Assembly: GCA_020532215.1 (NCBI GenBank)
Contig: JAJBBF010000157.1
Span: forward strand, 1-37,959
Reading direction: 5' to 3'
Source of the DNA: Candidatus Cloacimonadota bacterium
Lineage (GTDB): Bacteria; Cloacimonadota; Cloacimonadia; Cloacimonadales; Cloacimonadaceae
DNA: 37,959 nt
In this document: positions 1 through 37,959 of the stretch, piece after piece
How positions within the stretch are numbered: the stretch's first letter is position 1
How the letters are laid out: the number at the start of each line of letters is the position of its first letter
Notes under the pieces: generated by a model
What the model saw: the letters and a program-made list of their open reading frames with translations, nothing else
Databases searched by the model: none
Told to the model about the DNA's origin: nothing
Made by a program: the position numbers and the translations under genes

Positions 1-1
1 C

Positions 2-751
2 ATGGGCTTCACCGAAGAAGATCCCGAAGGCTTCATCTTCGAAGGCTACCACGAAAACCCCACCCTCGCCTGCTATCAGAACACCCCCGTGATGAACGAA
101 TACATGGCCCAGCTGGGTTACGGCAAGGAGCTGGATTGGTTCGTCTATAAGATGGATATCGCCAAAACCATGACCCCGCTGTACCGGAAGATGTTCGAAC
201 GCGCCAGCCGCAGCAAGCTTTTCCGCCTGAAGGAATTCAAGGCGAAAAAGGAACTCCAGGCCTATATCCGCCCCATATTCCGGCTCATGAACGATTGTTT
301 CACCGATATCTATGGCTATTCCCCGCTCAGCGACAACGATGTGGACCACCTGGCCAAGCGCTACATGCCCCTGCTCGAACCCCGCTTCATCAAGGTTATC
401 GAAACCCCGGAGCAGGAAGTGGTGGGTTTCATGGTCTCCATCCCCAATTTCTCGCCGGGGATCGTGAAGGCTCGCGGACGCCTTTTCCCCTTTGGCTTCC
501 TCCACATCATGAACGCCTCCAAGAAAACCACCCAATTGGATAACTACCTGGGGGCCGTTAAACCCGAATTCCGAGGAAAAGGAGTGGATATCCTGATGGG
601 CTTTGCCCAGCTCCAAACAGCCGCCGATGCCGGGTTCAAGATCATGGACAGCCACCACGAGATGGAAACCAACACCCTGATGCGGGCCGAAATGGAACGC
701 ACCGGGGCCGAGATTTACAAGAGATTCCGCCTCTATTCCAAAGAGATCTGA
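2..751 (+). CDS. GNAT-fold N-acyltransferase-like protein, C-terminal part (5' end outside window)
   Basis: An open frame runs from the window edge to a TGA at 749-751, so the true start may lie upstream; only about 249 residues are visible. The C-terminal half reads like the GNAT acyl-CoA N-acyltransferase fold: a strand with EVVGFMVSIPNF, then YLGAVKPEFRGKGVDILM, where FRGKGV resembles the R/Q-x-x-G-x-G/A acetyl-CoA pyrophosphate loop, then a helix and a terminal strand (RTGAEIYKRFRLYSKEI). The arrangement resembles YghO-like putative acyltransferases, which are longer (nearly 400 aa) and soluble. The substrate cannot be told from the sequence. No lipobox, signal peptide or membrane segment is seen in the visible part. 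Family assignment is moderately sure; function is unknown. Confidence 0.6.
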   Translation: MGFTEEDPEGFIFEGYHENPTLACYQNTPVMNEYMAQLGYGKELDWFVYKMDIAKTMTPLYRKMFERASRSKLFRLKEFKAKKELQAYIRPIFRLMNDCFTDIYGYSPLSDNDVDHLAKRYMPLLEPRFIKVIETPEQEVVGFMVSIPNFSPGIVKARGRLFPFGFLHIMNASKKTTQLDNYLGAVKPEFRGKGVDILMGFAQLQTAADAGFKIMDSHHEMETNTLMRAEMERTGAEIYKRFRLYSKEI

Positions 752-793
752 AGCCTGGCCCGCGCATAGCGCTGTCCAGTTTGCCCCTTGCTT

Positions 794-840
794 GCCTCCC
801 GCCAGATTGCCGCCTAAAATGCGGGGATCAGGCGGGAGGC
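794..840. repeat. inverted repeat GCCTCCCGCC / GGCGGGAGGC
   Basis: The arms GCCTCCCGCC (794-803) and GGCGGGAGGC (831-840) are exact reverse complements around a 27-base spacer that itself holds CCGC/GCGG. A partial copy of the left half (TGCCTCCCGCC followed by AG, TT and CCGC) lies at about 24482-24501, in the other intergenic region that carries the ATTCCGGGG palindromes. It has no T-tract, so it is not an ordinary terminator. Confidence 0.55.
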
Positions 841-912
841 GAATACAAGGCGGAAGGGAAGGTACCAAGGCGGAATTGTGTGATAGCATCACTGTTTATT
901 CTCAACCGGGCT

Positions 913-945
913 GGATTCCGGGGCCTCTGCCCCGGAATGACAGGC
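913..945. repeat. ATTCCGGGG-type palindromic repeat, copy 1
   Basis: The stretch begins GGATTCCGGGGCC and ends GCCCCGGAATGACAGGC, forming a hairpin GATTCCGGGGC/GCCCCGGAAT. Closely similar copies are at 24751-24777 (inverted) and 24873-24901. The two direct copies share the flank GGATTCC...GAATGACA. It behaves like a REP-type dispersed intergenic palindrome. No mobility gene is visible. Confidence 0.65.
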
Positions 946-980
946 TTAATCAATTCAATCAGAATCATAGACAGCAGAAA

Positions 981-1010
981 AAAACCCCGCCGCGGCGGGG
1001 TTGTTTTATT
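981..1010. terminator. bidirectional rho-independent terminator
   Basis: A perfect 16-base palindrome CCCCGCCGCGGCGGGG (985-1000) is preceded by an A-run (978-984) and followed by TTGTTTTATT. It can act on the + strand for the gene ending at 751 and on the - strand for the peptidylprolyl isomerase gene ending at 1030, only 20 bases away. Confidence 0.85.
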
Positions 1011-1029
1011 GGGGCAAAGGTCTGGGGGT

Positions 1030-3051
1030 TTAGTCCTCGATCTCCAGGGTCACGTTCCCTTCCAGGGAATCGATCATGAACTGGGCTGATTCGTTGAGTT
1101 CGCCCTCGGGGTATTTTTGCAGGAAATCCTTGAAGAGCTGGAGGGCCTGGGCTTCGTCTTTCAGCTCTTCCGAGATGATGAAGGCTTTCATGAAGGAAGC
1201 CCGGTAATCGTCGGAGCCGTTGGGGAAGTTTTTGATGATCTGGTCGTAGAAAGCGATGGCATCCTTGAAATTGCGCTGCCGGGCGGAGTTGTCGGCCATG
1301 GTGAAGAGTTCCTCGGCCTTGAGTTCAAGGCTGATCTTTTCGGGATACTTCACCAGGTTGAATTCCTCAAAGAGCTGCTGGGTGACCAGTTCCTGCTGGG
1401 AGGCCTGGCGCTGGTTTTTAAGGAGGCCATAGATGCGGGGTTCGATCTCGGTGAAGTTTTGGGCGGTGGCGGGGGTTTCCTCGAGGCTTTGGAAGAAGAG
1501 GATGTCGCCGGTGGCCGAGGTGAAAACGGGGCTGATGTAGCCGACGGGGTTGTCCCAGACCAGGTTGCTGAATTGCTCGTCGGGCCCGATACCCGTGATG
1601 ATGCCGTTGTCGTAGATGTTTTGCAGGTATCTGAGCTGCGGTTTGGAGGATTTTTCCGCGACCAGCCTGTCGATACGCTCCTGGTCGTCAAAACCGGCAT
1701 AGAGCGCATATTTGCTGCGGGCCCTTTCGGCGTCGTCGGCATCGGTGAACCAGAGCACCTGGATCTTGCGGTGGGCGGGGGTGCTGTATTCATCAATGTG
1801 TTCGTCATAATAGGCGCGGGCTTCTTCGCTGCTGACCTGAATGGAATCCACCACCAGCTGGCGGAAAGCCTGGTTCAGGATGTAGTAGCGCTGCATCTGC
1901 TCGAAGTCTGGGTTGCCCTGCAGATATTGGTCGTAGTCTTGCTCCAGCGCGTCGGCGTAGAGCAGGGAACGGATGAGCTCCTGGTCCAGCAGCTGTTTGG
2001 CGGCTTCGCCTTTGCTGAAGAAGAGCTGTTCCTGCTGGGAGAGCTGGGCGAAGCGGTCGAGGAGGGTGGCCACGGTGATATTGAGCTCGGGATTGGTGGA
2101 GGAGATCAGGTTGACGTCCATGATATCGCTGTTTTTGGCGCGGTCGAAGAGGTCGATCTCGTCCACGCGGGTGGTGTCCACCACCACGGCATACTTGGTT
2201 TTAAGGCGGTCCGTGAGGTCGTTCAGCAGCCTGGTTTCCACTCCCGGACGGGCGCGCTGCTCCAGCTCAGGCATCACTTCCTCGATGGGTTTCTGGCGGC
2301 CGGCTTTGTAATCCAGGGTCCGGAACACGTGCCAGCCGGTGCTGGTTTCAACGGGGCCGTGCACGGCCAGGCTGTCGGGCTGGGACTCGGCGATCAGTTT
2401 TTCCAGGGCAGGGTCGTTGCCCACCCCGGGAATGTTGCCGTTCAGCCGGATGTTCTTGATCACGCCTTTCAGGCCTTTGGTGTAGGCGTTCAGATTATAG
2501 GCATCGGAGACCTCGGCGAAGCTTTTGCCGGCGTTCAGTTCGGCCACCGCGGCCCGGGCGTCCGCCTCATCCTTGGCCTGGAGATAATTGATGGTGATGT
2601 TCGGGAACTCGTAGAAAGCCTGCTTATTGTTGTTGTAGTAATCCTGTTTGTCGGCTTCGGAAACGATCACCAGGTCGCTGACGTTGCGCTTGTAGTATTC
2701 CTGGATGAAGAACTGGCGTTTCCCGGCCGCTATCCTGGATGCGACCTGGGGATCCTGGGCCACGCCCAGCTGAAGTGCCTTGGCCATGAAGGCTTCTTCC
2801 ACGGCCATGATGTCCAGCACCTGGATCTGGCCATCCACTGTGCGGTATCTACCCTGCTGATTGACAGGCAGGTGGGAGATCTTGTTGTTCAGATCCTCCC
2901 GGGTGATCACCCCGCCGTCCCATTCGGCAAGGACATCAGAGTCATTGATCAGGTTTTGGTTTTTGACTTCGGTGGTAATGTCGTCCGCGAAAGAGGCGAC
3001 GAGGCCCAGGGTCAGGAAGAGGGCGAGTGCAAGCCAACGCGAGAAATGCAT
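1030..3051 (-). CDS. periplasmic parvulin-type peptidylprolyl isomerase (SurA/PpiD-like) with C-terminal TPR repeats
   Basis: This 673-aa protein begins with a Sec signal peptide (MHFSRWLALALFLTLGLVAS, cleavage near residue 22), so it should act in the periplasm. A SurA-type N-terminal chaperone region (about 35-125) is followed by a parvulin rotamase domain (about 130-270; GKSFAEVSDAYN ... GPVETSTGWHVFRTLD) and a second, more divergent helical/parvulin-like block from about 400 (ARAYYDEHIDEYSTPAHRKIQVLWF). The last 85 residues contain TPR-like helices (DAIAFYDQIIKNFPNGSDDY ... ALQLFKDFLQKYPEGELNES). Such proteins usually assist folding and delivery of outer-membrane proteins. The start is supported by AAGGAG (complement of 3058-3063). 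It diverges from the pilin gene with a 179-base shared upstream region. The TPR tail is not part of canonical SurA or PpiD. Family assignment is strong; the client proteins are unknown. Confidence 0.85.
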   Translation of the reverse strand: MHFSRWLALALFLTLGLVASFADDITTEVKNQNLINDSDVLAEWDGGVITREDLNNKISHLPVNQQGRYRTVDGQIQVLDIMAVEEAFMAKALQLGVAQDPQVASRIAAGKRQFFIQEYYKRNVSDLVIVSEADKQDYYNNNKQAFYEFPNITINYLQAKDEADARAAVAELNAGKSFAEVSDAYNLNAYTKGLKGVIKNIRLNGNIPGVGNDPALEKLIAESQPDSLAVHGPVETSTGWHVFRTLDYKAGRQKPIEEVMPELEQRARPGVETRLLNDLTDRLKTKYAVVVDTTRVDEIDLFDRAKNSDIMDVNLISSTNPELNITVATLLDRFAQLSQQEQLFFSKGEAAKQLLDQELIRSLLYADALEQDYDQYLQGNPDFEQMQRYYILNQAFRQLVVDSIQVSSEEARAYYDEHIDEYSTPAHRKIQVLWFTDADDAERARSKYALYAGFDDQERIDRLVAEKSSKPQLRYLQNIYDNGIITGIGPDEQFSNLVWDNPVGYISPVFTSATGDILFFQSLEETPATAQNFTEIEPRIYGLLKNQRQASQQELVTQQLFEEFNLVKYPEKISLELKAEELFTMADNSARQRNFKDAIAFYDQIIKNFPNGSDDYRASFMKAFIISEELKDEAQALQLFKDFLQKYPEGELNESAQFMIDSLEGNVTLEIED

Positions 3052-3157
3052 GTGTATCTCCTTATAATGTATGGTGATTTTACGATAGATGCTAAAAAAA
3101 GTATGGACAAAAATGCGTCAAGACTTTTATTGGCATTCCAAGAATATAAAAGATTCC

Positions 3158-3189
3158 TTGGGAATTGGCACGCAAAGTGCATTTCCCAA
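3158..3189 (+). promoter_or_regulatory. sigma-54 (RpoN) -24/-12 promoter for the type IV pilus operon, inside a near-palindrome
   Basis: TTGGCACGCAAAGTGCA at 3165-3181 matches the RpoN consensus (TGGCACG-N4-TTGCA): GG at 3167-3168 and GC at 3179-3180 are exactly 10 bases apart. Transcription would start near 3191, leaving a leader of about 40 bases before the pilin ATG at 3231. The element sits inside an inverted repeat, TTGGGAA (3158-3164) against TTCCCAA (3183-3189), with inner GGCAC/GTGC pairing. Pilin genes are classically RpoN-dependent through PilS/PilR; no such regulator gene is in this window. Confidence 0.75.
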
Positions 3190-3230
3190 AACAACCTGAA
3201 GAAAAATAGTTCCGTAAGGAGGAAATACAA

Positions 3231-3674
3231 ATGCTCAGGAAACTGAAAAACCAGAAGGGTTTCACCCTGATCGAAGTTCTTGTGGTGGTGATCATCGTCG
3301 CCATCCTGGCCGCCCTGGCTGTTCCGATCTACATGCGCTACGTGGAGAAATCCCGTTCCAGCGAAGCTCAGACCGCCATCGCCGCCATCCGCAAGACCTA
3401 TGACGTTTACCGCCAGACCAACGGTACCACCCAGGATTACACCGTTGAACGCGCCATGAAGGAAACCAACCTCGGCGAAAGCACGGTCAAGAACTGGAAG
3501 TTCGAAGTAACCGGCAACCCGCCCAAAAAGTTCATCGCCACCTCAACCGAAGATTTCGCCGGCGGACCGGACAAGCAGGTCTGGTACGACGTTGACGATG
3601 CCAAGTTTCACGGCTATGGAGTGGATCAGTTCACCGACCCGAACACGGAAGGAGTAGAGACCGAAACTGAGTAA
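3231..3674 (+). CDS. pilA: type IV major prepilin (PilA/PilE-like)
   Basis: The 147-aa product has a class III prepilin signal: a short basic leader ending KNQKG (residues 6-10), the cleavage site before F11, then FTLIEVLVVVIIVAILAALA with the conserved Glu at mature position 5 and a hydrophobic N-terminal helix. The helix continues as a polar amphipathic segment (YMRYVEKSRSSEAQTAIAAI), then a short globular head ending in an acidic tail (VETETE). Length and layout fit a major pilin or GspG-like pseudopilin. It is the first gene after the sigma-54 promoter and has a strong AAGGAGG site about 8 bases before ATG, as expected of the abundant subunit. There is no C-terminal cysteine pair as in Neisseria or Pseudomonas pilins. 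PilA is preferred over GspG because a PilT gene follows immediately. Confidence 0.88.
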   Translation: MLRKLKNQKGFTLIEVLVVVIIVAILAALAVPIYMRYVEKSRSSEAQTAIAAIRKTYDVYRQTNGTTQDYTVERAMKETNLGESTVKNWKFEVTGNPPKKFIATSTEDFAGGPDKQVWYDVDDAKFHGYGVDQFTDPNTEGVETETE

Positions 3675-3689
3675 GCTGGAGGCAGCAAG

Positions 3690-4749
3690 TTGACTATCCA
3701 CGAATTATTACGCTTCACAGCGGAAGCGGGAGCTTCAGACCTTCACATCGCGGCTGGCGCGCACCCCATGGTGCGCGTCAACGGCCGGATGAAACGGCTG
3801 AATCTGCCGATCCTTTCGGTGGAGGAAGTGGAGACCTTGGTTTTTGGGGTGATGAACGAAGTCCAGCAGGAAATGTTCAAAGAGCACCTGGAGATCGACT
3901 TTTCCACCAAACTCAGCAATGACGTCCGTTTCCGCGTGAACGCGTTCCATCAGATAAACGGGATATCATGCGCATTCCGCGTGATCCCCAATGAGATCAA
4001 AAGCTATGAGGAACTGCATCTGCCGGATATCCTGAAAAAGCTGACCACCAAGGAAAAAGGACTTATCCTGGTGACCGGCCCCACCGGCAGCGGCAAATCC
4101 ACCACCCTGGCCACGATGATCGACTCGATCAACGATTCCCGCTATTGCCACATCATCACGGTGGAAGACCCCATCGAGTTTGTGCACAAGAGCAAGAACA
4201 GCCTGATCAACCAGCGCGAACTGGGGCACGACACCTGGAGTTTCACGGCAGCGCTGAGAAGCGCTTTGCGTGAGGATCCGGACGTGATCCTGGTGGGCGA
4301 GATGCGTGACCTGGAAACGGTGTCGCTGGCTTTGACAGCGGCCGAGACGGGCCATCTGGTATTTGCCACCCTGCACACCGGCAGCTGCACCAAATCCATT
4401 GACCGGATCATAGACATGTTTCCCAAGGAACAGCAGCAGCAGGTTCGCTCCATGCTCTCAGAATCCCTGGAGGCAGTGCTTTCGCAAACCTTGCTGCCCA
4501 CCAAGGACGGCAAGAGCCGCGTTCCGGCCCTGGAGATCATGGTGGCAAACACCGCCGTGCGCAACCTGATCCGCGAGGAAAAGACCTACCAGATACCCTC
4601 CATCATTCAGGCCAGCACCAAGGAAGGAATGCAGACCCGCGACCAGTCCCTGTACAACCTGGTGATGAACAACCTGGTGGAACGGACCATCGCCGAAGAA
4701 TTCGCGGACAATCCCAAGCAGTTTGCCTCAGGCGCGGGATTTTCCTGAT
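3690..4749 (+). CDS. pilT: twitching motility retraction ATPase PilT
   Basis: The 352-aa product is a secretion hexamer ATPase of PilT type, which drives pilus depolymerisation at the inner membrane. It has an N-terminal PAS-like domain (SDLHIAAGAHPMVRVNGRM), Walker A GPTGSGKST (130-138), Asp and His boxes, Walker B ILVGEMRDLET (200-210), and the PilT-specific C-terminal motif AVRNLIRE (289-296, consensus AIRNLIRE) that PilB lacks. It starts with TTG at 3690, 7 bases after GGAGG (3678-3682); there is no better ATG. The TGA at 4746-4748 overlaps the next ATG (TGATG), so translation is probably coupled. Its place directly after the pilin gene, away from pilB and pilC, differs from the common pilBTC grouping. 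Confidence 0.95.
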
Positions 4750-5203
4750 GAACGACCATACACAACGCAGATCGGTGAAGCCGCTTGGCCTGCTGGCCGG
4801 GCAAAGCGGCATCACCCTGCTGGAAACCCTGGCGGTGGTGGCCGTGATCGCGGTGATGCTGGTAGCCATCTATATCGGGGTGGTGTACGCAGAAAGGCAA
4901 CTGCTCATCAATTACCGGGACCGGGTGGCCACCCTGCTGATCACCGGCGAGCTGGAGATGGAGTATTACCGCCATTCACGCAGCAAACCCTTTGAATTGC
5001 AGGTGAACCGGGAGTACATCATCGACGACCTCAATCCCGACCACATCTTGCGCGGAAAAATGACCATTGCCAGCAGGAACGCCCAGGAGTCATCCAACGA
5101 GCAATTGCTGAACTATGTCTATCTGGAGGCCACCCTCAGATGGACCGAGCCAAATTCCCAAACCGAGAGATTTATCCGCATGCGGGAAGATTATTTCCTT
5201 TGA
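4748..5203 (+). CDS. type IV minor pilin (PilV/GspI-like pseudopilin)
   Basis: This 151-aa protein carries a class III signal: leader of 21 residues ending GQSG, then ITLLETLAVVAVIAVMLVAI with Glu at mature position 5 and a long hydrophobic helix. The remainder (YAERQLLINYRDRVATLL ... FIRMREDYFL) is a small mixed domain without recognisable motifs. Its size and place between PilT and two other prepilin-like genes suggest part of a minor-pilin priming complex, corresponding to PilV or GspI; the exact correspondence is uncertain. The start overlaps the pilT stop (TGATG at 4746-4750) and the stop overlaps the next start in the same way (5201-5205). Confidence 0.8.
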   Translation: MNDHTQRRSVKPLGLLAGQSGITLLETLAVVAVIAVMLVAIYIGVVYAERQLLINYRDRVATLLITGELEMEYYRHSRSKPFELQVNREYIIDDLNPDHILRGKMTIASRNAQESSNEQLLNYVYLEATLRWTEPNSQTERFIRMREDYFL

Positions 5204-5814
5204 TGATGAAAGCCAAAAACAGATTCGAAAATTCCCTGCTGGGCCGCCAACGCGGCGTTACACTGGCTGAACTGATCGTGGTGATGCTGATCTCGGTGAT
5301 GCTGATCTTTGTGGCAGCCGTCGGGATCGGAACCTTTTTCCGCAAATACAAGGAGCTGACAGCCTGGGCTGAACTTCAAAAGGACGCCCTTGACTGTATC
5401 AACCTGATCAAGAATGGAGTGCCGGTCGGCAGCGGTGACAACATGGAATATTACGGCGTGGCCAATGCCATGAAGCTTCAGCTCACCAATACCACCACCA
5501 TCTCCGGAACCGGCCTGCGCATTACCCCGCCCACCGATCAAGGCTTGGAAACCCCCGATTTCGCTCACTTTTACCTTTACGACGGCGTTGTGCGCTGCAC
5601 CTATGTACACCACGGGGTCCAGGTGGCTTCCCCGCTGTACATCTTTCCCAAGCAGGAAAACCTGGATGACATGGTGGTGGACAAGTTTTTGTTCACCAAA
5701 GTCAATTCTGACCAGGACCTGCTGGCCGTAAGAGTGGAGCTGCACGCCCGGGTCAAGACCGGAGCGGGGAGTTACCGCGCGATCAAATTCCAAACCAAAA
5801 TGGTCAAGAAATGA
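5203..5814 (+). CDS. type IV minor pilin (PilW/GspJ-like pseudopilin)
   Basis: ATG at 5203 (or 5206) overlaps the previous stop codon as TGATGATG and gives a 203-aa protein; the frame also opens upstream at 5140, but that would bury the prepilin leader inside the preceding gene. The leader ends GRQRG (14-18), followed by VTLAELIVVMLISVMLIFVA with Glu at mature position 5. The globular part of about 150 residues has a beta-rich pattern (LYDGVVRCTYVHHGVQVASP). Size and gene order match PilW or GspJ, the second minor pilin of the initiation complex at the pilus tip. Class is certain; the specific homology is inferred. Confidence 0.78.
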   Translation: MMKAKNRFENSLLGRQRGVTLAELIVVMLISVMLIFVAAVGIGTFFRKYKELTAWAELQKDALDCINLIKNGVPVGSGDNMEYYGVANAMKLQLTNTTTISGTGLRITPPTDQGLETPDFAHFYLYDGVVRCTYVHHGVQVASPLYIFPKQENLDDMVVDKFLFTKVNSDQDLLAVRVELHARVKTGAGSYRAIKFQTKMVKK

Positions 5815-5844
5815 GGAAGCTCAAATCCCGCAAAGGGAGGTCAA

Positions 5845-7731
5845 ATGTTTAAGATGTTCAAACGTCCCAGCGGAAACATCGCCATCGCGATGCTTCTGGC
5901 TGTGATCGGAGCGATGTCTGGATTCACCCTGTCCAGCCTGGCAATGCGCGATGTGGTGGCTTTCCAATTCGATTTTGAAGGTTTCCAGAGCATGATCTTT
6001 TTACGCAGCGAGGCCTACCGCGGCCAGAAGATCGCGCAGAAACTGGGCACGGTGATCATCCCCATCCGCACCTCGGAACGCAACATCGAGATCGTGAACT
6101 CGGCGATGAGCAAGACTTTCAGGATCCAGTCCCTGCTGTCCAAAGGGGGCTTGAACGTTGTCACCGAAGATGTGGTGATGGGAGACCAGGCCCAGCAGAC
6201 CCAGGTGAAATCGCTGGTCCGCTCCAAATCCGGGATCGGGCAGACGGCGATGATGAACCCCAAGTATTCCATGATCCGCAAATACGGGATCTATACCCTG
6301 GAAACGGAGACCTTTGCAAAATTCATGTATTTCACAGACACCGACGAATCGCCCAACGCCACCAACGTCTATTTCCACGGTCCGGACATTCTGCACGGGC
6401 GCGTGCACAGCAATACGGACATCTGGATCAAAAAGACCTCCGGCGGCGTGAACAATGGCTGGCCGGTGTTTTACGGCTGGGTTTCCACCACCGGTGAGGT
6501 GATCTCTTTCTCCGGCTCCTACTCTGAGAGTGAAGTATTCCAGGGCGGCCTTTCCGAGGGTTACTCCTATACTATTTTCCCCGACGAGGCCTCCAGCATC
6601 CGCAGAAGGAACAATACTGTCGGCCCGGTTTACAATGACCCCGACCATATAATGTTCGTGGACGTTGAAGGCGCTGGTTACACAGCCTATCTGGGCGAGG
6701 TGCAGGATCCCTACCGGGAATACGCAGAAGTGTACAATCCCTATCCCCCAGTGGATCCGGACACCTACCTTTACCGCAACCAATACGACGTCCGGGACAC
6801 GGTTTGGTCCTTTTACAACAACGGCACTGCCTTGAACACATCCAAGTGGGTCTGGAACAAACTCTGGATCAAGGGCAATTTCGGTTCCTACCAGACCTGG
6901 GGCTGTTCCGACACCCTCTTTCTGCTGGATGACATCACGCTGGTGAACACCGCCCCGGGAACGGATCCCATTGCCAACCGCACCGACGTGGTGGGGCTGG
7001 TGGCGGAGAAATCCATTGTGGTCAAATACGGTTACCGCGACCCGGTGGATTCCATGCGCGTGCATGGCACTTCGGGAGCTGATACCGGTTTCGGCGGCAT
7101 CTGGATCTACGCGGCCATGGCAGCTTTGGGCGATGACGGGCCAAACAGCTCCCATGGCGACGGCGTTTTCACCTTTGAATACCAGCATCCCCACCCCTCC
7201 GTGCCCGACGTTCAAATCAACGACGTCACCTACACCAAGATCGACCTGCACCGCTACCGCTTCCCCCACATACCGGGACAGCTCTGGGCGACCAACACCC
7301 CCGGCAACCGCAACCTGAGGATCGACTACCCCTGGTACAATCCCCTCTGGCCGGAACGCGTACCCTATCTGGAGCGTGGCTACATCAACGTGTACGGGTC
7401 CATTTCCCAGCGCCGCAGAGGTTTTGTGCACCGCAGCTATTACGACACGGAGTGGCCTTCAGACAACAACTGGAACCAGCCCATCGACTATTGCGGGCCA
7501 TCCAGTTCCCCTAATGCCGTGGGCCACAACGACCCGGTCTTCGGCTTCCAGCTGACCAATGCCAATTTCCCCGGAGCTTCCGGTTCCGGAACAGGCTATA
7601 AAAAGAATTACCACTACGACGACAGGTTCTACAGGATCTCGCCGATCGATTTTCCGGAAGTGAACCGCAGGGATGAAACTCCCTTCTCCGCGGTTAACTG
7701 GGTGATCAAACGCCCGCCGGAATTCCTTTAG
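5845..7731 (+). CDS. oversized minor-pilin-like protein (PilX/GspK position), possible pilus tip protein
   Basis: The 628-aa product starts MFKMFKRPSG and continues NIAIAMLLAVIGAMSGFTLS, a class III-like leader and hydrophobic helix. It lacks Glu at mature position 5, as GspK does, the subunit that caps the pseudopilus. About 570 residues of mainly extracellular-looking sequence follow, rich in Tyr, Trp, Gly, Asn and Pro, with HGPDILHGRVHSNTDIWIKK near 180-200, reminiscent of DUF4900-type domains in large exported proteins, and a repeated-looking stretch of aromatic turns toward the C-terminus. GGGAGG (5835-5840) precedes the ATG. It follows two ordinary minor pilins and precedes pilM, so it probably completes the minor pilin set and could present a large tip domain, a role PilY1 plays elsewhere. 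PilX proteins are usually under 250 aa. Confidence 0.65.
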   Translation: MFKMFKRPSGNIAIAMLLAVIGAMSGFTLSSLAMRDVVAFQFDFEGFQSMIFLRSEAYRGQKIAQKLGTVIIPIRTSERNIEIVNSAMSKTFRIQSLLSKGGLNVVTEDVVMGDQAQQTQVKSLVRSKSGIGQTAMMNPKYSMIRKYGIYTLETETFAKFMYFTDTDESPNATNVYFHGPDILHGRVHSNTDIWIKKTSGGVNNGWPVFYGWVSTTGEVISFSGSYSESEVFQGGLSEGYSYTIFPDEASSIRRRNNTVGPVYNDPDHIMFVDVEGAGYTAYLGEVQDPYREYAEVYNPYPPVDPDTYLYRNQYDVRDTVWSFYNNGTALNTSKWVWNKLWIKGNFGSYQTWGCSDTLFLLDDITLVNTAPGTDPIANRTDVVGLVAEKSIVVKYGYRDPVDSMRVHGTSGADTGFGGIWIYAAMAALGDDGPNSSHGDGVFTFEYQHPHPSVPDVQINDVTYTKIDLHRYRFPHIPGQLWATNTPGNRNLRIDYPWYNPLWPERVPYLERGYINVYGSISQRRRGFVHRSYYDTEWPSDNNWNQPIDYCGPSSSPNAVGHNDPVFGFQLTNANFPGASGSGTGYKKNYHYDDRFYRISPIDFPEVNRRDETPFSAVNWVIKRPPEFL

Positions 7732-7763
7732 AAGATATTCAAACGTCATAGATAAGAGGAACG

Positions 7764-8834
7764 ATGAAGAAAGCGAAAACGACCAAGTTCAAAGAATCGG
7801 TCGGGATCGACATCGGCAGCCACAGCGTCAAGGTCGTGCATCTGAAAAGGCTGCACGAAGGTTTCAAGCTGCTGAATTATGAGATCCGGCCGACAGTTCC
7901 GATTGGTGTGGAATACGTGCCCAGTGACCTCAGACCGGACCGCTTTGCCCCGGTGCTGATCGAGATCATGAAAACACTGCACATTAATCCCAAGAAGATC
8001 CAGCATCTGGTAACCTCTGTGGGAGGCGACAACACCAGCATCAAGCAGATCAAGACCATCTTTCTGCCGGATGATGAACTGGAATCCGCCCTGTTCTTCG
8101 AAGCGAAGAAGCACATCCCCATCAGCGGCACGGATATGGTTCTGGACTACCAAGTGATCGATGTCGAAGAAAAGACCAACAATATGAACATCCTCCTGGG
8201 TGCCACTTCCAAAGAACTGCTGAACCAGCACACCAACGCGCTGGTGACAGCGGGATTGAACCCCAACATTGTGGATATCGATTCCCTGGCTGTGGCCAAC
8301 AGCTTCGCCCTCAACGCCTTTGTTGAGGAAGGTGTGTACATTCTGCTCAATCTGGGTGCCCACCGGACCAACATGATCATCTGGGGCCCGGAAGCCAAAT
8401 TCTTTGCCCGCGATATTCCTTTCGGCGGCTACAACTTCACCCGGGACATCATGCGTAAGCGCCAGATGGAATGGGAAGACGCGGAAAACCACAAGATGGA
8501 GTGGGGCCTGCTGGACAACCCCAATGTAGCCAGCGCCCAAACCATCAGCATGCTGGACATTTCCGAGAAATCCACCGAAGACGTGATCGTGGAAGAGCTG
8601 CGCCGTTCACTCCGCTTTTACGTCAAAGAGGCCGGCAACAGCGATTTCCGTAAGCTCTACCTCATGGGCGGAACCGCCAAGCTGAATGGGCTGCGGGAAT
8701 ACATCGAGGAAAAACTGAGCATTCCCACAGACATTTTCATGCCGTTCATCAACGTGGAAATGCCTGAAAAATTCGCTGATAAAAAGGACCCGCAACTGGC
8801 CCTGGCGATAGGCCTGGCCATGCGGCTGGAATAG
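7764..8834 (+). CDS. pilM: type IV pilus inner-membrane platform ATPase-fold protein PilM
   Basis: This 356-aa cytoplasmic protein has the actin/FtsA-like fold of PilM: the phosphate-1 motif VGIDIGSHSVKVV (13-25), FLPDDELESALFFEAKKHIP, the central phosphate-2 region VDIDSLAVANSFAL, and the adenosine motif LYLMGGTAKLNGLREYIEE. PilM forms a cytoplasmic ring that binds the N-terminal tail of PilN and links the motor to the PilN/PilO/PilP alignment complex. It begins the pilM-N-O-P-Q set in the conserved order. AGAGGAACG before ATG provides a ribosome site. Length is normal for the family. Confidence 0.92.
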   Translation: MKKAKTTKFKESVGIDIGSHSVKVVHLKRLHEGFKLLNYEIRPTVPIGVEYVPSDLRPDRFAPVLIEIMKTLHINPKKIQHLVTSVGGDNTSIKQIKTIFLPDDELESALFFEAKKHIPISGTDMVLDYQVIDVEEKTNNMNILLGATSKELLNQHTNALVTAGLNPNIVDIDSLAVANSFALNAFVEEGVYILLNLGAHRTNMIIWGPEAKFFARDIPFGGYNFTRDIMRKRQMEWEDAENHKMEWGLLDNPNVASAQTISMLDISEKSTEDVIVEELRRSLRFYVKEAGNSDFRKLYLMGGTAKLNGLREYIEEKLSIPTDIFMPFINVEMPEKFADKKDPQLALAIGLAMRLE

Positions 8835-8845
8835 GGGACGTGAGT

Positions 8846-9451
8846 ATGACACCGAATTTTTACTTCAAGATAAACCTGAACAAATACGGCGAGATCAAGC
8901 TCCAAACCGAGCGGGAAAACAGAACTTTCCGCAATGCCATCATTGGCTTCCTGATCGGGGCACTGATCATGTTTGCCGGTCTGTGGATACTGAACAACTC
9001 CCTCAAAAAGAAAGTGGAAAACCGCCGGAAATACTACGCCAAGATCAATGCCCAACTGGACGAATACGAATCCAGCGGCGAATATCTGTCTGTGGACGAT
9101 GTCGACCAGCTGGCGGAGACCTTCAACGACCGCATCTTCTGGACCAAAAAACTGGAAGCCCTCAGCCAGGAGATCGACAGGCAGTTGGCCGTGCGCAAGT
9201 TCAATTTCAACAACGGCGTGCTGACCCTCAACGGGATCATCGAGGTGGACAGGAACATCCAGGAAGGTGACGTAACCTTCGACTTTGTCCAGCGCCTGAA
9301 AGCCAATCCTGAGATCAGCGACGATTTCCCGGAGATCAAATCCGGCTCCAAGATCAGGCAGATGGCCAAAGACACCGAGATCCTGGAATTCCTGATCGAA
9401 TGTTACAGCCGCGATTCCTCGGCTCTGGAAACCAAGGTGGTGGAACAATGA
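8846..9451 (+). CDS. pilN: type IV pilus alignment-complex protein PilN
   Basis: The product (201 aa from ATG 8846; an in-frame GTG at 8840 is possible, but GGGGA at 8834-8838 is better spaced for the ATG) has a short cytoplasmic N-tail containing FKINLN, the equivalent of the INLLP motif by which PilN contacts PilM. One membrane helix (about 29-50, NAIIGFLIGALIMFAGLWIL) and a periplasmic coiled coil (KKKVENRRKYYAKINAQLDE) lead into a small ferredoxin-like domain. Its place directly after pilM supports the assignment despite weak sequence conservation. The stop overlaps the next start (ATGA, 9448-9451). Confidence 0.82.
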   Translation: MTPNFYFKINLNKYGEIKLQTERENRTFRNAIIGFLIGALIMFAGLWILNNSLKKKVENRRKYYAKINAQLDEYESSGEYLSVDDVDQLAETFNDRIFWTKKLEALSQEIDRQLAVRKFNFNNGVLTLNGIIEVDRNIQEGDVTFDFVQRLKANPEISDDFPEIKSGSKIRQMAKDTEILEFLIECYSRDSSALETKVVEQ

Positions 9452-10002
9452 AAGAGAAATACCTGATCTTCATCCTGGGCATGATCCTGATCTCCGTGGT
9501 GTTCTTCCTGCTGGCCGGAAACTCGCTAACCAAACATCTGGGCGAGATCGAAAGCTATGACAACAAGATCAAGACCACCCTGGAAAAACTCAACAGCGCC
9601 ATGATCATGGACCAGCAGCTCAGCCAGTTCCGGGAGATCCTGGACAACAGCCTGACCACGGAATCCAGATTCTCGGTGGATGAGATGAACGACTTCCAGA
9701 AGCGGATCGAAGCCTTGCGCGATCAAAACCAAATGAAGCTGATCAAGATCTCGGATTCCAACAAATTCACCGAAGCCGGCATGATCGAAACCACATACAG
9801 CCTGGAACTCCAGGGCACCTTCCGGCAGATGGGCCAATTCATTTCCGAGCTGGAAGCCCTGAACCACATCATCAAGATCCAGTATCTGGACGTGAGCCCG
9901 GCCCAGATCGCGGAAAAGAATGAGAGCACAGATTCCGGCGCGCCCAACATCTACCGGATAACCATGGAACTTTCCATATTCAAAGTGAAGAAGGGGGCCT
10001 AA
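9448..10002 (+). CDS. pilO: type IV pilus alignment-complex protein PilO
   Basis: ATG at 9448 overlaps the pilN stop (ATGA) and gives 184 aa. The frame extends upstream to 9400, but that start would place an unlikely peptide ahead of the membrane helix. One N-terminal helix (about 5-23, YLIFILGMILISVVFFLLA), then a coiled coil (residues about 30-100) and a ferredoxin-like periplasmic domain (ETTYSLELQGTFRQMGQFIS ... IQYLDVSP), the usual PilO layout. PilO heterodimerises with PilN in the periplasm and controls pilus assembly. It is two bases from the next start, so these genes are tightly coupled. Confidence 0.8.
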   Translation: MKEKYLIFILGMILISVVFFLLAGNSLTKHLGEIESYDNKIKTTLEKLNSAMIMDQQLSQFREILDNSLTTESRFSVDEMNDFQKRIEALRDQNQMKLIKISDSNKFTEAGMIETTYSLELQGTFRQMGQFISELEALNHIIKIQYLDVSPAQIAEKNESTDSGAPNIYRITMELSIFKVKKGA

Positions 10003-10003
10003 G

Positions 10004-10549
10004 ATGCAATTCAGATATTTGAAAGACCTCGCCTTGGCCCTGCTGTTCATAGCCTTGATCGCCTTCGCCATCCGGCTGGTCACCTACAACGCCAAGATGG
10101 CTAACATTCCGGACCAGTCCAAACACACCAATGAATCCGTCTCGGACACCCTGCGCGCCAGGATTATGTCCATTGAGGAATCCATCCTGGAACGAAAAAA
10201 CACCGTCTTCACGGTTGCCAAGGATCCCCTGCGCCAGGGCAATATCATCAAAGACCGCTTTGACCTGGCCAAGGAATTCGAAAACGCCCTGCGTAACACC
10301 TTCCGCCCCACCGGTACCTATATAGACGAGGAAACGGGCAAACGGCTGGTCACGGTGGAATTCCAGGACAAGATCTACACCGCCGGTGTGGGAGACGTGA
10401 TCGAAGGAAGGCGGATCAGCTGGATCAACGAGCAAAACGTTGGCATCTATTATGGCGGACCGCAGACCCTGAGCATTCAGGCCCGTCCTGAGATGCCTGA
10501 TTTCTCGGAAGAGGATCTCGTTAAACAAAACACGGATCAGAACTATTAA
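10004..10549 (+). CDS. PilP/GspC-like alignment protein, membrane-anchored
   Basis: The 181-aa product lies between pilO and pilQ, where PilP is expected. It has an N-terminal membrane helix (about 8-24, DLALALLFIALIAFAIRL), a disordered-looking linker, and a C-terminal beta domain (RLVTVEFQDKIYTAGVGDVI ... GIYYGGPQTLSI) with the strand pattern of the homology region shared by PilP and GspC, which contacts the secretin N-domains. Proteobacterial PilP is a lipoprotein. Here there is no lipobox cysteine, and the single-helix anchor is more like GspC. The role (link between PilN/PilO and secretin) is inferred from position and the C-terminal domain. Confidence 0.65.
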   Translation: MQFRYLKDLALALLFIALIAFAIRLVTYNAKMANIPDQSKHTNESVSDTLRARIMSIEESILERKNTVFTVAKDPLRQGNIIKDRFDLAKEFENALRNTFRPTGTYIDEETGKRLVTVEFQDKIYTAGVGDVIEGRRISWINEQNVGIYYGGPQTLSIQARPEMPDFSEEDLVKQNTDQNY

Positions 10550-10581
10550 TCATGAAAAAATATAACGAAGCTGGAGAAAAT

Positions 10582-12006
10582 ATGTTGAACGCTTTCGTGT
10601 CCAAACGCTTTATAATCTGCACTCTGGTGATGGCTTTCCTCTTGGGGATCGCGGCTCTGGGTGCACAATCAAGCGCTCTCAGAAAACCTGTGACCCTCAA
10701 CAGTGTGGACGAACCTTTGTCCTCAGTGCTAAGCACGTTGGCCCGCCTCAGTGGCACCAACATTGTTTTGGCCACCGACCAGGCAGGAAGCCTGGAAAAA
10801 GAGCAGCAACGGGTAACCGTCAGCATCAAAGACGTGCCCATCGAAACCGCCGTTTCACTGGTGGCAAAATCCGCCGGCCTGTCCTACAAGATCTACGGAG
10901 ACAACACTTTCCTGGTGGGAACCCAGCAAAACATTTCCGAATCTTCCGGCCAGCGCAACCACATCATCTATTTGAACAACCTAGATGCCGCCAAAGTGAG
11001 TGCCGCTTTGTCCGAAACAGACGGCACGGTGGTACCCCTGGAAGGGCAGAACGCCCTCATGGTGTACGGAAACACCGATACCTTTGAAAGCATCAGGGAC
11101 TTGGTGCAGATGATCGACGTGGCCCAGAAGCAGATCGAGATCCGGGTCCGGCTGATCGAGATCAGCCTCACTGACGCCAAGAAATTTGGCGTGGATTGGA
11201 GCCGGCTGAACCACCTGACCACCATCATCGCGGAAGATCCCGTGAATGCCGCCGGAACCGGGCTACCCTTCGATTTCAGCGATCCGGATGGTTATCTGCC
11301 CTATGGCAATCCCACCGATTTCGAGATCCTGCCCGACGAGCAGGTCTTCCAGAGGATCAACGGCTTCAATGACATCGGCCATTTCAGCCGCCAGCTAACC
11401 GCCTTTGACATCACCATCGACTGGTTGCTGGAAAACAACGCCGCCAAGCTGCTTACGGACACCCGCGTGACCGCCCTGAACGGCAACGAAGCTCAGATCC
11501 ATATCGGTGAAGTGGTGCCCTTCGTGGTTACGGACAACGATAAGCAGATCCAGGTCGAGCGCGAAGAAGTGGGCATTATGCTGGTTGTAACCCCCACGGT
11601 CAACGACAACGGCCAGATCACCGCGCACATCGCGCCGGAAGTGAGCTCTGTAACCGAACTGGTGGGCGGCTACGTGCCCCGCACCAAGGTCCGCCGCATC
11701 TCCTCCACGGTAACCGTTCCCAATGAGCACAAGATCATTGTGGGCGGCCTTCTGAGCTCCACCATCAGCCAGAAAGTGAACAAATTGCCGCTGCTGGGCG
11801 ATCTGCCTTTCATCGGCAGGCTCTTCCAACACCGCCAGGAACAGGTGGAAAATTCCGATCTGATCATCGAGATCACGCCTCGCCTGATCACTGCCGACCA
11901 GATCCGCCTCGATCCCGAGGTCCAAAGGTACAAGGAATTGGGCGAACCGGTTGTGGACGAACGCCTCACCCGCCGCCTCATCAAATTTGACAACGACGAA
12001 GAATAA
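10582..12006 (+). CDS. pilQ: type IV pilus secretin PilQ (short form)
   Basis: The start at ATG 10582 (474 aa) is chosen because GGAG lies 5 bases upstream and it leaves a clean signal peptide (MLNAFVSKRFIICTLVMAFL, cleavage after GALGA-type residues near 29); an ATG at 10552 would add 10 polar residues. An STN-like short domain (LNSVDEPLSSVLSTLARLSG) and an N1 domain (HIIYLNNLDAAKVSAALSET) precede the secretin core, with the family signatures LLENNAAKLLTDTRVTALNG, VGIMLVVTPTVNDNGQITAH and the C-terminal VPNEHKIIVGGLLSS ... KLPLLGDLPFIGRLFQ. It forms the outer-membrane pilus channel. It lacks the AMIN peptidoglycan-binding domains of proteobacterial PilQ, which are about 700 aa. Function is certain; peptidoglycan anchoring must be supplied by another protein. 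Confidence 0.92.
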   Translation: MLNAFVSKRFIICTLVMAFLLGIAALGAQSSALRKPVTLNSVDEPLSSVLSTLARLSGTNIVLATDQAGSLEKEQQRVTVSIKDVPIETAVSLVAKSAGLSYKIYGDNTFLVGTQQNISESSGQRNHIIYLNNLDAAKVSAALSETDGTVVPLEGQNALMVYGNTDTFESIRDLVQMIDVAQKQIEIRVRLIEISLTDAKKFGVDWSRLNHLTTIIAEDPVNAAGTGLPFDFSDPDGYLPYGNPTDFEILPDEQVFQRINGFNDIGHFSRQLTAFDITIDWLLENNAAKLLTDTRVTALNGNEAQIHIGEVVPFVVTDNDKQIQVEREEVGIMLVVTPTVNDNGQITAHIAPEVSSVTELVGGYVPRTKVRRISSTVTVPNEHKIIVGGLLSSTISQKVNKLPLLGDLPFIGRLFQHRQEQVENSDLIIEITPRLITADQIRLDPEVQRYKELGEPVVDERLTRRLIKFDNDEE

Positions 12007-12017
12007 GGGGAAGACCA

Positions 12018-14276
12018 ATGAGAAAACTTAAACCATTATTACCCCTTCTGACTTTGCTGGTGCTGTCGCTGCTCGTGTTTTCTTCCTGCGACCGCCGCCT
12101 GCCGCCTCCCACCGGAGGTCTCACCACCGATCCCGCCGAGATCCGCATCATCACAAAGATCTCGGCCACGCCGGACACCATCTACAGCGACAACAACATT
12201 ACCTATTCCGATATCAGCGTGATGGTGAAGGATGGCGAGGGCTTTGGCGTACCCGCACAGATAGTGAACTTCCGCACCGATGTGGGGCGAATTCTCACCG
12301 CGGTTGCAACTGACAGCAGCGGGGTGGCCACCACAACTTTCTGGGACCATGGAGAAAGCGGAAACGCCACCATCACGGCGGTGGTTCGCAACTACTCCGA
12401 TACCGATACCAACGTGATCGCCTCCGCCGATACGGCCGAAGTGCAGGTGTTCATCGACGAAGTGCCGGAGGTTGAGACAGTAAGCCTCAATTTCCTTTCC
12501 CAGGCCAATCCCTACCCGATGAGCGTGATGCAGACCACGGAGATCAACGCCCTGGCCACCAATATCCTGGGCGATAACGTTCCGGACAACACCCTTATCA
12601 CCTTCTCCTGCACCATGGGCAGGTTCGTGGATGACGCCGGAAACGTGCTTGGAGTATCCATCGTATCCAAAACCATCAACGGGCGAGCTTACGCCAAATA
12701 CAACGCCGGAGCTGTTGCCACCACCACCCCGGGGGTGGATAACGCCTTTGTTACGGCCTCCATCGGCGACGTGAGCAGCAACCGGGAAGTGCTGATCAGG
12801 CCCGGGAATCCCTTCACGATCGGACTGCAGTCCTTTGTGGAGGTGGATGGTGAAATGATCGAAGCCGATACCAGTTTCGTGGCCAGCCCGAACCACATCT
12901 TCATGCGTGCCACCCTCAACGATCCGCACGGCAACCCCTGCCAGATCAAACCGGTGCGTTTTGAAACGGATCTGGGAACCTTCATCAACACCACCCAGTC
13001 CGTTACCATCAATACAGACAACATGGGCGAAGCCCAGGTACGCTTCACTCCCGGCCTCACTGCCGGAGCCGCCACCATCAAGGCGTTTGCCAACAACGAC
13101 ACCCTGCAGACCCAACTGATCTTCAACGTCACTTCCGACGACATCCATTCCATTTCCTTCACCCAGGAAGGCCAGATCGATCTTGACGTCGCCAACACCG
13201 GCGGTCAGGAGTCAGCGATTCTGCGGGTGAAACTGAAGGATATCAACGGCAACCTGATCGACTCTCCGCAGGACGTCTATTTCCGCATTATGAACACCGC
13301 TCCGCCCGCCGGAGCCAATCTGAACAATTATCCCGTGGGAGACAGCGTTTTGGTGGTATCCACCGGAGGTGAAGCCCAGATATCGGTAAACAGCGGCACC
13401 CAGTCCGGAATCCTGATCATCAGGGCTTCCTGTACATCCAATAGCGGCAGATGGGTGCGCGCCACCAAGGCCAATATCGTCATCAAAGCCGGACCACCGG
13501 CTCAGGTATTGCCCTATATCGGAGGTTTCAACACCGGCGAAAACATGGGTGGCGGTCTCTGGCGCATTATCGCCCAGGCAGTGGTTAAAGACGCCTATGG
13601 AAACCCGGTTGGACGAGGAACATCTGTGTTCTTTGAGCTCATCAACGACGTCACCAACTGCCAGATCGGCGCCAACGCCTATACCGGAAACGTCAGTGTT
13701 GATGAAGACTCACTGGAGGGAGTGGCCTTCACCACCCTCACCTATTCCGGGATCTACACCAACGACTGGATAACCATCCGGGCCAGCACCGGTGCCATCC
13801 AGGGCGAAGGTGTTGATGGCTACGCGACTGTCCAGCTGCCGCTGAACGATCCGCGTTTCGAGATCCAGGCCAACCCCGCTTCGCTGATCTTTGGCGACAC
13901 CGCCCCCGATTGGAAATCCGCCGATATCTATGCCGTGCTAACAGACGGGCAGGGACAGCCGGTGGGTAATTCTGCGATCATGCTGCTCTGTACCAAAGGT
14001 GAATTCGTGGCGATACCAGGATTCAACAACAACTATCCCTCAGATCCTGCCTGGCGGATCATAACCGATGACGGGAGCTACGGCACCGGCAACTACGCTG
14101 GTTGGGCCTGGGGCCAGATCCGCTACCACCGGCTGGAATGCCCGGCTGGAGATCCGATGACCCAAACGCCCGGCCAGACCAGCGGAATCATCATTGGCCG
14201 TATCCTGGGAACCAACGTGACGGCGGAAACCAACGTAGCCCTCTACCGTTACTGGACTCCCAACCCTCCGTTCTAA
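12018..14276 (+). CDS. Ig-like (Big_1/invasin-type) repeat lipoprotein within the pilus operon
   Basis: The 752-aa product has a lipoprotein signal: basic N-terminus, hydrophobic core and lipobox VFSSC with Cys24 followed by Asp. Downstream are six or seven Ig-like domains of about 100 residues with the Big_1 hallmarks 'ISVMVKDGEGFGVPAQIVNF', 'LNDPHGNPCQIKPVRFETDL', 'RVKLKDINGNLIDSPQDVYF' and 'VVKDAYGNPVGRGTSVFFEL', each with a D-G/N-P turn, G-x-F/Y strand and A-x-V/T-F end. Big_1 domains occur in intimins and invasins. The gene lies 11 bases after pilQ and before pilB, so it probably belongs to the pilus machine, perhaps as an envelope-anchored adhesin or a secretin-supporting factor. Asp at +2 is an inner-membrane retention signal in enterobacteria but may not be here. 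No named pilus protein is known to me with this structure. Confidence 0.8.
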   Translation: MRKLKPLLPLLTLLVLSLLVFSSCDRRLPPPTGGLTTDPAEIRIITKISATPDTIYSDNNITYSDISVMVKDGEGFGVPAQIVNFRTDVGRILTAVATDSSGVATTTFWDHGESGNATITAVVRNYSDTDTNVIASADTAEVQVFIDEVPEVETVSLNFLSQANPYPMSVMQTTEINALATNILGDNVPDNTLITFSCTMGRFVDDAGNVLGVSIVSKTINGRAYAKYNAGAVATTTPGVDNAFVTASIGDVSSNREVLIRPGNPFTIGLQSFVEVDGEMIEADTSFVASPNHIFMRATLNDPHGNPCQIKPVRFETDLGTFINTTQSVTINTDNMGEAQVRFTPGLTAGAATIKAFANNDTLQTQLIFNVTSDDIHSISFTQEGQIDLDVANTGGQESAILRVKLKDINGNLIDSPQDVYFRIMNTAPPAGANLNNYPVGDSVLVVSTGGEAQISVNSGTQSGILIIRASCTSNSGRWVRATKANIVIKAGPPAQVLPYIGGFNTGENMGGGLWRIIAQAVVKDAYGNPVGRGTSVFFELINDVTNCQIGANAYTGNVSVDEDSLEGVAFTTLTYSGIYTNDWITIRASTGAIQGEGVDGYATVQLPLNDPRFEIQANPASLIFGDTAPDWKSADIYAVLTDGQGQPVGNSAIMLLCTKGEFVAIPGFNNNYPSDPAWRIITDDGSYGTGNYAGWAWGQIRYHRLECPAGDPMTQTPGQTSGIIIGRILGTNVTAETNVALYRYWTPNPPF

Positions 14277-14308
14277 AACTTGGTCCTCGCGCGGGGGCGG
14301 CTGCGGCC

Positions 14309-14330
14309 GTCCCTGTGCCCGGGACTTTTG
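14309..14330 (+). terminator. possible weak terminator/attenuator between the lipoprotein gene and pilB
   Basis: GTCCC (14309-14313) pairs with GGGAC (14321-14325), followed by TTTTG. A second imperfect GC-rich stem lies just upstream (14294-14313). The stem is short, so it may only lower read-through into pilB and pilC. The 117-base gap here is the longest inside the pilus cluster. Confidence 0.35.
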
Positions 14331-14393
14331 TGAACTTTTAGTGGCAGTGGCTTGGCCCCTGCTTTGACAATAATTTTTTCAAGGAAGATTTAG

Positions 14394-16103
14394 ATGACAT
14401 ATAATCCCCAGTTTGCCCGCTTTGGAGAGATCTTGGTCCACGAAGGATACGCCTCCGAAGATCAGGTCAAGGAAGCCTTGATCAAGCAGAGCAATTTTGG
14501 CCTGAAGATCGGCGAAACAATGATCAAGCTCGGTTATCTCAATGAAAAACAATTGCTTTCGGTTCTCAATATGCAGCTCGGATACGAGATAGCCATGGAA
14601 AACGAGCTGATGGACCTGGACATCGATGTGGTCAAAATGATCCCGGAACCATATGCCAATGAAAACAGGGTGGTCGCCCTGCGCGAAGATGCCGACGGCA
14701 TTGTGGTGGCGATGGCCGATCCGGACAACCTAACCGTTCTGGACAGCCTCAAGAAGATCCTGGGCAAAAACGTGAAGCCAAAGCTGATCTCCGAGACAGC
14801 GCTGCACGACACGATAGAAAAATACTATAAAAGCATCCGCACCACCTCCGAAGTGGAAGACGCCGTGGGCGGCTTCGATTTCGTGGCTATGGACGACGAC
14901 GAGAATGAGATCACCATCTCCGCTGCCTCCGGTGATGCCGACGCGCCGATCGTTAAACTGCTGAACTTGATCATCAACGAAGCCATCAAATCCAACGCCA
15001 CGGACATCCACATCGAACCTCTGGTCAAGAACACCCGCGTCCGCTACCGCGTGGACGGAGCGCTCCGCGAAGTAATGACGCCCCCCATCGGCATGCATCC
15101 CGGCCTGATCTCCCTGGTGAAAGTGATGTCCAAGCTCAACATAGCCGAGCGGCGTTTGCCCCAGGATGGTCACATCTCGCTTAAAACCTCACTCAAAAGC
15201 GTGGACGTGCGTGTTTCCATCACTCCCACAGTGTTGGGTGAAAAGGTCGTGATGCGTCTGCTGGACAAGGGCGAGTTCGGTTTCAAACTCACCACCCTCG
15301 GTTTCGAGCAGGAGGACATGGATATCTTTGCCCGCATCATTCGCCGGCCCTATGGGATCATCATCGTTTCCGGACCCACCGGCAGTGGTAAATCCACCTC
15401 CCTACACGCCGCACTGAAAGAGATCGAGGATATCGAAACCAACATCATCACGGTTGAAGACCCCGTCGAATACCGCCTTGAAGGCATCACCCAGATCGAG
15501 ACCAAGGAACAGATAGGCCTTACCTTCGGTTCCGCGCTCCGCTCCGTGCTCCGCCAGGACCCCGATATCGTGCTCATCGGTGAGATCCGCGACGAAGAAA
15601 CGGCCGATATCGCCATCAAGTTTTCCCTCACCGGCCACCTGGTCTTTTCCACTCTGCACGCCAACGACGCCCCTTCCACCATCACCCGTTTGATCGACAT
15701 CGGCATCAAGCCCTACCTGGTTGGCTCCTCGCTCAGCCTGGTGATGGCCCAGCGCCTGGTTCGCAAGATCTGCCCTTACTGCATCATGGATTACAAACCC
15801 AGCGAACAGGAGCTCAGCGATTGCGGGCTTAGCCCCGAGGATGCCGCCAAGATCAATTTCAAGATGGGCCGTGGCTGCGTGCACTGCGACAACACTGGTT
15901 TTTCCGGACGTACCGGCATCTTTGAACTGCTGATCGTGAATCCTGAGATCCGCAGCCTGATCTACGACGGCGGCAATCAGGACCTGATCCGCGAAGCAGC
16001 TCTCCGCGCGGGCATGCGTACCCTGCACGATGCCGCCATGAACAAGATGGTCAAAGGTGTTACAACCATCCGCGAAGTCATCAAGATGACTATCGTGGAA
16101 TAA
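14394..16103 (+). CDS. pilB: type IV pilus extension ATPase PilB
   Basis: This 569-aa protein has the full PilB/GspE layout: an N-terminal MshEN-type domain (about 1-145; FGEILVHEGYASEDQV, IGETMIKLGYLNEKQL), a linker, an N2 domain (SNATDIHIEPL, 200-210), and the ATPase core with Walker A GPTGSGKST (327-335), Asp box TVEDPVEY, Walker B VLIGEIRDEETAD (393-405) and His box STLHANDAPST. The zinc tetracysteine insert is Cys460/463 and Cys495/498. The MshEN region suggests possible c-di-GMP control, but the binding residues were not verified. It powers pilin extraction from the inner membrane with PilC. AAGGAAG precedes the ATG by 6 bases. PilT lacks both the long N-terminus and the tetracysteine, so the two motors are clearly distinguished. 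Confidence 0.95.
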   Translation: MTYNPQFARFGEILVHEGYASEDQVKEALIKQSNFGLKIGETMIKLGYLNEKQLLSVLNMQLGYEIAMENELMDLDIDVVKMIPEPYANENRVVALREDADGIVVAMADPDNLTVLDSLKKILGKNVKPKLISETALHDTIEKYYKSIRTTSEVEDAVGGFDFVAMDDDENEITISAASGDADAPIVKLLNLIINEAIKSNATDIHIEPLVKNTRVRYRVDGALREVMTPPIGMHPGLISLVKVMSKLNIAERRLPQDGHISLKTSLKSVDVRVSITPTVLGEKVVMRLLDKGEFGFKLTTLGFEQEDMDIFARIIRRPYGIIIVSGPTGSGKSTSLHAALKEIEDIETNIITVEDPVEYRLEGITQIETKEQIGLTFGSALRSVLRQDPDIVLIGEIRDEETADIAIKFSLTGHLVFSTLHANDAPSTITRLIDIGIKPYLVGSSLSLVMAQRLVRKICPYCIMDYKPSEQELSDCGLSPEDAAKINFKMGRGCVHCDNTGFSGRTGIFELLIVNPEIRSLIYDGGNQDLIREAALRAGMRTLHDAAMNKMVKGVTTIREVIKMTIVE

Positions 16104-16122
16104 AATTCAGAAGGTTTAGCTC

Positions 16123-17376
16123 ATGCCGAATTTTGCCTATATCATCAAGGACGCCAAAGGTGCCAGGGTGGAGGGAATCCTCAAAGCCGATTCCCTGGAC
16201 CAGGCGGTGGATAAACTGGCCAAGGAAGGAAGCACGATCATCTCTGTGAAAGCCGCCTCAGAAGGCGCTTTCAAGGGCAAGCTCTCCCTCTCGGACAAGA
16301 TCATGCTCTCCATCTACAAATGGCGCACGGGAGTTTCGCTTAAAACCCTGGTATTCTTCACCCGCCAGCTCTCCACCATGTTCTCCGCCGGCCTCACCAT
16401 CGAGAAATCCATCACCGACCTGGAGAAAGCCGAAAAGAACGCCAAGTTTGCCAAGGTCCTGCGCCGCCTCTCCGACGACATCCGCAAGGGTTATTCGCTC
16501 TCCGAGGCCATGGAACAGCATCCCGGCGTGTTCAACCCACTCTATGTGGCGTTGGTTACCGCCGGAGAGGTTTCCGGAACGCTGCACACAATTTTGGATG
16601 AGCTTTCCGACTATCTGGAAAAGATCGAGGACACCCGCCGCAAAGTGCGCTCCGCGATGGCCTATCCCATCTTCATCCTCGTCTTCCTGGCCCTCGTGGT
16701 CTGGTTCCTATTCTACTACGTGGTGCCTATGTTTGCCGATGTCTATGAAGGCTTCGATGCCGAATTGCCAATGCCCACCCAGATCGCCATCGGCATCAGT
16801 AACTTCATCACCAACAACGTTTTCCTGGCTATTCTCCTGATCCTCGGCTTGGTCGTGGGGCTTTGGGTGATCAATCTCACGGACAAGGGACGTTTCGTTT
16901 GGGACAGCATCAAGCTCAAGCTGCCGATCTTCGGCGGCGTGACCACCAACTCCATTATGAGCAAATTCTCCCGCACTTTCTCCATTCTCATGGCTGCCGG
17001 CGTGCCCATCATGGACACCATGGAGCTTACCGAAAACGTGGTCCAGAACGCTGTGATCGAAGGCGGCATCCGCCGCGCCAGAGTGATGGTTAAGGAAGGT
17101 TACGGAGTCGCCAACGCGTTCCGCCGCACAGGCCTGTTCCCGCCCACCCTGCTGCAGATGATCGGCACCGGGGAGGAAACCGGAGATATGGACAAACTGC
17201 TGGGCAAAGCCGCGCAGTTCTACGAAAAACTGGTGGACGCCGTGATCGAGCGCCTCACCTCGCTGATCGAACCTCTGCTGATCATCCTCATGGCAGCTGT
17301 GGTCGGCAGCATCATCATCGTGGTCTATCTGCCCATCTTCAGCCTGGGTGAAGCCATGACCCAAGGCATCAAGTAA
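16123..17376 (+). CDS. pilC: type IV pilus inner-membrane platform protein PilC
   Basis: The 417-aa product has the PilC/GspF form: an N-terminal cytoplasmic ARG domain (FAYIIKDAKGARVEGILKAD), then two T2SSF repeats (about 73-195 and 275-398), each ending in a membrane helix (AYPIFILVFLALVVWFLFYY; a middle helix near 230-250; PLLIILMAAVVGSIIIVVYL). Characteristic signatures are FFTRQLSTMFSAGLTIEKSI and the second-repeat counterpart KFSRTFSILMAAGVPIMDTM, with MIGTGEETGDMD before the last helix. PilC is rotated by PilB and PilT to add or remove pilins. It is the last gene of the cluster; a strong terminator follows 26 bases later. Confidence 0.95.
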   Translation: MPNFAYIIKDAKGARVEGILKADSLDQAVDKLAKEGSTIISVKAASEGAFKGKLSLSDKIMLSIYKWRTGVSLKTLVFFTRQLSTMFSAGLTIEKSITDLEKAEKNAKFAKVLRRLSDDIRKGYSLSEAMEQHPGVFNPLYVALVTAGEVSGTLHTILDELSDYLEKIEDTRRKVRSAMAYPIFILVFLALVVWFLFYYVVPMFADVYEGFDAELPMPTQIAIGISNFITNNVFLAILLILGLVVGLWVINLTDKGRFVWDSIKLKLPIFGGVTTNSIMSKFSRTFSILMAAGVPIMDTMELTENVVQNAVIEGGIRRARVMVKEGYGVANAFRRTGLFPPTLLQMIGTGEETGDMDKLLGKAAQFYEKLVDAVIERLTSLIEPLLIILMAAVVGSIIIVVYLPIFSLGEAMTQGIK

Positions 17377-17402
17377 CCCCCTATAACCTCAACATATTAC
17401 AA

Positions 17403-17430
17403 GGCCGGGATTTCCCGGCCTTTTTTGTTT
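17403..17430 (+). terminator. rho-independent terminator of the pilus operon
   Basis: GGCCGGGA (17403-17410), a two-base loop and TCCCGGCC (17413-17420) form a perfect stem, followed by TTTTTTGTTT. It ends the transcription unit that begins at the sigma-54 promoter. Confidence 0.92.
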
Positions 17431-17586
17431 CTTGGGCCGCTACGCCGCTCAGAAGAGTATTTTCTCCCACCCTGCAGCCATCTCTGGCTTATAAGCCCTG
17501 CCTGCTCTGCATATAACTGACGTAAGTGTCAAGACGAAAGGCGGAGGATTCAGCCATAGTTCCCTGCAAGATCCCAAATCTGCAAC

Positions 17587-17990
17587 TCATCAGTTCCATC
17601 AATTCATAAATTCCCTCTTTCATCACCACGATCGAAGCCACAGTATGCTTTGATCAGTTCAATCAATTCTATCAATTCTATCAATTCCCTTTACACGGCC
17701 CCTTTCCAACTTTCCCGTCCAGGCCCAGGATGTAGGATTGCTAAGTTATAGATATATATACTATATACATATAATATATACTAATATAGTAGGTATTAGT
17801 AGTTATATAGGTATATATATGTTATATATGTCTTTAAATTATAACATTGTCCTTTTTGGCTTGACCCTCCCTTTCCGGGCGGCCGTATAAAGGGAATTGA
17901 TAGAATTGATAGAATTGATAGAATTGATTCCCTTCCTCTGTAACCACTGGTCCCGTGAAAGGGTAATTGATGAATTGATGGAATTGATGA
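17587..17990. repeat. long interrupted inverted repeat built of AATTGATAG-type units around an AT-rich core
   Basis: Two arm pairs are nested. The outer arms 17587-17607 and 17970-17990 match in inverse orientation at 20 of 21 bases (ATGAATTGATGGAA...TGATGA). The inner arms 17661-17700 and 17881-17918 match with one mismatch over about 38 bases (GGCCGTRTAAAGGGAATTGA then AATTGATAG units). The right inner arm holds four tandem 9-base AATTGATAG units (17895-17929); the left holds fewer. The centre (about 17746-17845) is almost pure A/T, with many TATA steps. The region lies between two convergent genes and holds no plausible gene. Confidence 0.8.
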
Positions 17991-18011
17991 AACCTGTCTC
18001 ACTGGCAAGTG

Positions 18012-18043
18012 CAAAAAAAACGCCGGCGTTATCTCCGGCGTTT
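18012..18043 (-). terminator. rho-independent terminator of the M3 peptidase gene
   Basis: On the - strand AAACGCCGG (complement of 18035-18043), an 8-base loop and CCGGCGTTT (complement of 18018-18026) are followed by further T residues from the A-run at 18013-18020. It lies 20 bases after the stop codon at 18064. Confidence 0.9.
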
Positions 18044-18063
18044 CCTATTGGTCAGTTACTGGC

Positions 18064-20163
18064 TCAGGCCTGTTGAGGCAGCAGGCCGTCGCGCCGCAGC
18101 AGGGCGTCCGGATCCGGTTTGCGGCCGCGGAAGGCCACAAAGAGATCCATGGGATGGAAGGCGTTGCCTCGGGCCAGGATGTATTTGCGGAAAGCGCCGC
18201 TCACTTCGGGGTTGAAAATGCCTTTTTCCTCAAAGAGGCTCCAGGCGTCGGCTTCCAGCGCTTCGGCCCATTTATAGGAATAGTAGCCGGCGGAATAGCC
18301 TCCGGCAAAGATGTGCGCGAAGGCGCAGGAGATATTGGCTCCCTCGATGGGGGGCAGGATCTGGAATCGCTCTGTGACCTGCTTTTCAAAGGAGTCCACG
18401 TCCTTGATCTTGTCCGGATGCGTTGTATGCCAGGCCAGGTCGAGCATGGCATAGCGCAGCTGGTTGAGGTTGGCAAGCCCGGCCTGGAAGTTCTTCGCGG
18501 CGATCACCTTGTCCAGCAGTTCCTTGGGCAGCGGTTCCCCGGTTTCGTAGTGCCTGGCGAAGAGGTTCAGCGCCTCTTCTTCCAGCAGCCAGTTCTCCAT
18601 GATCTGGCTGGGCAGTTCCACAAAGTCCCAGAGCACGCTGGTGCCGGAAAGGCCTTTGTAATAGCCGTCCGCCAGCAGGCTGTGCAGCGCGTGGCCAAAT
18701 TCGTGGAAGATGGTGCGGGCTTCGTCCAGGCGCAGCAGCGAGGGCTGGTCCTCGGTGGAGGGGGTTAGCGAGGCCACGATCGCCACCTGCGGGCGGCGCA
18801 GGCCGTCGGAGTAAAGTCCCTGTCCCTGGAAAGAGGTTTTCCAGGCCCCGCCGCGTTTGGTGTCGCGGGGGAAGAGGTCCAGGTACATCAGGCCCAAAAA
18901 ATCTCCGGAGCCGTCGTAAACTTCCCAGGTGCTAACGTCCTGGTGCCAGGTGGGAACGTCATAGACCTGCTTCACCTCGATCCCGTAGATGTGTTTGGCC
19001 ACGATGAACAGACCGTCCAGCACGTTCTCAACCTTGAACCAGGGGCGCAGTTCTTCAGGATCGTAGGCGTAGCGGCGTTCTTTCAGCTTGTTTGAGTAAT
19101 AGCTCAGGTCCCAGGGCTTGAAATCACTGATGCCGTCCGTCTCTTTGGCAAAATCCACCACCTCCTGGTATTCCTTTTGGGCGGCGGGATAGGCCACGCC
19201 ATAGATCTTTTCCAGGAAATCCGTGGCGGTCGGCACGGATTCTGCCATGCGGTCGGCCAGTACAAAATCCGCGTGGGTGGGGAAGCCCAGCAGGTCGGCC
19301 CGTTGCTGACGCAGTTCCAGGGTGCGTTTGATGATCTCCTGGTTGTCAAAGTCATCTTTGAAGGCGCGGGAGGCGTAGGCTGTCTGGATCCGGCGCCGCA
19401 GTTCGCGGTTCTTGCAGTAGGTGAGCAGGGGCACCATGCTGGAAGGCTGCAGATTGAAGAGCCAGCCGCCCTCCTTGCCTTTCACCTTGGCCAGATGCGC
19501 CGCCCCGGCCAGCACGCCGGAGGGCATGCCTTCCACGTCGGCGGGGTCGGTGATATGCAGTTCCCAGGCGTTGGTGGCGTTCAACACGTTGTCGGAAAAC
19601 TGGGGTGACAGCTTGGAAGATTCCATCGCGATGGCGGTGAGCTTTTGCTTGTCTTCCGCGCTCAGCAGCGCGCCGCCCCGGATGAAGCCTTTGTAGGCCC
19701 GGTCGGTGAGGCGATGGCGTTCCGCCCGTTTCAGCGCTTCGCGGTCGCTCAGGTCTTTGGGCAGTTCAGGCTTTGGGCGTCCCTCCACCTCGTCTTCCCA
19801 CACCTTTTTCACCCGCGCGAAGATGGCCGCGTCGGTGGAGATGCTGCTGTTGAACTGGGCCAGCAGCGGCGAGATCTGCTGCGCCAAAGCCTTGAACTCG
19901 GCGTCAGATTCCGCGGACAGCAGGTTGAAATAGATCCCGGCCACCCGGTTCAGCTGTTCGCCGCTTAGCTCCAAGGCCAGGATGGTGTTCTCAAAATCAG
20001 GCGCGGCGGGGTTGCTCTTCAGCGCCTCGATCTCCGCCTGCGCGGTTTTCAGGGTCTCCTCGATCGCCGGCATGAAATGCTCGGTCCTGATCTCGTCGAA
20101 GGGTATGGCCTGCAGGCGGTGGCTGCTTTTCGGCCTCAACAGGGGATTGGTGGATTGGGTCAT
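18064..20163 (-). CDS. M3-family zinc metallopeptidase (dipeptidyl carboxypeptidase / oligopeptidase A type)
   Basis: From ATG 20163 (MTQSTNPLL, 699 aa) the protein is a full-length M3 peptidase. This start is preferred over ATG 20190 because AAGGA lies just upstream of it while nothing like a ribosome site precedes 20190. The zinc motif HEFGH is at 487-491 with the third ligand Glu at about 516 (DFVELPSQ). Other family marks are GLMYLDLFPRDTKRGGAW, the substrate-closing GYYSYKWAEALEADAWSLFE and the C-terminal LARGNAFHPMDLFVAFRGR. No signal peptide is seen, so a cytoplasmic role in degrading short peptides is likely, fitting an amino-acid and peptide fermenter. Dcp and PrlC/OpdA are not separable by eye. 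It stands alone and ends in its own terminator. Confidence 0.93.
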   Translation of the reverse strand: MTQSTNPLLRPKSSHRLQAIPFDEIRTEHFMPAIEETLKTAQAEIEALKSNPAAPDFENTILALELSGEQLNRVAGIYFNLLSAESDAEFKALAQQISPLLAQFNSSISTDAAIFARVKKVWEDEVEGRPKPELPKDLSDREALKRAERHRLTDRAYKGFIRGGALLSAEDKQKLTAIAMESSKLSPQFSDNVLNATNAWELHITDPADVEGMPSGVLAGAAHLAKVKGKEGGWLFNLQPSSMVPLLTYCKNRELRRRIQTAYASRAFKDDFDNQEIIKRTLELRQQRADLLGFPTHADFVLADRMAESVPTATDFLEKIYGVAYPAAQKEYQEVVDFAKETDGISDFKPWDLSYYSNKLKERRYAYDPEELRPWFKVENVLDGLFIVAKHIYGIEVKQVYDVPTWHQDVSTWEVYDGSGDFLGLMYLDLFPRDTKRGGAWKTSFQGQGLYSDGLRRPQVAIVASLTPSTEDQPSLLRLDEARTIFHEFGHALHSLLADGYYKGLSGTSVLWDFVELPSQIMENWLLEEEALNLFARHYETGEPLPKELLDKVIAAKNFQAGLANLNQLRYAMLDLAWHTTHPDKIKDVDSFEKQVTERFQILPPIEGANISCAFAHIFAGGYSAGYYSYKWAEALEADAWSLFEEKGIFNPEVSGAFRKYILARGNAFHPMDLFVAFRGRKPDPDALLRRDGLLPQQA

Positions 20164-20375
20164 GGTTTTGTCCTTTTCGTTTGTATTCATCTGTAAACAC
20201 GATAATCCAAAGCCCCCGCCCTGTCAATCCGTTTTTGACTCCGGCCGGGCTGTTCGATTGCCTTGCGCCCCTGCGCGCAGGAACCCGGCGCGTTGGCGTC
20301 AGCTTTGAGAAAAATACATTGACGGATATCCGCGCCCGTGAGATTTTGCCTATCGGGGAGATATGCCCCCGCTTG

Positions 20376-20403
20376 TTGACGCAACCGCATTTTTTCATAT
20401 TGT
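20376..20403 (+). promoter_or_regulatory. candidate sigma-70-type promoter for the 1288-aa secreted protein gene
   Basis: TTGACG (20376-20381) and TATTGT (20398-20403) are 16 bases apart, upstream of a leader of about 115 bases. The 361-base gap between the two divergent genes otherwise holds a GC-rich stretch and a T8 run (20446-20453) and no gene. Assignment is by consensus match only. Confidence 0.35.
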
Positions 20404-20524
20404 GTTATGGCTTGGCCAGGGGCCGCCGCCCCGCCAAATCCCTGTTTTTTTTCGATATCTGCAACGCTGCCGGTCAGAGACCCCGGCAACACTTAGTTTT
20501 AATGACTTAAGCAAGGAGATGAAC

Positions 20525-23500
20525 ATGCTTAAAAAACTCATTTTGGTCCTGTCGCTGCTCGCCGCGATGGGATTGGTTTTTGCCCAAACCACCATCAATT
20601 TTGATGACGCGGCCAAATGGACCGCCGGTTCAGTTTCTATAACAAGCTACGCCGTCGACCACACCTACGTTGATGGAGTATTCTCCGCCACCGGCGGCCC
20701 CGCGTTACGCAATACTCCCTCAACGCAGGACGGATATCCGGGAGCCTTGGGCGCCTATTCCTGGAGGCTGCAGAATCTGGCCACCGTTGAATGGATCATG
20801 ACCATTTCCACCGGTGGCGTTGGAGATTTCAGCGTTGATGTGCGTCGCTGGGATGCAAGCCCCTCTCCTGATCTGACCTTGGATTATTCTACCGACGGCG
20901 GCACCAACTGGGTAAATGTGACCACCATCAACAACGCCGCCCTGGATGACCTGAGCGCATGGAAAACCTTTAATGGCACCATCAATAGCGCCAACGCCAA
21001 CATCAAGATCCGCTTCAAGGCCAATAGCGCCGGTGAGAGGATCATGGTTGACAACTTCGTCTGGTCAGGTTTTGGTGGAGGAAATGTTCCACCCAACATA
21101 TCCAACATCTTGCAAACACCCTCAGTCGATATTCAGGCCAGCACCACCGTCTCCATTTCCGCGGACGTTACAGATTCCGACGGAACGGTGTCCTTGGTCC
21201 AGTTGAAATGGGGTACCACCACCGGCACCTATCCCAACACGATCAACATGACCGTGGGCACAGCCCCGACTTATACCACCGTCAGCAACATCCCGGCCCA
21301 ACCAGCCGGCACCACGGTCTATTATGTGATCTACGCCGTGGATGACGACACGGATTCCTCCACTTCTGCAGAGCACAGTTATACAGTGATAGAACCAGAA
21401 ACCACGACGGTACCTTACTATGAGCCGTTTAACGTGGATCTGGGCGACTGCTATGTGTTCAGTTCTTCAGGTGCTACAAAAAACTGGGTTTGGGACGATT
21501 ATAGTGGTAACGGATTTGCTTACATGAGCGGATATAACACCGGTGATTTGGAAGATGATTGGTTGATTCTACCCGGGATCGATTTTACAGCCTATAGCGA
21601 CCTGCAGATGTCATTTGATACTTGGTACAATTATGGCAGCGATGACGTCAACAATTACCTAAAGCTCAAGTATTCAACAGATTATGCTGGTATCGGTGAC
21701 CCTTACTTAGCGACTTGGGCAGAAATTCCCTATACTGCAGCATCAACCACACAAACCTGGTCAAGTTCCGGAGTTCTGGATCTGTCTGGAATTACTGGCA
21801 CTTCAGTTTGGCTTGGTTTCCAATACCATTACAATCCCGGTAGCTATAGGAATTGGGAAGTGGATAATATATCTATTGAATTAGCCCCGGAAGATCCGGT
21901 GATCTATGTGGCCCCGATTACTCTGAGCGGATTCAGCTATGAGTTCGGCAGCGGACCCTCTTCCGAACAGAGTTTTACCGTTAGTGGATTAAATCTTACC
22001 GCAAACATATCAATATCAGCCCCGACGGATTATGAAATAGCCCTGGTCTCAGGTGGCCCTTTTGCTTCCAGCCAGACCCTCGTCCCTGTTGCCGGCACGG
22101 TTGCGGAAACAACCATTTACGTGCGCCTGAAATCCGGCCTGGCAGTTGGCACATACAACGATGAAGTGATCAGCATCACTTCCACCGGCGCTGACCCCCA
22201 AACCGTCACCTGCAGCGGTGAAGTAACCGCTCCTCCGCCTCCGGACGCCCCTGTCGCCCTGGATGCCACCAACGTTGGCGGAACCGGCTTCACAGCCAAT
22301 TGGTCAGCCGTGACCGGCGCCACCGGCTACTATCTGGATGTTTACACTGTGGGAGGCTCGGCTGCAACCGATTTGATCATTTCGGAATATGTCGAAGGTA
22401 CCAGCTACAGGAAAGGCCTGGAAATCTACAATGGAACAGGGACGGCGGTCGACTTGGCCAACTATTCACTGATGAAGCAGACCAATGGTGCTGGGGATTT
22501 TGGCAATGAATTGGTCCTGAGCGGTACCTTGCCAAACAACGACGTTTACGTGATCGCCTATTCCAGTGAAAGCGCTGGGGATTACATCATTGGCGATTAT
22601 GTCGACCTCTACACATCAAGTTCAGCGGTCAATTACAACGGCAATGATGCTATTGCGCTTTACAACACTGGCGTCCAGACCGATGTGGTTGGCATTGTCA
22701 ATCAGGTTACCCCCGATTGGGGAAAGGACGTCACCCTGGTCAGGAAATCCACTATAACTATGCCCACGGCCTCCTATTCAATCGATGATTGGGATGTCTA
22801 TGACGTCAACACGCTGGATTACCTCGGTTACCACCTGATGGGCTCCATCAACTACGTGACCGGCTACCAGAACCTAGACGTGGGCAACGTTACCACCTAT
22901 CCCGTTACCGGCCTCACCGCCGGAACCACCTACTACTACGTGGTGCGGGCCTACAATTCCAATGGGACCAGCGACAACTCCAACCCCATCAGCGTGACCG
23001 TGGGCGCGGAAATTGCCCTGACAGTGATCAACGAAGCCGAACTGATCAACATCCCCGGCTACCCCTCAGATGAATACTCCACCTATCAGGTAGTGGGAAA
23101 TTATCTGAGCGCCCCCATCACAGTCATGGCCCCGGAACACTTCGAAGTCTCAACGGCCACGGACACCGGCTATGACTCAAGCATCGAATTGGCCTACAAC
23201 TTCAGCGGTTACATCTACGTGAGGATCAATTCCTCGGTGGTGGGAGAACACTCCGGCACGTTGACCCTGGCCAGCGAAGGCGCTCAGGGTGCTTCTGCCC
23301 AGTTGATCGGCGAAACAGTTGAACCTCCCATCACTTGGAATATAACCGAGAACCTTACCGCCTTCTCCCACGAGGTGGGAACGCCTTCCGCTTATCAGAG
23401 CTATACTCTGAGCGCGACCGGTGCTTATTCCTCATCCACTCTTGACCTTACGGTGGACGGACCCTTCGAGATCAGCTCATCCGCTTCCGGACCCTGGTCC

Positions 23501-24391
23501 GGGTTCCTGGGACTGGCCTACGACTTCAACGGCAGCGTGTATGTGCGCATGAATTCAAGCGTGGCCGGCTATTTCACAGGCTCCATCCTGCATGAGACCA
23601 CCGACGCCAGCCCCGCCACCATCGACCTGGAAGGAACTGCCACTCCGCCTGCTGGCAACTTCGCCAGCGAGCTCTTCTTCTCCGAATACATCGAAGGCTC
23701 CGGCAACAACAAGGCCATCGAGATCTTCAACGGCACTGGCGCTGCTGTGGACCTGAGTGACTATCAGTTTGAAAACTGGTATAATGGTCTGTTAACTCCT
23801 TCCATTGTGGCGCTCACAGGAACGCTGGCCCACGGTGATGTTTACGTCCTGGCCAACCCATCATCCATTCCCGAGATATTGGCTTTGGCAGATGACACCT
23901 CAGGCAATGTGTCGTTTAATGGAGACGACGCGCTTGCATTGCGCAAGATTAGCACGGACACCATAGTGGACATCTTCGGCTGCATCGGTGAGGATCCCGG
24001 AACCCAGTGGGGCACCGAACCGGAATGGACCATCAACAAGACTATGGTCCGCAACAGCGATGTCACCGGAGGCGTGACCGTCAATCCCACCACTGGCTTC
24101 CCCACCCTGACCACAGAGTGGACCTTCTACGATATCGACACCATCACCTATCTGGGCAGCCACGTCTTCAGCCCCGGCGGAGGTCTTGACACCCCTGTGG
24201 TTCAGATCACCGAGGGCGGCGGCACGATCACTCTGTCCTGGGACGCCATCACCAGCGCCACCTACTACGAGATCTGGTCCGCCACCGATCCCTTCGGCAC
24301 CTACACCCTCGCCGAGGGTAACTGGACCGGCACCACCTGGAGCGAAAACTCTGCCGTGATGAAGTTCTACAAGGTGATCGCCAAGAACTAA
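20525..24391 (+). CDS. large secreted multidomain protein with Fn3, choice-of-anchor and two lamin-tail domains
   Basis: ATG 20525 is chosen (AAGGAG at 20513-20518; signal peptide MLKKLILVLSLLAAMGLVFA then QTT), giving 1288 aa. In order: a beta-sandwich region (21-185), an Ig-like segment (188-290), a choice-of-anchor J-like domain (295-455; DLEDDWLILPGIDF ... NWEVDNISIE), an Ig-like repeat (463-567), the first half of an Fn3 domain (574-611), a lamin-tail domain (about 613-772; LIISEYVEGTSYRKGLEIYN), the second half of the Fn3 (773-828), two more Ig-like repeats (829-932, 937-1039), a second lamin-tail domain (1046-1216; LFFSEYIEGSGNNKAIEIFN) and a terminal Fn3-like domain. No catalytic motif and no T9SS tail are seen (it ends FYKVIAKN), so it may be surface structural or adhesive. 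Parts covering the anchor and first lamin-tail domains are AT-richer than the rest. Confidence 0.8.
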   Translation: MLKKLILVLSLLAAMGLVFAQTTINFDDAAKWTAGSVSITSYAVDHTYVDGVFSATGGPALRNTPSTQDGYPGALGAYSWRLQNLATVEWIMTISTGGVGDFSVDVRRWDASPSPDLTLDYSTDGGTNWVNVTTINNAALDDLSAWKTFNGTINSANANIKIRFKANSAGERIMVDNFVWSGFGGGNVPPNISNILQTPSVDIQASTTVSISADVTDSDGTVSLVQLKWGTTTGTYPNTINMTVGTAPTYTTVSNIPAQPAGTTVYYVIYAVDDDTDSSTSAEHSYTVIEPETTTVPYYEPFNVDLGDCYVFSSSGATKNWVWDDYSGNGFAYMSGYNTGDLEDDWLILPGIDFTAYSDLQMSFDTWYNYGSDDVNNYLKLKYSTDYAGIGDPYLATWAEIPYTAASTTQTWSSSGVLDLSGITGTSVWLGFQYHYNPGSYRNWEVDNISIELAPEDPVIYVAPITLSGFSYEFGSGPSSEQSFTVSGLNLTANISISAPTDYEIALVSGGPFASSQTLVPVAGTVAETTIYVRLKSGLAVGTYNDEVISITSTGADPQTVTCSGEVTAPPPPDAPVALDATNVGGTGFTANWSAVTGATGYYLDVYTVGGSAATDLIISEYVEGTSYRKGLEIYNGTGTAVDLANYSLMKQTNGAGDFGNELVLSGTLPNNDVYVIAYSSESAGDYIIGDYVDLYTSSSAVNYNGNDAIALYNTGVQTDVVGIVNQVTPDWGKDVTLVRKSTITMPTASYSIDDWDVYDVNTLDYLGYHLMGSINYVTGYQNLDVGNVTTYPVTGLTAGTTYYYVVRAYNSNGTSDNSNPISVTVGAEIALTVINEAELINIPGYPSDEYSTYQVVGNYLSAPITVMAPEHFEVSTATDTGYDSSIELAYNFSGYIYVRINSSVVGEHSGTLTLASEGAQGASAQLIGETVEPPITWNITENLTAFSHEVGTPSAYQSYTLSATGAYSSSTLDLTVDGPFEISSSASGPWSGFLGLAYDFNGSVYVRMNSSVAGYFTGSILHETTDASPATIDLEGTATPPAGNFASELFFSEYIEGSGNNKAIEIFNGTGAAVDLSDYQFENWYNGLLTPSIVALTGTLAHGDVYVLANPSSIPEILALADDTSGNVSFNGDDALALRKISTDTIVDIFGCIGEDPGTQWGTEPEWTINKTMVRNSDVTGGVTVNPTTGFPTLTTEWTFYDIDTITYLGSHVFSPGGGLDTPVVQITEGGGTITLSWDAITSATYYEIWSATDPFGTYTLAEGNWTGTTWSENSAVMKFYKVIAKN

Positions 24392-24416
24392 GTAACTAAT
24401 AACCAACAAGATAAGT

Positions 24417-24446
24417 AAACCCGGGAGTCCGCTCCCGGGTTTTTCT
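24417..24446 (+). terminator. rho-independent terminator of the secreted-protein gene
   Basis: AAACCCGGGAG (24417-24427), loop TCCG and CTCCCGGGTTT (24432-24442) form a perfect stem with a following T-run. It lies 26 bases after the stop codon. Confidence 0.92.
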
Positions 24447-24750
24447 CTTCGCCTTTAGCGCTCTCCCATACGCCCCTCAGCTGCCTCCCGCCTAGTTCCC
24501 GCATCTCAGGGGGGCGGTGTACGGGGGCCTGGGAAGAGGTGGATGAGATGGGATTCAGGCGGGATCCAGAGCGTTCTGCCCCGGGACCAGCCAGGTTACC
24601 GAACCCGAGCCAACGTCCGGGTGATGGCCAGCCTGGCCATAACCAGCACCTTGACGGGCCATGGGCTGGACGTCAGGCTCCCAGGGATTCCGAGGTTGGT
24701 GGTTTGTTGTGCCATTCCGGACCTGTCAGGCTGTATTTTTGCCCGCCATG

Positions 24751-24777
24751 TCATTCCGGGGTGGGGGCCCCGGAATC
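24751..24777. repeat. ATTCCGGGG-type palindromic repeat, copy 2 (inverted)
   Basis: It reads TCATTCCGGGG, then GTGG, then GGCCCCGGAATC: the reverse complement of copies 1 and 3 with a different loop. The ends ATTCCGGGG/CCCCGGAAT pair perfectly. Confidence 0.65.
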
Positions 24778-24872
24778 AAGCCCTGGCAGGAATAGCCCTA
24801 TGAGGGTGTCGATGCAGACTAGGTCTGGATCGACCCCGATTCGGTTTCGAACGTTTATGAAAAAGATGTCAT

Positions 24873-24901
24873 GGATTCCGGGGCCCCTTCCCCAGAATGA
24901 C
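24873..24901. repeat. ATTCCGGGG-type palindromic repeat, copy 3
   Basis: It reads GGATTCCGGGGCCCC, then TT, then CCCCAGAATGACA, in the same orientation as copy 1 (913-945), with one stem mismatch. Copies 2 and 3 lie about 95 bases apart in opposite orientation. Confidence 0.65.
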
Positions 24902-24923
24902 ACGGCTGCTGTTCAGATGGTAG

Positions 24924-24952
24924 AAAAAAGGCCGGCGATTAAGGCCGGCCTT
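24924..24952 (-). terminator. rho-independent terminator of the kor-mce operon
   Basis: On the - strand AAGGCCGGC (complement of 24944-24952), a 7-base loop and GCCGGCCTT (complement of 24929-24937) are followed by TTTT from the A-run at 24924-24929. It lies 37 bases after the mce stop codon. Confidence 0.88.
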
Positions 24953-24989
24953 GATGTCAGTGGTCCGGGGCGTAGGGCCCGGATCAAGC

Positions 24990-25418
24990 TTATTCTTCTT
25001 CTTCTTCTTCTTCTTTGTGTTCCTGTTCCTGGCAGAATTCGATCAGGACGCCGAGGCTGGATTTTGGGTGCAGGAAGGCGATATCGGCGTGATGGGCGCC
25101 CGGGCGGGGTTCCTTGTCGATGAGGCGGATGCCGCTGTCTTCCGCTTTCAGAAGCTCTTCCGGCAGGTCATCCACCGCGAAGGCGATGTGTTGGATGCCT
25201 TCGCCTTTCTTTTCCAGGAACTTTGCGATGGGGCTGTCCCCGGAGGTGGGGGCAAGCAGTTCGATGCGGGTGTCGCCGCAGGGGAAAAAGGCCACCTTCA
25301 CCATCTGGGAGGGCACTTCCTCCGTTCCTTCGAGGGTGAGGCCCAGCTTTTGGTAAAAGGCGATGCCTTCGTCCAGGTCCTTCACCGCGATGCCGATGTG
25401 GGAGATGTGTTTGATCAT
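24990..25418 (-). CDS. mce: methylmalonyl-CoA epimerase
   Basis: The 142-aa product is a vicinal-oxygen-chelate protein of methylmalonyl-CoA epimerase type. It interconverts the (R)- and (S)-epimers between methylmalonyl-CoA mutase and the carboxylase or decarboxylase step of propionate metabolism. It has the paired beta-alpha-beta modules with HISHIGIAVKDLDEGIAFYQ at the start, GEGIQHIAFAVDD in the second module and the end VLIEF; likely metal ligands are His7, His77 and Glu127. It is the last gene of the operon, 6 bases after korC. The extreme C-terminus is seven glutamates encoded by a perfect (TTC)7 tract (24993-25013 on the + strand) beside the stop, beyond the catalytic fold. Assignment is strong; some VOC proteins of this look have other substrates. 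Confidence 0.88.
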   Translation of the reverse strand: MIKHISHIGIAVKDLDEGIAFYQKLGLTLEGTEEVPSQMVKVAFFPCGDTRIELLAPTSGDSPIAKFLEKKGEGIQHIAFAVDDLPEELLKAEDSGIRLIDKEPRPGAHHADIAFLHPKSSLGVLIEFCQEQEHKEEEEEEE

Positions 25419-25424
25419 GGCGCG

Positions 25425-25970
25425 CTATTTTCCGTAGTTATCGGCAAGGTCAAAGCCGATCTGCATGGCCTTGAGGTTGATATCCACAAAAGCCGGCTTC
25501 ACAGTTTCGGCGATGGATTGCTGGAGCGAGTCTTCCTTGACGATGCCGGTTACCTTGGTCAGGAAGGCCAGGGACATGATGTTGGTGGTGATGGGGCTGC
25601 CCAGTTTGGCGATGGCGATCTCGGTGAAGGGCAGCTCATAGGTGTTTTCGGCAGCCAGGGCGAGGTTTTTCACATAGGTGGTGTCGATGATCAGGATGCC
25701 CTTTTCGCGCAGGTCGAAGAGATATTTGTCGCAGGCTTCCTGGGTGAGGGCGAGCAGGCAGTTGAAGTTCACAGCCTCGGGGAAATAGATGTCCTGGTCG
25801 CTGATGATCACGTCCGTGCGGGACGAACCGCCGCGGGATTCGGGGCCGTAGCTCTGGGTCTGGGTTACGCGGTGCTTGTCCAGCACAGCTGCGCGGGCGA
25901 GGATGATCCCGGCCAGGATCAGTCCCTGTCCGCCGCTTCCGGAAAGGCGGATCTCATAGTTTTTCTTCAT
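25425..25970 (-). CDS. korC: 2-oxoacid:ferredoxin oxidoreductase gamma subunit (KorC)
   Basis: The 181-aa product has the gamma-domain signature SGSGGQGLILAGIILARAA (10-28), then SYGPESRGGSSRTDVIISD and TTNIMSLAFLTKVTGIV. The gamma subunit completes the CoA-binding part of the enzyme that oxidises 2-oxoglutarate to succinyl-CoA and CO2 while reducing ferredoxin. The ATG overlaps the korB stop (ATGA). It is part of a D-A-B-C set of separate subunits, the usual four-gene Kor/Oor arrangement. 2-Oxoglutarate is the likeliest substrate because of subunit sizes and the mce neighbour, but a branched-chain 2-oxoacid enzyme (Vor) cannot be fully excluded. Confidence 0.9.
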   Translation of the reverse strand: MKKNYEIRLSGSGGQGLILAGIILARAAVLDKHRVTQTQSYGPESRGGSSRTDVIISDQDIYFPEAVNFNCLLALTQEACDKYLFDLREKGILIIDTTYVKNLALAAENTYELPFTEIAIAKLGSPITTNIMSLAFLTKVTGIVKEDSLQQSIAETVKPAFVDINLKAMQIGFDLADNYGK

Positions 25971-26809
25971 TTCCCGCCTCCCAGGGCTTGGGCTCGTTTC
26001 ACCAGGTCAGCATATTGGGCCGTGAATTCGGGGTGGATCTCCTTGCGCAGGACCCCGCGGATGATCTTTCCCTCCACCTTTTCGGGGGGCAGTTTTTCCA
26101 CCGCGGAGAGCGGCACGGAGTTGTCGCGCATTTCCTTCATCATGTCCGGAGCGCCGCCTTTTTTGTTCAGGCGTCCGTAGATCACCGGGCAGGCGGCCAC
26201 GATCTCGATGAGGGCAAAGCCGGGATGCTCGATGGCTTCCTTCACCATGTTCTGGGTCTCGGGAGTGTGGTAGGCTGTGGTGCGGGCCACATAGCTGGCG
26301 CCGGCGCCCAAGGCCAGGTTGCAAACGTTGAAATCCGGCTCGATGTTGCCATAGGGCGCGGTGGTGGCAAAAGCCTCGTGCGGGGTGGTGGGAGAGCACT
26401 GTCCGCCGGTCATGCCGTAGATATTGTTGTTCACCAGGATCACGGTGAGGTCGATGTTTCTGCGGGCCGCGTGGATCAGATGGTTGCCGCCGATGGCGGT
26501 GCAATCGCCGTCTCCGGTGATCACGATCACCTTGAGGTGGGGTTTGTGCAGTTTGATGCCGGTGGCGTAGGCGATGGCGCGGCCGTGGGTAGTGTGCAGG
26601 GTGTTGAAATCCACATAGACCGGCATGCGCGAAGAACAGCCGATTCCGGAAACCATCACGATGTCGTCGCGCTTGATGTCCATCCCGGCCAAAGCGCGGA
26701 TGATGGAACCCAGGATGATGCCGTTGGAGCAGCCGGCGCACCAGACGTGGGGGAATTTCTTGTCGTGGCGCAGGAAATCGTGGATAACTTTTTGGGGAAT
26801 GTTGGCCAT
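25967..26809 (-). CDS. korB: 2-oxoacid:ferredoxin oxidoreductase beta subunit (KorB)
   Basis: The 280-aa product binds thiamine diphosphate and the proximal [4Fe-4S] cluster. The start FPHVWCAGCSNGIILGSI holds Cys24 and Cys27, Cys58 follows in SGIGCSSRMPVY, and a later AACPV offers a fourth ligand. The ThDP/Mg motif is GDGD (99-102) with NN at 127-128 (TVILVNNNIYGMTGGQ). QCSPTTP is typical of Kor-type beta subunits. The gene starts 2 bases after the korA stop with GGAGG inside the korA end, and overlaps korC by 4 bases, so the subunits are co-translated. Length is normal for the family. Confidence 0.95.
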   Translation of the reverse strand: MANIPQKVIHDFLRHDKKFPHVWCAGCSNGIILGSIIRALAGMDIKRDDIVMVSGIGCSSRMPVYVDFNTLHTTHGRAIAYATGIKLHKPHLKVIVITGDGDCTAIGGNHLIHAARRNIDLTVILVNNNIYGMTGGQCSPTTPHEAFATTAPYGNIEPDFNVCNLALGAGASYVARTTAYHTPETQNMVKEAIEHPGFALIEIVAACPVIYGRLNKKGGAPDMMKEMRDNSVPLSAVEKLPPEKVEGKIIRGVLRKEIHPEFTAQYADLVKRAQALGGGK

Positions 26810-26811
26810 GG

Positions 26812-28044
26812 TCAGATCGCCTCCTTCAGTTTACGCAGGATATCCACCGGCGAGATCAGTTTCCCGTTCACCCGCTGGATCTTGATCAGCTTGCTGTCGC
26901 TGCGGTCTTTCACCAGGCGCTGGATCTCGCGGACCAGCTGGCCCTGGTTGAGCTCCGGCACCACCACAATATCCACGTCGCGCAGCATCTTACGCACCGC
27001 GTCGTCGGGGAAAGGCCAGATGGTGAGGGGGCGCAAGAGGCCCACCTTGATGCCTTCGTGGCGGGCCATCGCGACTGCCGCTTTGGCGGCGCGGGCTGTG
27101 ATCCCGGCGGCAAAGATGGCGATCTTGGCGTCTTCCATATCATAGCTTTCGATCTGAACCAGGTCGCGGATGTTGTAAGTTATCTTTTTGCGCAGGCGGT
27201 CCATCATATCCGCGGCCTCGCTGGCTTTGTTGGTGGGAAATCCCAGCTGGTCGTGGGTGAGGCCGGTAACGTGGAAACGGTAGCCTTCACCGAAACTGGC
27301 AAGGGGGGAAAGGTATTTTTGGTTTTCGTCGTAATGCTTGTACCAATGCGGCGGCACGGTAGGTTTGATGCGCGAGATCACGCGCACGTTGGCCATATCG
27401 GGCAGGCAAACGGCTTCCCGCATGTGGCCCAAAACCTCGTCCAGAAGCAGGATTACGCAGCTGCGGTACTTTTCCGCGAGGTTGATGGCGCGGATGGTGA
27501 GTTCGTAGCATTCCTTCACGCTGTCCGGATAGAGCACGATCGCGGGGCTGTCGCCGTGGCTTCCCCAGCGGGATTGCTGGATCTCGCCCTGGGCGCAGCT
27601 GGTGGGCATGCCGGTGGAGGGCCCCACGCGCTGTACGTTCACCACCACGCAGGGTGTTTCGGTGATCTTGGCGTAGCCGATGCCTTCCTGCATCAGCGAG
27701 AAACCGGGTCCGGAAGTGGCGGTGAGGGATTTCGCTCCGGCCAGGGAAGCGCCGGTGATGGCGCAGATGCTGGCGATCTCGTCTTCCATCTGCACAAAGA
27801 CCCCGCCGCGCTTGGGCAATTCGGCGGAAAGGATCTCGGCGATCTCGGTGGAGGGCGTGATCGGATAGCCGGCAAAGAAGTTGCAGCCGGCATCCAGGGC
27901 TCCGTAAGCAACGGCTTCGTTGCCCTGCATCAGCACGGTCTTGCGTTCGCGCTGGGTCTGCAATTCCTCCAGCTTGGTTTCGGTTTTGGGTTCGCGGGGC
28001 GCCGCTTTGGGAGCGGGTTTGGTGATCTTTGAAGTTTTAGCCAT
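26812..28044 (-). CDS. korA: 2-oxoacid:ferredoxin oxidoreductase alpha subunit (KorA)
   Basis: The 410-aa product carries the pyrimidine-binding domain of the ThDP enzyme: LMQGNEAVAYGALDAGCNFF, then the diagnostic AGYPITPSTEIAEILS, QMEDEIASICAITGASLAGA, SGPGFSLMQEGIGYA and GPSTGMPT. The C-terminal domain (IKVGLLRPLTIWPFPDDAVR ... VVVPELNQGQLVREI) is normal. An N-terminal extension of about 36 residues, rich in Lys, Pro, Ala, Glu and Thr, precedes the usual family start; the ATG at 28044 is nevertheless supported by GAGGAG just upstream. It follows korD by 9 bases. The role is oxidative or reversible conversion of 2-oxoglutarate and succinyl-CoA with ferredoxin. Confidence 0.93.
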   Translation of the reverse strand: MAKTSKITKPAPKAAPREPKTETKLEELQTQRERKTVLMQGNEAVAYGALDAGCNFFAGYPITPSTEIAEILSAELPKRGGVFVQMEDEIASICAITGASLAGAKSLTATSGPGFSLMQEGIGYAKITETPCVVVNVQRVGPSTGMPTSCAQGEIQQSRWGSHGDSPAIVLYPDSVKECYELTIRAINLAEKYRSCVILLLDEVLGHMREAVCLPDMANVRVISRIKPTVPPHWYKHYDENQKYLSPLASFGEGYRFHVTGLTHDQLGFPTNKASEAADMMDRLRKKITYNIRDLVQIESYDMEDAKIAIFAAGITARAAKAAVAMARHEGIKVGLLRPLTIWPFPDDAVRKMLRDVDIVVVPELNQGQLVREIQRLVKDRSDSKLIKIQRVNGKLISPVDILRKLKEAI

Positions 28045-28053
28045 TCATACTCC

Positions 28054-28353
28054 TCAGCGGTCTTTGGCGCCGGTGATGGCGAAATCGGGGCAGAGGCGGT
28101 CGCAGGTCTCGCAGTGGATGCATTTTTCCGGCGCCGCGACATAGGGGGAGCCGTCGGCTCTGCGTCCCAGGCAGCCGGTGGGGCAAAAAGCCACGCAAAT
28201 GCCGCACTTTTTGCACCAATTGTAATAAATCAGAACGGGGGAATCCTTGCCGCCGGGAGCTTTTACTTCGGTGGGCTCCACCTCCATCTTTTCCAGCGCG
28301 TCTTCCTCCCTGATGATCATGCCCATGCGGTCTTTTTCGACTTTTTTAGGCAT
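28054..28353 (-). CDS. korD: 2-oxoacid:ferredoxin oxidoreductase delta subunit, 2[4Fe-4S] ferredoxin (KorD)
   Basis: The 99-aa protein has two CxxCxxCxxxC clusters: Cys47/50/53/57 (WCKKCGICVAFCP) and Cys78/81/84/88 (KCIHCETCDRLCP), a typical bacterial-type diferredoxin. The first 45 residues are a charged extension. It would pass electrons from the KorAB catalytic centre to soluble ferredoxin. GGAGGAAAT precedes the ATG. It is the first of the four oxidoreductase genes and lies 47 bases after the aminotransferase gene. Confidence 0.92.
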   Translation of the reverse strand: MPKKVEKDRMGMIIREEDALEKMEVEPTEVKAPGGKDSPVLIYYNWCKKCGICVAFCPTGCLGRRADGSPYVAAPEKCIHCETCDRLCPDFAITGAKDR

Positions 28354-28400
28354 ATTTCCTCCAGGATCTATATTTTTTTATTGTTTTGGCGTTGGTTCGC

Positions 28401-29621
28401 TCAGGATCTTTGGGCCAGGACCTTCTTGTAGAAGGTTCCCAGGCGTTTGCAGCCTTCGCGGTTGTTTTCTTCGGATTCGTAAGAGAAGTTCAGGCGCATG
28501 GTGTGCTGGCCCTTGCCGTCGCAGAAGAAGGAGGTGCCGGCCACATAGGCCACTTTTTGTTCTTTGATGCAATCCAGCAGCAGGGCGCCGGTGTCGATGC
28601 CCTGGGGCCCGTAGGCCATCAGGAAGAGGCCGCCCTGGGGTTTGATCCAGGTGAATTCCTCGGGCATGAACTCCTGCAGGGAATCCAGCATCACCTTCTG
28701 TTTGGCTTTATACATCGTGCGGATCTGGTCCAGCTTGGGATCCAGGAAGCCCTGCTCGATGTAGCGGGCGGCGATGCGTTGGGTGAAAGGCGGAGTGCAA
28801 AGGTCTGTGGCTTGCTTGGCCACCACGATCTTGTCCAGAACGTCCGGATGGCCAACCACCCAACCGATGCGGAAACCGGGGCAGAAGATCTTGGAAAAGG
28901 TTCCCAACAGCACCACCTGGCCTGTGCCATCGAGTTCGTAGAGGGTGGGCTGGTCCTCGCCCTCGTAGCGAAGCTCGCGGTAGGGGCTGTCTTCGATGAT
29001 CAGGATGTCGTGGCGGCGGGCGATGGCGATGATCTCATGGCGGCGTTTGGCGCTCATGGTCATCCCGGCGGGGTTTTGGAAATCGGGGATCACATAGATG
29101 AATTTGGGTTTTTTGCCCCGGGCGATAGCTTCTTTGATCCGGGTTTCCATCACTTCGGGGATCTCGCCTTCGTCGTCCATCGGAATGCCGATCATGTCCG
29201 CGCCGTAGGAATTGAAGGCGCTGAGGCCGCCCAGATAGGAGGGCAGGCCCACGATGATGGTGTCGCCGCGGTCGATGAAGATCTTGGCGATGAGGTCCAA
29301 AGCTTGCTGGGAAGCGGTGGTGATGATCAGGTTCTCGATGCCGATGTCGATGCCGGCTTTCTGGTAGCGTTCCACCATCATGGTGCGCAGCAGGTTGTCA
29401 CCTTCCGTGGGTCCGTATTGCAGCGCGTAGGCGGCCTCGGTATTCATCACCTCGGCGATGATGCCCTTGAGTTCTTCAACCGGGAAGGTCGCCGGGGCGG
29501 GAAAGCCGCCGGAAAACGAGATCAAGCCCGGCTGGCCCAAAAACTTCAGCAGCTCGCGGATCGCGGAGCGCTTCATGCCACGCACGTTCGTGGACAGGGT
29601 AGATTGCAGGTCGGTGATCAT
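28401..29621 (-). CDS. PLP-dependent aminotransferase, fold type I (2-aminoadipate/aromatic/branched-chain type)
   Basis: The 406-aa product has the class I/II aminotransferase marks: SFSGGFPAPATFP near the N-terminus, ALQYGPTEGDNLLR, Asn183-Pro184 in PDFQNPAGMTMS, Asp211 in IIEDSPYRELRYEG, and the PLP lysine Lys244 in LLGTFSKIFCPGFRIGWV. This pattern is that of the LysN/MocR-domain subgroup without the DNA-binding part. Such enzymes usually move amino groups from lysine, aromatic or branched-chain amino acids to 2-oxoglutarate. Its place upstream of the 2-oxoglutarate oxidoreductase genes suggests a shared job in amino-acid oxidation, with the 2-oxoacid product feeding Kor. Substrate specificity cannot be read by eye. 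Confidence 0.87.
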   Translation of the reverse strand: MITDLQSTLSTNVRGMKRSAIRELLKFLGQPGLISFSGGFPAPATFPVEELKGIIAEVMNTEAAYALQYGPTEGDNLLRTMMVERYQKAGIDIGIENLIITTASQQALDLIAKIFIDRGDTIIVGLPSYLGGLSAFNSYGADMIGIPMDDEGEIPEVMETRIKEAIARGKKPKFIYVIPDFQNPAGMTMSAKRRHEIIAIARRHDILIIEDSPYRELRYEGEDQPTLYELDGTGQVVLLGTFSKIFCPGFRIGWVVGHPDVLDKIVVAKQATDLCTPPFTQRIAARYIEQGFLDPKLDQIRTMYKAKQKVMLDSLQEFMPEEFTWIKPQGGLFLMAYGPQGIDTGALLLDCIKEQKVAYVAGTSFFCDGKGQHTMRLNFSYESEENNREGCKRLGTFYKKVLAQRS

Positions 29622-29639
29622 GATGATCCTCCATCTATC

Positions 29640-29930
29640 TTATTCTTGTTCATAAACCAGTACTTTCTTGTTCGCTTTGCGCCATTCCCGGTAAGCGCTC
29701 TTGATCTCCAGTTCCCAGATGATGCGCTTGTCGCTGTCTTCAAAGGTTACAACGTCCATGTAGTAGGTGCGTTTGCTCTTGCCCATGAAGCTCTTTTTGG
29801 GAAATTCGACCACGATCTCGCCTTCAATGTTGAGGATGGTTATTTCGTTCAGAAACACGCCGTCGGCGATCTCCATGATGGCACGGGCTTCAACGCTGCC
29901 GGTCTGAACGTCGCGGAAATGAATGTTCAT
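29640..29930 (-). CDS. small protein with possible SpoVG-like fold, first gene of the kor operon
   Basis: A 96-aa protein with GGAG six bases before its ATG, 18 bases upstream of the aminotransferase gene, so probably co-transcribed with it. The pattern, an opening basic strand (MNIHFRDVQTGSVEARAIME), a strand with FLNEITILNIEGEIVVEFPK, a basic loop (KSFMGKSKRTYYMDVVTFED) and a final helix, resembles SpoVG, a small nucleic-acid-binding regulator (usual ending FVAMPSRK then a helix). The likeness is loose and no residue is diagnostic. If true, it could regulate the operon. Otherwise it is an unrecognised conserved small cytoplasmic protein with no signal peptide or membrane segment. Confidence 0.45.
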   Translation of the reverse strand: MNIHFRDVQTGSVEARAIMEIADGVFLNEITILNIEGEIVVEFPKKSFMGKSKRTYYMDVVTFEDSDKRIIWELEIKSAYREWRKANKKVLVYEQE

Positions 29931-30046
29931 TGATACTCCAATCTTAGATTAGACCACGTTAAAAATAATCTGCCATATTGGTCAAGGTTTTTTTTGGGCG
30001 CATCAAACCGGCTCCGTGGGCCTGGAACTGCAGCCAAAAAGGCGCT

Positions 30047-31027
30047 TCAGATCAATCCCGGCAGAATGTCGGCAATGCTGGCGGGGCCAAAATACTCCGC
30101 CAGGGGCAGGGCTTCCAGAGCCCGGCGCAGCTCCTCCTCGCGGTGGGGAAGGCCAGTGAGGGCGGCTTCCAGTTCGCCGATGTCGCGGTTTCCGAAAAAA
30201 TCGCCATAGACTTTCAACGCGGTGATCCGGCCACTGTGGACGTCGGCATGAAACTCAATGGTGCCTGCTTCGCAGCGGATAGCCTGCACGTGGTTGTAGG
30301 CAGGGGAGCGGCCGAAATTCCATTCCCAGGTGTCGTATTTATCTGTCACCAGGGTCTGGATGGCATCCCGGTCCGCCTGGCTGAAAGCGTATTCTTGGGC
30401 CTCGGGATACAGCTTCAGCACCTCCGCGTGCACCAGCTGGATGAATTCCGGCAGCGAGACCGGCTGGCTAAGATGTTCCGAGACGTTCGTGACCCTCCGG
30501 GAAACTGATTTCACCGCTTTGTCCCTGAATTTGAGGGGATTGGCTTTGAGGGCGGCGCTCAGATTTCCGATATGGGAATCAAAGAGGATGGTGCCGTGCT
30601 GCTGGATCTTGTTGAAGTACAGCGCGCGGGCGTTGCCAGAGAATTTTTGGCCTTGGATCGTGAGGTCGTTGCGCCCCTCCAGCCGGGCGTCCACGCCCAG
30701 TTTTTGCAGCGCGGAGAGCACCGGCGCGGTGTATTTGGCAAAGCCGCTCTCCTCCCCGGCGCAGCGGTTCATGATGAAGCTGAAGTTGAGGTTGCCCAGG
30801 TCGTGGAAGACAGTGCCGCCTCCGGTGAGGCGCCGCACCACGGGGATCTGGTGTTCCCGCACCCAGGGCAGGTTGATCTCCGCCAGCGTGTTCTGATTGC
30901 GGCCCACGATGATCGAGGGCGCGTTGCGGTAGAGCAGGAAAAAGTCCTCTTCAAAGCCCTTGAGGATGTACTCCTCGCAGGCGATGTTGAAGGGCGCCCA
31001 GTTGCTGGGGCTGATCGCGAATAGCAT
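30047..31027 (-). CDS. lplA: lipoate-protein ligase A
   Basis: The 326-aa protein has the LplA/LipB fold: NIACEEYILKG near the N-terminus, SIIVGRNQNTLAEIN, the substrate loop RRLTGGGTVFHDLGNLNFSF (65-84) and the catalytic lysine Lys128 in IQGQKFSGNARA. A C-terminal accessory domain (about 240-326, FHADVHSGRITALKVYGDFF) is present, so this is the full activating-and-transferring type. It attaches scavenged lipoate to the E2 or glycine-cleavage H protein. No lipoyl-domain gene is in the window, so the target lies elsewhere. It stands between the kor operon and a large secreted-protein gene, with no clear terminator of its own seen. Confidence 0.92.
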   Translation of the reverse strand: MLFAISPSNWAPFNIACEEYILKGFEEDFFLLYRNAPSIIVGRNQNTLAEINLPWVREHQIPVVRRLTGGGTVFHDLGNLNFSFIMNRCAGEESGFAKYTAPVLSALQKLGVDARLEGRNDLTIQGQKFSGNARALYFNKIQQHGTILFDSHIGNLSAALKANPLKFRDKAVKSVSRRVTNVSEHLSQPVSLPEFIQLVHAEVLKLYPEAQEYAFSQADRDAIQTLVTDKYDTWEWNFGRSPAYNHVQAIRCEAGTIEFHADVHSGRITALKVYGDFFGNRDIGELEAALTGLPHREEELRRALEALPLAEYFGPASIADILPGLI

Positions 31028-31176
31028 TTGGGCCTGTCAACTCCCGGCGGGCATCTTTTCTGGTTTCATTGTCATGGTCAAATTTCCTGCGGCGATCCGG
31101 GCCGCGCGGTTAGGTTTTGGATCAGGCATCTTATCCGGGACCAGAATTTGGGGCGCGGGGATGTTGTCAATGGGGA

Positions 31177-34100
31177 TCAGTATTTCACCAGCTTGTGGGT
31201 CTGGATGCCTTGTTCGGAAGAGATCCTGAGCAGATAGATCCCTGCCGGCAAATCTTCGCCCCGGCCGTCGCGGCCGTCCCAGATCAGGTCTGTGTGATCC
31301 TGGGAGAGCTTACCCCGCTTAAGTTCACACACTTTTTGGCCCCTCAAATTGTAAACAGCCAGGCTGATTTCCTCCGCTTTGATCGAAGACAGCTGGATAC
31401 GGAGCTCTGCCCGGAAGGGATTGGGGTAAACACTGATCCCTTCAGATTTGCTTGAGTGGGGTTTGGTGGGAGTGTAGCTGCGGATGCTGATCTGGCCCAG
31501 ATGCGTTCCGGCCGAGGGAGGGTCGCACCACAGAGGCTGACCGTCATGCAATTCCCAAGCCTGGCCGAAAAGGCTGAGCTCGGCGCTGTAAGACTCTGGC
31601 AGAGAAGAGGTATCCAGCCTGAAACGCAGGGGGCGCTGGTCGGCCAGCTCAAGCTGGAGCTGCCAGGTTTTTTCGCTCTGGTTGTAAAAGGGATACAACC
31701 CGCGGTATTCGCATTGCAGCAGATGGGTCTCACCCGTTTGGGGATCGGCGAGCCGCAATGCCAGCCTGTATGGCATATCCGGGAAAGGCGGCGGTTTGGG
31801 CAGGTCAAAGAGCGTATCCAAGCCTTCGGAGCTCAGGTCGGCGGTGCCAGCCTGCACTGCCTCTCCGGAGTTGTAACCGTCTGATAAACTAAGGCTTACG
31901 CTCCACTGCTCGGTCCAGTTGAAAGCCTCCCCGTCATGATAACAGGGATCGAAGACCACTGAGAGCGGAAGTGTATCCTGGTAATGGACCAGGGCAGCCT
32001 GGCCCGGCGGGATGGATCGCGCCAGCCGGAAGCCGGCATCGTCGTATAGGATTACCCGGGGCGGCAGCAAACCCTCCGCCACCAGCTGCGAATAGCTTTT
32101 CTGGCTCTGCCCATGGGTGAACCGGAGGTCCTTCAGCTCATAATGATAATAGTGTGGGTTGGGCAGCAGGTTCCAGCCCGGATGCAGGTTTAGGGTAAGC
32201 GGCCACGCCGGGGTTTCCACCGGCAGGGTGGCCTGGAAAGCTTGGGGGTGGCGGATCAAAAAACCCTGCTGGTTGTTCAGCGTGCTTTGCGGTATCCAGA
32301 GGGAATCCAGGATCCAGGCCGAGGCGGAGTTGCCCAGGAACTCGCTGACCGGCGGCCCGAATCCGCTGTGGGGGAAACTGAGCAGGCTATAGCCAGGATC
32401 CTGCTGATAGGAAATGTTTTGGGGCAGGACGTTAAAGCGCTGGCGGGAATAGCGGTGCAGGCTGCCGCCTTCCGCCAACTGCGCCAGAACCAGCAATTGG
32501 GCTCCGCTCAGCTCCTGCAGGGCAGTGTAAGGCCAGTCAGTTATCTGGGGCGGCAGGCCGGTTGCGATCTCCAGCGAATCCTGGCCGGTGCAGAGCCAGA
32601 GGTCAACGCTTTCCACCCGCGGCAGGTTGACCACCACGTAATGCAGATTCAGCGTATCCCCCTGCCAGGCAAAGAGATCTGGGGCGGGGGTGAACTGCAC
32701 CCGGGGAAGCTGTTTTCCCCAATGCAGCTGCAGATCCTGCCAGCCGGTCTGGGTGTTCCACCAGGAGTAAGGCCCCTCGCGCAGATCGTGCCAGCGGTCG
32801 CGCTGCACATCGTAGATCAGGATGTCGTGGCCGGAGGCCAGCAATTCCGCCCCGGCAGACAAATACAGATAGACGCCGGTGTTCTGGCTGCGGCAGCGCA
32901 GGTCCCAGCGCTTGTTCGTGTTGTTGGGATCGATCCAGGAGCGGATATCCCGGATGAAGACCACTGAATCGTCAGCCTCCGGCAGAAAGGAGCCTATCTT
33001 CAACTGGCCGCCAGTGGCTGATTCATATTGGTCAAGCTGATCCCAACCGTCGCTGGCCAGGGGGTTGGTTCCAAACTGGAAGTTCTTGCTAAGTTGGTGG
33101 TCAATGTCGTTCAGGGTAAGTGACCACAATGGATTTGGGCTCGCGCTCAGGGTTTGCCAGAAATAGTTTTCCTGGCCGCCGGGGTATTCGGCGCTCACCT
33201 GGTAATGATAGATCGTGCCGTTGGCCAAGTTGGTATCCAGAAAAGTATAATTTCCGCCGGGATCGGGCTGCAGATCTGGATCCCAGATCCAGGAAGATAG
33301 CAGTTCCGGAGCGGCGTTTCCAGCGGCCCGGTGGATGTTGAAGCCCAGGGCGCTGTCGCTGCCGGCTGCGAAATAGAGGTCCACCGCCCCGTTTCCGGCT
33401 GTGGCGCTGAACTCCGTGATGGGGGAGCCCAGTTTGAATATCTTGATCTCGTTGCTGCGGAGGCTGTGGTTTCCGTGCTTGTCCCTGGCCTGCACGCTCA
33501 GATAATAGACGCGGGGTTCCACATCCAGGTCCAGGATATAGCTGTCCTGGTTCTGCCAGGCCAGTTCAGAGTTGGTGTGGCGGTCCAGCACCTGGCTGTG
33601 CCAGATCCCCTGCTCCTCCCAGCGCAGGTGGAGCACGTAGCTGTCGAAATCGTAACTGTAGCTCCGATCCCAGGCGATTTCGGCTTCCTGGCTGAAAAGG
33701 GAGGTCACGCGCAGGTTTTCCGGATTGGACGGCCCGGTGCCGTCATCCAGCACCAGCATGCTGTCGATCACGGCTTCCAGCGCGTTCAGCCAGGGCAGGA
33801 AGAACTGGGTGAAGCGGGTGTAGCGCTGGTCGGGGATCCAGGCCTGGGTTTCAGTGTCATAGCCGAAAAACCAGTTCCAGTTGGCAGGGGTGCGGGCATA
33901 GCATTTGGGCAGTTCATCCATCTCCACATGCAGAAAAGGAGAATAGACATCATAGACGTTCTGCTGCGTTGTGTACAGCATCTGCTGGTTGAACTCCGCC
34001 CCCGGCAGTTCAGTGTTGAAAGGCAGATCCACGTTCACGCTGTCGTGAAGGTAGGTAACCGGGTCGGTGGGATATTGGTAAACGCAATAGAAATCGAGGA

Positions 34101-35037
34101 TGTCGACCTCGGAGTGCGTGCCCAGAGAATTTTGCTGATGCACCAGCCAGGGCGTGTGGTTGATCAGGTCATGACGGGCGCGGGAATTGTCCCGGATCGG
34201 CAGGGCCGGCCAGCGGCGTCCGTTGCCGGCGGAGAGCATCACGTTGGGGTGTCCGGAGTATTTGTTCCAGTCAAAGCTGTGGATCTGCAGGGAAAACTCG
34301 GTCCGGCCGGTGAGACCGCGCAGCTGGTCGCAGGCCTGCTGGTAGAATTCGTTTAAGGGATGAGCGGCGCAGCGCGAGGGGTCGCTGATCGACTGGTTGT
34401 TGCTGTAATAGGGAGGGATGTAAGCCACTTCGCGTCCGGCGCCGGAGATCAGCAGGAAGCGCGCGTCCAGCTTGTAAAAGGCTTCCAGCGCGAACACCGG
34501 CGAGGGGTAATCGTCGCAGGGATGCGGAGCGGTGATCACCAACTGCCGGCTGGCCCAGGGATTGAACACATAGAGGCCCCAGCCGTAATCGAAGCTGCCG
34601 GTCTCGTCATCCGCGGGGTCGTCGGTGCCGTTGTCGTCGATGTCGTCATTGAGGAATTCCCGCAGCATGAAAAGGTTGCGGCCGCTGTCCAGATCCTGGA
34701 AATTCACCACCTGATAGGGGAAACCATAGTTACGGATCTTCATCTGCGCGCCAGCCAGGTCCTGCGCCAGAAAATCGTCCACCACCAGGCTCCAGAGGCC
34801 AAGCTCCGCCTGTGTGGGGATGTGATATTCGCCAAAATCGTTGTTCTGCGTTTCCCAGGGCGCATACACGTTCAGCCCGGAAACCTGGCCTTCGGAGATG
34901 TGGCTCACCCAGTTGTCATAGCTGCAGGCGGGTTCCGAGCCATACAGGAATCCGCGCAGCGATCCCACTTCCGTGCTAACGGAACCCAGGCCGCCGCAGA
35001 GCAGCAGCAGAACGGCGAAAGAAGCTAATCGGGGCAA
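31177..35037 (-). CDS. large secreted protein with hydrolase-like N-domain, Fn3 domains and T9SS/FlgD-type C-terminal tail
   Basis: A TTG at 35037 is taken as start (1286 aa): AAGGAG lies 6 bases upstream and the product begins with a clean signal peptide (MPRLASFAVLLLLCGGLGSV). The frame also opens at 35064-35067, but without a ribosome site. The N-terminal about 440 residues hold APHPCDDYPSPVFALEAFY (about 170-188), SDPSRCAAHPLNEFYQQA and FSLQIHSFDWNKYSG (about 248-262): an H-x-x-D(D) then H spacing reminiscent of zinc N-formylglutamate amidohydrolase/M14-like folds. Two Fn3 domains follow (PSNPENLRV ... and PITEFSATAGNGAVDLYFAA), then further beta-rich regions. The tail ISVYPNPFRAELRIQL ... 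LPAGIYLLRISSEQG is the T9SS/FlgD Ig-like sorting module, predicting export and surface attachment. Enzymatic activity is an inference. Confidence 0.8.
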   Translation of the reverse strand: MPRLASFAVLLLLCGGLGSVSTEVGSLRGFLYGSEPACSYDNWVSHISEGQVSGLNVYAPWETQNNDFGEYHIPTQAELGLWSLVVDDFLAQDLAGAQMKIRNYGFPYQVVNFQDLDSGRNLFMLREFLNDDIDDNGTDDPADDETGSFDYGWGLYVFNPWASRQLVITAPHPCDDYPSPVFALEAFYKLDARFLLISGAGREVAYIPPYYSNNQSISDPSRCAAHPLNEFYQQACDQLRGLTGRTEFSLQIHSFDWNKYSGHPNVMLSAGNGRRWPALPIRDNSRARHDLINHTPWLVHQQNSLGTHSEVDILDFYCVYQYPTDPVTYLHDSVNVDLPFNTELPGAEFNQQMLYTTQQNVYDVYSPFLHVEMDELPKCYARTPANWNWFFGYDTETQAWIPDQRYTRFTQFFLPWLNALEAVIDSMLVLDDGTGPSNPENLRVTSLFSQEAEIAWDRSYSYDFDSYVLHLRWEEQGIWHSQVLDRHTNSELAWQNQDSYILDLDVEPRVYYLSVQARDKHGNHSLRSNEIKIFKLGSPITEFSATAGNGAVDLYFAAGSDSALGFNIHRAAGNAAPELLSSWIWDPDLQPDPGGNYTFLDTNLANGTIYHYQVSAEYPGGQENYFWQTLSASPNPLWSLTLNDIDHQLSKNFQFGTNPLASDGWDQLDQYESATGGQLKIGSFLPEADDSVVFIRDIRSWIDPNNTNKRWDLRCRSQNTGVYLYLSAGAELLASGHDILIYDVQRDRWHDLREGPYSWWNTQTGWQDLQLHWGKQLPRVQFTPAPDLFAWQGDTLNLHYVVVNLPRVESVDLWLCTGQDSLEIATGLPPQITDWPYTALQELSGAQLLVLAQLAEGGSLHRYSRQRFNVLPQNISYQQDPGYSLLSFPHSGFGPPVSEFLGNSASAWILDSLWIPQSTLNNQQGFLIRHPQAFQATLPVETPAWPLTLNLHPGWNLLPNPHYYHYELKDLRFTHGQSQKSYSQLVAEGLLPPRVILYDDAGFRLARSIPPGQAALVHYQDTLPLSVVFDPCYHDGEAFNWTEQWSVSLSLSDGYNSGEAVQAGTADLSSEGLDTLFDLPKPPPFPDMPYRLALRLADPQTGETHLLQCEYRGLYPFYNQSEKTWQLQLELADQRPLRFRLDTSSLPESYSAELSLFGQAWELHDGQPLWCDPPSAGTHLGQISIRSYTPTKPHSSKSEGISVYPNPFRAELRIQLSSIKAEEISLAVYNLRGQKVCELKRGKLSQDHTDLIWDGRDGRGEDLPAGIYLLRISSEQGIQTHKLVKY

Positions 35038-35395
35038 GGCAGTCTCCTTTGTAATCAACCTCATCAATTCACAGCCTTTCGCGTTCCCATGCTATTGTCA
35101 AGAGATATGTTCCGAAAGTGATGCGCCTGACAGGTAGCTGTGCCAAACCCGGGCTGCTTCTGCGGGTTCTTATCTGACCGCAACGCTTTTAGCTTGCCTG
35201 GAGCGGCTTTGCCTTTAATATAAAGATAACCGAAAAATTTGACTTGAATAAAAAGGAAAAGACCACGCAATTGTTATTATTGCCCCACACAGATTGTAAA
35301 ACGTAACAAGAACATGAGAATCAACAAGTTGGAATATCCACCAACATTTGGTCCTCAACATCGATAGCCACAAATAATGACAAAAGGAGAGTGAG
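35038..35395. other. intergenic region, AT-rich toward the right, holding copy 1 of a flanking direct repeat
   Basis: It lies between the divergent secreted-protein gene and the orphan exported gene. The left third has the composition of the rest of the window; from about 35210 it becomes AT-rich. It holds the sequence at 35184-35233 repeated at 37241-37293. No gene with a ribosome site was found. Confidence 0.5.
35184..35233 (+). repeat. imperfect direct repeat, copy 1 (left edge of AT-rich segment)
   Basis: The core AGCTTGCCTGGAGCGGCTTT, followed by GCC and TTAATATA, recurs at 37241-37293 with few changes in the core, and both copies end in (A)CCGA. The two copies bracket the AT-rich accessory segment. 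A shared promoter-like element is the other reading, since both lie upstream of + strand genes. Confidence 0.6.
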
Positions 35396-36349
35396 ATGTT
35401 TTCGCATCAATGGAGAATTCTGCGATTTGTATTCCTAGTAGTTAGTTTCCTTGAGATTTACATTTGCCTTGCATATGCGGATGGCTACTATGACGAAACT
35501 GGATCACTTGTAGAGTGTAATATCGAGTTGGTGGCAAATGACTATCTGATATTCAGCAAGATGGTAAAAGACGATTATGGTAAGTGGGTTGAAGTAACGA
35601 ACATTGTAATGGCATGTAACATAACCTCATTTTTCCATGAGTCTGACCGGCAGGAGCTGTTTATTTTTCCGCTTTCGGGTGAGGAGCTAATGAGGGTTAA
35701 AACGAAGATGCAGTATTTGGACAGAGATTATATTCAAAACGTAGGTCTCTACATTACGGTTGGTTTTGGCTCGGGACAAGGCTTCCAGAGTTCATACGAT
35801 ATCAACGAGTTTTTCGATATCCCCGGAGTTGAGTTCGGAAGAGGCGTCTGGCATTGGGATCTGGTCGGTTGTTTTGGATATCGCAACATAGCTCAGGTTG
35901 AGGGCAGGTTTTCATACCGAAACTCACGAATGAAATACGAAGGTGAGACAGTAGTTGGCATGAGACATACCTCTTGGCAAGCCATGGCAAGGATAAATCC
36001 CAACATTACAAATTGGGGCTTTAGGCGCAAGCCTTTTGATGTTTACCTGGTCTATGGCATTGGTAGGTCTCCCGGCTATATGATTCCGGAACTGGATGCG
36101 GGATTTGTAGATGGGAAGGTTAACACATACGGTCTCTATATCGGCGGTCCTTCTGCCGAGTTGATTGATGAAGTAAACACGGGAAACTCTTTCCTGATAT
36201 TATTGGGCGGCTTCTCTTTGGAATATGAAAAGGTCACTTACAGAAAGATTGATTATTCCGATGGAGGAATTGGAGACCTTGCCAAGCCAATCTCAGTAGG
36301 ATGTTTGAAATTTTTACTGAACTTTCAGTTGGGCGGAAAAATCTTTTAA
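35396..36349 (+). CDS. exported orphan protein, possible outer-membrane beta-barrel
   Basis: I do not recognise this 317-aa protein. It starts at an ATG with AGGAG about 8 bases upstream and has a signal peptide (hydrophobic stretch FVFLVVSFLEIYICLA, cleavage near AYADG). The mature part is rich in Tyr, Phe and Gly with alternating polar/hydrophobic strands (GLYITVGFGSGQGFQSSYDI, WQAMARINPNITNWGF, FDVYLVYGIGRSPGYM), ending in LLNFQLGGKIF. A terminal Phe and strand-like pattern would suit an outer-membrane barrel, but this is weak evidence. The gene is clearly AT-richer than its neighbours and uses A/T-ending codons (TAT, GGA, ATA), which suggests transfer. It has no operon partner. Confidence 0.65.
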   Translation: MFSHQWRILRFVFLVVSFLEIYICLAYADGYYDETGSLVECNIELVANDYLIFSKMVKDDYGKWVEVTNIVMACNITSFFHESDRQELFIFPLSGEELMRVKTKMQYLDRDYIQNVGLYITVGFGSGQGFQSSYDINEFFDIPGVEFGRGVWHWDLVGCFGYRNIAQVEGRFSYRNSRMKYEGETVVGMRHTSWQAMARINPNITNWGFRRKPFDVYLVYGIGRSPGYMIPELDAGFVDGKVNTYGLYIGGPSAELIDEVNTGNSFLILLGGFSLEYEKVTYRKIDYSDGGIGDLAKPISVGCLKFLLNFQLGGKIF

Positions 36350-36738
36350 GACTGCAAAGTTATTTATTTGAATTACTTAAGTCTGTCTTTCAAGCTGAAC
36401 TGCTTGAAAGCAAAGAGAGTCATCACTCAAACAACAGGTTGCTGGCCACGCCTAACAACCCTGTAGGCTATTTCCTGCTAGCAAACTCAATCAGTTTGAC
36501 GATCCGCTTCTGCCTGATCTTATGCCCCTAGCCTTGTCTATCCAAGTGATCCTCCTAAAGGGATCGATGTTCATAACACTGATTCAGGTTTTACGGTCGA
36601 TTGTCAGCGCTACCGGTATCCAGGCCTTGGTGTAGAACAAAACGAAAGTAAATTCTTACAAAGAAATGTGGGCAGAAACAGCAACTCAAATTGCCCAGTC
36701 AAAAAAAGGGGGCATGTGAGTAATTTGCCGCTGAGGAT
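36350..36738 (+). other. gene-free AT-rich stretch with decayed coding remnants
   Basis: No intact gene is seen. One frame stays open from about 36518 to a TAG at about 36800 and gives a non-random-looking peptide (YPSDPPKGIDVHNTDSGFTV, then RYRYPGLGVEQNE), with no start codon near a ribosome site; another frame upstream reads LNQFDDPLLPDLMP. The alternation of frames suggests a decayed gene whose family I cannot name. Confidence 0.35.
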
Positions 36739-37153
36739 TTGCTTGACAGAGGAAAGACTCGGGATGATTTATCCAGTAAACCCGAAGGAGAAAAGATAGA
36801 CATCAGTATCCTGGACAATCTAAAACCAACCCAGATAGCGCAGCTAGCCATCTGCGAAGGCGTAGAGCCTCGGATGCGGCCTATGACCCTGATCGTCAAA
36901 GGGCGATGGCTTTTTGGCTACCGGAGCCCGGGATCATAAAGCGCTCAGATCGTCGCCACCCCAATGCTGAGTTCTGCCTGTTTTTCTCTGCTGAAGCCGG
37001 ACCCGGTTATGTGCACAGCAGAGGTATGTTGGTCCGAGTGGACAAACCAGGCAAGAGATCGCGAGTTTCACGCCTTTCATTTATGACTACTGCAAGGATC
37101 CTGGCGATCGCAATTTCCACCTCTACGAGTTTGAACTACGCCAATTGCGGTAA
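36739..37153 (+). pseudogene. frameshifted pyridoxamine 5'-phosphate oxidase-like FMN-binding split-barrel pseudogene
   Basis: Three consecutive frames together spell one split-barrel flavoprotein of about 135 residues. Frame 1 (36739-about 36925) gives ILDNLKPTQIAQLAICEGVE then PRMRPMTLIVKGRWLFGYRS, the usual N-terminal strands with R-x-R-P-M. Frame 3 (about 36930-37055) gives IIKRSDRRHPNAEFCLFFSA then GPGYVHSRGMLVRVDKPGKR, matching the family's K-x-R-x-x-x-N-P-x-x-E-x-C and G-Y-V-x-x-x-G steps. Frame 2 (37052-37153) gives FTPFIYDYCKDPGDRNFHLY then EFELRQLR and TAA, matching the D-P-x-D-x-x-x-x-L-Y end. Two frameshifts are needed, so the gene is broken unless the sequence has errors. Members usually bind FMN or F420 and reduce small molecules. 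Confidence 0.7.
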
Positions 37154-37240
37154 CTGAAGCCCGGTGAAATGTACGAGGAAGTTCTCGAGCTCTGATCCAG
37201 CTTGGTTCATTTTCCGTTTGTATCTTCTGCCTTCGCCAGG

Positions 37241-37293
37241 CGCTCTTTCAGCTTGCCCGGAGCCGCTTTGCCCTTATTATATCTGTAAACCGA
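37241..37293 (+). repeat. imperfect direct repeat, copy 2 (right edge of AT-rich segment)
   Basis: It matches 35184-35233: core AGCTTGCCCGGAGCCGCTTT, then GCC and TTATTATA, ending AACCGA. It lies 37 bases upstream of the alcohol dehydrogenase start and may double as that gene's promoter region (TATTAT at about 37276). Normal base composition resumes here. Confidence 0.6.
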
Positions 37294-37329
37294 CAGACTT
37301 TGGAACGGTTCAGAGATTTAGGAGCAGAC

Positions 37330-37959
37330 ATGGAATCCTTCAGTTTCCACAACCCCACCCGGATCCATTTCGGGACCGGGATGATAAAGCAGATCGGGCC
37401 GGAGCTCAAACAGGCAGGAATTGGCAAATGCCTGCTGGTGGCCGGCGGCGGCTCGATCCGCGCCAATTCGGTCTACGACCAGGTTACCGCCAGCCTGAGG
37501 TCCAGCCAGATCGCCTGGGCTGAAGCCTGGGGCGTGCAGTCCAACCCCACTTTGGCCAAGGTCCGCGAACTGATCAAGCTGGCCCGGGCCGAAGAGGTGC
37601 AAGCCATTCTGGCCGTGGGCGGAGGCAGCGTGATCGACAGCGCCAAAGCCACAGCGGCGGGTTTTTACCTGCCGGATGTTTGGGACGCCTTCACCGGCAG
37701 AGAGCGCGTAAGCCAGGCCCTGCCGGTCTTCACGGTGCTCACCCTTTCCGCCACCGGCAGCGAGATGAACGGCAACGCGGTGATCACCAACACCGCCGAA
37801 CAAAAGAAATGGAGCATCGGCTCCCCGCTGCTCTATCCGAGGGTTTCCATCATCGATCCCTCCGTGCAGTGCAGCCTGCCCTGGCGCCAAACAGTGAACG
37901 GCGCCCTGGACGCAACCGCCCATATTCTGGAATACTTTTTCATGGATAGCCGCCCGGAG
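37330..37959 (+). CDS. iron-containing alcohol dehydrogenase (butanol dehydrogenase-like), 3' end outside window
   Basis: An open frame from ATG 37330 runs off the window after 210 codons; family members are about 390 aa. GGAG lies 5 bases before the ATG. The start FSFHNPTRIHFGTGMIKQIG is the BdhA/YqhD-type opening. The NAD(P)-binding motif is GGGSVIDSAK (97-106), and the first two metal ligands are Asp194 and His198 in VNGALDATAHILEYFF, the remaining two histidines being beyond the edge. FTVLTLSATGSEMNGNAVIT is typical of the long-chain butanol/aldehyde reductase group. It would reduce aldehydes to alcohols (or the reverse) in fermentation with Fe2+ or Zn2+. Confidence 0.9.
   Translation, partial: MESFSFHNPTRIHFGTGMIKQIGPELKQAGIGKCLLVAGGGSIRANSVYDQVTASLRSSQIAWAEAWGVQSNPTLAKVRELIKLARAEEVQAILAVGGGSVIDSAKATAAGFYLPDVWDAFTGRERVSQALPVFTVLTLSATGSEMNGNAVITNTAEQKKWSIGSPLLYPRVSIIDPSVQCSLPWRQTVNGALDATAHILEYFFMDSRPE

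Follow-up and report, generated by a model that had tools for sequence, protein, structure and literature searches.

A giant Glu5-less minor pilin proposed as the tip subunit of the type IVa pilus in Cloacimonadota

Introduction

In the usual description of diderm type IVa pili (T4aP), the tip pilins and a tip protein, PilY1, are separate. Cloacimonadota are uncultured, often syntrophic anaerobes, and a pilus locus in one of their MAGs (1.95 Mb, 178 contigs) contains a gene for a prepilin-like protein of 628 aa. The window, by which we mean the whole 37,959-nucleotide stretch that was analysed, is contig 6 of this MAG; identity to Ca. Syntrophosphaera thermopropionivorans, a relative near the source MAG, is 73%.

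The pilus operon

A complete T4aP operon surrounds the 628-aa ORF in the window, with the following genes in order:

1030-3051, minus strand: SurA-like gene, divergent from pilA
3231-3674, plus strand: major pilin, PilA-like (N_methyl, 39 bits)
3690-4748, plus strand: retraction ATPase, PilT/PilU family (TIGR01420, 476 bits)
4748-5203, plus strand: minor prepilin mpI in the GspI/PilV place, Glu5 present
5203-5814, plus strand: minor prepilin mpJ in the GspJ/PilW place, Glu5 present
5835-5840, plus strand: ribosome-binding site GGGAGG
5845-7731, plus strand: giant minor pilin of 628 aa without Glu5, proposed to be the tip subunit
7764-8834, plus strand: PilM (TIGR01175, 186 bits)
8840-9451, plus strand: PilN-like by position (synteny)
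9400-10002, plus strand: PilO (PF04350, 28 bits)
10004-10549, plus strand: PilP-like by position (synteny)
10552-12006, plus strand: secretin PilQ/GspD
12018-14276, plus strand: Ig-like (Big_1/Invasin_D3) protein, probable lipoprotein (profiles, synteny)
14394-16103, plus strand: assembly ATPase, PilB-like (sequence and synteny)
16123-17376, plus strand: platform protein, PilC-like (sequence and synteny)

A good intrinsic terminator lies 3' of PilC (17401-17422). In the pil loci fetched, the order PilA-PilT-mpI-mpJ-giant pilin-PilM-N-O-P-Q-Ig-PilB-PilC is maintained phylum-wide, with the giant pilin gene directly following mpI and mpJ and preceding PilM. The ATG of mpJ overlaps the stop of mpI. 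Because searches with the mpI and mpJ families returned the generic N_methyl motif only, these two are likened to GspI and GspJ by position and Glu5. The products of 8840-9451 and 10004-10549 had no convincing match in Pfam or NCBIfam, suggesting that the subunits in the PilN and PilP places are divergent in Cloacimonadota.

Two of the flanking or embedded genes are also recurrent. The SurA-like gene adjoins the pil operon in much of Cloacimonadota, and nearly every complete pil locus retrieved from Cloacimonadota has the gene for the Ig-like product (~750 aa) between pilQ and pilB; this product is possibly a secretin-associated part of the machine.

A prepilin-like N-terminus without Glu5

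The ORF at 5845-7731 is intact, without an internal stop, and has a GC3 of 0.754 and a codon bias matching that of its neighbours. Its homologs span 92% to ~30% identity across Cloacimonadota, a conservation that puts the ORF far beyond chance. The protein begins with MFKMFKRPSG, a basic 10-aa leader with Gly at -1, followed by NIAIAMLLAVIGAMSG, which places Ala at +5. Gly-1 is found in all 52 aligned homologs, with leaders of 7-13 residues (mode 10), whereas none of the 52 has Glu5 and 45 have Ala at +5. Glu5 is retained in 23 of 25 homologs of mpI and in 26 of 26 of mpJ, the prepilins encoded just before. In minor-pilin tip complexes the cap is a subunit without Glu5 (PMC10191384, PMC7541494), and a Glu5-less subunit after two Glu5-bearing prepilins is, judged from the sequences, the signature of a putative capped complex of this kind. 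The N_methyl profile (PF07963) matched neither the giant pilin nor any of 42 homologs, as is to be expected for a Glu5-less subunit; the profile is a detection aid and not a requirement.

The original prediction of a prepilin-like product of 628 aa agrees with the intact ORF, its good ribosome-binding site and its phylum-wide homologs, and the claimed loss of the mature Glu5 extends to the whole alignment. It had counted the protein as the third prepilin-like product; given the PilA-like protein at 3231 it is the fourth of the operon. The likeness to GspK drawn from the missing Glu5 stands, but it is not specific to GspK, since PilX of Pseudomonas aeruginosa, Neisseria gonorrhoeae and Myxococcus xanthus also lacks this residue (PMC7541494). 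The Glu5-less, tip-type character of the subunit, its large extra domain and the GspK/PilX place of the gene after two Glu5-bearing minor pilins also agree with the original prediction, and the retraction ATPase gene in the operon bears out the description of the pilus as retractable.

Predicted structure and similarity searches

AlphaFold2 was run on single chains, using an alignment of 52 homologs for the giant pilin, and gave a model with a mean pLDDT of 84.5 and a pTM of 0.77. Together with the sequence comparisons, it divides the protein as follows:

5845-5874, plus strand: predicted class III leader peptide, residues 1-10, with Gly10 as -1 of the putative cleavage site
5866-6045, plus strand: long alpha-1 helix, residues 8-67 (AlphaFold2)
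6079-6306, plus strand: four-stranded beta-sheet, residues 79-154 (AlphaFold2), presumably a pilin sheet by its topology
6292-6438, plus strand: sub-threshold DUF4900 (PF16241) match, residues 150-198 (E 7e-4)
6322-7644, plus strand: inserted beta-rich module of ~440 aa, residues ~160-600 (AlphaFold2, paralog homology)
7645-7728, plus strand: C-terminal segment with the last strand, 614-622, missing in secreted paralogs (AlphaFold2)

As in type IV pilins, a basic leader ending in Gly precedes a long helix and then predicted strands (79-84, 89-100, 118-129 and 146-154). A short basic leader, an invariant Gly-1 and a 60-residue helix would fit the prepilin peptidase site originally predicted better than an ordinary signal peptide. 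Similarity to the secreted paralogs described below stops near residue 600, so the last strand is assigned to the pilin part, where it may complete the sheet.

Profile searches did not place the protein in the GspK or PilX family. GspK (PF03934), to which the original prediction had pointed together with DUF4900, matched none of 42 family members at E <= 1 in Pfam and gave no match in NCBIfam. The DUF4900 match reaches 20.2 bits, below the 29.4-bit cut-off, and spans only ~50 module residues; the profile is matched by 27 of 42 homologs, at best with an E of 3.6e-6. PilX (PF14341, PilX_N) was matched by none of the 42 members, and the C-terminal propeller profile of PilY1 (PF05567) did not match the giant pilin. 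Membership in the GspK, PilX or DUF4900 families was therefore rejected, the profile searches of the 42 homologs lending it no support. A 42-row profile run against all PDB chains returned no solved relative at E <= 10, ComZ included, and Foldseek with the full model against the PDB and viral libraries gave no match at E <= 1e-3, again including ComZ. The best sensible Foldseek match was a chain of the XcpGHIJK pseudopilus (prob 0.60, E 1.1), and the XcpV/XcpW complex was also found. As no fold match was significant, we leave the module fold unnamed and do not claim a beta-solenoid. Neither viral carriage of the module nor an anti-phage system was found when looked for.

The core of the module is the best-conserved part of the protein, with a pairwise identity of 0.51 versus 0.26 in the pilin sheet. 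The module has a high content of Trp, Tyr and Phe (12-16%), carries a negative net charge in almost every homolog (as low as -44) and contains a set of invariant or near-invariant polar residues (D181, H188, D192, D363, E388, R405, D467, H469, E504 and R511). Adhesin heads are often variable, and the high conservation of the module speaks against a head of that sort. From its sequence features, a conserved, acidic and aromatic-rich head would suit the binding of a constant ligand better than the role of a variable adhesin or of a receptor for DNA.

Distribution across Cloacimonadota

In a set of 123 Cloacimonadota genomes, mostly MAGs, PilM scored above the cut-off in 98, and all 98 also encode the giant pilin family, which is missing from 24 of the 25 genomes without PilM; the one exception (G048) has a copy that ends at a contig edge. 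The co-occurrence has a Fisher p of 1e-24, in which independence is overstated as the genomes are related. With this strict association, the giant pilin behaves as an obligate part of the Cloacimonadota pilus. Two genomes that are 99% complete, G017 (a congener) and G083, are without PilM, tip pilin and secreted carrier of the module, a joint absence suggesting that the whole pilus system was lost together.

A prepilin peptidase gene was detected in 43 of 50 genomes and in all 32 of the good ones. PilY1, which the original prediction had not seen at this locus, was above the cut-off in none of the 123 genomes, although it was likewise found in none of 14 control genomes, leaving the search without a positive control.

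Additional copies of the giant pilin arise as two- to threefold duplications in the operon and as solo genes scattered elsewhere. Both the extra copies in tandem (L037, L038 and L040) and those standing alone next to unrelated genes (L041, L042 and L044) look like alternative tips. Outside the pil operon, tandem runs of two to four tip-pilin genes occur in sediment Cloacimonadota (L039:866-6828, L040:7217-13885, L045 and L046), and one of the L039 copies is interrupted, leaving pieces of 205 and 321 aa. In two related genomes, extra tip-pilin genes are found solo or paired (L043:7380-11194 and L044:7806-9638), adjoining GAPDH-like (MPTIAINGFGRIGRL) and aldolase-like genes, both named by sequence inspection only.

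The module in secreted proteins with a T9SS-type tail

The genome of the window encodes the module a second time, outside a pilin:

L035:7099-9921 (contig 20), minus strand: secreted paralog of ~930 aa

This paralog matches residues 163-594 of the giant pilin at 57% identity. It starts with an ordinary signal peptide and ends in a FlgD/Por_Secre_tail domain, and the module interrupts its BNR-type propeller. In the AlphaFold2 model of a homolog (L085), strands at 25-155 are followed by the module, by strands at 633-839 and then by the C-terminal domain, and Foldseek matched this model to many propellers, among them that of the NanA sialidase. The giant pilin is thus built like a modular pilin, from a pilin part and a separate module that also exists outside pilins. 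The type IX component SprA is encoded in 46 of 50 family genomes. Counted from the matches listed, at least 40 genomes (a lower bound) have secreted carriers of the module and every one of them also has the tip pilin, while secreted carriers are found in none of the 24 pilus-less genomes (p 2e-5, weakened by relatedness). Two genomes without the pilus, G017 and G044, nevertheless retain SprA. The propeller part of the L035 paralog was found only alongside the module, except for one short fragment.

The two types of carrier share 38 module positions with a conservation of at least 93% in each, which suggests that the conserved surface does not serve pilus assembly alone; H188 is not retained in the secreted carriers, which most commonly have Arg at this position. 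A single clade of secreted carriers was rejected by the AU test on 48 rows with a simpler model (p 1.8e-5; the full tree has 89 rows). Without the outlying loci L132, L133, L099 and L115, a single origin was not rejected (p 0.62), and restoring L099 and L115 alone gave a p of 0.09. Taken together, these results support at least two module transfers, and not the 5-6 carrier changes counted on free trees.

Modules common to pilins and PilY1-type propellers have been described in the paper on PilB of Streptococcus sanguinis (PMC8179133). The Cloacimonadota case is alike, although its propeller is unrelated and has a T9SS-type tail. Tip pilin and secreted propellers might form a matched pair, with the module either binding itself, such that surface copies dock the tips of kin or neighbours, or binding a common ligand in both carriers, and being exchanged more than once; we regard this as a speculative and rather unlikely extension. 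If the common-ligand version were true, the secreted propeller would partner the pilus as a detachable tip or surface component resembling PilY1.

Comparison with known systems and alternative roles

Several tip subunits resemble the giant pilin in part. In P. aeruginosa and M. xanthus, PilX without Glu5 tops the minor-pilin stem and PilY1 is the large head, whereas in Cloacimonadota a single polypeptide would combine the two, no PilY1 gene was found and PilX_N is not matched. GspK (XcpX) shares the missing Glu5, a gene place after GspI- and GspJ-like genes and an extra domain in the pilin sheet, and the weak Foldseek match of the model to the XcpGHIJK pseudopilus adds to this likeness; however, the GspK insert is alpha-helical and located between strands 3 and 4 (PMC6561018), that of the giant pilin is beta-rich and precedes the last strand, and the family has no GspK profile match. 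Modular pilins display adhesive heads (PMC8179133), as in S. sanguinis PilB and PilC, in which a pilin module is joined to a large functional module that is likely at the tip (PMC8179133, PMC9934059). Their adhesive module is C-terminal to the pilin module, in contrast to the insertion within the sheet in Cloacimonadota.

ComZ of Thermus thermophilus, a large minor pilin with Gly5 instead of Glu5 that is a proposed tip subunit, carries its extra domain, a beta-solenoid, between the penultimate and last pilin strands (PMC6561018). The giant pilin is similar in its predicted layout, in the insertion before the last strand and in the missing Glu5, which would suit a DNA-uptake receptor at the tip of a competence pilus, whose module binds DNA and whose retraction delivers it to ComEA/ComEC. 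A conserved head would also suit an invariant ligand such as DNA, and ComEC and DprA are encoded in 45 and 46 of 50 genomes with the giant pilin family, respectively, to which we give little weight as both are widespread in bacteria generally, as seen in the controls. Yet ComZ is matched neither by sequence nor by fold, it belongs to a separate competence set whereas the giant pilin is part of the main pilus operon phylum-wide, and DNA reception is made the less likely role by a module that is acidic and that recurs in secreted propellers; overall, we consider it improbable. About equally doubtful is a mainly structural module, acting as a plug of the closed secretin and priming pilus assembly, with no ligand outside. 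PilY1 has been proposed as such a plug in M. xanthus (PMC7541494) and was not found in Cloacimonadota, and the strict co-occurrence with the pilus machine and the high conservation would fit a plug. On the other hand, the conserved residues persist in secreted proteins without a pilin part, and the tandem and scattered extra copies suggest ligand variety.

An enzymatic module, for instance a polysaccharide- or glycan-acting beta-helix used both at the tip and in secreted form, would account for the many invariant or near-invariant polar residues and the beta-rich fold, but the lack of any enzyme family match in Pfam and NCBIfam and of a fold match, together with the replacement of H188 in secreted carriers, renders it very unlikely. 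More improbable still is that the protein is not a pilin and has an ordinary signal peptide or anchor, being a periplasmic or surface protein encoded in the operon by coincidence. In favour of this, N_methyl is unmatched; PilFind likewise failed to recognise ComZ (PMC6561018). Against this stand the invariant Gly-1 after a leader of 7-13 residues, the continuous helix 8-67 with pilin-like strands in the AlphaFold2 model, the fixed gene place after two prepilins and the signal peptides of the secreted paralogs, which are of the ordinary kind and clearly different.

Proposed role and implications

We therefore favour the reading that the giant protein is probably a modular minor pilin capping the Cloacimonadota type IVa pilus and doing the work of PilX and PilY1 in one polypeptide, with its module as a putative ligand-binding head. 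Counting against this reading are the weak pilin match by fold, the missing GspK and PilX profile matches and the lack of any match, by structure or by sequence, that would identify the module. In the proposed mechanism, the prepilin peptidase (PilD) would cut behind Gly10, and the Glu5-less alpha-1 helix would sit atop the GspI- and GspJ-like mpI and mpJ and start tip-first assembly in the manner of GspK and PilX. The module of ~440 residues, which interrupts the sheet ahead of its last strand, would pass out via PilQ and be exposed at what is presumably the pilus tip. There it may bind a fairly constant ligand, and PilT retraction would pull on the contact. An adhesin or PilY1 stand-in, as suggested in the original prediction, remains the best hypothesis for the candidate function.

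Cloacimonadota would thus be a phylum with a complete, PilT-equipped T4aP in which PilY1 was not found and an obligate giant tip pilin is present instead. The reuse of the module in T9SS-type secreted propellers, among the matches listed only in genomes with the tip pilin, offers a testable link between two surface systems, and the giant tip pilin is a concrete candidate for how Cloacimonadota cells may touch their partners or substrates.
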